Positions 1-64,000 of a stretch of DNA of 64,000 nucleotides are shown one piece after another (position 1 is the first letter of the stretch; each line of letters opens with the position of its first letter). Both the position numbers and the translations under genes were made by a program. The stretch comes from Thioalbus denitrificans (GTDB lineage: Bacteria > Pseudomonadota > Gammaproteobacteria > DSM-26407): assembly GCF_003337735.1 (NCBI RefSeq), contig NZ_QPJY01000007.1, forward strand, positions 1 through 64,000, read 5' to 3'. The notes under the pieces are model-generated. The model saw nothing but the letters and a program-made list of their open reading frames with translations, was not told where the DNA came from and searched no databases.

Positions 1-116
1 CCATCCCCCTGCGCGGCAGCGTCAGCAGCCTCAACGTCTCCGTGGCCACCGGCATCTGCCTGTTCGAGGCCCTGCGCCAGCGGGACGCGAAGGGGCGGGT
101 GGGCGGCCAGGGCTGA
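1..116 (+). CDS. rlmB: 23S rRNA (guanosine-2'-O)-methyltransferase RlmB, C-terminal end only
   Basis: This is the last 37 codons of a gene that enters from the left edge. The reading frame gives [20 protein letters not shown] and then a short basic tail before the TGA at 114-116. That string is motif 3 of SpoU-family methyltransferases, where the [10 protein letters not shown] segment forms part of the trefoil-knot SAM site. RlmB methylates G2251 of 23S rRNA. Its position just before rpsF matches the usual gammaproteobacterial order rlmB-rpsF-priB-rpsR. The body of the gene lies outside the window, so only the family is certain; a TrmH paralogue is a less likely alternative. Confidence 0.85.
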
Positions 117-151
117 CCGGACCTGTGTGACCGGAGCCGAGGTTCGATGCT

Positions 152-200
152 GGTGACCGGTGACCGGTGACCGGTGACCGGTGACCGGTGACTGGTGACC
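152..200. repeat. Heptanucleotide tandem repeat, GGTGACC x7
   Basis: Seven head-to-tail copies of GGTGACC fill 152-200; the sixth ends in T instead of C. The tract lies between the rlmB stop and the likely rpsF promoter. It encodes nothing convincing. GGTGACC is close to its own reverse complement GGTCACC, so the tract can fold weakly. The copy number probably varies between strains (inference). Confidence 0.85.
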
Positions 201-210
201 ATCGCCGCCA

Positions 211-239
211 TTGCGCCCAACTGTCTGATCCATTAAGAT
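211..239 (+). promoter_or_regulatory. Candidate sigma-70 promoter of the rpsF operon
   Basis: TTGCGC (211-216) and TAAGAT (234-239) are separated by 17 bp, in an AT-richer patch about 100 bp upstream of rpsF. Each hexamer matches the consensus only partly. This is a sequence-based guess. Confidence 0.4.
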
Positions 240-307
240 TCCGCGTTTCCACCTCCGGGACTCAGGTCGCCGGGGGTTTCTCCTTGCTCCCGGAATGGTT
301 CCGGGGG

Positions 308-333
308 CTGTTCAGGCCGAAAGGAGCGAACAG
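308..333 (+). promoter_or_regulatory. Candidate S6:S18 autoregulatory leader hairpin upstream of rpsF
   Basis: CTGTTC (308-313) pairs perfectly with GAACAG (328-333), enclosing a 14-nt loop that contains CCG (317-319) and the Shine-Dalgarno-like AAGGAG (321-326). A stem that presents a CCG trinucleotide next to the rpsF ribosome site is the known layout of the bacterial rpsF leader bound by the S6:S18 complex. The pairing and the CCG are seen directly; the regulatory role is inferred from the family. Confidence 0.5.
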
Positions 334-336
334 TAG

Positions 337-786
337 ATGCGTCATTACGAAGTGGTATTCATGGTCCATCCGGACCAGAGTGAACAGGTCCCTGCCATGA
401 TCGAGCGCTATCGCGCGCTCATCGAGGGCAACGGCGGTGCCATCCACCGCCTCGAGGACTGGGGTCGGCGCCAGCTCGCCTACCCGATCAACAAGGTGCA
501 CAAGGCCCACTACGTGCTCATGAATGTCGAGTGCGACCCGGCGACCATGGCTGAAATCGAGAGCCTGTTCCGGTTCAATGATGCCGTGCTGCGCAACCTG
601 GTGATTACCCGCAAGGCCGCCGTGACCGAGCCCTCCCCGATGCTGAAGGAGCGTGAGGGCCGCGAGGACCGTGGCCGTGGCGATCGTGAGGATCGCGACC
701 GTGGTGATCGTGACGATCGTGACCGTGGCTCCAACAGGCAGGAATCCGACGACAGCGGCGAAGAAGAAGAGGAAGAGGAGGAGTAA
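337..786 (+). CDS. rpsF: 30S ribosomal protein S6 with extended Arg/Asp and poly-Glu tail
   Basis: S6 binds the 30S platform next to S18. The first ~100 residues are a normal S6 fold ([17 protein letters not shown] at the start, [10 protein letters not shown] in the middle). The 149-aa protein is longer than the usual ~100-135 because of its tail: a low-complexity region of repeated Asp-Arg pairs (about residues 105-130), then an acidic stretch ending in eight consecutive Glu. In E. coli RimK adds Glu residues to the S6 C-terminus after translation; here a comparable tail is already encoded. AAGGAG lies about 10 nt before the ATG. It is first in the operon with priB, rpsR and rplI. Confidence 0.97.
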
Positions 787-798
787 GGCGCCACGGCG

Positions 799-1104
799 GT
801 GGCGAACCGGCTGGAACTGGACGGCAGGGTGGTCAGGGCTCCTGACATACGCTACTCGCCGGCCGCCATTCCCATTACCCGGTTCGTGCTCGAACACCGT
901 TCCCGGCAGGTCGAAGCCGGTCTCAGCCGCGAGGTGTACTGCCGCATAGGGGTGGTCGCCTGTGGCGAGGACCTGGCGCCGAAGGCGAAGGCCTTCGGCA
1001 CCGATGACCGGGTACGGGTGAGCGGTTTCATCGAGCGCACGACCAACCGCCAGGGTGAGCCCCGCCTCGTTCTTCACGCTGTCGAGATTGAACCGATTGA
1101 TTGA
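799..1104 (+). CDS. priB: Primosomal replication protein N (PriB)
   Basis: PriB is a small single-stranded-DNA-binding OB-fold dimer that bridges PriA and DnaT during replication restart. This 101-aa protein begins at GTG 799, 12 nt after the rpsF stop. It shows the family pattern NRLELDGRVVRAPDIRYSPA near the N-terminus, followed by a TRFVLEH strand and VRVSGFIERTT. Length and location between rpsF and rpsR are diagnostic. No ATG is available in this frame close to the expected start, so GTG is chosen. Confidence 0.93.
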   Translation: MANRLELDGRVVRAPDIRYSPAAIPITRFVLEHRSRQVEAGLSREVYCRIGVVACGEDLAPKAKAFGTDDRVRVSGFIERTTNRQGEPRLVLHAVEIEPID

Positions 1105-1120
1105 GCAGGAGATTTAAGAG

Positions 1121-1345
1121 ATGTCACGTTTTTTCCGCCGTCGCAAGTATTGCCGTTTCACCGCCCAGGGCGTCGAGGAGATCGATTACAAGGATCTGGT
1201 CACCCTCAAGGAGTACGTCACCGAGAGCGGCAAGATCGTGCCGAGCCGCATCACCGGCACCAAGGCCCGCTACCAGCGCCAGCTGGCCACGGCCATCAAG
1301 CGCGCCCGTTTCCTGGCGCTGCTGCCCTACACGGATCAGCACTGA
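1121..1345 (+). CDS. rpsR: 30S ribosomal protein S18
   Basis: S18 is the small basic partner of S6 on the 30S platform. The 74-aa product has the usual RRRKYCRF start, [13 protein letters not shown], the [15 protein letters not shown] core and the [14 protein letters not shown] end. AGGAG is placed about 10 nt before the ATG. It is the third gene of the operon, 16 nt after priB, so S6 and S18 are co-expressed as their joint autoregulation requires. Confidence 0.98.
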
Positions 1346-1416
1346 GTCCGTGGAGGCCGGGCACGGCCCGGGGGCCGTTCCCGTGCGCCGGTAATCGCTG
1401 AACCGGTCTCCCAGTC

Positions 1417-2325
1417 ATGCGTGCGCTCGCTGCCTACATCATGCGCGGCCGGTTGCAGGCGGCCCTCGTGGCCGTGGCCTGCGCCTTCCTGTCGGTCTTC
1501 CTGCCGCCATTGAGCTATGTGGCGGGCGGTGCGATGGCCCTGGTGGCCCTGCGCCACGGCGGGCGGGAAGCCCTGCAGGTGATGGGGCTGGCGCTGCTGG
1601 GCGCCGCCGTGCTCGGCTTCGGCCTGCTGGGGGATCCCAGCCGGCTGCTGCTGTTGCAGGGCGGATTCTGGCTGGCGGTGACGGGCCTGGCGCTCCTGCT
1701 CCGGCTCACCGTCTCCCTGCCGCTGACGCTGCAGGGCGGAGCGCTGCTGGGGGTTGTCGCCGTGGTGGCCACCTATCTCGCCGTCGGGGATGTGGCCAGC
1801 TTCTGGCAATCGGCCCTGGAGGCCGGCTTCGGGCCCCTGCTGGAGTCCGCCGCGGCAGGCCCGGAGGTGCAGGCGCTGCGGGATCTGCTGCTGGCGTGGG
1901 CGCCCCGGTTTACCGGGCTGCTGGCCTCGGCGGTCCTGTTCAGCGTCGTGGTCAGCCTGTTGCTGGCGCGCTGGTGGCAGTCGCTCCTGTATAATCCCGG
2001 AGAATTCCGGGTGGAATTTCACGGGCTGCGACTGGATCGGCGCTTGGGGCTGGCCCTGGTGCTGTTGCTGGCGGCCGCCGGGTTCGGGGGCGGGCCGCTG
2101 GCCGGTTTCGCCGCCGATCTCGCCATGCCGCTGCTGATGGCGTTCGCGCTGGCCGGGATCGGACTGGTGCACGCGCTGGCCGCGCGGGCGCCGAACAGCG
2201 GTTTCTGGCTGGTTGGATTTTACGTTCTGCTGGTGGTGCTGCAGCCCCTGGCGCTCCTGGTGGCGCTGGCGGCGGTGGCCGACAGTTGGTTGGATATTCG
2301 ACGCCGCACCGGCCGTCAGGCCTGA
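1417..2325 (+). CDS. DUF2232-like multi-spanning membrane protein
   Basis: A 302-aa, almost wholly hydrophobic protein with about eight predicted membrane segments (roughly residues 10-45, 50-75, 80-100, 108-130, 165-190, 215-235, 240-265, 270-295). A more polar stretch with YNPGEFRVEFHGLRLDR lies at about 195-212. A protein of this kind stands between rpsR and rplI in many Gammaproteobacteria and is annotated DUF2232; its function is not established. It is transcribed with the ribosomal genes and ends 36 nt before rplI. The family call rests on position, size and topology rather than a clear motif. Confidence 0.75.
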   Translation: MRALAAYIMRGRLQAALVAVACAFLSVFLPPLSYVAGGAMALVALRHGGREALQVMGLALLGAAVLGFGLLGDPSRLLLLQGGFWLAVTGLALLLRLTVSLPLTLQGGALLGVVAVVATYLAVGDVASFWQSALEAGFGPLLESAAAGPEVQALRDLLLAWAPRFTGLLASAVLFSVVVSLLLARWWQSLLYNPGEFRVEFHGLRLDRRLGLALVLLLAAAGFGGGPLAGFAADLAMPLLMAFALAGIGLVHALAARAPNSGFWLVGFYVLLVVLQPLALLVALAAVADSWLDIRRRTGRQA

Positions 2326-2361
2326 CCCGGATGCGTGCTGTCACAGACCGAGGTGTGCAAG

Positions 2362-2808
2362 ATGGAAGTCATTCTGCTGGAAAAGATTCGTAACCTGGGT
2401 AACCTGGGTGACAAGGTGAACGTGAAGCCCGGCTACGGCCGCAACTTCCTCATCCCCCAGGGCAAGGCGGTGGTCGCCACCGATGTCAACCTGGCTGCCT
2501 TCGAGGAGCGCCGCGCCGAGCTCGAGCGTCAGCAGACCGAAGCCCTGGAGGCCGCCCAGGCGCGCGCCGGGCAGCTCGAAGGCCTCGAGGTGACCATTGC
2601 CGCCCGCGCCGGCGACCAGGGCAAGCTGTTCGGCTCCATCGGCACCCGGGACCTGGCCGACGCCATCACCGCCGCCGGTGTCGAGGTGAGCAAGCACGAA
2701 GTGCTGCTGCCCGAGGGCGCCCTGCGCCAGACCGGCGAGTTCGAGATCGCGCTGGCCCTGCACAGCGACGTGGAAGCCAGCGTGAAGGTGACCGTGGTCG
2801 CCGACTGA
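2362..2808 (+). CDS. rplI: 50S ribosomal protein L9
   Basis: L9 binds 23S rRNA near the L1 stalk base and influences frame maintenance. The 148-aa product starts [20 protein letters not shown], the standard L9 opening, followed by [14 protein letters not shown] long connecting helix rich in Ala, Glu and Arg (about 45-75) leads to the C-terminal domain with [16 protein letters not shown]. The frame is open upstream, but the ATG at 2362 is the family start and has GAGGTG about 7 nt before it. Confidence 0.98.
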
Positions 2809-2818
2809 GACGGCCGAA

Positions 2819-2843
2819 CGGCACCGCAGGGAACGCGGTGCCG
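2819..2843 (+). terminator. GC-rich hairpin between rplI and dnaB
   Basis: Perfect 9-bp stem CGGCACCGC / GCGGTGCCG with a 7-nt loop, just after the rplI stop. No T tract follows, so it may be an attenuator or an mRNA 3'-end stabiliser rather than a full terminator. Confidence 0.4.
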
Positions 2844-2926
2844 CGGGCGTAACAGTCCGGACGTCCGCCCGCGCCGGGCCAGGGAGGCCCCCCATCGCCC
2901 ACCCGACGGGAGCCAGTCAAGCCGCC

Positions 2927-4330
2927 ATGCCCGAGAACGTGTACGCCAAGGAGCCAGTGGACGCCGCCACCGAGGCCCTGCGCGTGCCGCCGCACTCCCT
3001 CGAGGCGGAGCAGTCGGTCATCGGCGGCCTGATGCTGGACAACCGGGCCTGGGAGCGCATCGCCGACCGGGTGGGTGAAGAGGACTTCTACCGCCAGGAC
3101 CACCGCCTCATATTCCGCGCCGTGCGCGAGCTGGTGGAGACCGACCGGCCCTGCGACGTCCTCACCCTGTCCGAGACCCTGGAGAGCCGCCGGGAGCTGG
3201 ATGCGGCGGGGGGGCTCGCCTATCTCGCCGAGCTGGCCAAGAACACCCCCAGCGTGGCCAACATCGGCGCCTACGCCGATATCGTCCGCGAGCGCTCGGT
3301 GCTGCGCCAGCTCATCGCGGTGGCCAACCGCATCGCCGATGCCGCCTTCAACCCCAAGGGGCGCGCCAGCGAGGAGCTGCTGGACGTGGCCGAGCAGGAG
3401 GTCTTCCGCATCGCCGAGCAGCGCTCGCGCGGCCGCGGCGGACCCCGGGGCATCAAGGAACTGCTCACCAAGGCGGTGGATCGCATCGACCACCTGTTCG
3501 AGCTCGACAACCCCATCACCGGCCTTTCCACCGGCTACGCCGATTTCGACGAGCTCACCTCGGGCCTGCAGTCCTCCGACCTGGTGATCGTGGCCGGCCG
3601 CCCGTCCATGGGCAAGACCACCTTCGCCATGAACCTGGCCGAGAACGCCGCGCTCAAGGGCGACAAGCCGGTGCTGGTGTTCAGCATGGAGATGCCCGGC
3701 GAGCAGCTGGTGATGCGCATGATGTCCTCGCTCGGCCGGATCGACCAGCAGCGGCTGCGCACCGGCAAGCTGGAGGACGAGGACTGGCCGCGCCTGACCT
3801 CCGCGGTGAGCCTGCTCTCCGAGGCCAGGATCTTCATTGACGACACCCCGGCCCTCACTCCCACCGAGGTGCGCGCCCGGGCCCGCCGCCTGGCCCGCGA
3901 GCACGACGGCCTGGGGCTCATCATGCTCGACTACCTGCAGCTCATGCAGGTGGCCGGCGGCGGCGAGAACCGGGCCACGGAAATCTCCGAGATCTCCCGC
4001 TCCCTCAAGGCCCTGGCGAAGGAGCTCCACGTCCCCGTGATCGCCCTCTCGCAGCTCAACCGCAGCCTGGAGCAGCGTCCCAACAAGCGCCCGGTGATGT
4101 CGGACCTGCGCGAGTCGGGCGCCATCGAGCAGGACGCCGACGTCATCGTCTTCATCTACCGCGACGAGGTGTACAACGAGGACAGCCCCGACAAGGGCAC
4201 CGCCGAGATCATCATCGGCAAGCAGCGCAACGGTCCCATCGGCACCGTGCGGCTGGCCTTCCTCGGCCGCTACACCCGCTTCGAGAACTTCACCCCCGAC
4301 CGCTTCGGCGACGGCGGCTTCGCGGCCTGA
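2927..4330 (+). CDS. dnaB: Replicative DNA helicase DnaB
   Basis: DnaB is the hexameric 5'-3' helicase that drives the replication fork. The 467-aa length is normal. The N-terminal domain opens with LRVPPHSLEAEQSVIGGLML. The RecA-like core has Walker A GRPSMGKTTFAMN (about residues 224-236), Walker B LIMLDYLQLM and the arginine-finger region KRPVMSDLRESGAIEQDADV. No intein is seen at the usual insertion points. Its place behind rplI is the common gammaproteobacterial arrangement. Confidence 0.98.
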   Translation: MPENVYAKEPVDAATEALRVPPHSLEAEQSVIGGLMLDNRAWERIADRVGEEDFYRQDHRLIFRAVRELVETDRPCDVLTLSETLESRRELDAAGGLAYLAELAKNTPSVANIGAYADIVRERSVLRQLIAVANRIADAAFNPKGRASEELLDVAEQEVFRIAEQRSRGRGGPRGIKELLTKAVDRIDHLFELDNPITGLSTGYADFDELTSGLQSSDLVIVAGRPSMGKTTFAMNLAENAALKGDKPVLVFSMEMPGEQLVMRMMSSLGRIDQQRLRTGKLEDEDWPRLTSAVSLLSEARIFIDDTPALTPTEVRARARRLAREHDGLGLIMLDYLQLMQVAGGGENRATEISEISRSLKALAKELHVPVIALSQLNRSLEQRPNKRPVMSDLRESGAIEQDADVIVFIYRDEVYNEDSPDKGTAEIIIGKQRNGPIGTVRLAFLGRYTRFENFTPDRFGDGGFAA

Positions 4331-4468
4331 GCGAACGCGGCCGCAGCTGCGGACTTCATCCGTAGGGCGGCGATACGGGATCGGTTTACCGGGTGGCCGC
4401 CACGATCCGCTCCCGTAATATCCTCGCCTGCCCAGTCACCCCCGCCCGGCGCCTGAATTCCGGCCCCA

Positions 4469-4496
4469 TTGATAATCCTCATTACATCAGTATTTC
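4469..4496 (+). promoter_or_regulatory. Candidate promoter upstream of the octaheme cytochrome
   Basis: TTGATA (4469-4474) and TATTTC (4491-4496) with a 16-bp spacer lie in the one AT-rich patch of the 253-bp gap after dnaB. I saw no further clear regulator site in the gap. Confidence 0.35.
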
Positions 4497-4583
4497 CGCA
4501 TGTGCTTGAATGCCGCCCGGCAGCGCGGGGAGTACCCGTGACGCCGCTGTAACCCGCCATTCCAGACGCTGCGGAAGATAATC

Positions 4584-6194
4584 ATGTCCTGTTCCAGAAT
4601 CATTCCCGGCGGGCTGCTGCTCGCCGGGCTGCTGCTGTGGCTGCCCCTGGCCGCCGCCACCGACGCCGGGTCCGGGATTCCGGCCTCCACCGCCGACCAC
4701 GGCAAGTTCGAGGTGCTCCAGGGCCCGTTCGAGTCCGGTCCGGAGGTGACCCGGGCCTGCCTGACCTGCCATACCGAGGCGGCCCGGCAGCTGCACCGGA
4801 CCAAGCACTGGACCTGGGAGTACCAGCACCCCGAAACCGGCCAGGTGCTGGGCAAGAAGCACGAGCCCAACGTCTTCTGCGGCAGCATCCTCTCCAACTA
4901 CCCGCGCTGCACCAGCTGTCACATCGGCTACGGCTGGGAGGATGCCAGCTTCGACTTCTCCTCCGAGGAGAACGTGGACTGCCTGGCCTGCCACGACACC
5001 ACCGGGACCTACTCCAAGTTCCCCACCGACGCCGGGCACCCCCTCTACGCGGACCGGATGGTGAAGGGCAAGCTGGTGCAGGCGCCCGACCTGGCGCAGG
5101 TGGCCCAGCACGTGGGCATGACCAGCCGCGAGACCTGCGGCGCGTGCCACTTCAGCGGCGGCGGTCACGACGGTGTCAAGCACGGCGACCTGGACAGCTC
5201 GCTCATCGAGCCCGACCAGGCGCTCGACGTGCACATGGCCGCCGACGGCCTGGACTTCACCTGCGCCACCTGCCACACCAGCGACCGGCACCAGGTGGAC
5301 GGCAGCCGTTACCGGATGACCGCGAAGGACGGCCACGGGGTGGACATCCCCGGGCGCGACGACGGCCGCGCCTCGTGCGAATCCTGCCACGGCGACCGGC
5401 CCCATGCCGCCGACCACGACAAGCTCAACGATCACACCGACCGGGTCGCCTGCCAGACCTGCCACATCCCCGAGTTCGCCCGCGGCGGCATCGCCACCAA
5501 GACCTTCTGGGACTGGTCCACGGCCACCCGGCTGGACGAGAACGGCAAGCCCATCACCCGGCTCGACGAGCACGGCCACGCCGTCTACCTGAGCACCAAG
5601 GGCGACTTCAGGTTCGGCGAGAACGTGCAGCCCGAGTACCACTGGTTCAACGGCACGGTGAAGTACACCAGGTTCGGCGACGCCATCGATCCGGACCAGG
5701 TGGTATCGGTGAACGACATCGAGGGCAGCGCCGACGATCCCGATTCCCGCATCTGGCCCTTCAAGGTGATGCGCGGCCGCCAGCCCTACGACAAGGTGAC
5801 CAACACCCTGCTGGTCACCCATGTGTTCGGCAAGGACGACACCGCCCTGTGGACCAACTTCGACTGGTCCAGGGCGCTCGGGGCCGGCATGGCCGAGGCG
5901 GTGGCGGTGGGGGAGGTCACGCAGCCCTTCAGCGGCGAGTACGGCTTCGTGGACAACCGGATGTTCTGGCCCATCACCCACATGGTGGCGCCCGCCGGGG
6001 AGGCCCTCGGCTGCGCCGAGTGCCACAGCCAGGACGGCCGGCTGGCAAACCTGGAGGGCGTCTACATCCCCGGCCGCGACGCCTTCGGCATCCTCGACAC
6101 CATCGGCTGGATTGTGGTGGTGCTGACGCTGCTGGGCGCCCTGGCCCACGGTATCGCCCGGTTCCTCGTCAAGCGCAAGCCGCGGGAGGCCTGA
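4584..6194 (+). CDS. Octaheme c-type cytochrome of the tetrathionate reductase (OTR) family, membrane-anchored
   Basis: A 536-aa exported multiheme cytochrome. A signal peptide (residues 1-25, GGLLLAGLLLWLPLAAA) is followed by eight CxxCH heme sites at C59, C109, C133, C185, C227, C265, C290 and C477, with a helix at about 503-527 and a basic end that should anchor it in the inner membrane facing the periplasm. Number and spacing of hemes match the octaheme tetrathionate reductase family. Its Shewanella member reduces tetrathionate, nitrite and hydroxylamine in vitro through a lysine-ligated heme; a lysine in RTKHWTW (about K74) is a candidate for that ligand here. The physiological substrate is unknown. 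It ends 2 nt before a cytochrome b gene, its likely quinone-side partner. Confidence 0.88.
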   Translation: MSCSRIIPGGLLLAGLLLWLPLAAATDAGSGIPASTADHGKFEVLQGPFESGPEVTRACLTCHTEAARQLHRTKHWTWEYQHPETGQVLGKKHEPNVFCGSILSNYPRCTSCHIGYGWEDASFDFSSEENVDCLACHDTTGTYSKFPTDAGHPLYADRMVKGKLVQAPDLAQVAQHVGMTSRETCGACHFSGGGHDGVKHGDLDSSLIEPDQALDVHMAADGLDFTCATCHTSDRHQVDGSRYRMTAKDGHGVDIPGRDDGRASCESCHGDRPHAADHDKLNDHTDRVACQTCHIPEFARGGIATKTFWDWSTATRLDENGKPITRLDEHGHAVYLSTKGDFRFGENVQPEYHWFNGTVKYTRFGDAIDPDQVVSVNDIEGSADDPDSRIWPFKVMRGRQPYDKVTNTLLVTHVFGKDDTALWTNFDWSRALGAGMAEAVAVGEVTQPFSGEYGFVDNRMFWPITHMVAPAGEALGCAECHSQDGRLANLEGVYIPGRDAFGILDTIGWIVVVLTLLGALAHGIARFLVKRKPREA

Positions 6195-6196
6195 TC

Positions 6197-6814
6197 ATGA
6201 CCAAGCTCTATCTCTACGCCCGCTTCGAGCGGTTCTGGCACTGGACCCAGGCCGGTCTCATCATCTGGCTGATGATCACCGGCTTCGAGATCCACGGCGA
6301 GTATGAACTGCTCGGCTTCGGCCGCGCGGTGCAGATCCACACCCTGCTGGCCTGGGCCCTGATGGTGCTATGGGTGTTCGCCATCTTCTGGCACCTCACC
6401 ACCGGCGCCTTCCGGCACTACCTGCCCAGCAACCCGCTGCCCCAGTGCGCCAAGAGCCTGGCGGAGGTGGCCCGCTACTACGCCCTGGGCACCTTCCTGG
6501 GCGAGAAGCACCCGTTCCGGAAGTCGGTGGAGGCCAAGCACAACCCGCTGCAGCGCATGGCCTACCTGCTCTTCTTCGCCACCCTGGTGGCGCCCGTCAT
6601 CTGGGTCTCGGGCCTGGCCTACCTCTTCTACCCGCAGTGGCAGGGGCAGGGCCCCGGCTGGCTGAGCCTCGGCACCGTGGCCATCGTGCACACGGCCGCC
6701 GCCTTCGGCATGCTCATCTTCTTCATCGCCCACGTCTACATGGCGACCATGGGCAAGACGGTCTTCTCCCTCATCCGGGGAATGATCACCGGCTACGAGG
6801 AGGTGGAGCACTGA
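6197..6814 (+). CDS. Di-heme cytochrome b (hydrogenase/thiosulfate-reductase b-type subunit family)
   Basis: A 205-aa inner-membrane protein with four predicted helices (about 13-33, 48-70, 120-145, 160-185). Histidines H15, H48, H66, H165 and H179 lie within or beside the helices, as expected for a b-type cytochrome with two hemes. The start resembles families that pass electrons between quinones and periplasmic oxidoreductases. The ATG lies 2 nt after the stop of the octaheme cytochrome, so the two are surely co-translated and likely form one quinone-linked complex (inference). Confidence 0.88.
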   Translation: MTKLYLYARFERFWHWTQAGLIIWLMITGFEIHGEYELLGFGRAVQIHTLLAWALMVLWVFAIFWHLTTGAFRHYLPSNPLPQCAKSLAEVARYYALGTFLGEKHPFRKSVEAKHNPLQRMAYLLFFATLVAPVIWVSGLAYLFYPQWQGQGPGWLSLGTVAIVHTAAAFGMLIFFIAHVYMATMGKTVFSLIRGMITGYEEVEH

Positions 6815-6944
6815 GCCCCGTTCACCGTGGCCGGTGCAGCCGTCCCCTTCCGGCCCGAATCCGCGCGATCCATGATCCAGCGCCTGCGCGGGCGGGGAGG
6901 GTTGCGGTAAAGTAGCGCTCTTCCCTGGAAGCGAAGAGGCGCGG

Positions 6945-8303
6945 ATGGCGAAGCAGAAGATCAGCTACTGCTGCACGGAGTGCGGCGCCCAGTCCCCGAA
7001 GTGGGCCGGCCAGTGCCCGGACTGCGGCGGCTGGAACACTCTGGTGGAGGTAGCCGAGGAGGGGGTGGCCCGCGGTCCCCGCTTCGCCGGCTACGCCGGC
7101 GCGCTCTCCGAGGTCAAGCGGCTGGAGGACGTGAGCCTCGAGGCCGAGCCGCGCCTGCCCACCGGCCTGGTGGAGCTCGACCGGGTGCTCGGCGGCGGGC
7201 TGGTGGCCGGCTCGGTGGTGCTCATCGGCGGCGACCCCGGCATCGGCAAGTCCACGCTCCTGTCCCAGGCGCTGGCCCACCTGGGCACCGGCCATCCCTG
7301 CCTCTACATCACCGGCGAGGAGAGCCTGCAGCAGGTGGCGCTGCGGGTGCGCCGCCTGGGGCTGCCCGATGCGGGCCTGCGGCTGCTGGCCGAAACCCGG
7401 GTGGAGCGCATGCTCCAGGTGCTGGAGCAGGAGCGCCCGCAGGTGGCGGTGGTGGACTCCATCCAGACCGTCTACACCGAGCAGTTGAGCTCGGCCCCCG
7501 GCTCGGTGGCCCAGGTGCGCGACAGCGCCGCGGGCCTGGTGCGCTTCGCCAAGCAGACCGGCACCGCGCTGTTCCTGGTCGGCCACGTCACCAAGGAGGG
7601 GACACTGGCCGGCCCCCGCGTGCTCGAGCACATGGTGGACACGGTGCTCTACTTCGAGGGCGAGCGGGGGGCGCGCTTCCGGGTCATCCGCGCGGTCAAG
7701 AACCGTTTCGGCGCGGTCAACGAGCTGGGCGTGTTCGCCATGTCCGACCGCGGGCTGAAGGAGGTGAGCAACCCCTCGGCCATCTTCCTCTCCGGCTTCG
7801 AGGCGAGCGTGCCCGGCAGCGTCATCATGGCCACCTGGGAGGGCAGCCGGCCGCTGCTGGTGGAGGTGCAGGCGCTGGTGGACCAGAGTCACCTCGGCAA
7901 TCCGCGCCGGCTCACCCTCGGCTTCGACCAGAACCGCATCGCCATGCTGCTGGCGGTGCTCCACCGCCACGGCGGCGTGGCCACCTTCGACCAGGACGTG
8001 TTCGTGAACATGGTGGGCGGCGTGCGCGTCACCGAGACGGGCGCCGACCTGCCGGTGCTGCTGGCGGTGCTCTCCAGCCTGCGCAACCGGCCCCTGCCGG
8101 AGGGGCTGGCGGCCTTCGGGGAGGTGGGGCTGTCGGGCGAGATCCGCCCCGTCCAGGGTGGGCAGGAGCGGCTGCGGGAGGCGGCCAAGCACGGCTTCCG
8201 CCGCGTGCTGATGCCGCGGGCCAACGCGCCGAAGCGGGCGCCGCCGGGCGTGGAGGTGGTGGCGGTGCAGCGCCTCGCCGAGGCCATCGATGCCATCGGC
8301 TGA
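6945..8303 (+). CDS. radA: DNA repair protein RadA
   Basis: RadA (Sms) is a DnaB-like helicase that helps process recombination intermediates. The 452-aa protein has an N-terminal C4 zinc finger (C10, C13, C24, C27) and Walker A GGDPGIGKST at about 95-104. The RadA signature KNRFG lies in VIRAVKNRFGAVNELG. A Lon-protease-like C-terminal domain containing VRVTETGADLPVLLA completes it. All parts are intact. It is probably transcribed alone; 192 bp separate it from the next gene. Confidence 0.98.
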   Translation: MAKQKISYCCTECGAQSPKWAGQCPDCGGWNTLVEVAEEGVARGPRFAGYAGALSEVKRLEDVSLEAEPRLPTGLVELDRVLGGGLVAGSVVLIGGDPGIGKSTLLSQALAHLGTGHPCLYITGEESLQQVALRVRRLGLPDAGLRLLAETRVERMLQVLEQERPQVAVVDSIQTVYTEQLSSAPGSVAQVRDSAAGLVRFAKQTGTALFLVGHVTKEGTLAGPRVLEHMVDTVLYFEGERGARFRVIRAVKNRFGAVNELGVFAMSDRGLKEVSNPSAIFLSGFEASVPGSVIMATWEGSRPLLVEVQALVDQSHLGNPRRLTLGFDQNRIAMLLAVLHRHGGVATFDQDVFVNMVGGVRVTETGADLPVLLAVLSSLRNRPLPEGLAAFGEVGLSGEIRPVQGGQERLREAAKHGFRRVLMPRANAPKRAPPGVEVVAVQRLAEAIDAIG

Positions 8304-8495
8304 CCCGGCCGCTGCCGGACACCCGCCAGCGCGATCCCGCGGCAGGCGGCACGGGGGCTGCTAGACTCTCACGGCGGTGTCCCGCATCCCGCCGGCACGA
8401 CCCCGGGCCGATTCGGCGGCGCCGGGAGCGCTTCACGTTCCCCGGGCCTCCGGGCGGGTAAGCTGGCGCTATCGTGGAGTCGACGGGAGAGGTCT

Positions 8496-10298
<1,803 letters not shown>

Positions 10299-10310
10299 GG
10301 CGGGGGCGGA

Positions 10311-10369
10311 CGGTGCGCGCGGCGCACCCTACAGCAGTGGACTCTGCGTAGGGTGCGTCGCGCGCACCG
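10311..10369. repeat. REP-like palindrome, GTAGGGTGCGC family, copy 1
   Basis: Two 22-nt arms (10311-10332 and 10348-10369) are reverse complements at 21 of 22 positions, with a 15-nt loop. They end in CACCCTAC / GTAGGGTG. The element lies between convergent genes and could also act as a bidirectional terminator. A second copy is at 41877-41953. Confidence 0.85.
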
Positions 10370-10395
10370 GTGAAGACCGAACGACGCCCGGCCGC

Positions 10396-11748
10396 TCAGC
10401 CCACCTTGGGCAGCCGCTCCAGGGCGTCGTGGATGGCCTGCTCGGGGTAGTCGTAGTCCTCCAACTCGCCGGCGAAGTACTTGTCGTAGGAGGCCATGTC
10501 GAAGTGGCCGTGGCCGGAGAGGGTGAACAGGATGGTCTTCGCCTCGCCGGTCTCCTTGCAGCGCAGCGCCTCGTCCATGGCCGCGCGGATGGCGTGGCAG
10601 GACTCGGGGGCGGCCACGATGCCCTCGGCCCGGGCGAAGGTGACGCCGGCCTCGAAGGTGGCGATCTGCGACACCGCCTGCGCCTCCAGGTAGCCCTCCT
10701 TGTAGAGCTGGGAGACCAGCGGGGAGTCGCCGTGGTAGCGCAGGCCGCCGGCGTGGATGCCCGGGGGCATGAAGTCGTGGCCCAGGGTGTACATGAGCAT
10801 CAGCGGGGTGAGCCCCTCGGTGTCGCCGAAGTCGTAGGCGTAGTGGCCGCGGGTCAGGGTCGGGCAGGAGGCGGGCTCCACCGCCACCAGGCGGATATCC
10901 TTGCCGGCGGCCTTGTCGGCGAAGAAGGGGAACATCATGCCGCCGACGTTGGAGCCGCCGCCGCAGGGGGCGAAGATGACATCCGGGTACTCGCCCACCT
11001 TCTCCAGCTGCTTGCGGGTCTCGAGACCGATGACCGTCTGGTGCAGCAGCACGTGGTTGAGCACCGAGCCCAGGGAGTAGTTGGTGTCGTCGCGCGAGGC
11101 CGCCTCCTCCACCGCCTCGGAGATGGCGATGCCGAGCGAGCCCTGGGAGTCCGGGTCCTGGGCCAGGATGTGGCGCCCGGAGTTGGTGAGGTTGGTGGGG
11201 CTCGGCAGCACCTCGGCCCCCCAGGTCTGCATCATGGAGCGGCGGAAGGGCTTCTGCTCGTAGCTCACCTTCACCATGTAGACGCGCACGTCGAGCCCGA
11301 ACTTGTTGCCCACCAGGGCCAGGGAGGAGCCCCACTGGCCGGCGCCGGTCTCGGTGGTCAGGCGCTTGATGCCCTCCTGCTTGTTGTAGTAGGCCTGGGC
11401 CACGGCGGTGTTGGGCTTGTGGGATCCGGCCGGGCTGATGCCCTCGTACTTGTAGAAGATCTTCGCCGGGGTCCCGAGCATCTGCTCCAGGCGGTGGGCG
11501 CGGAACAGGGGCGAGGGCCGCCACATGGTCAGGAACTGCCGCACCTCGTCCGGGATCGGGATCCAGCGCTCGGCGGAGACCTCCTGCTCGATGAGGGCCA
11601 TGGGGAAGATGGCGGCCAGCGCGTCGGGGCCGATGGGCTTGCCGTCGGGCCCCAGCGGCGGTGCCGGCGGGTTCGGCATGTCGGCCACCACGTTGTACCA
11701 GTGGGTGGGAATCTCGGACTCGTCGAGCAGGATCTTGGTCTGCTGCAC
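10396..11748 (-). CDS. trpB: TrpB2-type tryptophan synthase beta chain (TrpB-like PLP enzyme)
   Basis: A 450-aa PLP enzyme of the TrpB2 branch, which joins indole and serine but usually does not pair with TrpA. The PLP lysine is K111 in [11 protein letters not shown], and the phosphate loop is [10 protein letters not shown]. The long N-terminus with [18 protein letters not shown] is typical of TrpB2. The chosen start is GTG at 11748, with AAGGAG 6 nt upstream. The open frame continues further up, but those codons have no ribosome site and overlap the regulatory gap. No trpA or other trp gene is adjacent, fitting a stand-alone indole-salvage role (inference). Confidence 0.92.
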
Positions 11749-11836
11749 TGTGGGTCTCCTTGAAGGACGGGAATTCATAACCGTTCTATTACAGCATCTG
11801 TGATACGGAATTGGCAAAGGCCGCAGAGAACGGGTA

Positions 11837-13009
11837 TCAGCCGGAGGCCGGCGCCGGCCCTCCCTGGCGGTGGACGAACCAGGCAACCGCCAGGGGGATG
11901 GCCAGCAGCGCCAGGTCCAGGCTCACCACCGCACCCCAGCCGGCCCGGCTCCAGGCCAGGCCGCAGACGCTGATGCCGGTCCAGCCGCCGAGGTAGTAGA
12001 ACAGCACGTAGAGGGCATTGGCCCGGCCGCGGCTGCCCGACAGGCGCCGGTTCAGCGAACCGGCCGCCGCCGCGTGCATGGCGAAGAACCCGGCGCAGAT
12101 GCCCACCAGCCCGATCACCACCGTCCACAGGGAGGGCAGCAGGGTCAGGCCGATGGAGCCGCCCAGCACCAGGGTGCCGCCGAGCAGGGTGGCGGCGTTG
12201 CCGTAGCGGTTGCTGAGCCGGCCCGCCAGCGGCCCCATGCCGATGCCGACGACGTAGGCCAGGTAGATGAGGGTGATGACCCCGGTGGGCAGCCCGAAGG
12301 GCGGGCCCTCGAGGCGGAAGGGCAGGTAGTTGAACAGCGACGAGAAGACGAAGAAGGCGGCGAAGGCCACCGCGTAGATGCGCAGGATCTCCGGGCGCCG
12401 CAGCAGGTCCAGGTAGCCGCCGGTGTCGGGCTCGGGCCGGGTGCCGGCCTCCGGGCGCGGCAGGACCCGCAGCGCGAACAGGGTGGCCGCCAGCAGCAGT
12501 GCGGCGGCGGTGACGAAGGCCCAGCGCCAGTGGGCGGGCGGGTGCAGCCAGCCGCCGAGCAGGCGCCCGCCCAGCCCGCCGGCCACCGTGGCGGAGATGT
12601 AGGCGCCCATCACGACGTTGAGGCGCTCCAGCGGCAGGCTGCGGGAGAGGTGCGCCGCGAGGCTGGTGGTGACCGCGGGGATGAACAGCCCCTGCACGAA
12701 GCGGGCGGCCACCAGCAGCCACAGGTTCTCCGTGACCGCGCACACCAGCCCGCTCACGGCCACCAGCACACCGCCGGCGAGAATCAGCCGGCGCACGTCG
12801 ACCCGGTCGGCCAGCCGCCCGAAGGGCAGGTTGGCCAGCGCGACGCCGAGAATCACCGCCGCCACCGTGAAGGAGACCTCCGTGGGCGAGGCGCCGAACT
12901 CCCGCTGCAGCACCGGCAGCACCGGCTGGGTGATGTAGATGTTGGTGAAGGCCGCCGCGACGAGCGCGAACACGGCGAGCTGCAGCCCGCGGGGGGAGAC
13001 GTTGGACAT
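11837..13009 (-). CDS. Major facilitator superfamily transporter
   Basis: A 390-aa inner-membrane transporter with about 12 hydrophobic segments. [19 protein letters not shown] in TM1 and [15 protein letters not shown] between TM2 and TM3 are typical of the YnfM/AraJ-like MFS drug and metabolite exporters. The substrate cannot be told from sequence. The start at 13009 (MSNVSPRG) is taken because hydrophobic sequence begins right after it; an in-frame ATG at 13051 is an alternative. It precedes trpB on the same strand by 88 bp and might be co-expressed with it. Confidence 0.85.
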
Positions 13010-13098
13010 GTCCGGACGACCTGCTCGGGGAATGGGTGCGGTGGCAACCATTATGCACCAGCCGGCCGCCTCCCGGGATCGCGTCATGCACGGCCCGT

Positions 13099-13366
13099 TT
13101 CACCACGAAGGCACGAAGGACACGAAGAGAAACAACTATCCGCAGATTACGCCGATTACGCAGATTTTTTTTTCGCGCGCAGGGTTCCGCGCCGGGCCCG
13201 GACAAGTTCTCGCCCGCCGTGGCAATGGAACAGCCGGTGAGGCCGGGATTCCCGACGGGAAATCCCGGCATTGAAAACCCAATCGGCGTAATCGGCGTAA
13301 TCGGCGTAATCTGCGGATAAAAAGTCTTTTCGCCTTGCTTCGTGTCCTTCGTGCCTTCGTGGTGAA
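13099..13366. repeat. Large interspersed inverted-repeat element, copy 1
   Basis: The outer arms (13099-13127 and 13338-13366) are perfect 29-bp reverse complements containing CACCACGAAGGCACGAAGG. The inner arms, about 30 bp (13137-13166 and 13281-13319), carry repeated GATTACGC / GCGTAATC units, with extra AATCGGCGT units on the right. The ~110-bp core between them includes a stretch shared, in reverse orientation, with the copy at 18141-18394. Short open frames across it are products of the palindrome, not genes. It fills the gap between the MFS gene and ettA. Confidence 0.9.
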
Positions 13367-13388
13367 CAGGGTGGTTGGAGGTCGCGCC

Positions 13389-15059
<1,671 letters not shown>

Positions 15060-15263
15060 GGTTGGACAGACCTTCGTCGAAGAGTCGGAGAGAGGAAAAA
15101 TGGCGGCCGGGCCGCCGTGTGCTGCTTCACCCCTGGAGGCAGCACACTAATGAATCGGCGGCGTGAGATCAAACTGCCGGTCGCGCGTCGGGATCCACTT
15201 CCGCAGCCACGGATTTTATGCAATCTTGATGAACCATGACCGAACAAGTGTGGAAATTTGAAC

Positions 15264-15269
15264 TACAAT
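15264..15269 (+). promoter_or_regulatory. Candidate -10 element for the lipoprotein gene
   Basis: TACAAT, 90 bp before the lipoprotein ATG, matches the -10 consensus at 5 of 6 positions. No good -35 stands at 16-18 bp. The rest of the ~300-bp gap after ettA shows no gene. Confidence 0.3.
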
Positions 15270-15358
15270 CCCGATTGGGCAAGGGGCAACTGATATCTTT
15301 CCATCGGCCGTCGTGGCCACGGATTCCCGGGTAAACCTTCTTGAACAAGGAGAAAGCG

Positions 15359-15622
15359 ATGAAGAAAAGCATTGTCCTGAAAATGTCCGCCGTCGCCCTG
15401 AGCGTGGGGCTGCTGGCTGGCTGCGCCACCACCGATCAGCTCAAGCAGATGCAGGCCGACATCGACAGCGCCAAGCAGATGGCCTCCCAGGCCCAGAGCA
15501 CCGCCGATGCCGCCGACAGCAAGGCCGAAGCCGCCATGCAGAAGGCGGATGCCGCCATGCGCGCCGCCGATCAGGCCAATGAGCGTGCCGACCGCATGAT
15601 GGAGAGGTGCTGCGGCAAGTAA
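15359..15622 (+). CDS. Lpp/OprI-type alanine-zipper outer-membrane lipoprotein
   Basis: An 87-aa protein with a lipoprotein signal (MKKSIVLKM, then LSVGLLAGC with Cys at residue 21). The rest is a single Ala-rich helix with heptad spacing (ADAADSKAEAAMQKADAAMR) and an end ADQANERADRMMERCCGK. This is the pattern of Pseudomonas OprI and related alanine-zipper lipoproteins that form trimers and tie the outer membrane to peptidoglycan, usually through a C-terminal Lys, present here. Two Cys just before that Lys are unusual. The strong SD AAGGAGA and a strong terminator fit high expression. Confidence 0.9.
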   Translation: MKKSIVLKMSAVALSVGLLAGCATTDQLKQMQADIDSAKQMASQAQSTADAADSKAEAAMQKADAAMRAADQANERADRMMERCCGK

Positions 15623-15646
15623 GTCGACGCCCAGGCCATTCCACAA

Positions 15647-15683
15647 CGGCCCGGAGTGCGAGTGCACTCCGGGCCGTTTTTTT
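15647..15683 (+). terminator. Strong intrinsic terminator after the lipoprotein gene
   Basis: A perfect 13-bp stem (15647-15659 / 15664-15676) with a GAGT loop is followed by seven T residues (15677-15683). Confidence 0.95.
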
Positions 15684-15732
15684 GTCCGCTCCGAAATGAG
15701 CCCGGGGTTCGGCGCGCGCTGCCGCGGCGCTG

Positions 15733-17025
15733 TCAGGAGCCGGCGTCACCCGGCGGCAGCAGGGCGGGCTCGATGCCGGTGGCCTCGCGCACCCGCACCC
15801 GGGCCGCCATGGCCTCGGCGGCGGTGGCGAAGGGACCGAGCACCAGGCGCTGGAGATCCCGGCCCGGAACCGCCTCCACCCGGGAGGGGATGCGCAGGGC
15901 GTTCAGCTCCCCGGTGAGCATCTCCAGGCCGGTCGGATCCCGGAACGCGCCCATGTGCAGGTGCCATTCCTGATCGCGCGGGGTGGCCGCGGACACGATC
16001 GCCTGCGGCGCAGGCTCCTGCTTCGGCGCCGCGTCGGCAGGGGCGGGCCATGCGGCCGCCCTGAGCAGCGGCATGCGCGTCAGTTCGCCCGTGACCGGCA
16101 CCGGCAGCCCGGTGTGCTCCAGCGCGGCGGCCCGGATCCGCTCCCAGTCCGGCTCCAGCCCCCGCTGCTCCGCGGCGCCGATCACCGCGGCCACCAGGGG
16201 GGTGGTGTTGAGCCCCCCGGCCTGGTCCTCGTCCAGCGGCGGGTGGGCCTCGACGTAGAGCACCCCGTCGCGCCAGCCGGCCTTGTAGGGCTGGTTGACG
16301 ATGTTCACGCGCGTCCCGATCGGCACCTGGGCGAACAGCGAGGCGATGTCCTCCGGGTAGAGGCGGATGCAGCCGTGGCTGATGCGCATCCCCACCCCGA
16401 AGGGGCGGTTGGTGCCGTGGATGAGGTAGCCGGGCAGGGACAGGCGCATGGCGTAATCGCCCAGCGGGTTGGCCGGGCCGGGCGGCACCACCGCCGGCAG
16501 GATGTCGCCGCGGGCCGCGTGCTCGGCGCGGATGGAGGCCGGCGGGGTCCAGCTGGGATGGGCCGTCTTGTCGAGTATGGTGCCCGTGCCGGTGGGCGTG
16601 GCCCAGCCCTCGCGGCCGATGCCTATGGGGTGGGTGATGACCTCGTTGCGGCCGCGGGGGTAGTAGTAGAGGCGCATCTCCGCCACGTTGATGACGATTC
16701 CCTCGCGGGGGGCGTCGGGGAGGATGTGGCTGGTGGGCAGGGTGATGACCGTGCCCTCGCCCGGCACCCAGGGATCCACGCCGGGGTTGGCGACCGCCAC
16801 CTCCCGGAAGCCGAGGCCGTGGGCCCGGGCGACGTCGGCGAAGGTGTCCTCGTAGCGGGTGGCGATCTCCAGCGGACGGCCCACCACGCTGTCGCCCTCC
16901 GGCGGAAGGGTGAAGGTCTGCGCCGGGGCTAAGGCGGGCAGGAGGACGAGAACGAGCCACGCGGACAGGCGCGCGATGGCGGGGCGCCGCGGGGAGCGCG
17001 GCACCCGCAGGTTCAGGCACGGCAT
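15733..17025 (-). CDS. Periplasmic L,D-transpeptidase (ErfK/YbiS/YkuD family) with SPOR domain
   Basis: A 430-aa exported enzyme that forms 3-3 cross-links in peptidoglycan or links lipoproteins to it. The signal peptide is at about 15-36. A LysM-like segment spans about 52-100 (TRYEDTFADVARAHGLGFRE). The YkuD domain at about 108-240 has the catalytic motif HGTNRPFGVGMRISHGCIR, with C219 as nucleophile. A C-terminal SPOR-like region (about 350-425) may bind denuded glycan. The nearby OprI-like lipoprotein ending in Lys could be a substrate (inference from context). It is divergent from the deacetylase gene. Confidence 0.92.
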   Translation of the reverse strand: MPCLNLRVPRSPRRPAIARLSAWLVLVLLPALAPAQTFTLPPEGDSVVGRPLEIATRYEDTFADVARAHGLGFREVAVANPGVDPWVPGEGTVITLPTSHILPDAPREGIVINVAEMRLYYYPRGRNEVITHPIGIGREGWATPTGTGTILDKTAHPSWTPPASIRAEHAARGDILPAVVPPGPANPLGDYAMRLSLPGYLIHGTNRPFGVGMRISHGCIRLYPEDIASLFAQVPIGTRVNIVNQPYKAGWRDGVLYVEAHPPLDEDQAGGLNTTPLVAAVIGAAEQRGLEPDWERIRAAALEHTGLPVPVTGELTRMPLLRAAAWPAPADAAPKQEPAPQAIVSAATPRDQEWHLHMGAFRDPTGLEMLTGELNALRIPSRVEAVPGRDLQRLVLGPFATAAEAMAARVRVREATGIEPALLPPGDAGS

Positions 17026-17111
17026 GGCGGCGGGTAAGCTCCGGAATCAAGGACGAAAGTGGGCGGATATTGTGTCATAGTCTGAAGCAGGTGGCATCCG
17101 GTCGACGGCCC

Positions 17112-18110
17112 ATGTCTGTACGGCAACCTCAACGAGAGAGACCCGCCCCGGAGGCGGAGGTTCAACTCTGTGTCTGGAGCGGACCGGCGCTGACCCGTTA
17201 CGGATTCGGGGTCGGCCACCCGTTCGGCAACGAGCGCCTGGAGGTGTTCTGGGATGGGCTGCGGGCCGCGGGGCTGGAGGCGCGGGTGCGGGTCTGCGAG
17301 CCGGTTCAGGCCGACGACGCCCTGCTGGGGCGCTTCCACGACGGCGGCTACGTGGGCCGGGTGAAGGCCCTGTCCCGGGTCGGCAGCGGTTTCCTCGACT
17401 ACGGCGATACCCCGGCCTACCCGGGTGTCTACGAGGCGGCCGCCACGGTGGCGGGTTCGGTGGTGGCGGCGGCCGGGGACCTGCTGGAGGGGCGTTGCCG
17501 GCGCGCCTTCGTGCCGGTGGCCGGACTGCACCACGCCCGCCGCGACCGGGCCGGCGGCTTCTGCGTGTTCAACGACTGCGCGCTGGCCATCGCCACCCTG
17601 CTGGAGGTGCACGGGCTGCGGCGGGTGGCCTACGTGGACATCGACGCCCATCATGGCGACGGCGTCTACTACGGCTTCGAGGACGACCCCCGCGTGATCA
17701 TCGCCGACTTCCACGAGGACGGCCGCTACCTCTACCCCGGCACCGGCTTCGCCCACGAACGCGGCAGCGGCGCGGCGGTCGGCACCAAGCTCAACATCCC
17801 CCTCCCGCCGGGCGCCGGCGACGAGCTGTTCCTGGCCCGCTGGGCGGAGGTGGAGGCGCTGCTCGCGCGCTACCCGCCCGAGTTCATCCTGTTCCAGTGC
17901 GGCGCCGACAGCCTCGGCGGCGATCCCCTCACCCATCTCGACCTGACCGTGGCGGCCCACACCCATGCCGCCCGGCGCCTGTGCGCCATCGCCGACGCCC
18001 ACTGCGGCGGGAGGGTGCTGGCCCTGGGCGGGGGCGGCTACGACCATGCCAACATGGCCCGCGCCTGGACCGCCGTCGTCAGCGCCCTGCTCGAACCCCC
18101 GGTGGCGTGA
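17112..18110 (+). CDS. Histone deacetylase-family (AcuC/APAH-like) zinc hydrolase
   Basis: A 332-aa arginase-deacetylase-fold enzyme; bacterial members remove acetyl groups from polyamines or protein lysines. The active-site pair is H140-H141 (AGLHHA). Zinc ligands are D178 and H180 (DIDAHHGDGV) and D266 (GADSLGGD), and the catalytic Tyr is Y310 in GGGGYDH, so it should be active. The ATG at 17112 is chosen over an in-frame TTG at 17070 because family homology begins only after residue 15. The substrate is unknown. It stands alone, followed by a repeat element. Confidence 0.92.
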   Translation: MSVRQPQRERPAPEAEVQLCVWSGPALTRYGFGVGHPFGNERLEVFWDGLRAAGLEARVRVCEPVQADDALLGRFHDGGYVGRVKALSRVGSGFLDYGDTPAYPGVYEAAATVAGSVVAAAGDLLEGRCRRAFVPVAGLHHARRDRAGGFCVFNDCALAIATLLEVHGLRRVAYVDIDAHHGDGVYYGFEDDPRVIIADFHEDGRYLYPGTGFAHERGSGAAVGTKLNIPLPPGAGDELFLARWAEVEALLARYPPEFILFQCGADSLGGDPLTHLDLTVAAHTHAARRLCAIADAHCGGRVLALGGGGYDHANMARAWTAVVSALLEPPVA

Positions 18111-18140
18111 GTGCTCCGCCCCCGGACATGGATTGATTCG

Positions 18141-18394
18141 CACCACGAAGGCACGAAGGACACGAAGAAAAGAACTATCCGCAGATTACGCCGATTACGC
18201 AGATTACGATGTTGATGCGGGATGCCCGGTGGACACTCCCTGCCATACCGGCTGTTCCGTTGCCACTGGGGGCAGGGAGCTGCCCCGGCAGTGAGCAGAG
18301 CCGCCCACCCGAAATAAGAAATCTGCGTAATCGGCGTAATCTGCGGATAAAACGTCTTTTCGCCTTTCTTCGTGTCCTTCGTGCCTTCGTGGTG
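18141..18394. repeat. Large interspersed inverted-repeat element, copy 2
   Basis: Outer arms 18141-18167 and 18368-18394 are perfect 27-bp reverse complements, identical to those of copy 1. Inner arms (18176-18206 and 18320-18349) carry the same GATTACGC units. The ~115-bp core contains ACCGGCTGTTCCGTTGCCAC; the opposite strand of copy 1 has the same string with one change, so the two copies share one ancestral core in opposite orientation. It fills the gap between the deacetylase gene and glyA. Confidence 0.9.
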
Positions 18395-18452
18395 AATCCT
18401 TGGTGAATGGCGCCGGGGCGCGGGGGATTTCCCCTGTGAGCCCCGCTGGGGG

Positions 18453-18458
18453 TACAAT
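18453..18458 (+). promoter_or_regulatory. Candidate -10 element upstream of glyA
   Basis: TACAAT matches the -10 consensus at 5 of 6 positions, 39 bp before the glyA ATG. No convincing -35 is seen. Confidence 0.3.
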
Positions 18459-18496
18459 ATTCCGTTTCCACCGCCAGCCAGCAAAGCAGGTGCCGA

Positions 18497-19753
18497 ATGT
18501 TCAAGCGTGACATGTCCATTGCCGGTTTCGACGACGAGCTCGCCCAGGTCATCCGTGACGAGGCGGTCCGCCAGGAAGAGCACATCGAGCTCATCGCCTC
18601 CGAGAACTACGCCAGCCCGCGGGTGCTCGAGGCCCAGGGCTCGGTGCTGACCAACAAGTACGCCGAGGGTTATCCCGGCAAGCGCTACTACGGCGGCTGC
18701 GAGTACGTGGACAAGGCCGAGGTGATGGCCATCGAGCGGGTCAAGGAGCTGTTCGGCGCCGACTACGCCAACGTCCAGCCCCACTCCGGCTCCCAGGCCA
18801 ACGCGGCGGTGTACATGGCGCTGCTGGAGCCGGGCGACACGGTGCTCGGAATGAGCCTGGCCCACGGCGGCCACCTCACCCACGGCGCGAAGGTCAACTT
18901 TTCCGGCAAGATCTACAAGGCGGTGCAGTACGGCCTGGACGAGTCCACCGGCGAGATCGACTACGCCCAGGTGGAGCGGCTGGCCCGCGAGCACAAGCCG
19001 AAGATGATCGTCGCCGGCTTCTCCGCCTACTCCCGGGTGGTGGACTGGCAGCGTTTCCGCGCCATCGCCGACGAGGTGGGCGCCTGGCTGATGGTGGACA
19101 TGGCCCACGTGGCCGGCCTGGTGGCGGCGGGCGTCTATCCGAGCCCGGTGCAGATCGCCGATGTGACCACCTCCACCACCCACAAGACCCTGCGCGGCCC
19201 CCGCGGCGGCATCATTCTCGCCAAGGCCAATCCGGAGGTGGAGAAGAAGCTCAACTCGCTGGTCTTCCCCGGCACCCAGGGCGGCCCGCTGATGCACGTC
19301 ATCGCCGCCAAGGCGGTGGCCTTCAAGGAGGCGCTCGAGCCGGAGTTCAAGGCCTACCAGCAGCTGGTGGTGGACAACGCCCGGGCGATGGCCGGGGTGT
19401 TCATCGAGCGCGGCTTCGAGGTGGTCTCCGGCGGCACCGACAACCACCTGTTCCTGGTGAGCCTGATCGGCCAGGGCCTGACCGGCAAGGATGTGGACGC
19501 CTGGCTCGGCGCGTCCAACATCACGGTGAACAAGAACAGCGTGCCCAACGATCCCCAGTCGCCCTTCGTCACCTCGGGCATCCGTGTGGGCACCCCCGCG
19601 GTGACCACGCGCGGCTTCGGCACGGCGGAGTGCGTCGAGCTGGCCGGCTGGATGTGCGACGTGATCGACGCCCGCGGCGATGCGGCGGTGGTGGAGCGCG
19701 TCAAGGGGCAGGTGCTGGCGCTCTGCCGGCGCTTCCCGGTCTACGAGAAGTAA
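18497..19753 (+). CDS. glyA: Serine hydroxymethyltransferase
   Basis: A cytosolic PLP enzyme that converts serine and tetrahydrofolate to glycine and methylene-THF, the main source of one-carbon units. The 418-aa protein is full length, with [20 protein letters not shown], the PLP-lysine motif [15 protein letters not shown] and the C-terminal [17 protein letters not shown]. It is followed by nrdR and the riboflavin operon, a conserved proteobacterial order. A repeat element lies upstream, so transcription probably starts in the last 100 bp before the gene. Confidence 0.98.
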
Positions 19754-19767
19754 CCAGGAGTGCGGGG

Positions 19768-19802
19768 CCGCGGGCCCGGGGCGCAGGCCCCGGAATCCGC
19801 GG
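19768..19802 (+). terminator. GC-rich hairpin between glyA and nrdR
   Basis: Nested pairing of CCGCGG (19768-19773 / 19797-19802) around CCGGGGC / GCCCCGG (19776-19782 / 19787-19793). No T tract follows; it may only slow polymerase or stabilise the glyA transcript. Confidence 0.35.
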
Positions 19803-19824
19803 TCCTTGCCCACGGGTCGTTCCC

Positions 19825-20343
19825 ATGCGCTGCCCCTTCTGCTCGGCCCAGGACACCAAGGTCATCGACTCGCGCCTGTCCAACGACGGCGACCAGGTGC
19901 GCCGTCGCCGCGAGTGCCTGACCTGCGGCGAGCGCTTCACCACCTACGAGAGCGCGGAGCTGCTCATGCCCCGGGTGGTGAAGCGCGACGGCAGCCGCGT
20001 CCCCTTCAACGAGGAGAAGCTGCGCGGAGGCATCCTGCGGGCGCTGGAGAAGCGTCCGGTGGACACCGAGCAGGTGGAGGCGATGATCAATCGCATTCTC
20101 CACCGCATCCGCGCCGCCGGCGAGCGCGAGGTGGCCTCCGGCGCCATCGGCGAATGGGTGATGGACGAACTGCGGGAGGCGGACCAGGTGGCCTACGTGC
20201 GCTTCGCCTCGGTCTACCGCAGCTTCGAGGACGTGAACGCCTTCCGCGAGGAGATCGAGCGGCTGGAGCGCGCGCCCTCCGCCGAGGCGCGCCGCCAGCA
20301 GCTCGACCTGCTCGGCGGCAAGGGGCAGGACAATGATGAGTGA
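19825..20343 (+). CDS. nrdR: Transcriptional repressor NrdR
   Basis: NrdR is a zinc and ATP-cone repressor of ribonucleotide reductase genes. The 172-aa protein begins [17 protein letters not shown], with zinc cysteines C3, C6, C31 and C34 ([12 protein letters not shown]). An ATP-cone domain follows (about 49-139, [17 protein letters not shown]). The ATG at 19825 gives the exact family start, although the frame is open upstream inside glyA. The end overlaps ribD by 11 bp, so the two are translationally coupled. Confidence 0.97.
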
Positions 20344-21484
20344 GGGGCGCTTCAGCGCCGCGGACCACGGCTACATGGCCCAGGCGCTGCGCCTGGCCGC
20401 GCGCGGGCTCTATACCACCGATCCCAATCCGCGGGTGGGCTGCGTGCTGGTCCGTGACGGCGCGGTGGTGGGGGAGGGCTGGCACGAGCGCGCCGGCGAG
20501 CCCCATGCGGAGGTGAACGCCCTGCGCGCGGCGGGCGCCGACGCCCGGGGCGCCACCTGCTACGTGACCCTCGAGCCCTGCGCCCACCACGGGCTGACTC
20601 CGCCCTGCGCCGAGGCCCTGGTTTCGGCGGGCGTGGCGCGGGTGGTCGCCGCCATGGAGGATCCCAACCCGGCGGTGGCCGGGCAGGGGCTGGCGCGGCT
20701 GCGCGCGGCGGGCATCGCGGTGGAGCACGGCCTGCTGGCGGACCAGGCCGAGGCCCTGAATCCGGGCTTCCTCAAGCGCATGCGCGGCGGGCGTCCCTAT
20801 GTCCGCTGCAAGCTGGCCATGAGCCTCGACGGCCGCACCGCCATGGCCTCGGGCGAGAGCCAGTGGATAACGGGCCCGGAGGCGCGCCGCGACGTACAGC
20901 GGCTGCGGGCGCGCAGCTCGGCCATCCTGACCGGCGCCGGGACGGTGCTCGCCGACGACCCCTCCTTCACGGTGCGCGCCGCGGAGCTGGGCGAGGGCGA
21001 GCCGGCGGGCGGGTTGCGCCAGCCCCTGCGGGTGGTGGTCGATCCCCACCTCAGCACGCCGCCGACGGCGCGGATGCTGAGCCTGCCGGGCTCGACGCTC
21101 ATCCTTACCACCAGCGACGACACGGCGGAGGCCGATGCCCTGCTGGCGGCGGGGGCGGAGGTGGCGCGGCTGCCGGGCACGCCGGACACGGTGGACCTGG
21201 ATGCCGTGCTGGAACTGCTCGGTCAGCGCGGGATGAACGAGGTGCACCTGGAGACCGGGGCGACGCTGGCCGGCGCCATGCTGCGCGCCGGCCTGGTGGA
21301 CGAGCTGGTGGTCTACATGGCGCCGCTGCTGCTCGGCGACGGGGCGCGCGGCTTGTTCCACCTGCCGGGACTGGCTAGCATGGCCGACCGGGTCGAGCTG
21401 GAGATCGTCGACCTGCGGGCGGTGGGCCGCGACTGGCGCATCAGCGCGCGGGTCGCCACCCGCTCCGCCGCGGCGCAATCCTGA
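20333..21484 (+). CDS. ribD: Bifunctional riboflavin biosynthesis protein RibD
   Basis: RibD carries out two successive steps of riboflavin synthesis: deamination of the pyrimidine precursor, then reduction of its ribosyl side chain. The 383-aa protein has the deaminase zinc motif HAEVNAL (about 60) with [11 protein letters not shown]. After about residue 150 comes the reductase domain beginning [17 protein letters not shown] and containing [15 protein letters not shown]. Both domains look complete. Start codons at 20333 and 20336 are equally possible. It lies in a tight operon with nrdR and ribE. Confidence 0.97.
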
Positions 21485-21501
21485 CGGGGAGCACGAGACA
21501 G

Positions 21502-22161
21502 ATGTTCACAGGCATCATCGAGGCGGTGGGACGCATCGCCGCCATGGAACCGCGGGGGCAGGACTCCCGGGTGCGGGTACAGACCGGCAAGCTCGATCTG
21601 GGCGACGTGCGGCTGGGCGACAGCATCGCCGTGAACGGCGTCTGCCTGACCGTGGTGGACCTGCCGGGCGACGGCTTCTGGGCCGATGTCTCCGGCGAGA
21701 CCCTGGCGCGCACCGCCTTCGCCGACCTGGCGGTGGGGGGGCGGGTGAACCTGGAGAAGGCGCTCACGCCCACCACCCGCCTGGGCGGGCACCTGGTCAG
21801 CGGCCACGTGGACGGCGTGGGCCGGATCGTCGAGCGCAGCCCCGCCGGCCGCTCGGTGCGCTTCGTCATCGAAGCCCCCGCCGGGCTGGCGAAGTACATC
21901 GCCGAGAAGGGCTCCATCTGCGTCGACGGCATCAGCCTGACCGTCAACGGGGTGGACGGGGCGCGTTTCACCCTCAACATCGTTCCCCACACCCTGGAGG
22001 AGACCACCATGGCCGATTTCCAGCCGGGCCGGGCGGTGAACCTCGAGGTGGACATCATCGCCCGCTACCTGGAGCGGCTGCTGCTGGGTGAGCAGGCCGC
22101 CGAGAGCGGGGCCGGGGGCATCACAATGGAATTCCTGGCCCAGCACGGGTTCATGAAATAG
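21502..22161 (+). CDS. ribE: Riboflavin synthase, alpha subunit
   Basis: Catalyses the last step of riboflavin synthesis, dismutation of two lumazines. The 219-aa protein starts [12 protein letters not shown] and has the expected two repeated barrels. Each holds the motif seen as [12 protein letters not shown] in the first and [12 protein letters not shown] in the second. The second barrel begins near FTGI-like [10 protein letters not shown]. The SD GGGAG lies before the ATG. It is 17 nt after ribD. The symbol follows the ribE usage; E. coli databases also call it ribC. Confidence 0.97.
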
Positions 22162-22196
22162 GCTGCGGCCGGACGGGAGCGGGAGACAGCGGGTCA

Positions 22197-23303
22197 ATGG
22201 CGCTGAACAGCATCGAAGAAATCATCGAGGACATCCGGCAGGGCCGGATGGTCATCCTGATGGACGACGAGGATCGCGAGAACGAGGGCGACCTCATCAT
22301 GGCCGCGGAGAAGGTGTCGCCCGATGACATCAACTTCATGGCCCGCTATGGCCGCGGCCTCATCTGCCTGACCCTGACCCGGGAGCGTTGCGAGCGGCTC
22401 AAGCTGCCGCTGATGGTGAGCAACACCGGCGATATCCACTCCACCAACTTCACCGTCTCCATCGAGGCGGCCCGGGGGGTGACCACCGGGATCTCCGCCG
22501 CCGATCGCGCCACCACGGTGCAGGCCGCGGTGGCGCCCGGGGCGGGTCCCGACGACATCGTCATGCCCGGCCACATCTTCCCGCTGATGGCCCAGCCCGG
22601 CGGGGTGCTGGCCCGCGCCGGCCACACCGAGGCGGGCTGCGATCTCACCCGCATGGCGGGCCTGGAGCCGGCGGCGGTGATCGTGGAGATCCTCAACGAG
22701 GACGGTACCATGGCGCGGCGCCCGGACCTGGAGGCGTTCGCCCGCACCCACGGGCTGAAGATCGGCACCGTGGCCGAGCTGATCCAGTACCGGATGCAGA
22801 ACGAGAAGAGCGTGGAGCGGGTGGGCGAGTGCAACCTGCCCACCGAGTACGGCGAGTTCCGCCTGGTGAGCTACCTGGACGTGGTGGATCAGCAGATGCA
22901 CCTGGCGCTGGTCTACGGCGAGGTGGATCCGGCGGCGCCGACCCTGGTGCGGGTGCACCTGCGCGATACCCTGACCGACGTGCTCGGCGGGCGGCGCCAG
23001 GATGCCCATCGTCCCTTCGCCGAGAGCCTGCGCCGCATCGCCGCGGCCGGCTCCGGCGTGGCGGTGCTGCTCCAGTACCCGGAGCCGCCCCAGGCCATGA
23101 TCAAGCGCATCCGCAACTATGCCCTGGCCGACCGCGGCGTCAATCTGCCCTCGCCGGAGGAGGACGGCAACCTGCGGGTCATCGGCATCGGCTCGCAGAT
23201 CCTCGCCGATCTCGGCGTGCACAAGATGCGGGTGCTCGGCACCCAGCGCAAGATGCCCGGCCTCTCCGGCTTCGGCCTCGAGGTGGTCGAGTACGTCTCC
23301 TGA
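22197..23303 (+). CDS. ribBX: RibBX: 3,4-dihydroxy-2-butanone-4-phosphate synthase fused to a degenerate GTP cyclohydrolase II-like domain
   Basis: The N-terminal half (1-205) is a complete RibB, which makes the four-carbon precursor of riboflavin from ribulose 5-phosphate. It has [16 protein letters not shown], the [12 protein letters not shown] segment and [13 protein letters not shown]. The C-terminal half (about 206-368) resembles RibA but lacks the zinc-binding cysteines (C-x10-C-x-C) of GTP cyclohydrolase II; that segment reads [14 protein letters not shown]. Such proteins are known as RibBX and lack RibA activity. A separate ribA must exist outside the window. Annotation pipelines tend to call it RibBA wrongly. 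Confidence 0.93.
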
Positions 23304-23351
23304 AATCAACCGGAGCCACGCAGGGACCGGGACTGGACTGGAAAGATTTTT

Positions 23352-23571
23352 GTTAACCGCAGATTACGCTGATTGACGCAGATTATTCGCTGCAGGACGA
23401 GCCGCCCGTTGACAATCCGGGACTGGTAAACGGCGGTCGACCCTGTACCGGTCGCACGCGACCGGGTCTGCATCCGCCAGTGGCACCATCAACAACCCGC
23501 TGTGTTTTTTTAAATCTGCGTAATCTGCGGATAAAAAGTCTTTTCACGACCTACGTGGCTTCGTGGTGAAA
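23352..23571. repeat. Interspersed inverted-repeat element, copy 3 (degenerate), inside the rib operon
   Basis: Inner arms are present (23357-23385 with CCGCAGATTACG; 23513-23533 with AATCTGCGTAATCTGCGGATA), along with a right outer arm ending in GGCTTCGTGGTGAA. The left outer arm is missing. The core has no clear similarity to copies 1 and 2, apart from a 9-bp CCAGTGGCA. It separates ribBX from ribH and fills most of that 304-bp gap; I see no gene in the remainder. Confidence 0.85.
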
Positions 23572-23607
23572 TAGTCAACTGAGCGAACAATTTACAAGGG
23601 GTGGGAA

Positions 23608-24076
<469 letters not shown>

Positions 24077-24084
<8 letters not shown>

Positions 24085-24565
24085 GACCATGACCGGGAGC
24101 GGCGATCAGCCCCGGGCCCGCAACCGCCAGGCCCAGATAGCCGCGCGACGCCGCGCGCGCCGGATGGCGCTGCAGGCGCTCTACCAGTGGCAGCTCAACC
24201 CCCAGGACGCGGTGGAGATCGAGCTCCAGTTCCGGGCCGAGCAGGAGATGGACAAGGTGGACGTGGACTACTTCCACCACCTCCTGCAGGGCGTGGTGGA
24301 GGAGCAGGACACCCTGGACGGTTACATCGAGCCCTACCTGGACCGGCCGCTCGCGGAACTGGACCCGGTGGAGCGGGCGATCCTGCGCCTCGGCGCCTAC
24401 GAACTCGCCCGGCGCCCGGAGGTTCCCTACGTGGTGGCCATCAACGAGGGGGTGGAGCTGGCCAAGACCTTCGGCGCCGAGCAGAGCCACCGCTACGTCA
24501 ACGGCATCCTCGACAAGCTGGCGGCGCGCCTGCGCGGCGCGGAGGTGCGCGCCCGGGGCGGCTGA
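24077..24565 (+). CDS. nusB: Transcription antitermination factor NusB
   Basis: NusB with NusE binds boxA RNA and assembles the rRNA antitermination complex. The 162-aa protein has an Arg-rich N-terminus ([19 protein letters not shown]), the QALYQWQLN motif, and the C-terminal region [20 protein letters not shown] with [12 protein letters not shown]. The ATG at 24077 overlaps ribH by 8 bp; a second ATG at 24089 is possible. Linkage to ribH, thiL and pgpA is the normal order. Confidence 0.97.
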
Positions 24566-24587
24566 ACGCCCGGGCGACGGGTCGCAC

Positions 24588-25559
24588 ATGGCGCTGTCCG
24601 AGTTCGAGCTCATCGCCCGCTACTTCAGCCACGCCGGCGCGCCGCGGGAGGACGTGGCGCTCGGGGTGGGGGACGACTGCGCCCTGCTGCGTCCCCCGGC
24701 CGGGCAGCTGCTGGCGCTGACCACCGACACGATGGTGGACGGCGTCCACTTTCCCCACGCGACCCGCCCCGGGGACCTCGGCCACAAGGCCCTGGCGGTC
24801 AACCTGAGCGATCTCGCCGCCATGGGCGCCGAGCCCGCCTGGGTGACTCTCGCCCTGACCCTGCCCGCGGCGGACCCGGCATGGCTGGAAGCCTTCGCCG
24901 GCGGCTTCGCGGCCCTGGCCCGGGAGCACGGGGTGGCGCTGGTGGGGGGCGACACCACCCGCGGCCCGCTCTCCGTGACGGTCCAGGCCCACGGTTTCGT
25001 CCCGCCCGGGCAGGCCCTCACCCGCGGCGGCGCGCGCCCCGGCGATCTCGTCTATGTCACCGGCACCCTCGGTGACGCGGGCCTGGCCCTGCTCGCCCTG
25101 CGGGGGGAGATACGGCTCCCCGGCCCGGACCTCGCCGCCGTGCGCGAGCGCCTCGATCGCCCCCGGCCGCGGGTGGGGGCGGGGCTGGCCCTGCGCGGCA
25201 TCGCCAGCGCCTGCATCGACATCTCCGACGGCCTGGCGGCCGATCTCGGTCACATCCTGGAAGCCTCCGGCGCCGGGGCCACCCTGCACCTGGAGCGGCT
25301 GCCCGTCTCCGCCACCCTGGCGGCCCGCCTGGCGGCCGCGGGCGGCTGGAGCCTGCCGCTGAGCGGAGGCGACGATTACGAGCTCTGCTTCACCGTGCCC
25401 GCCGCGCGCCAGGGGGAGGCGGAGCGGGCGCTGGCCGCCGCCGGCTGCCCGGCCGACCGGGTGGGCGTGATCGAGGCCGCTCCCGGCCTGCGCTGCGTGA
25501 CGCCGGAGGGCGACAGCGTGGATGCGGGCCGCGGCGGCTGGCAGCACTTCGGGGGCTGA
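24588..25559 (+). CDS. thiL: Thiamine-monophosphate kinase
   Basis: Phosphorylates thiamine monophosphate to the active cofactor thiamine diphosphate with ATP. The 323-aa protein starts MALSEFELIARYF and has the metal-binding GVGDDCALL, TDTMVDGVHF and GGDTTRGPLSVT. ISDGLAADLGHILEASG and GGDDYELCF follow; all are hallmarks of ThiL within the PurM/AIR-synthetase fold. It is the sixth gene of the rib/nus/thi operon, 22 nt after nusB. Confidence 0.97.
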   Translation: MALSEFELIARYFSHAGAPREDVALGVGDDCALLRPPAGQLLALTTDTMVDGVHFPHATRPGDLGHKALAVNLSDLAAMGAEPAWVTLALTLPAADPAWLEAFAGGFAALAREHGVALVGGDTTRGPLSVTVQAHGFVPPGQALTRGGARPGDLVYVTGTLGDAGLALLALRGEIRLPGPDLAAVRERLDRPRPRVGAGLALRGIASACIDISDGLAADLGHILEASGAGATLHLERLPVSATLAARLAAAGGWSLPLSGGDDYELCFTVPAARQGEAERALAAAGCPADRVGVIEAAPGLRCVTPEGDSVDAGRGGWQHFGG

Positions 25560-25563
25560 AGCC

Positions 25564-26061
25564 ATGGCCCGTCTCCCGCCGCCCCCCGCCCGCCAGGTCC
25601 TCGGCGATCCCCGCCTGCTGCTGGCCTTCGGCTTCGGCAGCGGGCTGGCGCCATGGGCGCCGGGGACCTTCGGCACGGCGGTGGCGGTGCCTCTCTACCT
25701 GCTGATCGCGCCCCTGCCCCTGGCGGCCTATCTGGCGCTGGCCGCGCTGGTCATCCTCGCCGGCCCTTACCTGTGCGGCCATGCCGCCCGCCGTCTCGGC
25801 GTCCACGACCACCCGGGCATCGTCTGGGACGAGATCGCCGGCTTCCTGGTCACCATGGCGGCCGCCCCGGCGGGCTGGCCGTGGGTGGTGGCGGGGTTCC
25901 TGCTGTTCCGCCTGTTCGACATCTGGAAGCCGTGGCCCATCCACCTCGCCGACCGGTACGTACAGGGCGGCTTCGGCATCATGCTCGACGATCTCATCGC
26001 CGGGGCCTACGCCTGGCTTGCGCTGCAGGCCCTGCAGCGCCTGGTCCCGTGGTACGCCTGA
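25564..26061 (+). CDS. pgpA: Phosphatidylglycerophosphatase A
   Basis: Removes phosphate from phosphatidylglycerophosphate to give phosphatidylglycerol in the inner membrane. The 165-aa protein has several hydrophobic helices. Its conserved motifs are GFGSGLAPWAPGTFGT near the N-terminus, IVWDEIAGFLVTM in the middle and FRLFDIWKPWPI followed by GGFGIMLDDLIAG; the Asp/Glu residues in these bind Mg. The ATG at 25564 lies 4 nt after the thiL stop. Last gene of the operon, ending at a bidirectional hairpin. Confidence 0.95.
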   Translation: MARLPPPPARQVLGDPRLLLAFGFGSGLAPWAPGTFGTAVAVPLYLLIAPLPLAAYLALAALVILAGPYLCGHAARRLGVHDHPGIVWDEIAGFLVTMAAAPAGWPWVVAGFLLFRLFDIWKPWPIHLADRYVQGGFGIMLDDLIAGAYAWLALQALQRLVPWYA

Positions 26062-26076
26062 AGCCGCGGTGATTCT

Positions 26077-26106
26077 CACTGCCCGCGCCCGCCACGGCGG
26101 GCAGTG
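26077..26106. terminator. Bidirectional hairpin between pgpA and the convergent unknown gene
   Basis: Perfect 10-bp stem CACTGCCCGC / GCGGGCAGTG with a 10-nt loop, placed exactly between two convergent genes. No T tract. Confidence 0.55.
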
Positions 26107-26109
26107 GCC

Positions 26110-26490
26110 TCAGAAGTCGTCGTCGTCGTGCAGCTCGAGCTCGCCCCGCCAGACCGCGATCACCATCACCGCCTCGTTCAGCCACGGGTGGAGCTCGATC
26201 TCCAGGTCGGTGAATTCGGTGTCGGCGTCGAGAAAGACCAGTTCGCAGAGGCTGATGTCGTAGACGTCGTCGTGCCAGGTGATGCCGCCCTCGAGGTCGG
26301 CCGGGTTGTCCGGTTCCATGCCGGTGTACCAGCGCGCCACGAAGCGGGGGGCGCCCAGGTGCGCCACGTGCCCCTCGTCCACGCTCTGGTACTGATCGAA
26401 GGGGGAGTGGCCCACCACCCACAGGGGCGTCTCGAAGGCGCGGTTGCCCTCGCGGGTGACCAGATCGGTGCTGTGCTGGAATTCGTACAT
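26110..26490 (-). CDS. Unknown protein, 126 aa, start codon abutting an octamer repeat
   Basis: I do not recognise this protein. It starts MYEFQHSTDLVTREGNRAFE and is soluble, rich in aromatic and acidic residues, with six acidic residues near the end (HDDDDF). There is no signal peptide or membrane segment. The codon pattern fits its neighbours. The ATG at 26490 touches the octamer tract, so no Shine-Dalgarno is possible there. The frame stays open through the tract, up to TTG/GTG codons at 26646/26643 preceded by AGGA, which would add about 52 residues. Since 8 is not a multiple of 3, repeat number would set the frame of such a long form. Confidence 0.65.
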   Translation of the reverse strand: MYEFQHSTDLVTREGNRAFETPLWVVGHSPFDQYQSVDEGHVAHLGAPRFVARWYTGMEPDNPADLEGGITWHDDVYDISLCELVFLDADTEFTDLEIELHPWLNEAVMVIAVWRGELELHDDDDF

Positions 26491-26492
26491 TG

Positions 26493-26580
26493 TGCGTGAG
26501 TGCGTGAGTGCGTGAGTGCGTGAATGCGTGAATGCGTGAATGCGTGAATGCGTGAGTGCGTGAGTGCGTGAGTGCGTCGA
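26493..26580. repeat. Octanucleotide tandem repeat TGCGTGAR, 10 copies plus one imperfect
   Basis: Copies 1-3 and 8-10 are TGCGTGAG and copies 4-7 TGCGTGAA; an eleventh (26573-26580) is imperfect. The tract begins 2 nt upstream of the minus-strand ATG at 26490. The same unit appears twice at 58954-58969. Confidence 0.95.
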
Positions 26581-26692
26581 TATGCTCTGACTGAAAACTG
26601 ATGTCCGTGATACTCGCCTTTGTCCCTTATCCCCTATCCTCACCAACCCACATCCTGAAAATCCGGTGAATCCCGTCCATTCCAGGCTCGAC

Positions 26693-27025
26693 TCAGCCGA
26701 AGACGCCGCTCTGGACCAGGAACATGTACAGCCCGGTGCCCGCACCGATGCTGAGCAGGGCGTTGCGGCGCCAGAGGTGGAGGCCCACGACGGCAGCGAG
26801 GGCCAGCGCCTCGGGCAGGCCATGGGGCGCCGTGGCCAGGGGGACGTCCTTGAGGCAGTAGAGTAGCAGCAGGGTCATCACCGCCGGCGGGAGCACCCGG
26901 CCCAGGTAGAGCAGGGTGGGGTGCTCGGCGCCGCGGGCGAAGAGCAGGAAGGGCAGGGCGCGGGTGAGCAGAGTCGCGCCCGCCATGACCCCGATGACGG
27001 CGATCAGGTAGAGCGTGGCGTCCAT
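26693..27025 (-). CDS. azlD: AzlD-family branched-chain amino acid export subunit
   Basis: A 110-aa small membrane protein with about four helices and the AzlD motif TRALPFLLF (about 21-29), followed by LYLGRVLPPAVMTLLLLY. AzlD pairs with AzlC to export branched-chain amino acids or analogues. Its start overlaps the azlC end by 22 bp, so the two are translationally coupled. The 202 bp below it hold only the octamer tract and a short AT-rich segment. Confidence 0.9.
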   Translation of the reverse strand: MDATLYLIAVIGVMAGATLLTRALPFLLFARGAEHPTLLYLGRVLPPAVMTLLLLYCLKDVPLATAPHGLPEALALAAVVGLHLWRRNALLSIGAGTGLYMFLVQSGVFG

Positions 27026-27702
27026 TGGCGGGTCTTTCCGTGGGCGACGAGGATGGCGGTGGACAGTGCGATGGAGAGCAGCAGCATGTGCTCCTGGCGG
27101 AACAGCGCCAGGGCCAGGAGTCCGCATCCCAGCGCCACCAGGAACGGCAGCAGGGCGCGGGTGGCCCGGTACTGCTCCAGCACCAGGACCGCGAACAGGG
27201 CGGTGAGGGTGAACTCGAGGCCGGTGGTGTCGAAGGCCACCGCCCGCCCGAGCAGTGCGCCCAGGGTGCAGCCGCTGACCCACCACAGCTGGTTCAGCCC
27301 CGTGACCCAGAGGTCGTAGCTCACCCGCGGCACCCCGTCCGGCGGCCGGGTGCCGGTGAGCAGGGAGTAGGTCTCGTCGGTGAGGCCGAAGACGAGATAG
27401 AACTTGCGCCAGCCGCCGACGCGGAAGCGGGTCAGCAGCGACAGGCCGAAGAAGAGGTGGCGCGAGTTGAGCAGGAAGGTGGTGACCGCCACCTCCAGCA
27501 GGCCGGCATGGGCCGCCAGCAGCCCCACGGCAAGGAACTGGGCGGCCCCGGCGAAGACCAGCAGTCCCATGAGGGTGGCGAAGTACCAGGGGTGGCCGAG
27601 GCCGTCGAACAGCAGGCCGAAGGCGATGCCCAGCGGCACGTAGCCGAACAGGACCGGCAGGCTGGCGCGCAGCGCCGCCGCGGCCGGCGAGGAATGGGAC
27701 AC
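27004..27702 (-). CDS. azlC: AzlC-family branched-chain amino acid exporter
   Basis: A 232-aa membrane protein with LPVLFGYVPLGIAFGLL and FAGAAQFLAVGLLA near the N-terminus, plus LLNSRHLFFGLSL, the diagnostic AzlC string. It forms the larger part of the exporter. The start is GTG at 27702, with the strong SD GGGAGGG 6 nt upstream; the open frame extends beyond but lacks homology. The gene lies 211 bp after the sigma-54 regulator on the same strand, and that regulator could control it (inference). Confidence 0.92.
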   Translation of the reverse strand: MSHSSPAAAALRASLPVLFGYVPLGIAFGLLFDGLGHPWYFATLMGLLVFAGAAQFLAVGLLAAHAGLLEVAVTTFLLNSRHLFFGLSLLTRFRVGGWRKFYLVFGLTDETYSLLTGTRPPDGVPRVSYDLWVTGLNQLWWVSGCTLGALLGRAVAFDTTGLEFTLTALFAVLVLEQYRATRALLPFLVALGCGLLALALFRQEHMLLLSIALSTAILVAHGKTRQWTPRST

Positions 27703-27887
27703 GGGCTTCCCTCCCGGGAGCGGAATGAAGGGGTCACAGGATAGGCGTGGTGCCGGGTCCGGGCAAGACGGTCTTTCACCAAGCGACCTCAACGCCAGGA
27801 CGCCGGGAGAGCGACAGGCAGGCATTCGACATCCCGACCTCGCCGCCGTTGGGATCGTTGCTGCCTCGCGAGAGGAGCTGCGTGTCC

Positions 27888-27913
27888 AGGCCGGCGCTGC
27901 TGCAGCGCCGGCC

Positions 27914-27914
<1 letters not shown>
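27888..27914 (-). terminator. Hairpin at the end of the sigma-54 regulator gene
   Basis: 13-bp perfect arms (27888-27900 / 27902-27914) centred on 27901, touching the stop codon. No T run follows on the minus strand. The remaining gap to azlC (27703-27887) shows nothing recognisable. Confidence 0.45.
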
Positions 27915-29269
<1,355 letters not shown>

Positions 29270-29419
29270 TGTGTCTCCAACCTGTCCGGATGCCTGATTG
29301 TCGCCATTCAGGCACAGGGTACACAGAAAGCGGGCAAAGGCCGACAAAGCGCGGGTGCCCGCGCCGGCCCGATGGCTTTTTCGTAGACCCGGTCCAGCGG
29401 CGGAACCTTTCCCGCGCCA

Positions 29420-30487
29420 TTACTCCCACAGGTCCACCGATTCGCCCCGTTCGCGCATCGCCTCGGTGCGCCCCTGCAGGTAGCGCTGGAAGCTGGGCTG
29501 CTCCCGGTAGGCGCCGTCCGCCACGTAGCGCAGGCCGTTGACCAGGTGGAAGGGGCGCAGGTAGGCCTCGTTGCGGAATACCTCGCGGCCCGACACGTCG
29601 AAGAACACCAGCGTGGGCGCGTACTGGATCCCGAGGCGGTCGGCCCACTGCCGCGCGGTGGTGCGCTCCCCCGCGGGCGTCATCACCGGCGTGTCGCTCC
29701 ACATGTCCAGCTGCACCACCTGGAAACGCTCCAGGGCCGCTCGCACCTCGGGCCGGGTGAAGGCCTCCGTGTGCAACTCGTCGCAGGCGGGGCAGGCCCG
29801 CTGCTCGAACAGCACGGCCAGCGGCCGGTCGGCCGCGGCGTGGCTGCGGTCGAGCTGGTGCGGGGGCGGGCTGAAGAAGGGCTGCGGGTGCAGCTCGCCG
29901 CTGGCGGGCGCCGGCGCCCGCTCCGCCAGGAAGGTGCGGAAGCTGGCGGGCTTGCCGCCGCCGGGGGCGGCGTAGTCCAGTGCCACCGCGTACTTGTGGG
30001 GCGGGAAGTAGCCGTTGATGCGCAGCGCCACCGCGCCGTTCTCGTCCAGGAACAGCAGGGTGGGGGTGAACTGGACCCCCAGCCCGGCGCTGAAGGTCTT
30101 TTCCGTCACGCTCCGGCCGCCGAGATCGGTCACCTCCCGGTCCCCCCAGATGTTGATGGCGATGACGTCGAAGTTGGCGCGGGTCCGCTCCGCCAGGGCC
30201 TTCTGCCCCAGGTTGTCCTGCAGCAGCCGGGCGCAGTAGGGGCAGCCGTCCTGGTAGAAGTAGAGCAGCACGCGGCGTCCCTCGGCGCCGGCCTCGGCCA
30301 CGTCCTCGCGCAGGTCGAGGAACGAGGACTTGAACCAGGCCGGCTGGCTGTGGAAGCCTGGGTTGACCAGTCCCTCGCCAAGGCCCTCGTCCTCCGCGGC
30401 GTCGGCCGGGCCGGCCGGGTGGCCCGCGAGCAGGGCCGCGAACAGTGCCGGCGCGAGGGCACCCGCGCCGATCCGGGACAGAAACAT
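29420..30487 (-). CDS. Secreted protein with two SoxW-like thioredoxin domains
   Basis: A 355-aa periplasmic protein. A signal peptide (1-30) is followed by a first thioredoxin fold with C82-P-Y-C85 in FYQDGCPYCARL and cis-Pro FTPTLLFLD. A second fold has C232-P-A-C235 (FEQRACPACDEL) and YAPTLVFFD. Each half resembles SoxW, the thioredoxin of sulfur-oxidising clusters, or the DsbD gamma domain. Tandem duplication within one chain is less common. It probably reduces periplasmic disulfides or persulfides, but no sox gene is near. 150 bp separate it from the regulator below. Confidence 0.85.
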   Translation of the reverse strand: MFLSRIGAGALAPALFAALLAGHPAGPADAAEDEGLGEGLVNPGFHSQPAWFKSSFLDLREDVAEAGAEGRRVLLYFYQDGCPYCARLLQDNLGQKALAERTRANFDVIAINIWGDREVTDLGGRSVTEKTFSAGLGVQFTPTLLFLDENGAVALRINGYFPPHKYAVALDYAAPGGGKPASFRTFLAERAPAPASGELHPQPFFSPPPHQLDRSHAAADRPLAVLFEQRACPACDELHTEAFTRPEVRAALERFQVVQLDMWSDTPVMTPAGERTTARQWADRLGIQYAPTLVFFDVSGREVFRNEAYLRPFHLVNGLRYVADGAYREQPSFQRYLQGRTEAMRERGESVDLWE

Positions 30488-30564
30488 GGCCTTTCCTCCT
30501 GTCTGGCACGGGGTCGAGGCCCCGGCATGGTCGTCGTTCCGCGATCTGCGCCGCGGTCACACTA

Positions 30565-31230
30565 TCAGGCGGCGTCGAGGCAGTCGTCGAGGTAATCGCT
30601 GCGGTTGCGGACCGTGGCGAGATAGAGCTTCTCGAACTCCGGCACCACCGAGTCGCGCACCTCGGGCAGGGCGAGCAGGGCGTCGCTCCAGGCCGCCACC
30701 CGGGGCAGGGTTTCCCGGTCATAGGTGCTGACGAAGCGGTTGAGCATCTCCAGGCGCATGAACAGGGGGGCGAAGGCGGTATCCACCAGGGCCAGCGAAT
30801 CGCCGTTGAAGAAGGGGCCGTCGCCGAGCACCTGCTCCAGCCGCGCCAGCTTGGCCTCCAGGGCCGCGCGGTGGGCCCGGAACTTCGCCTCCTCGGGTGC
30901 CGAGGTGATCTGCATGTGATCCCCCCAGCAGTCGGAAGCGAACTCGATCCAGGCCCGGTTGATGGCCCGCCGCACCGGATCCTCGGGGTGCATCCGTCCC
31001 GGCGTGACCTCGTCGATGAACTCGTTGATGACCGCGGACTCGAAGATGGCATGGCGGTTGTCGACCCGCAGCACCGGGACCTTGCCCAGGGGCGAGATTT
31101 CGCTGAACCAGGCCGGCGGGCTGTTGAGGTCGATATAGGTGATGGTGTGGGGCACCTGCTTGTGCAGCAGGGTGATGACCGAGCGCTGCACGAATGGGCA
31201 GAGCTTGAAACTGATGAGCTCGAGTTCCAC
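30565..31230 (-). CDS. Glutathione S-transferase family protein
   Basis: A 221-aa two-domain protein. The N-terminal thioredoxin-like domain opens MELELISFKLCPFVQRSVIT, with a CPF motif at residue 11, GKVPVLRVD and FESAVINEFID; the C-terminal part is helical. CPFxQR-type members are often omega or beta-like GSTs with thiol-transferase activity, or SspA relatives. The exact reaction is not deducible. It is the first gene of a minus-strand run down to azlD. Confidence 0.88.
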   Translation of the reverse strand: MELELISFKLCPFVQRSVITLLHKQVPHTITYIDLNSPPAWFSEISPLGKVPVLRVDNRHAIFESAVINEFIDEVTPGRMHPEDPVRRAINRAWIEFASDCWGDHMQITSAPEEAKFRAHRAALEAKLARLEQVLGDGPFFNGDSLALVDTAFAPLFMRLEMLNRFVSTYDRETLPRVAAWSDALLALPEVRDSVVPEFEKLYLATVRNRSDYLDDCLDAA

Positions 31231-31338
31231 GATATCTCCTCGCGAAGCAGTCAGAATGATGGCTACCCATGGTAGGTTCAGCGCTCCGGGCGGGCAACCC
31301 GGCAGCCGGCCGGGTCATGTGACAGGAGACGCAGCAGG

Positions 31339-31719
31339 ATGGAATTTTACGCCGATGTACCGGTGACGGCCTCCGCGGAGGCCATCCAGGCCCGGGTGGT
31401 CATCCCCGCCCTGCCGCGGCTGTGCGCCTCGGTGGACACGGTGATCGAGCATGCCGGGGAGCGGGGCCGCATCTACTGCCTGTGGGGCGAGTTCACGGTG
31501 GAGCGCCAGCTGATCCGCCAGGGGGTGCGCTTCGCCCTGCCCGGCTGCCCCAACGCCCTGGCCTGGACGATTACCGGGGAGGAGGGTGGGGTGCGGGTCC
31601 ACTGCACCATCAACCGTCCACGGCACGAGCCCGACTTCATCGAGTCCATCGAGGCCTTCGTGGCCGACTGGGCGGCGGGGCTGGGTGCGGCGCTGGCGCC
31701 GGACGGGGCGGTGGCATGA
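31339..31719 (+). CDS. Conserved-looking unknown protein, 126 aa
   Basis: Not recognised. It starts MEFYADVPVTASAEAIQARV and contains RIYCLWGEFTVERQLIRQGV and WTITGEEGGVRVHCTINRP, a beta-rich pattern. The middle holds two Cys. No signal or membrane segment. The SD (GCAGGAT) is modest. The ATG of the next gene overlaps its stop (ATGA), so the two are coupled. Frame and codon use look genuine: high third-position GC and no rare-codon clusters. Confidence 0.75.
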   Translation: MEFYADVPVTASAEAIQARVVIPALPRLCASVDTVIEHAGERGRIYCLWGEFTVERQLIRQGVRFALPGCPNALAWTITGEEGGVRVHCTINRPRHEPDFIESIEAFVADWAAGLGAALAPDGAVA

Positions 31720-32102
31720 TGCGCGGCGCCGTTCTCGCCGGCGCGCTGCTCGCGGCCGGATCCGCCGGCGCCGGCGAGGTGACGGTGGAGGCGGTGGAAC
31801 TGGTGCCCGGCAGCGGCGGCTGGACCGCCCACGTGACCCTCCGCCATGCCGATGCGGGCTGGGACCACTACGCCGACGCCTGGCGCCTGGTGGGCGAGGA
31901 CGGCGCGGTCATCGGCACCCGCACCCTCTACCATCCCCATGTGGACGAGCAGCCCTTCACCCGCAGCCTGGATGGACTGCGGATTCCGCCGGACGCCAGG
32001 GCCGTGACCGTGCAGGGCCACGACAAGGTCCATGGCTGGGGGGCGCCGCTGCCCATCGACCTGACCCGGGACACGGGCCCGGGCTGGCGCATCCGGCGCT
32101 GA
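31716..32102 (+). CDS. Exported unknown protein, 128 aa
   Basis: Not recognised by motif. The start at 31716 overlaps the upstream stop by 4 nt (a second ATG follows at 31719). A signal peptide (about 1-20, GAVLAGALLAAGSAGA) is followed by a mature part that looks like a beta-sandwich: VTVEAVELVPGSGGWTAHV, WDHYADAWRLVGEDGAVIG, TLYHPHVDEQPFTRSLDG. Histidines in that last string could bind metal (speculative). It is followed 4 nt later by the aspartic protease gene, so all three genes form one unit. Confidence 0.75.
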   Translation: MMRGAVLAGALLAAGSAGAGEVTVEAVELVPGSGGWTAHVTLRHADAGWDHYADAWRLVGEDGAVIGTRTLYHPHVDEQPFTRSLDGLRIPPDARAVTVQGHDKVHGWGAPLPIDLTRDTGPGWRIRR

Positions 32103-32106
32103 GTCC

Positions 32107-32760
32107 GTGAACGGTCATCCGCGGCTGTGGGGTGTGCTGGCGCTGCTCGCCGGTGTCTGCGGCACGGCCGCGGCCGTGGATCAGATTTCGGTGCAGGGGC
32201 TGTTCCAGGGCATGGCGGTGGTGCGCATCGACGGCACCGACCGGCTCCTGCGCGCCGGACAGCGCAGCCCCGAGGGGGTGCGGCTGGTGAGCGCCGACAG
32301 CGAGCGGGCGGTGCTGGAGGTGGAGGGGCGGACGCTGACCCTCGGGCTCGGCAGCGACGTGAGCACGGCCCTGGCCACGCCCGAGACCAGCACGGCGCGG
32401 ATACCGCGCGACGCCAGCGGCCTCTACCGCACCATCGGCAGCATCAACGGCCAGACGGTGCGCTTCCTGGTGGACACCGGCGCCACCCGCGTCTCCCTCA
32501 ACGCCGCCGAGGCGCGCCGCCTGGGCATCGACTACCGGGTGGTGGGCGTGCCGGCGGGGGTGGTCACGGCCTCGGGCTACGAGGCGGCCTGGCGCGTGCG
32601 CCTCGACCGGGTGCGGGTGGGCGGGGTGGAGCTGCGCGGGGTGGAGGCGGTGGTCCTGGACGGGCCGCTGCCCGCCGAGACGCTGCTGGGCATGTCCTTC
32701 CTGCAGCGCCTGGAGTTGCAGGACCAGGGCAACATGCTGGTCATCACCCAGCGCCACTGA
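32107..32760 (+). CDS. Retropepsin-like aspartic protease (clan AA, TIGR02281 type), periplasmic
   Basis: A 217-aa exported protein starting at GTG 32107. The signal peptide is LWGVLALLAGVCGTAAA. A short N-terminal domain (about 25-95) precedes the retropepsin fold with the catalytic motif FLVDTGATRVSLNAAEARRLG (Asp at about 123). A flap region lies about 155, and LLGMSFLQRLEL ends the fold. Single-domain members act as dimers, like retroviral proteases. The bacterial role is not well defined. It is the last gene of a three-gene unit, convergent with folE2. Confidence 0.88.
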   Translation: MNGHPRLWGVLALLAGVCGTAAAVDQISVQGLFQGMAVVRIDGTDRLLRAGQRSPEGVRLVSADSERAVLEVEGRTLTLGLGSDVSTALATPETSTARIPRDASGLYRTIGSINGQTVRFLVDTGATRVSLNAAEARRLGIDYRVVGVPAGVVTASGYEAAWRVRLDRVRVGGVELRGVEAVVLDGPLPAETLLGMSFLQRLELQDQGNMLVITQRH

Positions 32761-32790
32761 CCCGCCCGGCGGGGCGGGCGGGGGCAGCGG

Positions 32791-33600
32791 TCAGCCCTGC
32801 GCGGCCCGCTCCTTGTCCATGCTGATGAGGGCGTAGGCGGAGTGGTTGTGGATGGACTCGAAGTTCTCCGATTCCACCACGTAGGCGCTGATGCGCTCGT
32901 CGGCGTTCAGCCGCGCGGCCACGTCGCGCACCATGTCCTCCACGAACTTGGGATTGTCGTAGGCCCGCTCGGTCACGTGCTTCTCGTCGGGTCGCTTGAG
33001 CAGCCCGTAGAGCTCGCAGGAGGCCTCCTGCTCCACCAGGTCGATGATGTCCTCGATCCAGATGAAGCCGCGCGTGCGGGCGGCGACGGTGACGTGGGAG
33101 CGCTGGTTGTGGGCCCCGTAGTCGGAAATCTTCTTCGAGCAGGGGCAGAGGCTGGTGACCGGGACCACCACCTTGAGATCCATGGAGATCTCGCCGTTGT
33201 GCGCCTCGCCGATGAAGCTCACCTCGTAGTCCATCAGGCTCTGCACCCCGGAAATCGGCGCCTTCTTGTTGACGAAGTAGGGGAAGGTCATCTCGATGTG
33301 TCCCGACTCGGCCTCCAGGCGCTGGGTGACCTCCACCAGCATCTCCTTGAAGGAGTCCACCGTGATCTCGCGCTCGTGCAGGTTCAGGATCTCCACGAAC
33401 CGCGACATGTGCGTGCCCTTGAAGTTGTGGGGCAGGTTCACGTACATGTTGAACATGGCCACGGTGTGCTGCTCGCCGCCGTCGCGATCGGCGACGCGGA
33501 TGGGGTGGCGGATATCCTTGATGCCCACCTTGTCGATGGCGATGCGCCGGGTGTCCTGGCTGCTCTGCACGTCGGCAATGGACTTCTCGGGTCGGTTCAT
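32791..33600 (-). CDS. folE2: GTP cyclohydrolase FolE2 (type IB)
   Basis: Makes dihydroneopterin triphosphate from GTP for folate synthesis. The 269-aa protein belongs to the IB family, which is unrelated in sequence to FolE and can work with metals other than zinc. The key motif [18 protein letters not shown] carries the metal-binding Cys, and [11 protein letters not shown] and [10 protein letters not shown] are also typical. FolE2 is often a backup under zinc limitation controlled by Zur; I found no clear Zur box upstream. It may be the only FolE of this organism, which the window cannot tell. Confidence 0.95.
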
Positions 33601-33810
33601 GGTGCAGGATCCTCTGTATGGCGAGCGCCGGCAGCCGCCGTTTTCCCCGGGGGGACGGCGGGCACCCGCAGGCGCTTGTTGTTGAGCCTCTTCCGCAGCC
33701 GGCCACGGGGCCGGTCCACGCGCTCCTCCGCGTTCCCGTGGCTGCGGTCGAAGGGCTCGCTGGCGTTCAGGCGGGGATGAATCGGCCGACCGCCCGGCCG
33801 GCGCCGCGCC

Positions 33811-33846
33811 GCCCGCTCCCCGCCACTCCCGTGGCGGGGAGCGGGC
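33811..33846 (-). terminator. Long GC hairpin in the dxs-folE2 gap
   Basis: A perfect 16-bp stem (33811-33826 / 33831-33846) with a 4-nt TCCC loop lies just downstream of dxs. No T run follows. The rest of the 304-bp gap (33601-33904) has no credible gene: the open frames across it are Arg/Pro-rich shadows. Confidence 0.5.
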
Positions 33847-33904
33847 GCGGTCGGGACCGTCGGGGCGGGGCGCGCACTCATGCCGTTAAAACCTGAGTAA
33901 TTAA

Positions 33905-35800
33905 CTACGACTTTACGGCGGTGGCCGCGATTTGACAATCGGTGGCGGCCGAAAAGTCCCGTACCGAGCACTCGATGCCGGCGGCGTCCAGGCCCACCTC
34001 GGCAAGCAGCTCATCCCGCCCCCCGTGCTCGAGGAACCGGTCCGGCAGCCCCAGGTTCAGCACCCGGCAGGCGAGCCCGGCGGCGGCCAGGAGCTCGTTG
34101 ACGCCGCTGCCGGCGCCGCCGGCGACGGCGTTGTCCTCCACCGTCACCAGCAGCGCGTGGGTGGCGGCCAGCTCGAGGACGAGGTCCGCGTCCAGCGGCT
34201 TGACGAAGCGCATGTTCACCACCGTGGCATCGAGCGCCGCACCGGCCGCCTCCGCCGGCGTCACCATGGCCCCGAAGGCGAGCAGGGCCACGCCGCGGCC
34301 CCGGCGCCGGACCTCGGCCCGGCCCACGGGCAGCGCGGTCATGGCCTCCTCCGGCGTCACGCCGGGCCCGGTGCCGCGGGGATAGCGCACGGCGGCGGGG
34401 CCGTCGAGGGTGGTGCCGGTGTAGAGCATCTGCCGGCACTCGTTCTCGTCCGCGGGCGCCATCACCACCAGGTTGGGGATGCAGCGCAGGTAGGAGAGGT
34501 CGAAGCTGCCGGCGTGGGTGGGGCCGTCGGGCCCGACGATGCCGCCCCGGTCGATGGCGAACAGCACGGGCAGGTTCTGGATCGCCACGTCATGGATCAG
34601 CTGGTCGTAGGCCCGCTGCAGGAAGGTGGAGTAGATGGCCACCACCGGCCGCAGCCCGTCGCAGGCCATGCCCGCGGCGAGGGTCACGGCGTGCTGCTCG
34701 GCGATGCCCACGTCGAAGTAGCGGGTGGGGAACTCCTCGGAGAAGCGCACCATGCCCGAGCCCTCGCGCATGGCCGGGGTGATGCCGACGACATGGGGGT
34801 TCCGGCGCGCCATGTCGCAGAGCCAGTCGCCGAAGATCCCGGAGTAGGTGGGGCCGGTGACCTTGCCCGGCTCCAGCTTGCCCGTGGCCACGTCGAAACG
34901 GCCCACGCCGTGGTAGGTGCAGGGATCGCCCTCGGCCGGCGCGTAGCCCTTGCCCTTGCGCGTGACCACGTGCAGGAACTGCGGGCCGCCCAGCTTGCGC
35001 AGGTTGCGCAGGGTGTGCACCAGGGTGGGCAGGTCGTGGCCGTCCACGGGGCCGATGTAGTTGAATCCCAGCTCCTCGAACAGGGTGCCGGGCACCACCA
35101 TGCCCTTCATGTGCTCCTCGGCGCGGCGCGCCAGCTCCCACACCGAGGGCATCGAGCTCAGCACCTTCTTGCTGCCCTCGCGCATGGTGGAGTAGAGCCG
35201 GCCGGAGAGCATCTTGGCCAGGTAGTTCGACAGTCCGCCCACGTTCTTGGAGATGGACATGTCGTTGTCGTTGAGGATCACCAGCAGGTCGGCGTCGAGC
35301 ACCCCGGCGTGGTTGAGGGCCTCGAAGGCCATCCCCGCCGTCATGGCGCCGTCGCCGATGACCGCCATCACCTTGCGGTTCCTGCCCTCGATGCCGGCGG
35401 CCACGGCCATGCCCAGGGCGGCGCTGATGGAGGTGCTGGAGTGACCCACGCCGAAGGTGTCGTAGGGGCTTTCGCCGCGCTTCGGAAAACCCGCCAGGCC
35501 CCCCTTGCGGCGCAGGGTGGCCATCGCCCCGCGGCGGCCGGTGAGAATCTTGTGGGCGTAGGCCTGGTGGCCCACGTCCCAGACCAGGCGATCCTCGGGG
35601 GTGTTGAAGACGTAGTGCAGGGCGAGGGTCAGCTCGATGGTGCCGAGGCTCGCGGCCAGGTGGCCCCCGGTCCGCCCCACCGACTCCAGGATGTAGGCGC
35701 GCAGCTCCGCGGCCAGGACGGGCAGCCGGGATTCCGGCAGCTCGCGCAGCTGGGCGGGCAGGTCGACCTGGTGCAGCAGGGGATAATCGGAAGTCGGCAT
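33905..35800 (-). CDS. dxs: 1-deoxy-D-xylulose-5-phosphate synthase
   Basis: First enzyme of the MEP isoprenoid pathway; condenses pyruvate and glyceraldehyde 3-phosphate using thiamine diphosphate. The 631-aa protein has [18 protein letters not shown] near the N-terminus and the ThDP motif [18 protein letters not shown]. It also has [15 protein letters not shown], the transketolase-like central domain [16 protein letters not shown] and a C-terminal domain. All expected parts are there. It follows ispA with a 152-bp gap; xseB-ispA-dxs is a standard proteobacterial group. Confidence 0.98.
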
Positions 35801-35952
35801 CAGCGGCGATACAGCTCAAACGGATCGGGAAACAAAAAATGATCGCCTTTCGCGGCGCGTCATGCAAGCGGAAAAACCATTGGCGGTATTCGAACCGGCG
35901 GCATTCCTCAGGTATATCAACGGTGTGGCGCGGCCGGCCAGGACTCCGGCCC

Positions 35953-36867
35953 TCAGTGGACCCGCTCGATGACATAGCGGGCCAGCGCCCGCAGCTGGTC
36001 GGCGCGGGCGTCGAACTCCTCCAGCGCCCCGATGGCCAGGGCGCACTGCTCCCGCGCCCGCTCGCGGGCCGGTTCCAGCCCCAGCAGGGCCGGGTAGGTG
36101 GGCTTGTTGAGCGCCATGTCGGCGCCCTGGGTCTTGCCCAGGGTGGCGGTATCGCTCTCCACGTCGAGCACGTCGTCCTGGATCTGGAAGGCCAGGCCGA
36201 TGGCGGCGGCGTAGCGGTCGAGGGCCTCCAGCGCGGCGTCGTCCGCCCCCCCGGCCAGGCCGCCGAGAGCCACCGCGGCACGGATGAGCGCCCCGGTCTT
36301 GAGCCGGTGCATCCGCTCGAGCTCCGCCAGTCCGATTTCCCGTCCCACCGCCTCCAGGTCGATGGCCTGGCCCCCGGCCATGCCCGCCATCCCGGCGGCC
36401 GTGGCGAGCCGGGCGATGAGGGCGATGCGGATCTCCGGGGAGACCGTCAGGCCGGGATCCCGGGCCAGGATCTCGAAGGCCAGGGTCTGCAGCGCATCGC
36501 CGGCCAGGAGCGCGGTGGCCTCGCCGAAGGCCACGTGGCAGGTGGGTTTGCCCCGCCGCAGGGCGTCGTTGTCCATGGCCGGCAGGTCGTCGTGGACCAG
36601 GGAGTAGGCATGGATGAGCTCCACCGCGCAGGCCGGGCCGTCCAGGGTCCCGATCCGTCCGCCGGCGGCCTCGCCCGCGGCGTAGACCAGGAACGGGCGC
36701 ACCCGCTTGCCGCCGTCCAGCACCGCGTAGCGCATGGCCTGCTGCAGCGCCGCGCTGGTCGCCGAGGTGGCGGGCAGCCAGCGCGCGAGGGCCGCGTCCA
36801 CCCGTTGCCGGCAGGTCTCCATGAAGACCTGCAGCGGAACGGGGTCAGTCTTGCTCGGAGCCGGCAT
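35953..36867 (-). CDS. ispA: Farnesyl (polyprenyl) diphosphate synthase
   Basis: Elongates DMAPP with IPP to farnesyl diphosphate, feeding quinone and undecaprenyl synthesis. The 304-aa protein has the two Asp-rich motifs DDLPAMDND and [25 protein letters not shown], and the [13 protein letters not shown] segment. The chosen ATG at 36867 lies inside the xseB end (23-bp overlap); an internal ATG at 36822 is an alternative start. Confidence 0.96.
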
Positions 36868-37090
36868 CGAAAGGCTGGGGTTCGGTGGCATCCCGGGCCA
36901 GCAGGATTTCCACCCGCTGTTCGGCCTCGCTGAGCGCCTGCTGGCAGGCGCGGGTGAGCTCCACGCCGCGCTGGAAGGCGGCCAGGGAGTCCTCCAGGCT
37001 GAGATCGCCCTGCTCCATGCGCTGGACCAGGCTCTCCAACTCGGCAAGGGACTGTTCGAAATCGAATGCTGTGCTTTTCTTGCGGGCCAC
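36845..37090 (-). CDS. xseB: Exodeoxyribonuclease VII small subunit
   Basis: Small subunit of ExoVII, which degrades single-stranded DNA with XseA. The 81-aa form starts at GTG 37090 and reads [19 protein letters not shown], then [19 protein letters not shown] and [19 protein letters not shown], the whole family core. The frame continues to an ATG at 37165, giving 106 residues, but the added part is not conserved and neither start has a good SD. Overlap with ispA indicates coupling. Confidence 0.93.
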
Positions 37091-37211
37091 GGACAGGTTT
37101 GACAGATGGTGAGAAGGGTCAAAACTTACCCGACCGGGCCGTTCACGGTCAATCGCAATGGTCATGGACGGGCCGGGGCGGGGCGTTGCCGTGGTTTCCG
37201 GGCGGGGGTTG

Positions 37212-37268
37212 TTGACACGGGTGGGGTTGGTGGTTAACTTGGCAGGGGAATTTAGACTAGGTCTAAAT
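37212..37268 (+). promoter_or_regulatory. Rubrerythrin promoter with operator-like palindrome
   Basis: A perfect TTGACA -35 (37212-37217) is followed by a weak -10 (TAACTT, 37235-37240, 17-bp spacer). A palindrome with 8-bp arms, ATTTAGAC-TAG-GTCTAAAT (37250-37268), lies where transcription would begin. Such placement suggests a repressor site. The regulator is not identifiable; Rrf2- or Fur-family redox sensors are reasonable guesses given the downstream genes. Confidence 0.6.
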
Positions 37269-37330
37269 CAAACCTGAACTAAACTAAGGTTATTTGCGAA
37301 CAGTCACATCATCCAGATGAGGAGGTATCC

Positions 37331-37750
37331 ATGGAACTGAAAGGCAGCAAGACCGAGCAGAGCCTGAAGGAAGCATTCGCGGGCGAGTCCCAGGCCAACC
37401 GGCGTTACCTCTATTTCGCCGCCAAGGCCGACGTGGAGGGCTACAACGACGTGGCCGCCGTGTTCCGCTCCACCGCCGAAGGTGAGACCGGCCATGCCCA
37501 CGGCCACCTGGAGTACCTCGAGGCCAGCGGCGATCCCGCCACCGGCCTGCCCATCGGCGCCACGGGCGACAACCTGAAGGCCGCCATCGCCGGCGAGACC
37601 CACGAGTACACCGACATGTACCCGGGCATGGCCAAGACCGCCCGCGACGAGGGTTTCGACGAGATCGCCGACTGGTTCGAGACCCTGGCCAAGGCCGAGC
37701 GGTCTCACGCCAACCGCTTCCAGAAGGCCCTCGACGAAATGCAGGGCTGA
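37331..37750 (+). CDS. Rubrerythrin (diiron domain only)
   Basis: A 139-aa four-helix-bundle diiron protein that reduces peroxide. Metal ligands are seen as E19 ([11 protein letters not shown]), E52/H55 (GETGHAHGH), E89 ([12 protein letters not shown]) and E123/H126 ([10 protein letters not shown]). It lacks the C-terminal rubredoxin domain of classical rubrerythrin, so electrons must come from another protein. The adjacent Fe-S protein is an obvious candidate (inference). The strong SD GAGGAGGT lies 5 nt before the ATG. It is first in an operon with the CCG Fe-S protein and DUF3501. Confidence 0.93.
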
Positions 37751-37878
37751 GTTCCGGCCGCGCCGCTCCCCCCCGGCGGGGGGCGGCGCCACCGGCCCGG
37801 AAGGCCCCCCGATGGAGCGCCGGCCGGGAACGCCCGGCCCCTGTCCATAACAACACTGCACGAGCAGGGAGATACGCC

Positions 37879-39222
37879 ATGTCCGCACCCACCGGTGGCC
37901 CGCGTGAAGGCAGCCTGGAAGCGCCCCAGCGCCATCCCCTGGACTGGAACAACCCCGATTTCTACAACGAGGAGAGCCTGTTCAAGGAGCTTGAGCGGGT
38001 CTTCGACATCTGCCACGGCTGCCGCCGCTGCTTCAACCTCTGCCAGTCCTTCCCCACCCTGTTCGACGCCATCGACGAGTCCGACACCATGGAGCTCGAC
38101 GGCGTGGCGAAGCCGGTCTACTGGCAGGTGGTGGATCACTGCTACCTCTGCGACATGTGCTTCATGACCAAGTGCCCCTACGTGCCGCCGCACGAGTGGA
38201 ACCTGGACTTCCCCCACCTGATGCTGCGCGCCAAGGCGGTGAAGTACCGCAAGGGCGACGTGAAGATGCGCGACCGCATCCTCACCTCCACCGACACCGT
38301 CGGCAGCCTGGCCGGCATCCCGGTGGTCTCCGGGGTGGTCAACGCCGCCAACCGCATGAAGCCCTTCCGCCAGGTGCTGGACAAGGTGCTGGGCGTGCAC
38401 CCGGATGCGCTGCTGCCGGAGTACCACAGCAACAGCCTGAGCAAGCGCCTCAAGGGGCACAGCTCCAGTGTCAGCGCCGAGCCCGCCGGCACCACCCGGG
38501 GCCGGGTGGCCCTGTTCGGCACCTGCTACGGCGAGCACAACGAGCCGCACCTGGGCGAGGACCTGGTGGCGGTGTTCGAGCACAACGGCATTCCGGTGAG
38601 CCTGGCCGGGGACACCCGCTGCTGCGGCATGCCCAAGCTGGAGCTGGGGGATCTCGAGGCGGTGAACAAGGCGAAGGAGTACAACATCCCCCGTCTCGCC
38701 CGGCTGGTGGACGAGGGCTGGGACATCGTGGCGCCGGTGCCCTCCTGCGTGCTCATGTTCAAGCAGGAGCTGCCGCTGATGTACCCGGACGACGAGGCGG
38801 TGGCGAAGGTGCGCGACGCCATCTTCGATCCCTTCGAGTACCTCGCCCTGCGCCACAAGCACGGCAAGCTCAACACCGAGTTCAGGAATCCGCTGGGCAA
38901 GGTGGCCTGGCAGGTCTCCTGCCACCTGCGGGTGCAGAACATCGGCCAGCGTACCCGCGAAATCCTGTCCCTGGTGCCGGACACCCAGGTGCAGGCCATC
39001 GAGCGCTGCTCCGGCCATGACGGCACCTACACCGTGAAGAGCGAGTTCCACGCCGACGCCATGAAGATCTGCAAGCCGGTGGTGAACCGGGTCAGGCAGT
39101 TCGAGGCCGATCACTATGGCAGCGACTGCCCCATGGCCGGGCGCCACATCCAGAGCGGCCTGGCCGACGGCACCCAGTCCGAGCATCCGCTCACCCTGCT
39201 GCGCCAGGCCTACGGCATCTGA
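37879..39222 (+). CDS. Fe-S oxidoreductase with two [4Fe-4S] motifs and two CCG domains (HdrD/GlpC-like)
   Basis: A 447-aa cytoplasmic protein. The N-terminal ferredoxin part has C45, C48, C51, C55 ([12 protein letters not shown]) and C88, C91, C94, C99 ([13 protein letters not shown]). Two cysteine-rich CCG domains follow, with GTCYGEH / [10 protein letters not shown] and VSCHLRVQ / CSGHDG. Such modules occur in heterodisulfide reductase HdrD and in GlpC and LldE. The second CCG domain is atypical: the pair reads CSG instead of CCG, so a noncubane cluster there may be altered. Genes of this type often travel with rubrerythrin and DUF3501, as here. Confidence 0.9.
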
Positions 39223-39285
39223 AACCGAGCCAACACACGAGTGCGGCGGGGGGCTGCGGCCCCCCGCCTGCCGGAAGGAGACCCC

Positions 39286-39873
39286 ATGTCGAAGAAACTG
39301 AGCCGCGAGGAGCTGATGAGCCTCGAGCGCTACGCCGCGGAGCGTAACGACTTCCGGGCGCGGGTGATGGCCCACAAGAAGGATCGCAAGGTCCACCTCG
39401 GGCCCAATGCCACCCTCTACTTCGAGGACACGCTCACCATGCAGTACCAGGTCCAGGAGATGTTGCGGGCCGAGCGGATCTTCGAGGCCGCGGGCATCCA
39501 GGAGGAGCTGGACGCCTACAATCCGCTGATCCCCGACGGCGACAACTGGAAGGCCACCTTCATGCTCGAATACGACGACGTGGAGGAGCGCAAGGCGGCC
39601 CTGGAGCGGCTCATCGGAGTGGAGGACCGGGTGTGGATGCGGGTGGACGACCACGACCCGGTCTACGCCATCGCCGACGAGGACCTGGAGCGGGAGACCG
39701 AGGAGAAGACCTCCAGCGTCCACTTCCTGCGCTTCCAGCTCACCCCGGAGATGGTCGCCGACGCCCGGGCCGGCGCCCCCATCGCCGCCGGCATCGACTT
39801 CGAGGGGTTCAACCACCTGCAGGATCCCCTGCCCGAGGCCACCCGCGCCTCCCTGGTCGCCGATCTCGACTGA
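39286..39873 (+). CDS. DUF3501 family protein
   Basis: A 195-aa cytoplasmic protein beginning MSKKLSREELMSLERYAAE, with HLGPNATLYFEDTLTMQYQV and the acidic segment NPLIPDGDNWKATFMLEYDD. A late region TSSVHFLRFQL precedes GIDFEGFNHL. These match the DUF3501 family as I know it; its function is unknown. The ATG at 39286 has GGAAGGAG about 6 nt upstream, so the longer open frame from 39241 is rejected. Third gene of the rubrerythrin operon; its constant company suggests a part in peroxide or iron-sulfur stress. Confidence 0.85.
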   Translation: MSKKLSREELMSLERYAAERNDFRARVMAHKKDRKVHLGPNATLYFEDTLTMQYQVQEMLRAERIFEAAGIQEELDAYNPLIPDGDNWKATFMLEYDDVEERKAALERLIGVEDRVWMRVDDHDPVYAIADEDLERETEEKTSSVHFLRFQLTPEMVADARAGAPIAAGIDFEGFNHLQDPLPEATRASLVADLD

Positions 39874-39987
39874 GGGCGCGGGAAGGGGAAGGCGGGTTCC
39901 CCCGGACGCCGGGTCGCGGATATGGTCTTGCCGGGCCCGGGGGCGTTAAGATGGCGGGCCACGGCAGTCCTCAACCGGAGTGAGCCC

Positions 39988-40554
39988 ATGAGACGTACCC
40001 TGGCGGTCCTGGCGGCCGTCCTGATCGCCGGCCCGGCCCTCGCGGCCAAGCCCTTCGAGGATGAGCCCCACCGCATCCAGCGCGAGATCGAGGAGCCCGA
40101 GCCCTGGAAGGAGGGCAGCTACCAGCTGCCGCCCTATCCGGAGGAGAAGAACCTGGCGGAGGTCGACGTGGCCCCGCCGGGGACCCCCTTCACCTTCGCC
40201 ATCGATCGCGAGAACCTCAACGTGGGCGCGGACAACGTGGTCCGCTACACCATCGTCATCACCTCCCGCACGGGGGCGAGCAACGTCCTGTTCGAGGGCA
40301 TCCAGTGCGCCTCGCCGCTCTACGTGACCTACGCCTACGGCGATGGCGCCGGCGGCTTCCGCGAGGCGTCGGCGCCTGAATGGCGGGTCATCTCCGGCCA
40401 GGGCACCGAGTCCTACCGCAAGTTCCTGCGCGAGGACTACTTCTGCGATGTCACCAATACCAACCTGACCCTCGACCAGATCCGGCAGCGGTTCAAGTAC
40501 CCGGTGCGCGATTCCGGACCGGATCGGCTCCCGGCCTGGTTCCAGGGGCGGTGA
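39988..40554 (+). CDS. CNP1-like exported protein
   Basis: A 188-aa periplasmic protein. The signal peptide is MRRTLAVLAAVLIAGPALA. The mature part begins KPFEDEPHRIQREIEEPEPW, followed by EGSYQLPPYPEEKNLAEVDV and RENLNVGADNVVRYTIVI, the pattern of the CNP1-like family. CNP1 was named for a Neisseria surface protein; its role is undefined. The ATG at 39988 is chosen because the signal peptide starts there. A terminator hairpin follows. Confidence 0.82.
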   Translation: MRRTLAVLAAVLIAGPALAAKPFEDEPHRIQREIEEPEPWKEGSYQLPPYPEEKNLAEVDVAPPGTPFTFAIDRENLNVGADNVVRYTIVITSRTGASNVLFEGIQCASPLYVTYAYGDGAGGFREASAPEWRVISGQGTESYRKFLREDYFCDVTNTNLTLDQIRQRFKYPVRDSGPDRLPAWFQGR

Positions 40555-40580
40555 GACGGTTGTTCCAGGTGTCCGAACAG

Positions 40581-40609
40581 ACGAAGGCCCGGTCAGACCG
40601 GGCCTTCGT
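40581..40609. terminator. Bidirectional hairpin terminator
   Basis: Perfect 13-bp stem ACGAAGGCCCGGT / ACCGGGCCTTCGT with a 3-nt loop between convergent genes. No T run, but the GAAGGCCCGGT-type stem is a frequent terminator form. Confidence 0.7.
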
Positions 40610-40636
40610 CGTGCAGGGGGTGATGCGGGCCGAACC

Positions 40637-40897
40637 CTATTCGCTGCCGCTCGGCTCCACCGTTCCCACGGGCATCACCTGGGCCATCCGGCCGGCGCAC
40701 CAGCCGACATAGCCGTCCCGGTCCTTCGCGGCGGTTCCGTTCGCGGCGGCGAACTCCGCGCAACGGGTCTGGTAGAAGGCCACCAGGCGCGGATCCCGCT
40801 GATCGCGCGCACCGGAGGGGTACTCGACGGGGATCTGCGCGGCCAGGGCCGCCGAGCAGCCGGCCACGGTCAGCGCGGCCAACACGAAACGTTTCAT
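40637..40897 (-). CDS. Small exported protein of unknown function, 86 aa
   Basis: Not recognised. The signal peptide is MKRFVLAALTVAGCSAALAA; the mature peptide is about 66 residues with two Cys (FYQTRCAEFAAANGTA and GYVGWCAGRMAQV) that may form a disulfide. The SD GGAGGAT lies about 9 nt before the ATG, supporting a real gene. It ends near the terminator hairpin shared with the CNP1-like gene. Confidence 0.75.
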   Translation of the reverse strand: MKRFVLAALTVAGCSAALAAQIPVEYPSGARDQRDPRLVAFYQTRCAEFAAANGTAAKDRDGYVGWCAGRMAQVMPVGTVEPSGSE

Positions 40898-41149
40898 CAG
40901 GGCAATCCTCCACAGTGGATGCGGTCCAGGTCTGGGCCTGGTTCAGGGCTGGTCAACGACCTGAAATTAAACGCCAAATCACTGGAATGGAAAGCGAAAT
41001 CTCGTATTGCTGATGAGCACCAACGGTCATGGAGCCGGCGGGTGGGAGTTGACCGCCAGCACCGCCCATGGTTTGCTTCCGGCAGATCCGACGGGGCCGG
41101 ATTTTTCCCGCTCCGTCATCCACTTGGTGGGGCACACGGGCGGGCGACG

Positions 41150-41857
41150 ATGAGCTGGACGACAATCATGCGCATGGGGCTGGCGGTGGGCATGCTCATG
41201 CTCGCCGGCTGCGGCACCGCCCCCAAGGCGCCGGGGCCGGGCGAGGCGCTGCTGGGGCGGATCGAAAGCTCCCACGGGCCCGAGGCGCGGCAGCGGGTGG
41301 AGGCCTGGCGCGACCTGGTGGAGCGGGAACAGTCGGTCGCGGAGGGCGAGAAGCTGCGTTCGGTGAACGCCTTCATCAACCGCCTGGTCTTCGTCGACGA
41401 CGCTGTGCACTGGGGGCGCGAGGACTACTGGGCCACCCCGCTGGAGACCCTGGTGAGCAACGGGGGCGACTGCGAGGACTTCACCATCGCCAAGTACTAC
41501 ACCCTGCGCAGCCTGCGGGTGCCGGAGTCGCGCATGCGGCTCACCTACGTCAAGTCCCTCACCCTGCAGCAGCCGCACATGGTGCTGGCCTACTACCGCG
41601 AGCCGGAGGCCGAGCCGCTGATCCTGGACAACCTGGTCAAGGAGATCCTGCCCGCTTCCAGTCGCCTCGATCTGGTGCCCGTCTACAGCTTCAACACCGA
41701 GGGGCTGTGGCTGGCGCGGCAGCGCGCCCGCTCCGAGTACGTGGGCGATCGCGACCAGGTGGGCCTGTGGCGGGAGTTCCTGGCGCGCCTGCAGCGGGAG
41801 GAGCGTGACTGGGCCACGCTCTCGCCCTTCCTCGGCAGCGCCCACGCCGCGCAGTAG
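41150..41857 (+). CDS. LapG-like transglutaminase-fold cysteine peptidase, lipoprotein
   Basis: A 235-aa protein of the bacterial transglutaminase-like cysteine peptidase (BTLCP, DUF920) family, whose model LapG cuts a biofilm adhesin in the periplasm. The lipoprotein signal is MRMGLAVGMLMLAGC (Cys21). The catalytic triad is visible: C108 in SNGGDCEDFTIAKY, H143 in QPHMVLAYY and D160 in LILDNL. LapG is normally paired with the c-di-GMP receptor LapD; no LapD or large adhesin is adjacent. A second ATG at 41168 is also possible. Confidence 0.87.
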   Translation: MSWTTIMRMGLAVGMLMLAGCGTAPKAPGPGEALLGRIESSHGPEARQRVEAWRDLVEREQSVAEGEKLRSVNAFINRLVFVDDAVHWGREDYWATPLETLVSNGGDCEDFTIAKYYTLRSLRVPESRMRLTYVKSLTLQQPHMVLAYYREPEAEPLILDNLVKEILPASSRLDLVPVYSFNTEGLWLARQRARSEYVGDRDQVGLWREFLARLQREERDWATLSPFLGSAHAAQ

Positions 41858-41876
41858 AAGCCGGACCCCGTCGTTC

Positions 41877-41953
41877 CGGTGCGCCCGGCGCACCCTACGC
41901 TGCACGGTTGCCCCGGTGCGGGAAGCGCTCCGTAGGGTGCGCTGTGCGCACCG
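41877..41953. repeat. REP-like palindrome, GTAGGGTGCGC family, copy 2
   Basis: 22-nt arms 41877-41898 and 41932-41953 match as reverse complements at 20 of 22, with a 33-nt loop. Outer CGGTGCGC and inner CACCCTAC ends are the same as in the copy at 10311-10369. It again lies between convergent genes. Confidence 0.85.
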
Positions 41954-42015
41954 TCATCCCCGCAGGCCGGCTTCCGTTCCCGGTGCTGTGGTGGGAGCGT
42001 GGCGGTGCCCCGGTT

Positions 42016-42873
42016 TCACGCAGACTCTCCCGCTTTCCGCTCCTCCGCCCGTGCCAGTTCCCGCCCCAGCAGGGCGAGCTTCCGCCCCGTGCCCCAGCGG
42101 TAGCCGGTCACGGCGCCGCTCGCGCGGATCACCCGGTGGCAGGGGATGAGCACGGCCACGGGGTTGGACCCCACCGCCGATCCGGCCGCCCGGGCCGCGC
42201 CGGGATGGCCGGCGAGCGCCGCCAGCCGGCCATAGGAGATGAGCGCCCCCTCGGGCAGGCGCAGCAGCGCCTCCCACACCAGGAGCTGGAACCGGCTCCC
42301 GGCCACGTGCAGGGGCGGCCGGGCGGTGGCGGGATCGAAGACCCGCCCCATCAGGGCGCGGATGCAGTCGTTGTCCTCCCGCAGCTCCGCACCGGGCCAG
42401 CGCTCCGCCAGCGCCGCGGCCGCCGCCCCGCCATCACCCCCATCGGGAAGAAACTCCAGGGCGCAGAGGCCGCGCCCGGTCCAGGCGGCGAAGGCCCGCC
42501 CGTAGGGGGTTTCGGCGCTGCCGTGGCGCAGGGTGAGGCCGGCGCCGAGCCGCCGGTATTCGCCCGGGGTCATGCCCTCGGTGGAGATGAACAGGTCGTG
42601 GAGACGGCCGGGGCCGGAGAGGCCGGCCTCGATGGCCGCCTCGAGCAGCGGGACGGAGTCCCCGAGCCGGGCCTTCAGGTGCTGCCGGGTGATCTGCCGC
42701 AGAAAGGACTTGGGACTGACGCCGGCCCAGCGGGTGAAGAGCCGCTGGAAGTGGTAGGGGCTGAGGCCGGCGCGGTGGGCGAGGGGCTCCAGCCCGGGTT
42801 GCTCCCGGTGGTGTTCGGCCAGGTACTCGATGGCGGCACGGATGCGCCCGTACGGCGTGGCGGCTGGGGACAT
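42016..42873 (-). CDS. Ada-like protein: AraC helix-turn-helix fused to methylguanine-DNA methyltransferase
   Basis: A 285-aa protein. The AraC-type DNA-binding domain (about 8-105) has LAHRAGLSPYHFQRLFTRW and GMTPGEYRR. It is fused to an O6-alkylguanine methyltransferase domain (about 120-275) with the acceptor Cys C245 in VLIPCHRVIR. E. coli Ada has an extra N-terminal zinc domain (about 85 aa) that senses methyl phosphotriesters; it is missing here. The repair function should be intact, while the activating signal must differ. ADA-2/ATase-type fusions of this length occur in other bacteria. Confidence 0.9.
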   Translation of the reverse strand: MSPAATPYGRIRAAIEYLAEHHREQPGLEPLAHRAGLSPYHFQRLFTRWAGVSPKSFLRQITRQHLKARLGDSVPLLEAAIEAGLSGPGRLHDLFISTEGMTPGEYRRLGAGLTLRHGSAETPYGRAFAAWTGRGLCALEFLPDGGDGGAAAAALAERWPGAELREDNDCIRALMGRVFDPATARPPLHVAGSRFQLLVWEALLRLPEGALISYGRLAALAGHPGAARAAGSAVGSNPVAVLIPCHRVIRASGAVTGYRWGTGRKLALLGRELARAEERKAGESA

Positions 42874-42943
42874 CGGGGTCTCCTGAAGGGGGGTACAGGA
42901 GCAGCGTAGTCCGTCACCCGGCCGGGCGCATTCCGATTCTTGC

Positions 42944-42969
42944 GCCCCGCCGCGCCGGGGCGGCGGGGC
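42944..42969 (-). terminator. GC hairpin after the acyl-carrier-like gene
   Basis: Perfect 10-bp stem GCCCCGCCGC / GCGGCGGGGC with a 6-nt loop, 40 bp past the minus-strand stop at 43009. No T tract. Confidence 0.45.
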
Positions 42970-43008
42970 GGGGCGTACGCGGCGGGGAGGCGTCGGCCCC
43001 GCCGGTGC

Positions 43009-43323
43009 TCAGGCGGCCAGTTCCCCGGTCGCGGCGGCCTGGGCTTCCAGGTCGCGGAACTCCTCCAGGACCACGGCCTCGTAAATCTGACCGATGGTCT
43101 CCAGGGCGTCGAGGTCCAGGGTCAGACCGTCGAAGGTGTCGGCGATGAGCTCCACCAGCTCGGCCCGCTTGTCGGCGTCCATGGCGAGGTCCTCCACCAG
43201 GCGCTGCTCGGGCTCCAGCTCATCCATCTCCACGTCCAGGGCCTGGGCGATGGCCGCGCGCAGGGCCATCAGCATCAGGTTCTTGACGGTGTCCAGCTCG
43301 TCGTTCCCGGCCTTGAAGCACAT
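43009..43323 (-). CDS. Acyl-carrier-protein-like protein lacking the phosphopantetheine serine
   Basis: A 104-aa acidic protein with an ACP-like pattern: a first helix (VKNLMLMALRAAIAQALDV), then LEPEQRLVEDLAMDADKRAE, VELIADTFDGLTLD and ETIGQIYEAVV. In true ACPs the second helix opens with DSL, whose Ser carries phosphopantetheine. Here the aligned tripeptide is DAD, with Ala50 at the Ser position, so it should not be loaded in the usual way. Two Cys stand at most in the N-terminus (C2). The SD GAGAGGA is good. Function unknown; an FNR-type site lies upstream. Confidence 0.7.
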   Translation of the reverse strand: MCFKAGNDELDTVKNLMLMALRAAIAQALDVEMDELEPEQRLVEDLAMDADKRAELVELIADTFDGLTLDLDALETIGQIYEAVVLEEFRDLEAQAAATGELAA

Positions 43324-43450
43324 GCTCTCGATCCTCTCTGCGTCATCCGGACCCGGACCGATGGCCGGGGTTTCCTACCCCGTTTCGCGCCGGCTCCGGA
43401 GAAAGCCCCGGATGGCGGCCATCGGTCCCATTTTCATATATCAGCAGAGA

Positions 43451-43494
43451 CTAATAAACAGATTTTCTGGCCGGATTGCTTTGACCCGGATCAA
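43451..43494 (-). promoter_or_regulatory. FNR/ANR-type box with -10 element for the acyl-carrier-like gene
   Basis: TTGAC-N4-ATCAA (43481-43494) differs from the FNR consensus TTGAT-N4-ATCAA at one position. On the minus strand a TATTAG (43456-43451) lies 34 bp from the box centre, near the spacing of class II FNR promoters (about 32). Transcription would reach the gene starting at 43323 after a leader of about 120 nt. No open frame occupies that leader. Confidence 0.5.
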
Positions 43495-43547
43495 CGAAGA
43501 CGCGGGAAAGTGACAAATGTGGCCCTGGCGGCGGACACCGTGCCGCC

Positions 43548-44114
43548 CTACTGGCGGACGCCCTCCACGGAGAGCACCAGCTCCACCTCCCGGGCGGCCG
43601 GCCCCAGGTCGTAGTCGATGCCGAAGTCGGCCAGGGTCAGGGTGGTGGTGCCGTGGAAGCCGCGGCGGTAGCCGCCCCACGGGTCGGGGCCGGCGCCGAT
43701 GGCGGTGACCTCCAGGGTGACGGGGCGGGTGACTCCGTTGAGGGTGAGGTTGCCCTCCAGCTTCGCGCTCCCGTCGCCGTTCTCGGCGTAGGCGGTGGAG
43801 ACGAAGCGCGCCTCGGGGTGGGCATCCACGTCGAGGAAGTCGCCGCTGCGCAGGTGCTTGTCCCGTTCCGCGTGGTTCGTGTCGAGGCTCGCGGTGTCGA
43901 TGGTCACTTCCACCCTGGCGGCGGCGGGGTCGTTCTCGTCGTAGCTGAAACCGCCCTCGAAGGTGTTGAAACGGCCGTGGAGCCAGCTGTAGCCCAGGTG
44001 CTGGATGCGGAACTGGACGAAGGCGTGGGCGGTGTCGATGACATAGTCCTCCGCCTGGGCCGGCGCGGCGGTTGCCAGGGCGGCGAGGAGCGGGGTCAGG
44101 ATGGTCAGTCGCAT
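43548..44114 (-). CDS. YceI family periplasmic lipocalin-like protein
   Basis: A 188-aa exported beta-barrel protein that binds polyprenyl-type lipids. The signal peptide is [21 protein letters not shown]. Family motifs are [48 protein letters not shown] and [18 protein letters not shown]. It is third in a probable operon with a pirin and a cytochrome b561, the latter a frequent YceI neighbour. Confidence 0.94.
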
Positions 44115-44153
44115 GGGTCTTCTCCTTCTGGTTTGCAGTCGTCTTGCGGGAAG

Positions 44154-44699
44154 TCAGCGGCCCAGCATGCGCAGCAGGGTCCGGTCGGCGTCGATGAAGT
44201 GGTGCTTGAGGGCGGCCAGCGCGTGCAGCGCCGCGAGCCCCACCAGGGTGCTGGCCAAGACCAGGTGCAGGTTGCCGGCCACATCCTCCTGGCGTTCGAT
44301 GCCGGTCACCAGGGCCGGGATCGTGAACAGGCCGAACACCTCCAGTGGCCGGCCGTCGGCGGTGGAGATGAGGTAGCCGGTCGCCATCACCGTCAGCAGC
44401 AGGAGGTAGAGCAGGCCATGCGCCAGCGCGGCGCCCCGGCGCTCCCACGGGGCATGGGTGGCGGGTGGGGGCGGGGGCGGCGAGACGAACCGCCAGGCCA
44501 GGCGCAGGATGACCACAGCCAGCAGGGTGACCCCGATGCCCTTGTGCAGCCAGGGGGCGCGGGTGTACCAGGCGTCGTAGTAGGTGAGCCCGGTCATCCA
44601 CAGGCCGAGGCCGAACAGCCCGAACACGGCCAGGGCCACCAGCCAGTGGAGCAGCACGGACACCGCCCCATAGCGTTCCCTGTCGTTGCGCAGTCCCAT
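44154..44699 (-). CDS. Cytochrome b561 (YodB/CybB-like)
   Basis: A 181-aa inner-membrane di-heme cytochrome with four helices and the family start RYGAVSVLLHWLVALAVFGLF. Heme histidines lie in LHWL, WLHKGIG, GLLYLLLLTV (preceded by AHG) and HLVLASTLVGLAALHALAAL. It probably oxidises a quinol and passes electrons to a periplasmic partner such as YceI-associated reactions (inference). It ends 40 bp before yceI and lies 20 bp after pirin. Confidence 0.92.
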   Translation of the reverse strand: MGLRNDRERYGAVSVLLHWLVALAVFGLFGLGLWMTGLTYYDAWYTRAPWLHKGIGVTLLAVVILRLAWRFVSPPPPPPATHAPWERRGAALAHGLLYLLLLTVMATGYLISTADGRPLEVFGLFTIPALVTGIERQEDVAGNLHLVLASTLVGLAALHALAALKHHFIDADRTLLRMLGR

Positions 44700-44719
44700 C
44701 CCCGGAATCCGCCCGTGGG

Positions 44720-45580
44720 TCAGAAATTGCCGGCCTGGAAGTCGCGGAACGCCTGGCGCAGTTCCGCCTCGGTGTTCATCACGAAGGGGCCCATCCGCGC
44801 CACCGGCTCGCCGATGGGGCGTCCCGCCACCAGCAGCAGGCGGCTGGCCGCGGCGGCTTCCAGGGCGGCCCGGCCGCCCTCGCCCAGCACCGCGAGGCTG
44901 CCCGCCGCGACGGCGGTGCCGGCGATGGCGACGCTCCCCTCGATCACGTAGACGAACGCGTTCCAGTCCTCCGGCAGCGGCTCCTCGAGGCGGCCGCCGG
45001 CCTCGAGGCTGACGTCGAGAAACAGCGCCGGGGTCACCAGCTCGCGCACCGGCCCCGCCGTGCCGCGGGCGGTGGCGCCGGCCACCACCCGCACCCGGGC
45101 GCCGTCCCCGCGCGTCTCCTCCGGCACCTGCCGGCGGTCGAACTCCTGGTAGCGCGGCGGCATCAGCTTGTGGGCCGCGGGCAGGTTCACCCAGAGCTGG
45201 AACCCGGCCAGCAGCCCGTTCTCCTGCTCCGGCATCTCCGAGTGCACCACGCCCCGGCCGGCGGTCATCCACTGCACCCCGCCCGGCTCGATCACCCCGG
45301 CGTGGCCGGCGTTGTCCTCGTGGCGCACCCGCCCGGCCAGCAGGTAGGTGACGGTCTCGAAGCCCCGGTGGGGGTGGGAGGGGAAGCCGCCGATGTACTC
45401 CCGCGGGTCGTCGGAGCGGATGTGGTCCAGCAGCAGGAAGGGGTCCAGCAGCGGCAGCTGCGGCCCGCCGATGACCCGGGTCAGGCGCACCCCGGCGCCG
45501 TCGGCGGCGGCATGGCCGCGCACCAGCTGGCGGACGGGCCGGGAGGGGAGGGCGGTCGGATTCCGGGTGCTGCCGTTCAT
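44720..45580 (-). CDS. Pirin family protein
   Basis: A 286-aa bicupin. The N-terminal cupin has the metal-binding pattern HPHRGFETVTYLLAGRVRHED, then GGVQWMTAGRGVVHSEMPE and LWVNLPAAHKLMPPRYQE, as in bacterial pirins and YhhW, some of which have quercetinase activity. The start at 45580 is the best fit to family length; in-frame ATGs at 45616 and 45649 are alternatives, with no SD preference. It is divergent from a LysR gene that probably regulates this operon. Confidence 0.93.
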   Translation of the reverse strand: MNGSTRNPTALPSRPVRQLVRGHAAADGAGVRLTRVIGGPQLPLLDPFLLLDHIRSDDPREYIGGFPSHPHRGFETVTYLLAGRVRHEDNAGHAGVIEPGGVQWMTAGRGVVHSEMPEQENGLLAGFQLWVNLPAAHKLMPPRYQEFDRRQVPEETRGDGARVRVVAGATARGTAGPVRELVTPALFLDVSLEAGGRLEEPLPEDWNAFVYVIEGSVAIAGTAVAAGSLAVLGEGGRAALEAAAASRLLLVAGRPIGEPVARMGPFVMNTEAELRQAFRDFQAGNF

Positions 45581-45681
45581 GGGCGGTGTCCCAGTGAATT
45601 GCTTGGATAAGTCCATTGTGAACTGGCGCATTTGGAAATAAAGTCGCATTTACTGAATTCATAATTGCGTGAAAGGCAACA

Positions 45682-46623
45682 ATGGATCGCTTCGAAGCCC
45701 TGCAGACCTTCGTCGCCGTGGTGGAGGCGGGCCAGTTCAACGCCGCCGCCGAGCGGCTCGGCTGCAACAACTCGGCGGTCTCCCGGCGCATCGCCGAGCT
45801 GGAGAACCGGCTCGGCGCGCAGCTGCTGACGCGGACCACCCGCCGCCTCGCCCTCACCGACGCCGGGCGCGCCCTCTACGAGCGGGCGGTGCGGCTGCTG
45901 GCGGAGCTGGAGGAGACCGAGCAGTCGGTGGCCGCGGAGCAGGCCGCCCTCACCGGGCGCCTGCGTCTCGCCGCGCCGCTCTCCTTCGGACTGCTCCACC
46001 TGCCGTCCATCCTCAACGCCTTCATGGCCGAGCACCCGGGGGTGGAGCTGGATATCCGCCTTGACGACCGGGAGGTGAACCTGGTGGAGGAGGGGGTGGA
46101 CCTGGCCCTGCGTATCGGCCACCTGGCCGACTCCACCCTGGTGGCCCGCCCGCTGGCGCCCATCCGCTTCGTCACCTGCGCCAGCCCCGGCTATCTGGCC
46201 CGCCACGGCGTCCCCCGGGAGCCGGCGGACCTGGCCCGCCACCCCTGCCTGGTCTACGGCTATCTCCCCGAGCCCCAGCTGTGGCGCTACACCGGGCCGG
46301 ACGGCGGCAGCGTCGCGGTGCGGGTGCCGCTGCGCATGCGCGCCAACAACGGCGACCTGCTGCTCTCCGCCGCCGCGGCGGGGCTGGGCGTCTGCCTGCA
46401 GCCCACCTTCCTCGCCTACCGGGCGGTGCTGGAGGGGCGGCTGACGCCGCTGCTGCCCGGCTACACCGTCCCCGCCGCCACCGCCTACGCCGTCTACCCC
46501 TCACGGCGCCACGTGCCGCGGCGGGTGCGCGCCCTCATCGACTTCCTGGCGAACCAGATCGGCGCACGGCCCTACTGGGACGAGGGGCTGTTCGACGGCG
46601 CGGCGGAGGGTACAAATCGGTAG
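45682..46623 (+). CDS. LysR family transcriptional regulator
   Basis: A 313-aa regulator. The N-terminal winged helix-turn-helix (1-60) reads MDRFEALQTFVAVVEAGQFN and NNSAVSRRIAELENRLGAQLL. A periplasmic-binding-like effector domain (about 90-300) follows. The CrgA/DsdC-like RLRLAAPLSFGLLHLP opening is typical of the group that often sits opposite pirin genes. The 101-bp divergent gap (45581-45681) is AT-rich and should hold both promoters and the LysR site. Confidence 0.94.
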   Translation: MDRFEALQTFVAVVEAGQFNAAAERLGCNNSAVSRRIAELENRLGAQLLTRTTRRLALTDAGRALYERAVRLLAELEETEQSVAAEQAALTGRLRLAAPLSFGLLHLPSILNAFMAEHPGVELDIRLDDREVNLVEEGVDLALRIGHLADSTLVARPLAPIRFVTCASPGYLARHGVPREPADLARHPCLVYGYLPEPQLWRYTGPDGGSVAVRVPLRMRANNGDLLLSAAAAGLGVCLQPTFLAYRAVLEGRLTPLLPGYTVPAATAYAVYPSRRHVPRRVRALIDFLANQIGARPYWDEGLFDGAAEGTNR

Positions 46624-46642
46624 AGCGGGGAGCGGGCGGGGC

Positions 46643-46661
46643 GGGCCCCGGCATGGGGCCC
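46643..46661. terminator. Hairpin between convergent lysR and metallo-hydrolase genes
   Basis: 7-bp stem GGGCCCC / GGGGCCC with a 5-nt loop. It lies between two convergent genes; no T tract. Confidence 0.4.
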
Positions 46662-46686
46662 CCGCGCCCTTGTCAACGGCCGCCGG

Positions 46687-47652
46687 CTACTCGAACAGCT
46701 CGTTCTGCAGGGAGAGATAGACCTGGTAGGCGTTGCGCCGGTTGGCCTCCGCGAAGGCCGGCAGGTGCTCGAACTCCGACCAGTCCGCCGCCCGGTAGGC
46801 CTCGTCGAAGGGCGTCAGCTCCTCCACCGCCGCCCCCATGGTCGCCCGCAGGTGGGCCAGGTAGCGGTAGGTGAGGCCGATGGACTCCACCGGCGCGGCC
46901 TGGTGGGCGCCGTGGCCCGGCACCAGCGCCGCCAGCCCGCTGCTGTCCATCCGCCGCAGGGTCTCCAGCCACAGCCGGGTGTTGGTGCTGCCGAGAAAGG
47001 GCACCCGCCCCTCGAAGATGACATCCCCCGAGTAGAGCACCCGGTCGTTCTCCACGAACACGGTCATGTCCGCGTCGGAGTGGGCGTCGCCCACCACCGT
47101 CAGGCGGAACTCCACCCCGCCCAGGCTGAAGCGCTCCTCGTCCGCCACGTAGCGGTCGGGCCACACCAGCCGGGTGGTGTCGTTCACCCAGGGATCGAGG
47201 GAGAAGCGGCGCTCCTCCAGCCGCTCCCGCGCCACCGGGGCGTTGAGGTAGCGCTCCGCCCCGGCCGGCGCGATCACCTCCGCCCCCTGGTCCCTGAACA
47301 CCTGCAGCCCGAGGATGTGATCGGCGTGGTAGTGGGTCACCAGCACCTTCACCACCGGCCGGTCGGTGACGGTGCGGATCGCCTCCAGCAGCTTCCAGGC
47401 GAGGGAGGGGGTGCCGAGGGCGTCGATCACCACCACCCCCGCGTCGGTCACCACCACCCCGGCGTTGGAGACGAAGCCCTCGTTCTCGATGGCGGTGCCC
47501 GCCTGTCCCTGGACGTAGTAGCCGTGCGCGCTGACCCGCTGCAGGGTCATCTCCACGCCGGTGGGCGGATACTCCGCCGCCGGCACGGCGGGCGGCAGGC
47601 CGGTGAGCAGGAGCGCAAGGAGCGCAAGGAGCGCGGTTCGCGGCAGGGGCAT
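46687..47652 (-). CDS. Periplasmic metallo-beta-lactamase-fold hydrolase (SoxH / quinoprotein-relay type)
   Basis: A 321-aa exported zinc hydrolase. The signal peptide is PRTALLALLALLLTGLPPAVPA. The metal motif is VLVTHYHADHILGLQVF; further ligands are in VVGDAHSDADMTVFV, LYSGDVIF and ALVPGHGAH. The sequence style resembles SoxH and the metallo-hydrolases linked to quinoprotein systems, not antibiotic-hydrolysing lactamases. The substrate is unknown. The SD GGAGGA lies before the ATG at 47652; the longer frame has no homology. The upstream ~200 bp up to the tmRNA terminator contain nothing recognisable. Confidence 0.85.
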   Translation of the reverse strand: MPLPRTALLALLALLLTGLPPAVPAAEYPPTGVEMTLQRVSAHGYYVQGQAGTAIENEGFVSNAGVVVTDAGVVVIDALGTPSLAWKLLEAIRTVTDRPVVKVLVTHYHADHILGLQVFRDQGAEVIAPAGAERYLNAPVARERLEERRFSLDPWVNDTTRLVWPDRYVADEERFSLGGVEFRLTVVGDAHSDADMTVFVENDRVLYSGDVIFEGRVPFLGSTNTRLWLETLRRMDSSGLAALVPGHGAHQAAPVESIGLTYRYLAHLRATMGAAVEELTPFDEAYRAADWSEFEHLPAFAEANRRNAYQVYLSLQNELFE

Positions 47653-47861
47653 GGGTCGTTCCTCCGGTGGCTTGTCGTGGTGCCGGTCATGTGCCTGACC
47701 GTTGCGGGGGGCGGGGGCAAGGGCGCGGGTGACGACGCACGGGCGGGCCTGCCGGCCCGGGGACAGTATATCGGCGGCGATGGCGCGGGACACACAGGCA
47801 GCCCGTGCCAACAGCCCGGACACCGGGGCTGCGGGGGTAGGGAAAGCGCGCCTGGCAGACC

Positions 47862-47896
47862 AAAAAAAACCGCCGCCGGTTTTGCCGGCGGCGGTT
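47862..47896 (-). terminator. Intrinsic terminator of ssrA
   Basis: A 12-bp stem (AACCGCCGCCGG / CCGGCGGCGGTT on either strand) with a 5-nt loop, followed on the minus strand by a run of T. It lies 6 nt after the tmRNA CCA end. Confidence 0.95.
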
Positions 47897-47901
47897 CCTG
47901 T

Positions 47902-48272
47902 TGGTGGAGGCGGCGGGAATCGAACCCGCGTCCGCAAGCTCTCCGCCCTTGGATCTACATGCTTAGCCAGATCTTCAAGTTAACCGCTGGCGTTCCGACC
48001 GGCAGGATCGTTCAGCGGCGAGCCCGTCAGGTTTTAGCGGCTTGGTTCCGGGCAAACCTTGCCACGAGTCTGTGTACAGTCGACCCCTGAGGCGTCCCGA
48101 AGGACTCCGACCCCCGCAGACAGGGTTCGGTCAGAGGCTGGCCGCCTTAAGCAGCCAGGGCGTAGTTGTCGTCGTTGGCAACTATGTTGTTGCAGACAGG
48201 ATTTACGAGGTCATCTGCATCCTCGGCATGCACCTTGGGTTTTGCAACCCACGTCGAAACCAAGTCGCCCCC
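47902..48272 (-). ncRNA. ssrA: Transfer-messenger RNA (tmRNA)
   Basis: tmRNA rescues stalled ribosomes together with SmpB. The 371-nt molecule starts GGGGGCGACTTGGTTTCGACG and ends in an encoded CCA, with the T-arm GGACGCGGGTTCGATTCCCG near the 3' end. The 5' GGGGGCG pairs with 3' CGCCTCC. The tag reading frame runs from 48179 to 48147 and encodes ANDDNYALAA followed by TAA, very close to the E. coli tag ANDENYALAA. The gene lies 68 bp downstream of smpB on the same strand. Confidence 0.98.
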
Positions 48273-48340
48273 GGTTTCTTGTACTACTCGGACATGATAC
48301 CTGTGGATAAGTTCCCTGTCATGGGGGGTTGAAGCCGCGC

Positions 48341-48820
48341 TCAGTGCGCCTTCAGGACCCGCTCCTTCTCCCGCTGCCAGTCGCGTTCGCGCTCGGTGTC
48401 GCGCTTGTCGTGCTGCTTCTTGCCCTTGCCGAGCCCGATCTCCACCTTGGCCCGGCCCCGCTTCCAGTACAGGGAGAGGGGAATGAGGGTGTAGCCCTTG
48501 CGCTCCACCGCGCCGATGAGCCGGTCCAGCTCCTGGCGGTGCAGGAGCAGCTTGCGGGTGCGCAGGGGGTCCGGGTGGATGTGGGTGGAGGCGGTGGGCA
48601 GGGGCGAGATGTGGGCCCCGAACAGCCAGGCCTCGCCCTCCTTGATGACCACGTAGCTCTCCTTGAGCTGCAGCCGCCCGGCGCGCAGGCTCTTCACCTC
48701 CCAGCCCTCCAGGGCCAGGCCGGCCTCGAAGCGCTCCTCGATGAAGTAGTCGTGCAGGGCCTTCTTGTTGAGGGCCACGGTGGCGCCGCCGGCGCCCGGT
48801 TTCTTCTTCTGTTTTGCCAT
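48341..48820 (-). CDS. smpB: SsrA-binding protein SmpB
   Basis: SmpB binds tmRNA and mimics the anticodon stem in the A site. The 159-aa protein has [59 protein letters not shown] and a long basic tail ending [16 protein letters not shown], all typical. The start is fixed by homology to the MxKxK... N-terminus. There is no SD; a perfect TATAAT lies only 8 nt before the ATG, so the mRNA may be leaderless. Confidence 0.98.
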
Positions 48821-48828
48821 GGGCGGGC

Positions 48829-48834
48829 ATTATA
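48829..48834 (-). promoter_or_regulatory. Perfect -10 element just before smpB
   Basis: TATAAT on the minus strand, 8 nt before the smpB ATG. Transcription from it would begin at or within about 2 nt of the start codon. No -35 is apparent. Confidence 0.45.
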
Positions 48835-48983
48835 TAGGGCCGCGGGCGCCGGGGGCAGGGGGGGCATGGACGCGGGGCGGGGCGCTGACGTAAACTCAAG
48901 CCCCCGTCGGGGCTGGGGTTGTCGCAGCGCAGCACCGCCCGGCGGTCCCGGTCGAGAACAGTAAACCCAGCACAGACAGTCCC

Positions 48984-49421
48984 ATGGCCAATATCAGCCG
49001 CAGCGTCCTCGTCCCCTACTCGGCGCAGGAGATGTACGCCCTGGTGAGCGACATCGAGCGCTATCCCGAGTTTCTTCCCTGGTGCCGATCGGCGCGGATC
49101 CTCGATCAGGAGGGTGACGCGCTGCGGGCCCGCATCGAGCTCTCCCGGGGCGGGGTGCACAAGACCTTCACCACCCGCAACCGCCTGCAGAAGAACAAGA
49201 TGATCGAGATGCGGCTGGATGAGGGACCGTTCTCCCACCTGGAGGGGTTCTGGCGCTTCGACGGGCTGGAGAACGTGGGCAGCCGGGTGGCCCTGGACCT
49301 GGAGTTCGAGTTCGCCGGCCGGCTCATCAGCATGGCCTTCGGGCCGGTGTTCAACCAGATCGCCAGCACCCTGGTGGATTCCTTCTACAAACGCGCGGTG
49401 GAGATGTATGGAAAACGCTGA
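48984..49421 (+). CDS. ratA: RatA family START-domain protein (coenzyme Q-binding COQ10-like)
   Basis: A 145-aa START/SRPBCC-fold protein. It begins MANISRSVLVPYSAQEMYAL, with LVSDIERYPEFLPWCRSARI, LDLEFEFAGRLISMAFGPVF and the end VDSFYKRAVEMYG. The mitochondrial homologue COQ10 binds ubiquinone. In E. coli it was described as a toxin blocking 70S association (RatA), an interpretation still debated; a quinone-related role is equally likely. Next to smpB (divergent) and rnfH (overlapping), as in other Gammaproteobacteria. Confidence 0.95.
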   Translation: MANISRSVLVPYSAQEMYALVSDIERYPEFLPWCRSARILDQEGDALRARIELSRGGVHKTFTTRNRLQKNKMIEMRLDEGPFSHLEGFWRFDGLENVGSRVALDLEFEFAGRLISMAFGPVFNQIASTLVDSFYKRAVEMYGKR

Positions 49422-49779
49422 AACGATTCTGGTGGAGGTCGCCTACGCCCGGCCCGACGAGCAGGCGCTGCTGTCGCTGGAGGTGCCGGAGGGGACCACG
49501 GTGCAGCAGGCCATCGAGCGCTCCGGGGTCCTCCGGCGCTTCCCCGAGATCGACCTGGCCGCCACCAAGGTGGGCATCTTCGGCAAGCTGGCCAAGCTTG
49601 ACAACCCCCTGCGCGAGGGCGACCGGGTGGAGATCTACCGCCCTCTCATCGCCGACCCCAAGGAGGTGCGCAAGAAGCGCGCGGCCGAGGGCAAGCAGCT
49701 CAAGAAGGGTGCCCGCGCCGGCGGAGACGACGGCGGGGATGACAACGGCGGGGATTCCGGGGGCGACGGGGGGGATTGA
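49408..49779 (+). CDS. rnfH: RnfH family protein (UPF0125)
   Basis: A small ubiquitin-like (beta-grasp) protein of unknown exact role, formerly paired with RatA as a proposed antitoxin (RatB/RnfH). Of its 123 residues the first ~90 are the conserved core: ILVEVAYARPDEQALLSLEV, GTTVQQAIERSGVL, KVGIFGKLAKLDNPLREGDR and VEIYRPLIADPKEVRKKRA. The last ~25 are Gly/Asp-rich (GGDDGGDDNGGDSGGDGGD) and not typical. It overlaps the ratA end by 14 bp. Confidence 0.93.
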   Translation: MENAETILVEVAYARPDEQALLSLEVPEGTTVQQAIERSGVLRRFPEIDLAATKVGIFGKLAKLDNPLREGDRVEIYRPLIADPKEVRKKRAAEGKQLKKGARAGGDDGGDDNGGDSGGDGGD

Positions 49780-49797
49780 GCCCCGCGGGTCGTTGCG

Positions 49798-49829
49798 CCC
49801 GGGGCCCGTCCGGCCGGACGGGCCCCGGG
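49798..49829. terminator. Perfect 32-bp palindrome between convergent rnfH and bamE
   Basis: Arms 49798-49813 and 49814-49829 are exact reverse complements with no spacer; a hairpin would have about 14 pairs and a 4-nt loop. No T run. Likely a two-way terminator. Confidence 0.55.
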
Positions 49830-49839
49830 GTGGTCCGCT

Positions 49840-50313
49840 TCAGTCGTCGCCGACGCCGATCTTTTCGAGCATCCGGCCGAAGAAGCCCTTTTCCTCCTTT
49901 TCCTTCAGCTCCACGCTGACCGGCTCGCTGCCGCCGCCCTCGGCGTCGGCCGCCACCGGCACGCCGGGGCGCAGATCGCCCTCCAGCCGGACCAGGCGGT
50001 CGTTCTCGAAGAACAGCACCACGTGCTGCCGCTCCTTCTTCCCGCCGAGGCTGCCGGGCCGCATGCTGTAGTAGTAGTCCCAGCGGTCCTGGTGGAAGAC
50101 ATCCACGATGAGGGGGGTGCCGAGGAGGAAGCGGACCTGGCGCTTGGTCATCCCCGGTTCGAGCTTGTTGACATCCTCCTGGGTCACGACGTTGCCCTGC
50201 TGCACGTCGATGCGGTAGACGCCGGGTATCTTGGCATCCGTGGAACAGCCGCCGAGGAGGAGGGCGAGGGCGAAGGCGAGGGCCAGGGAGACGGTAACGC
50301 GATCCTTTTGCAT
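49840..50313 (-). CDS. bamE: Outer membrane protein assembly factor BamE
   Basis: BamE is a lipoprotein of the BAM complex that inserts beta-barrel proteins in the outer membrane. The 157-aa protein has the lipobox ALLLGGC (Cys23), then [39 protein letters not shown] and [10 protein letters not shown], the SmpA/OmlA core. A C-terminal extension (about 110-157) is charged and ends [15 protein letters not shown]. It is divergent from fur, a conserved arrangement. Confidence 0.96.
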
Positions 50314-50351
50314 TTGAGAATCTTTTCCACTATCTTGTGAAAGTTGGAAAA

Positions 50352-50357
50352 ATCATA
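50352..50357 (-). promoter_or_regulatory. Candidate -10 element for bamE
   Basis: TATGAT on the minus strand matches 5 of 6 consensus positions, about 40 nt upstream of the bamE ATG, within the 87-bp divergent gap to fur. The -35 is not clear. I found no convincing Fur box in the gap. Confidence 0.3.
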
Positions 50358-50400
50358 CCGCAATGCTCCCCTGATTGACACGTTCCGGGAGGCACGATCC

Positions 50401-50811
50401 TTGGAAAACCAGGAGCTGCGCAAGGCGGGCCTGAAGGTCACCCTGCCGCGCATCAAGATCCTCGAAGTGCTCGAGGGGGCCGACAACCGGCACCTCAGCG
50501 CCGAGGATGTCTACAAGGCCCTCCTCGAGGCCGGTGAGGAGGTGGGGCTGGCGACCGTCTACCGGGTTCTCACCCAATTCGAGAACGCCGGCCTGGTGGC
50601 GCGCCACCACTTCGAGGGCGGTCACTCGGTGTTCGAGCTGGAGCAGGGCCAGCACCACGATCACCTGGTGTGCGTGAAGTGCGGCCGGGTGGAGGAGTTC
50701 GTGGACGAGACCATCGAGAGCCGCCAGAAGGTCATCGCCGAGAAGGCCGGCTACGACATCACCGATCACTGCCTCTACATCTACGGTATCTGCCCCGACT
50801 GCCGGAAGTGA
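50401..50811 (+). CDS. fur: Ferric uptake regulator Fur
   Basis: Iron-responsive repressor. The 136-aa form starts at TTG 50401, giving (M)ENQELRKAGLKVTLPRIKI, which aligns with the standard Fur N-terminus; GGGAGG lies about 7 nt upstream. The frame stays open to an ATG at 50344, but those residues are not conserved and fall in the bamE/fur promoter gap. The winged helix (LATVYRVLTQFENAGLVARH), metal-site HHDHLVCVKCG and C-terminal CPDC pair are all present. Confidence 0.96.
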   Translation: MENQELRKAGLKVTLPRIKILEVLEGADNRHLSAEDVYKALLEAGEEVGLATVYRVLTQFENAGLVARHHFEGGHSVFELEQGQHHDHLVCVKCGRVEEFVDETIESRQKVIAEKAGYDITDHCLYIYGICPDCRK

Positions 50812-50924
50812 CGCTGAGCTGCATCCGGTCCGGTGCACACGGTGCACCCGCCGCCGGCCCCATCTGTCCCCGCTCTCCCCCGGCTCGCTACGATCGCTCG
50901 AGTTCGACAGTCTCCTGGTCCGGA

Positions 50925-50957
50925 TTTTTCTCGCCAGGAACGCCAAGAGCGCCAAGG
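50925..50957. repeat. Short remnant of a CGCCAAGA-type repeat
   Basis: The string TCGCCAGGAACGCCAAGAG continuing into CGCCAAGG shows three ~9-bp units. Such tracts are often seen at the ends of interspersed palindromes. It lies in the 264-bp gap between convergent fur and recN. The gap also holds GGTGCAC-ACG-GTGCACC, a small hairpin after fur, and no gene. Confidence 0.5.
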
Positions 50958-51075
50958 TTCGAAATGATCAGGACCATTATGAATGGCGCATCGAGCATCT
51001 TGTGCGAGGGCCACTGTAGCAGAGGACCGTCAATCCCTTGTTTTCCCGACGTTCTTCGCGTCCTGGCACAGTACA

Positions 51076-52755
51076 CTAGGATCCCACCGCGGCCAGCTCC
51101 AGCATCTCCCGGGCGTGGGCGAGGGTGTTGTCGGTGATCTCCAGGCCGCCGAGCATGCGGCCGATCTCGTCCACGCGCTGATCGGGCGACAGGGGCCGGA
51201 CCCGGGTGCGGTTGGCGCCGTCCACCTTCTGCTTGCCCACCTGCAGGTGATGGTGGCCCTGGGCGGCCACCTGGGGCAGGTGGGTGACGGTGAGCACCTG
51301 GCGGGTCCCGCCCAGGCTGCGCAGGGAGTGTCCCACCACCTCGGCCACGCCGCCGCCGATGCCCACGTCCACCTCGTCGAAGATGAGGGTGGGCACGGTG
51401 CCCGCCTGGACCGTGGCCACCTGGATGGCGAGGCTGATGCGGGAGAGCTCGCCGCCGGAGGCCACCCGGGCCAGCGGGCGCGGCGCCTGGCCGGGATTGG
51501 CCGCCACCCGGAACGCGACCCGCTCGTCGCCGCCGGGGGCGGGATCGGTGCCGGCGCGGGGTTCCAGGGCCACTTCGAAGCGCCCGTCGGGCATGCTCAA
51601 GCGGCGGATGCGGCCGGTGATCTCCTCGCCCAGGGCGGCGGCGGCCCGGGCGCGGCCGGCGCTCAGGGCCCCGGCCTCCTCGCGGTAGCGCGCGGCCAGG
51701 GTCTCCACCCGGGCGGCCAGCTCCGCGCGGCGCTGGTCGGCACCCTCCAGCCCGGCCAGCTCTTCTGCCAGCTCGCCGGCCAGCCCGGTCAGCCCGGTGG
51801 GGTGCACCCGGTGCTTGCGCGACAGGTCGTGCAGCGCCTCGATGCGCGCCTCCACCCACTGCAGCCGCTCGGGATCCAGCTCCAGCCGGTCCAGGTAGCG
51901 GCGCAGCTCCAGGGCCGCCTCCTTGAGCTGCACCTCGGCGTTCTCGGCCAGTTCGGTGACCGGCGCCAGCTCCGGATCCAGGGCCTGCAGCTCTTCCAGG
52001 CCGCGCCGGGCGGCACCCAGCAGCGCCGCCGCGGAGGTCTCGTCGTCCTCCTGCAGCAGGGCCAGGGTGCGCCCCCCCTCCTCGATGAGGCGGCCGCCGT
52101 TGGCGAGCCGGCGGTGCTCCTCCTCCAGCGCCTCCACCTCGCCCGGCTGGAGGTCGAGCGCCTCCAGCTCCTGCAGCTGGTAGGCGAGTAGCTCGCGCCG
52201 GGCATCCCGCTCGGCCGCGGCGGTGGAGAGGCGTTCCAGCTCCTCCCGGGCGGCACGCCATTCCCGCGCCGTGGCGGCGACCGACCGGGCCGGTGCCTGG
52301 AGATCGCCGTAGCCGTCGAGCAGGGCGGTCTGCACCTCCGGGCGCAGCAGCGACTGGTGCTCGTGCTGGCCGTGGATGTCGATGAGCAGCTCGCCCAGCT
52401 CGCGCAGGGACTGCATGGGGGCGGGGCGGCCGTTGATGTAGCCTTTCGAGCGGCCCTCGGCGGAGAGGGTGCGGCGCAGGACGCACTCCCCCTCCTCGTC
52501 CAGCTCCTGCTCCGCGAGCCAGGCCCGGGCCGCGGGGGCGTCGCCGAGGTCGAAAGCCGCCACCACCTCGGCCCGCGCGCAGCCCTCGCGGATGACGCCG
52601 GTGTCCGCCCGATCGCCCAGGGCCAGCCCGAGGGCGTCGATGAGGATCGACTTGCCCGCGCCGGTCTCCCCGGTGAGCACGGTCATGCCCGCCTCGAAGT
52701 CCAGGTCGAGGCGGTCGACGATGGCGAAGTCGCTGATGTGCAGGTGGGTCAGCAT
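51076..52755 (-). CDS. recN: DNA repair protein RecN
   Basis: An SMC-like ATPase in double-strand-break repair. The 559-aa protein starts MLTHLHISDFAIVDRLDLDF, with Walker A LTGETGAGKSILIDALGLAL. A long, Arg/Glu/Leu-rich coiled coil (about 150-350) leads to the ABC signature VASGGELSRISLAIQV and Walker B TLIFDEVDVGIGG. All intact. The 47-bp gap to nadK suggests co-transcription with it. Confidence 0.97.
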   Translation of the reverse strand: MLTHLHISDFAIVDRLDLDFEAGMTVLTGETGAGKSILIDALGLALGDRADTGVIREGCARAEVVAAFDLGDAPAARAWLAEQELDEEGECVLRRTLSAEGRSKGYINGRPAPMQSLRELGELLIDIHGQHEHQSLLRPEVQTALLDGYGDLQAPARSVAATAREWRAAREELERLSTAAAERDARRELLAYQLQELEALDLQPGEVEALEEEHRRLANGGRLIEEGGRTLALLQEDDETSAAALLGAARRGLEELQALDPELAPVTELAENAEVQLKEAALELRRYLDRLELDPERLQWVEARIEALHDLSRKHRVHPTGLTGLAGELAEELAGLEGADQRRAELAARVETLAARYREEAGALSAGRARAAAALGEEITGRIRRLSMPDGRFEVALEPRAGTDPAPGGDERVAFRVAANPGQAPRPLARVASGGELSRISLAIQVATVQAGTVPTLIFDEVDVGIGGGVAEVVGHSLRSLGGTRQVLTVTHLPQVAAQGHHHLQVGKQKVDGANRTRVRPLSPDQRVDEIGRMLGGLEITDNTLAHAREMLELAAVGS

Positions 52756-52802
52756 GCTCCGGTTCCGGCAGGCGGTGGACGGTACACGACTGCCCGGGGG
52801 GG

Positions 52803-53684
52803 TCAGGTGACCTTGCGGCCCCAGTGCAGCTTGGTGCGCAGGATATCGTAATAGTTATGGCCGCGCGGTTGAATCAGGGTGATGCGCTGGGGCTTCTTGC
52901 CGATGCGCACCCGGTCCCCCGGGTGGAGCTGGAAGTTGATCTGGCCGTCGCAGGTGATCTGGGCGTGGCCGTCGTTGGAGTCGCTCAGCACCACCTCCAC
53001 CTGGCTGTCCCCGGTGACCACCAGGGGGCGGTTGGTGAGGGTGTGGGGGCAGATGGGCACCAGCACGATGGCATCCAGCTTGGGATGGACGATGGGGCCG
53101 CCTCCGGACAGCGCGTAGGCGGTGGAGCCGGTGGGGGTGGCGACGATCAGGCCGTCGGAGCGCAGGGAGTAGACGAACTGGCCGTCGACGTAGGTCTCGA
53201 ACTCGATCATGCGCGCCGCGTCCCACTTGTGCAGCACCACGTCGTTGAAGGCCGCGTTCTCGGCGATCCGCTGCCCGCCGCGGCTGATGTCCGCGTGCAG
53301 CAGGAAGCGCTCCTCGCGCTGGTGATCGCCGCCGAGGATCTGCTCCAGCCGTCCGAGCATGGACTCGGGGCTGATGTCGGCCAGGAAGCCGAGCCGCCCC
53401 AGGTTGACACCCAGCAGGGGCACGCCGTAGTCGGCCAGGCTGCGGGCGGCGTTGAGCAGGGTGCCGTCCCCCCCCACCACGACCACCAGCTGGCATTCCC
53501 GCCCCAGCCGGCCGCGCTCGCAGGTCTCCAGGTCGGCGACCGGCAGGCCGGCGGCGGTGCACTCGTCCATCACCACCCGGTGTCCACGGCGGAGCAGGAA
53601 TTCGCGCAGGGTCGCCAGCGTGGCGTGGACCCTGGGGTCGTCCTGCTTGCCGATGAGACCGATGCAGTGGAAGGTGCCCGGCAT
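52803..53684 (-). CDS. nadK: NAD kinase
   Basis: Phosphorylates NAD to NADP. The 293-aa protein has the catalytic GGDGTLLNAAR, LGVNLGRLGFLADIS, AFNDVVLHK, the SDGLIVATPTGSTAYALSGGG motif and PHTLTNRPLVV. Upstream of recN on the same strand and divergent from hrcA, as in many Gammaproteobacteria. Confidence 0.97.
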   Translation of the reverse strand: MPGTFHCIGLIGKQDDPRVHATLATLREFLLRRGHRVVMDECTAAGLPVADLETCERGRLGRECQLVVVVGGDGTLLNAARSLADYGVPLLGVNLGRLGFLADISPESMLGRLEQILGGDHQREERFLLHADISRGGQRIAENAAFNDVVLHKWDAARMIEFETYVDGQFVYSLRSDGLIVATPTGSTAYALSGGGPIVHPKLDAIVLVPICPHTLTNRPLVVTGDSQVEVVLSDSNDGHAQITCDGQINFQLHPGDRVRIGKKPQRITLIQPRGHNYYDILRTKLHWGRKVT

Positions 53685-53789
53685 GTTTTCCTCTCCCTGA
53701 GCGAGCTGTCGGATGATTGTAACGGAAAACCCGCTCCACCATAGGGGTTGTGCCGAATCCGCGGGCCTGCGGGGGGCGCCCGCGGGTGT

Positions 53790-53816
53790 TTAGCAATCGA
53801 CAGGGGAGAGTGCTAA
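53790..53816 (+). promoter_or_regulatory. CIRCE operator (HrcA-binding site)
   Basis: TTAGCAATC-N9-GAGTGCTAA matches the CIRCE consensus TTAGCACTC-N9-GAGTGCTAA except for one base in the left arm. It lies 36 bp before hrcA and overlaps a plausible promoter (TTAGCA at 53790, TAATAT at 53814, 18-bp spacer), so HrcA should repress its own operon here. Confidence 0.95.
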
Positions 53817-53851
53817 TATCCCCCATCAGGTCAGAGAGCACAGCGGACCTC

Positions 53852-54934
53852 ATGCAGACCCGGAAACCCCACGACAGCAACGACGGCGGTGTCGACAGCA
53901 GCCACCTGAGCGATCGCGCCAGGCTGCTGCTCAAGGCGCTGGTGGAGCAGTACATCCGCGAGGGCCAGCCGGTGGGCTCGCGCACCCTCGCGCGCACCAC
54001 GGGGCTGAACCTGAGCCCGGCCACCATCCGCAACGTGATGTCGGACCTGGAGGAGCTCGGCTTCATCCGCGCTCCCCACACCTCCGCCGGCCGCATCCCC
54101 ACGGCCCAGGGCTACCGCTTCTTCGTGGACAGCATGCTGACGGTCAAGCCGCTCCGGTCGCGGGAGCTGCGCGAGCTGCAGGAGCGGCTGCAACCCGATC
54201 TCAACGTCAAGGGGCTGGTGGCCTCGGCCTCGGCGCTGCTCTCGGGCGTGACGCGGATGGCCGGCGTGGTCACCGTGCCGCGCCGCGAGCTCATGGTGCT
54301 GCGGCAGGTGGAGTTCCTGCCCCTGTCCGATTCCCGGGTGCTGGTGATCCTGGTGCTCAACGAGCACGAGGTGCAGAACCGGGTCATCCACACCGAGCGC
54401 CCCTACACCGCCGGCGAGCTCCAGGAGGCGGCCAACTATCTCAACGCCACCTATGCCGGCCAGGACATGGTGGCGCTGCGCGGCAAGCTGCTCGAGGCGA
54501 TGCAGCGCGACCGCGAGCAGATGGACCGGATGATGCTCACCGCCATCGAGGTGGCGGAGAAGGCGTTCGACGACGAGAGCGGCAGCGGCGGCGACTACAT
54601 CATCGCCGGCGAGGCCAACCTGCTGCAGTTCGGCGAGTTCGCCGCCACCCAGCAGCTGCGGCGGCTGTTCGAGGCCTTCAATCACAAGCGCGACCTGCTC
54701 AAGCTGCTCGACCGCTGCCTGCAGGCGGAGGGCATCCAGATTTTCATCGGCGAGGAGACCGGCCGCGAGGCCCTGGGCGAGGTGAGCCTGGTGACCGCCC
54801 CCTACTCGATCAATGACCACGTGGTGGGCGTGCTCGGCGTCATCGGGCCCACCCGCATGGCCTACGAGCGGGTCATCCCCATCGTGGATGTCACCGCGCG
54901 ACTGCTCGGCGCGGCCTTGAAACCCAAGCAATAA
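53852..54934 (+). CDS. hrcA: Heat-inducible transcription repressor HrcA
   Basis: HrcA binds CIRCE and represses chaperone genes; GroEL keeps it active. The 360-aa protein has the winged helix LSDRARLLLKALVEQYIREG, GSRTLARTTGLNLSPATIRN and SDLEELGFIRAPHTSAGRIP. A dimerisation region and the C-terminal GEETGREALGEVSLVTAPYS and GVLGVIGPTRMAYERVIP complete it. The ATG at 53852 follows the CIRCE site; the open frame upstream runs through the operator and is rejected. Confidence 0.97.
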   Translation: MQTRKPHDSNDGGVDSSHLSDRARLLLKALVEQYIREGQPVGSRTLARTTGLNLSPATIRNVMSDLEELGFIRAPHTSAGRIPTAQGYRFFVDSMLTVKPLRSRELRELQERLQPDLNVKGLVASASALLSGVTRMAGVVTVPRRELMVLRQVEFLPLSDSRVLVILVLNEHEVQNRVIHTERPYTAGELQEAANYLNATYAGQDMVALRGKLLEAMQRDREQMDRMMLTAIEVAEKAFDDESGSGGDYIIAGEANLLQFGEFAATQQLRRLFEAFNHKRDLLKLLDRCLQAEGIQIFIGEETGREALGEVSLVTAPYSINDHVVGVLGVIGPTRMAYERVIPIVDVTARLLGAALKPKQ

Positions 54935-55018
54935 CCCCCACATAACCGGCTACCCCCCCCTGCGTTGACGGCGCGGGCGCGGTGTCCGTTCAAGTATTGC
55001 CAGGAGGAATGCAGGCGC

Positions 55019-55612
55019 ATGTCCAGAGAAGAGAAGAACCGCCCGGAAGAGCAGCTGGCCGCCGGGAACGCGGCGCCGGAAGCGGAACAGGTCCGGGCGG
55101 AAGCGGCGCCGGAGCCGGGCGAGGCCGGCGCGGAGCCCGTCGACGTCGAGACCCGGCTGGCGGAGGCCGAGACCCGCGCGGCCGAGCACTGGGACAAGGT
55201 GGTCCGGCTGCAGGCGGAGCTGGACAACCAGCGCCGGCGCCTGGAGCGGGACGTGGAGAAGGCCCACCGCTACGGCCTGGAGAAGTTCGCCCGGGAGCTG
55301 TTGCCGGTGCGCGACAGCCTGGAGCACGGCCTGGAAGCCGCCGGTTCCGGCTCCGAGGAGCTGGGCGCGCTGCGCGACGGCATGGCGCTGACCCTGAAGA
55401 TGCTCGACGCCGTCCTGGACAAGTTCGGCATCCAGGTGGTGGACCCGGCCGGCCAGCCCTTCAACCCCGAGCTGCACGAGGCGATGACCATGCAGCCGAG
55501 CGCCGAGGTGGAGCCCGGCCACGTGCTGGCCGTGTACCAGAAGGGCTACCTGCTCAATGACCGCCTGATCCGGCCGGCCCGGGTGGTGGTCGCCCGGGAG
55601 CCCGCCGAGTAG
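55019..55612 (+). CDS. grpE: Nucleotide exchange factor GrpE
   Basis: Exchanges nucleotide on DnaK. The 197-aa protein has a variable acidic N-terminus (to about 45), a long helix (RLAEAETRAAEHWDKVVRLQ), then NQRRRLERDVEKAHRYGLEK, LLPVRDSLEHGL and the beta wing with VVDPAGQPFNPELHEAMTMQ and ending RPARVVVA. The ATG at 55019 follows AGGAGG by 12 nt. It lies 84 bp after hrcA, so CIRCE can also govern it. Confidence 0.97.
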   Translation: MSREEKNRPEEQLAAGNAAPEAEQVRAEAAPEPGEAGAEPVDVETRLAEAETRAAEHWDKVVRLQAELDNQRRRLERDVEKAHRYGLEKFARELLPVRDSLEHGLEAAGSGSEELGALRDGMALTLKMLDAVLDKFGIQVVDPAGQPFNPELHEAMTMQPSAEVEPGHVLAVYQKGYLLNDRLIRPARVVVAREPAE

Positions 55613-55615
55613 GGG

Positions 55616-55644
55616 CTTGAAGGCGGGCGCGGCGGCCCCCATGT
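55616..55644 (+). promoter_or_regulatory. Sigma-32-type heat-shock promoter of dnaK
   Basis: CTTGAA (55616-55621) and CCCCATGT (55637-55644) are separated by 15 bp, matching the RpoH consensus CTTGAA-N13-17-CCCCATnT. It lies 65 bp before dnaK, right after the grpE stop. Confidence 0.9.
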
Positions 55645-55708
55645 AGAGCTTCAAGTCCGACAGGCTGCTGGAACCAGTTACAGATTTTACGAACGGAGAG
55701 ATTCGGCA

Positions 55709-57637
<1,929 letters not shown>

Positions 57638-57657
57638 CCCTGTCCGGCCGCCGCCGG

Positions 57658-57691
57658 AGCCAGGCGCGGGGAAATTCCCGCGCCTGGCTTT
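57658..57691 (+). terminator. Hairpin between dnaK and dnaJ
   Basis: 13-bp perfect stem (AGCCAGGCGCGGG / CCCGCGCCTGGCT) with a 6-nt loop, then TT. The short T tract suggests partial termination, which would give less DnaJ than DnaK. Confidence 0.7.
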
Positions 57692-57821
57692 GTCGTGTCC
57701 GGCCGGATCAAATGCTGTTCCGCAGCTAACCGAACTTGCCCCGCAGGCGCCGTCGCGGCGCGCGCAGGGAGGAAACGGCCGCCGTGGGTGTACGGACGGC
57801 GTCTGAAGTGGCAGGAGAATC

Positions 57822-58952
57822 ATGTCCAAGCGGGATTACTACGAAGTACTCGGGGTGGCCAAGAACGCCTCCGAGGCGGAGCTGAAGAAGGCCTACCGGC
57901 GGATGGCGATGAAATACCATCCCGACCGCAACACCGGGGACAAGGAGTCGGAGAACAAGTTCAAGGAGGCCAAGGAGGCCTACGAGGTCCTCTCCGATGC
58001 CCGCAAGCGTGCCGCCTATGACCAGTTCGGCCACGCCGGCGTCGATTCCGGCGCCGGCATGGGTGGCGGGGGATTCCGCGGCGGCGGGGGCTTCAGCGAC
58101 ATCTTCGAGGACATTTTCGGCGACGTCTTCGGCGGTGGCGGCGGTCGCGGCGGCTCCCGTGCCTACCGCGGCGCCGACCTGCGCTACGACCTGGAACTGA
58201 GCCTCGAGGAGGCGGTGCAGGGCACCACGGTGAAGATCCGCATCCCGGTGCACGTGGAGTGCGGGTCGTGCGGCGGCAGCGGCGCCCGCAAGGGCAGTGA
58301 GCCCACCATCTGCACCACCTGCGGCGGCGCCGGCCAGGTGCGAATCCAGCAGGGTTTCTTCTCGGTGCAGCAGACCTGCCCCCACTGCCGTGGCACCGGC
58401 AGGGTCATCAGCGATCCCTGTCCGGAGTGTCGCGGGCGTGGCCGGGTGCAGGAGCAGAAGACCCTGTCGGTCAAAGTCCCCGCCGGGGTCGACAGCGGGG
58501 ATCGAATCCGCCTGTCCAGCGAAGGCGAGGCGGGTGAGAATGGCGGGCCGCCCGGTGATCTCTACGTTCAGATCCGGGTGCGCGAGCATCCCATCTTCGT
58601 GCGCGATGGCGCCGACCTCTACTGCGAGGTGCCCATCAGCTTCGTCACCGCCGCGCTGGGCGGGGAGCTGGAGGTGCCCACCCTGAACGGCCGGGTGAAG
58701 CTCAGGGTGCCGGCGGAGACCCAGACCGGCAAGCTGTTCCGCATCCGCGGCAAGGGTGTGCGGCCCGTGCGCGGCAACAGCGAGGGGGACCTGCTGTGCC
58801 GGGTGGTGGTGGAAACGCCGGTGAACCTCACCAGCCGCCAGAAGGAGCTGATGCAGGAGCTGGAGCAGACCATGGTGGAGGGCAAGGGGCGTCACGATCC
58901 CCACTCCACCACCTGGTGGGACAACGTTAAACAGTTCTTCAAGGAGTTGTGA
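57822..58952 (+). CDS. dnaJ: Molecular chaperone DnaJ (Hsp40)
   Basis: DnaK cochaperone. The 376-aa type I DnaJ has a J domain with HPD ([12 protein letters not shown]) and a Gly/Phe-rich region (about 75-105). Four zinc-finger repeats [24 protein letters not shown] and CPECRGRG (about 147-215) and the C-terminal substrate domain follow. All four repeats are intact. No sign of truncation. Confidence 0.99.
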
Positions 58953-58953
58953 G

Positions 58954-58969
58954 TGCGTGAGTGCGTGAG
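58954..58969. repeat. Two copies of the TGCGTGAG octamer after dnaJ
   Basis: TGCGTGAG occurs twice in tandem 2-17 bp after the dnaJ stop. It is the same unit that forms the 10-copy tract at 26493-26580. Confidence 0.85.
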
Positions 58970-58997
58970 CGTCACCCGTCGCCGACAACATCCCTGA

Positions 58998-59840
<843 letters not shown>

Positions 59841-60196
59841 CCGCGCCGCCCAGTCTGCCGGTTATGTCCCTGAGGGCGGGCGGCGGCCGGGTTTGGGACG
59901 AACACGCCTTCGACCTGTCCCGCGGCGGCACGGGCTCTCCCGCGGCAACTCCGGCGCCGGCAGCCCGGGCCGGGGGCTCCGCGGGTCTGCAGTCCAATTC
60001 CCCCGGCCTTCCTGCCTTCGTGGCGAAAGGTTTTACGGTCCAATGGGTTGCGTCATACCGGGGGCGGCCTGGGGGCGGCGCGGCGGTGGTTCTCTTCCCT
60101 TCGTCGATGGCGTAAGCTTGAGCCCGGGAGGGCGTCCGCAGATGCGGGCGCAGTACGAACAGGCAAACCAGACTATCCATCCACCGGGGGCAGATC
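59841..60196. other. Gap of 356 bp with no supported gene
   Basis: The open frames across this gap are Pro/Arg/Gly-rich with no family features. A string at 60013-60028 (TGCCTTCGTGGCGAAA) resembles the outer arm of the interspersed element and may be a decayed remnant. No promoter is obvious apart from the region before 60197. Confidence 0.6.
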
Positions 60197-60433
60197 ATGC
60201 TCGGCGAAAACCACGACCTTTTCCACGAGTTTCCGGAGTACCGGGACAAGATTGTCGAAATGCGGGGCAATCATGAGGAGTTTGCCCGCATCATGGATGA
60301 CTACGACACGCTCGACGCCAAGATCCGCGAACTGGAGCTGCACGATCAGCCGGTCGCCGACAACTACATGGAGGAACTCAAGCTGCAGCGGGTCCAGCTC
60401 AAGGACCAGCTCTACGAGTTGTTGAGGGCCTGA
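60197..60433 (+). CDS. YdcH/DUF465 family small coiled-coil protein
   Basis: A 78-aa acidic helical protein of the DUF465 family: NHDLFHEFPEYRDKIVEMRG at the start, then FARIMDDYDTLDAKIRELEL and LKLQRVQLKDQLYELL. The family is widespread in Proteobacteria with unknown function and is predicted to form an antiparallel coiled coil. A GGGGGCAG ribosome site is weak. Nothing in the context suggests a partner. Confidence 0.9.
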   Translation: MLGENHDLFHEFPEYRDKIVEMRGNHEEFARIMDDYDTLDAKIRELELHDQPVADNYMEELKLQRVQLKDQLYELLRA

Positions 60434-60603
60434 GCGCACGGGTACTTTCCAAGCGCCCGTCGGGCCGCTAAATTCTCACCGCCGGCCCGGCTCGCAGCGG
60501 AATCCCGGAGGGGGCGGCAGGGCCGGGGATGGCTGTCATCACCCTCGCCTGCGCCGGGCGGAACGCCGGGGCATGGGGCCCCGGGCATTACAGGAGCTGG
60601 CCG

Positions 60604-60807
60604 ATGAGCGTGGACAAAGTAGCCCTGATCAGGGAACGCATCGAACTGCAGAACGCCTACCGCGAGTATGTCGCCCAGAACGGATTCGACTACCAGGAGT
60701 ACGTGTGTGCCCAGCCCGGCAGTTTCTACCACACCTACAAGACCCGGCTGGCCGAGATCAACGCCGTACTCGCCCCGGAGCTCAAGTACCAGCGCGGGGT
60801 TGACTGA
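60604..60807 (+). CDS. Small unknown protein, 67 aa
   Basis: Not recognised. Starts MSVDKVALIRERIELQNAYR and contains FDYQEYVCAQPGSFYHTYKT; it appears helical and soluble, with one Cys. CAGGAG lies about 9 nt before the ATG, supporting expression. The longer frame from 60529 lacks an SD. It resembles neighbouring DUF465 in size and helix content but not in sequence. Confidence 0.65.
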   Translation: MSVDKVALIRERIELQNAYREYVAQNGFDYQEYVCAQPGSFYHTYKTRLAEINAVLAPELKYQRGVD

Positions 60808-60926
60808 GGGGGCGTCCGGCTGACCCTGTCCGGGCATTGTGCGTGGACAGTCAGGCGTCGGATCGCTTAACATATTCGAATTATCGGTGCCGCGCCCCGG
60901 TGCGGCCTGCCGACCCGGAAGTTGCG

Positions 60927-60958
60927 ACGGGACGGGCCATCTGGGTTCGTCCCGTTTT
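60927..60958 (+). promoter_or_regulatory. Terminator-like hairpin in the carA leader
   Basis: ACGGGAC (60927-60933) pairs with GTCCCGT (60949-60955), followed by TTT, about 55 bp before carA. It could be an attenuator. The 205-bp leader also has an AT-rich stretch (60867-60884) that may hold the promoter. Confidence 0.35.
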
Positions 60959-61012
60959 GACGTGGGTGGAACCAGTCCACCCAGCCAGCACAGAGTACCC
61001 CTGGAGGTCCGC

Positions 61013-62161
61013 TTGAGCACGCCCGCCCTGTTGGCACTGGAGGACGGCACCCTTTTCCATGGCCAATCCATCGGCATCGACGGCCAGGTGACCGGCGAGG
61101 TGGTGTTCAACACCGCCATGACCGGCTACCAGGAGATTCTGACCGACCCGTCCTATGCCCGGCAGATCATCACCCTGACCTATCCCCACATCGGCAATGT
61201 GGGGACCACGCCGGAGGACGAGGAGTCCACCCACGTCTGGGCCAGCGGCCTGGTCATCCGCGACCTCCCGGCCCGGGTCAGCAACTGGCGCAGCCGGATG
61301 AGCCTGCCCGAGTATCTCCGCAAGCAGCGGGTGGTTGCCATCGCCGACATCGACACCCGCCGGCTGACCCGCATCCTGCGCGAGAAGGGCGCCCAGAACG
61401 GCTGCATCGTGGCCGGGAAGGAGATCGACGCGGAAGCGGCGGTGGCCGCCGCCGGCGGCTTTCCCGGATTGAAGGGCATGGACCTGGCCCGCGAGGTGAC
61501 CACCCACATGCCCTACGAGTGGGCCCAGGGCACCTGGAGCCTGGAGGGCGGACTGCCCGAGGCGCCCCACCCGCTGGAGGAGAAGCTGCCCTGGCACGTG
61601 GTGGCCTATGACTACGGGGTCAAGCACAACATCCTGCGCATGCTGGTGGACCGGGGCTGCCGGGTGACCGTGGTGCCGGCGCAGGTCCCGGCCGCCGAGG
61701 TGCTGGCCATGAATCCGGACGGTGTCTTCCTCTCCAACGGGCCGGGCGACCCGGAGCCCTGCGACTACGCCATCGAGGCCATCAGCGGAATCCTGGCCAG
61801 CGGCGTGCCGGTGTTCGGCATCTGCCTGGGCCACCAGCTGCTGGGCCTGGCCAGCGGGGCGCGCACGGTGAAGATGAAGTTCGGCCACCATGGCGCCAAC
61901 CACCCGGTTCAGGACCTGGACAGCAGCCGGGTGATGATTACCAGCCAGAACCATGGTTTCGCCGTGGACGAGACGACCCTGCCGGAGAATCTGCGCCCGA
62001 CGCACCGTTCTCTCTTCGACGGCTCCCTGCAGGGCATTCACCGTACGGATTGCCCGGCCTTCAGCTTCCAGGGCCATCCCGAGGCGAGCCCCGGGCCCCA
62101 TGACGCAGCCCCCCTGTTCGACCATTTCGTCGAACTGATCCGGGACTACCGGCAGGCCTGA
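61013..62161 (+). CDS. carA: Carbamoyl-phosphate synthase small (glutaminase) subunit
   Basis: Supplies ammonia from glutamine to CarB for carbamoyl phosphate used in pyrimidine and arginine synthesis. The 382-aa protein starts at TTG 61013 (SD GGAGG 6 nt upstream): (M)[19 protein letters not shown] aligns with the family start. Motifs: [20 protein letters not shown], the class I amidotransferase site [12 protein letters not shown] (Cys) and the His/Glu pair in [13 protein letters not shown]. The longer frame from 60839 has no homology in its added part. Confidence 0.97.
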
Positions 62162-62239
62162 GTCTCACGCATCACAACCCGCGGCGGCACCGGCGCCGCG
62201 GGCGACCCGAGCAGTCACAGACGCGTTACGCGGTGAAAC

Positions 62240-64000
<1,761 letters not shown>

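Follow-up and report, generated by a model that had tools for sequence, protein, structure and literature searches.

An octaheme tetrathionate reductase-family cytochrome with a C-terminal membrane helix and its probably quinone-linked cytochrome b in Thioalbus denitrificans

Within the 64,000-nucleotide stretch of Thioalbus denitrificans DNA analysed here (the window), two adjacent forward-strand genes lie between dnaB (2927–4330) and radA (6945–8303): one for a 536-residue octaheme cytochrome c of the octaheme tetrathionate reductase (OTR) family (4584–6194) and one for a 205-residue cytochrome b (6197–6814), which starts 2 nt past the OTR stop codon (TGA, 6192–6194). Their G+C contents are 69% and 66%, respectively (window, 70%), no sulfur gene lies beside this OTR copy, and no promoter-like or terminator-like sites were found at 4200–7100. 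The octaheme protein begins with a probable signal peptide (residues 1–25; 4584–4658; hydrophobic stretch at residues 6–24, low-confidence AlphaFold helix at residues 10–18, end judged by eye) and carries eight CxxCH heme sites across residues 59–481 (4758–6026; motif scan, with starts at residues 59, 109, 133, 185, 227, 265, 290 and 477). The TIGR04315 profile matched it at 631.2 bits (E = 9.8 × 10−190), exceeding the curated cut-off of 375, and neither the NrfA (PF02335) nor the HAO families were among its reported Pfam and NCBIfam matches. The Shewanella octaheme cytochrome 1SP3 was the sole PDB sequence match at E ≤ 0.001 (E = 1.2 × 10−120); an AlphaFold model built from 40 aligned proteins (mean pLDDT 83) superposed on it with Z = 41.5 and an rmsd of 2.0 over 422 residues, and the second-best of the 100 chains compared scored only Z = 2.8. 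HAO (4n4n, Z = 2.0), undecaheme and pentaheme (5ze8, Z = 2.8) chains scored Z = 2.0–2.8 against the model, too weakly for use. The product of 4584–6194 is a member of the OTR (tetrathionate/nitrite reductase) family, and the eight CxxCH sites in an OTR pattern that an earlier note had read from this DNA are confirmed by motif, profile and fold alike.

Position 153 of the 1SP3 chain, which we take to be the number of the heme-2 lysine ligand of Shewanella OTR, is the lysine of VKHGDLDSS and aligns with K199 of the window protein (codon 5178–5180). This candidate heme-2 ligand is Lys in 134 of 135 aligned rows (rows below 300 bits were dropped except L113, as were L001, L114 and three identical sequences), and a non-heme cysteine, C99 (codon 4878–4880; C64 of 1SP3), is Cys in 130 of the 131 rows with any residue at that position; a 15-heme Chloroflexota protein, L076, is the sole exception for both. 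Across the 40 aligned sequences, seven non-motif histidines (39, 75, 217, 236, 274, 284 and 466) did not vary, and H200 was nearly as well conserved. In OTR, seven hemes are described as bis-His-ligated, and catalytic heme 2 as having a conserved lysine (PMC11024163; the lysine ligand is stated in PMC12285233 too). The pattern predicted from the sequence is thus OTR-like, with Lys at the heme-2 ligand position and seven invariant His for the other hemes, rather than the bis-His ligation of all eight hemes that the earlier note had associated with electron transfer alone. That note's own candidate for the unusual ligand, K74, was mistaken: its counterpart in 1SP3 is a serine, and just 32 of the 135 rows have Lys there. 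The correction from K74 to K199 identifies the right residue for mutation.

The OTR protein ends in a C-terminal membrane helix (residues 502–530; 6087–6173), already proposed in the earlier note and confirmed by a hydrophobic stretch at residues 503–521 and by the AlphaFold model (block pLDDT 88–96). Within the helix, H522 (codon 6147–6149) is His in 123 of the 125 anchored rows (the exceptions being a contig end and an altered tail) and R526 is kept in 122 of the 125, with helices assigned across rows by a simple hydropathy cut-off. No description of this tail histidine was met in the open-licence literature, in searches not aimed at it. The downstream protein likewise agrees with the note's di-heme cytochrome b: it matches PF01292 (80.6 bits, E = 1.6 × 10−22, exceeding the gathering cut-off of 30.1), is modelled with four long helices (mean pLDDT 92.5) and has four histidines, H15, H48, H165 and H179, each conserved in every one of 123 rows. 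Given E values of 9.8 × 10−190 (TIGR04315), 1.2 × 10−120 (1SP3) and 1.6 × 10−22 (PF01292), the matches of the two proteins are not due to chance.

Among NCBIfam families, the best match of the cytochrome b was NF011582 (thiosulfate reductase cytochrome b; 111.4 bits), below its equivalog cut-off of 204 bits. With the cytochrome b model, no Foldseek match reached E = 0.001; the top matches were FdnI (1KQF_C; E = 3.1 × 10−3, TM 0.66) and HyaC (4GD3_A; E = 0.057, TM 0.51), and a profile search recovered HyaC (E = 4.2 × 10−6), with FdnI not among its matches. The four invariant histidines align with heme-ligand histidines of FdnI (H18, H57, H155 and H169) and HyaC (H22, H63, H184 and H198), and the partner subunits FdnH and HyaA have a histidine in their C-terminal tails, in FdnH as the G-x3-H also present in OTR. 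The window pair thus resembles Escherichia coli FdnGHI and HyaABC in its four-helix cytochrome b and tail histidine, but its periplasmic module is unrelated to their molybdenum formate dehydrogenase and NiFe hydrogenase. The cytochrome b subunit of the thiosulfate reductase PhsABC is the best NCBIfam match, at a score below cut-off; catalysis by Phs resides in a molybdenum subunit and not in an octaheme protein. By analogy, we infer a quinone-linked complex in the style of formate dehydrogenase N, in which the C-terminal helix would pack against a diheme cytochrome b with a cytoplasm-facing quinone site. The cytochrome b probably connects OTR to the quinone pool, and the quinone link of the earlier note is supported as probable by this dedicated partner.

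To place the pair among its relatives, we compared 141 OTR rows (among them L001, the window gene itself, a distant gene counted twice (L089/L114) and a few repeats between collections, and leaving out the fragments or repeats L088, L090, L091, L094, L096, L102 and L111 and matches below 120 bits). Most (123 of the 141) combined a hydrophobic tail with a cytochrome b gene directly downstream. In three, the cytochrome b was present but the tail fell below the hydropathy cut-off, the helix being weaker yet visible in two and the tail altered in the third. For four rows with the tail, among them three 15-heme proteins, no cytochrome b was detected; a further eight had neither (four of these being Shewanella-like soluble proteins that group near 1SP3) and three ran off the contig. 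Helix and cytochrome b were strongly associated (Fisher P = 3 × 10−8, contig ends excluded, for rows that are related rather than independent), and sequence identities of the two subunits were correlated over 121 pairs (rho = 0.54; reached in 0 of 300 permutations). On a midpoint-rooted tree, soluble and anchored rows fell on opposite sides of one weakly supported branch (SH-aLRT 69), and with the long branch L113 set aside, the soluble group received an SH-aLRT of 97. The anchored arrangement is the commonest among the collected relatives, not an unusual one, in a locus sample (the best 80 of 160 confirmed matches to the window OTR) that leans to close, anchored relatives; the window locus is ordinary for its family. 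Shewanella oneidensis OTR shares the fold, the eight CxxCH sites and the equivalents of K199 (Lys153) and C99 (Cys64), but is soluble and lacks the C-terminal helix, as the earlier note had it; the Shewanella-like relatives in our set also lack the helix and an adjacent cytochrome b.

The anchored layout is already in print (PMC4911364 and PMC6449678). BOGUAY_2386 of a Beggiatoaceae bacterium is described as an OTR-type protein with predicted N- and C-terminal helices and a thiosulfate-reductase-type cytochrome b gene downstream (PMC6449678); compared by description, it differs in that further thiosulfate/polysulfide reductase genes follow there, whereas radA follows here. In Thermosulfurimonas dismutans, an octaheme tetrathionate reductase was proposed to be membrane-linked via a nearby cytochrome b (TDIS_1882/TDIS_1883; PMC4911364), in a layout known from genome annotation alone and again compared by description. 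For Shewanella OTR, the reported electron source is CymA via STC (PMC4484225).

The host genome has matches to SoxB, SoxA/TsdA-type cytochromes and cytochrome d1-type genes and none to PF02335 (NrfA), and the organism is probably a thiosulfate oxidizer with denitrification genes. It also contains a second OTR gene (C3:143710–145209) with its own cytochrome b (C3:143123–143680); this pair, like that of the window, is complete, and occupies approximately 7043–9603 on the reverse strand of locus L003 (G000:C3:136000–152000), with an EF-hand-like open reading frame, recognized by eye, upstream. The second OTR is not a recent duplicate, being 54% identical to the window copy and placed in a different clade. 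In the only other genome of the genus that was searched (87% complete), OTR occurs once, and this copy groups with the second host copy. More broadly, TIGR04315 exceeded its cut-off in 22 of the 274 genomes sampled from the class and in 45 of the 398 sampled from the phylum, and OTR has been reported from 73 sediment genomes of 14 phyla (PMC9040765).

The FNR-like site nearest the window OTR (4469–4482) has two mismatches, and 14 sites with up to two mismatches occur in the window (4.0 expected; 0 of 100 shuffles reached 14), spread over 60–64000 (for example, at 43481–43494); one weak site thus says little about an anaerobic promoter for this copy and was given no weight. Perfect FNR-type palindromes preceded OTR in 7 of 132 rows, versus 1 of 705 windows drawn at random from the same loci (two of the 7 rows being one sequence and the control windows including coding DNA), which suggests anaerobic use of OTR in some relatives; loci with such palindromes near the OTR start include L016, L033, L059, L070, L081 and L084.

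To assess possible substrates, we examined gene neighbourhoods in the loci of the best 80 of the 160 confirmed matches, with L003 also included in the clustering. Rhodanese genes occurred in 13 of the 80 OTR loci (17 genes versus 2.0 expected, or about 15 after three near-identical loci were collapsed), with the query cut from the OTR neighbour clusters themselves and the expectation taken from the density of 394 matches in 144.4 Mb of 39 genomes (those of L048 and L080 left out); the link is seen only in some Betaproteobacteria-like and Bacteroidota loci. Of 26 recurrent neighbour clusters, two were OTR and the cytochrome b themselves; representatives of others resembled DUF302 proteins (8 loci), redoxins (9) and sulfur transporters (4), and no N-oxide enzyme was recognized among the ten representatives scanned, two of which had no family. 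The DUF302 gene (L012, L030, L037, L039, L043, L044 and two more) in most cases closely precedes OTR in the same orientation. By eye, genes resembling cytochrome bd oxidase subunits were seen near OTR in six loci (L005, L011, L036, L049, L050 and L057).

Biochemical evidence comes from purified BOGUAY_2386, which reduced tetrathionate at 93 and 22 μmol min−1 mg−1 in two preparations and nitrite at 1.29 μmol min−1 mg−1 in another, a 17- to 73-fold difference between different preparations (PMC6449678). Tetrathionate, one of the substrates suggested by the earlier note, is thus reduced by an anchored homologue, and otr adjoins soxYZ in lucinid symbionts (PMC11237559). The rhodanese, redoxin and sulfur-transport neighbours of its relatives also point to a sulfur substrate, and we favour, at moderate odds, a sulfur compound over nitrite.

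Together, these results lead us, with moderate confidence, to interpret the pair as one quinone-linked oxidoreductase of the inner membrane, laid out like formate dehydrogenase N or hydrogenase 1 and reducing an oxidized sulfur compound. The periplasmic heme domain would reduce this compound at heme 2, with Lys199 as ligand and the conserved Cys99; tetrathionate, reduced to thiosulfate, is the likeliest candidate. The C-terminal helix would pack against the four-helix cytochrome b, which would draw electrons from quinol at a site probably close to H522 and the cytoplasmic side and hand them on, via two b hemes, to the c hemes, with nitrite and hydroxylamine reduction as side activities. The gene pair, its family, the conserved residues and the co-occurrence of helix and cytochrome b are observed; the physical complex, quinone site, electron direction and substrate are what these observations lead us to propose. 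Family and fold, K199, the seven invariant histidines, C99, the co-occurrence, the correlated subunit identities and the FdnI/HyaC likeness support the proposal, and its sulfur part draws on the published BOGUAY_2386 rates, the neighbours of relatives, the otr–soxYZ adjacency and the host SoxB and SoxA/TsdA-type genes. Against it stand the lack of a sulfur gene beside the window copy, the phylogenetically limited rhodanese link, the modest FdnI match in Foldseek and its absence from the profile search, nitrate ammonification by T. dismutans, and Caldithrix abyssi, an OTR carrier for which published growth tests gave no support for respiration of sulfur, thiosulfate or tetrathionate. In addition, proton-motive force would be wasted if quinol were oxidized at the cytoplasmic face to serve a high-potential acceptor. 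K199, C99, H522 and the four b-heme histidines make both the quinone coupling and the sulfur chemistry directly testable. Overall, the earlier note's family, helix, dedicated and probably quinone-linked cytochrome b and inclusion of tetrathionate stand, and its K74 ligand does not.

The same complex might instead use nitrite or hydroxylamine, as an NrfA-independent, quinol-linked ammonifying or detoxifying reductase. Shewanella OTR reduces both compounds (PMC4484225), BOGUAY_2386 reduces nitrite (PMC6449678), and T. dismutans, with its cytochrome-b-linked OTR, and Dissulfuribacter are reported to carry otr and to form ammonium from nitrate without a known NrfA (PMC5276818); the host's cytochrome d1-type genes mean that nitrite may be formed. 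The missing PF02335 match in the host, in line with matches above cut-off in only 8 of 39 OTR-bearing genomes, was rejected as proof of such a role, since it fits the sulfur and the nitrite reading alike. Set against the far higher tetrathionate activity of the anchored homologue and recurrent named neighbours that are sulfur-related, a nitrite role seems unlikely to us. We consider it quite unlikely that anchored OTRs, instead of being tethered tetrathionate reductases, constitute a separate functional class in which OTR was fitted with an anchor of the formate dehydrogenase/hydrogenase style (a helix with a near-invariant histidine and a diheme-type cytochrome b) to give an electrogenic quinone complex acting on low-potential sulfur species. 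Its substrates would be thiosulfate, polysulfide or the sulfane sulfur that neighbouring rhodaneses handle, and the complex would spend proton-motive force as PhsABC does or, run as an oxidase, conserve energy.

Cytochromes b of the FdnI and HyaC types work with quinone-reducing donors, and the fold and tail-histidine likeness found here, together with SoxB in the host, would suit a complex running in reverse, oxidizing thiosulfate or another reduced sulfur compound in the periplasm and reducing quinone as formate dehydrogenase N does. Published OTR assays are reductive, however, and the perfect FNR-type boxes of some relatives suggest anaerobic use, making this direction improbable. No less improbable, in our judgement, is a PhsABC-like reductase of thiosulfate, polysulfide or persulfide driven by proton-motive force: NF011582 is the best NCBIfam match of the cytochrome b, rhodaneses recur as neighbours and OTR heme potentials are low, in a range near the −100 to −450 mV of MmcA (PMC11024163), but the NF011582 match is below cut-off and no thiosulfate or polysulfide activity of OTR was found in the literature examined. 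Finally, OTR could be an electron conduit without catalysis at heme 2, as its relative MmcA is reported to be (PMC11024163) and as the loss of both K199 and C99 in the 15-heme L076 might indicate; we regard this as very remote for the window protein, which keeps both residues, as do nearly all relatives, and whose anchored homologue BOGUAY_2386 is catalytic (PMC6449678).

Two variants of the arrangement were seen among the relatives. Three Chloroflexota proteins with 15 CxxCH sites (L060:5827–8079, L068:5824–8064 and L076:1508–3904) consist of OTR, a seven-heme extension and a terminal helix, with no cytochrome b found and a 4Fe-4S protein nearby. In Bacteroidota, the partner cytochrome b can be extended by cytoplasmic-side PAS domains with no recognized output domain: Pfam PAS was not found in the long L079 protein (3538–4626) or the short cytochromes b of L078 and L084, but was found in L071:7453–8790 and L080:7452–8636, and similar extensions were visible by eye in L073, L074, L081 and L082. 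A respiratory cytochrome b that carries its own sensor would merit closer study.
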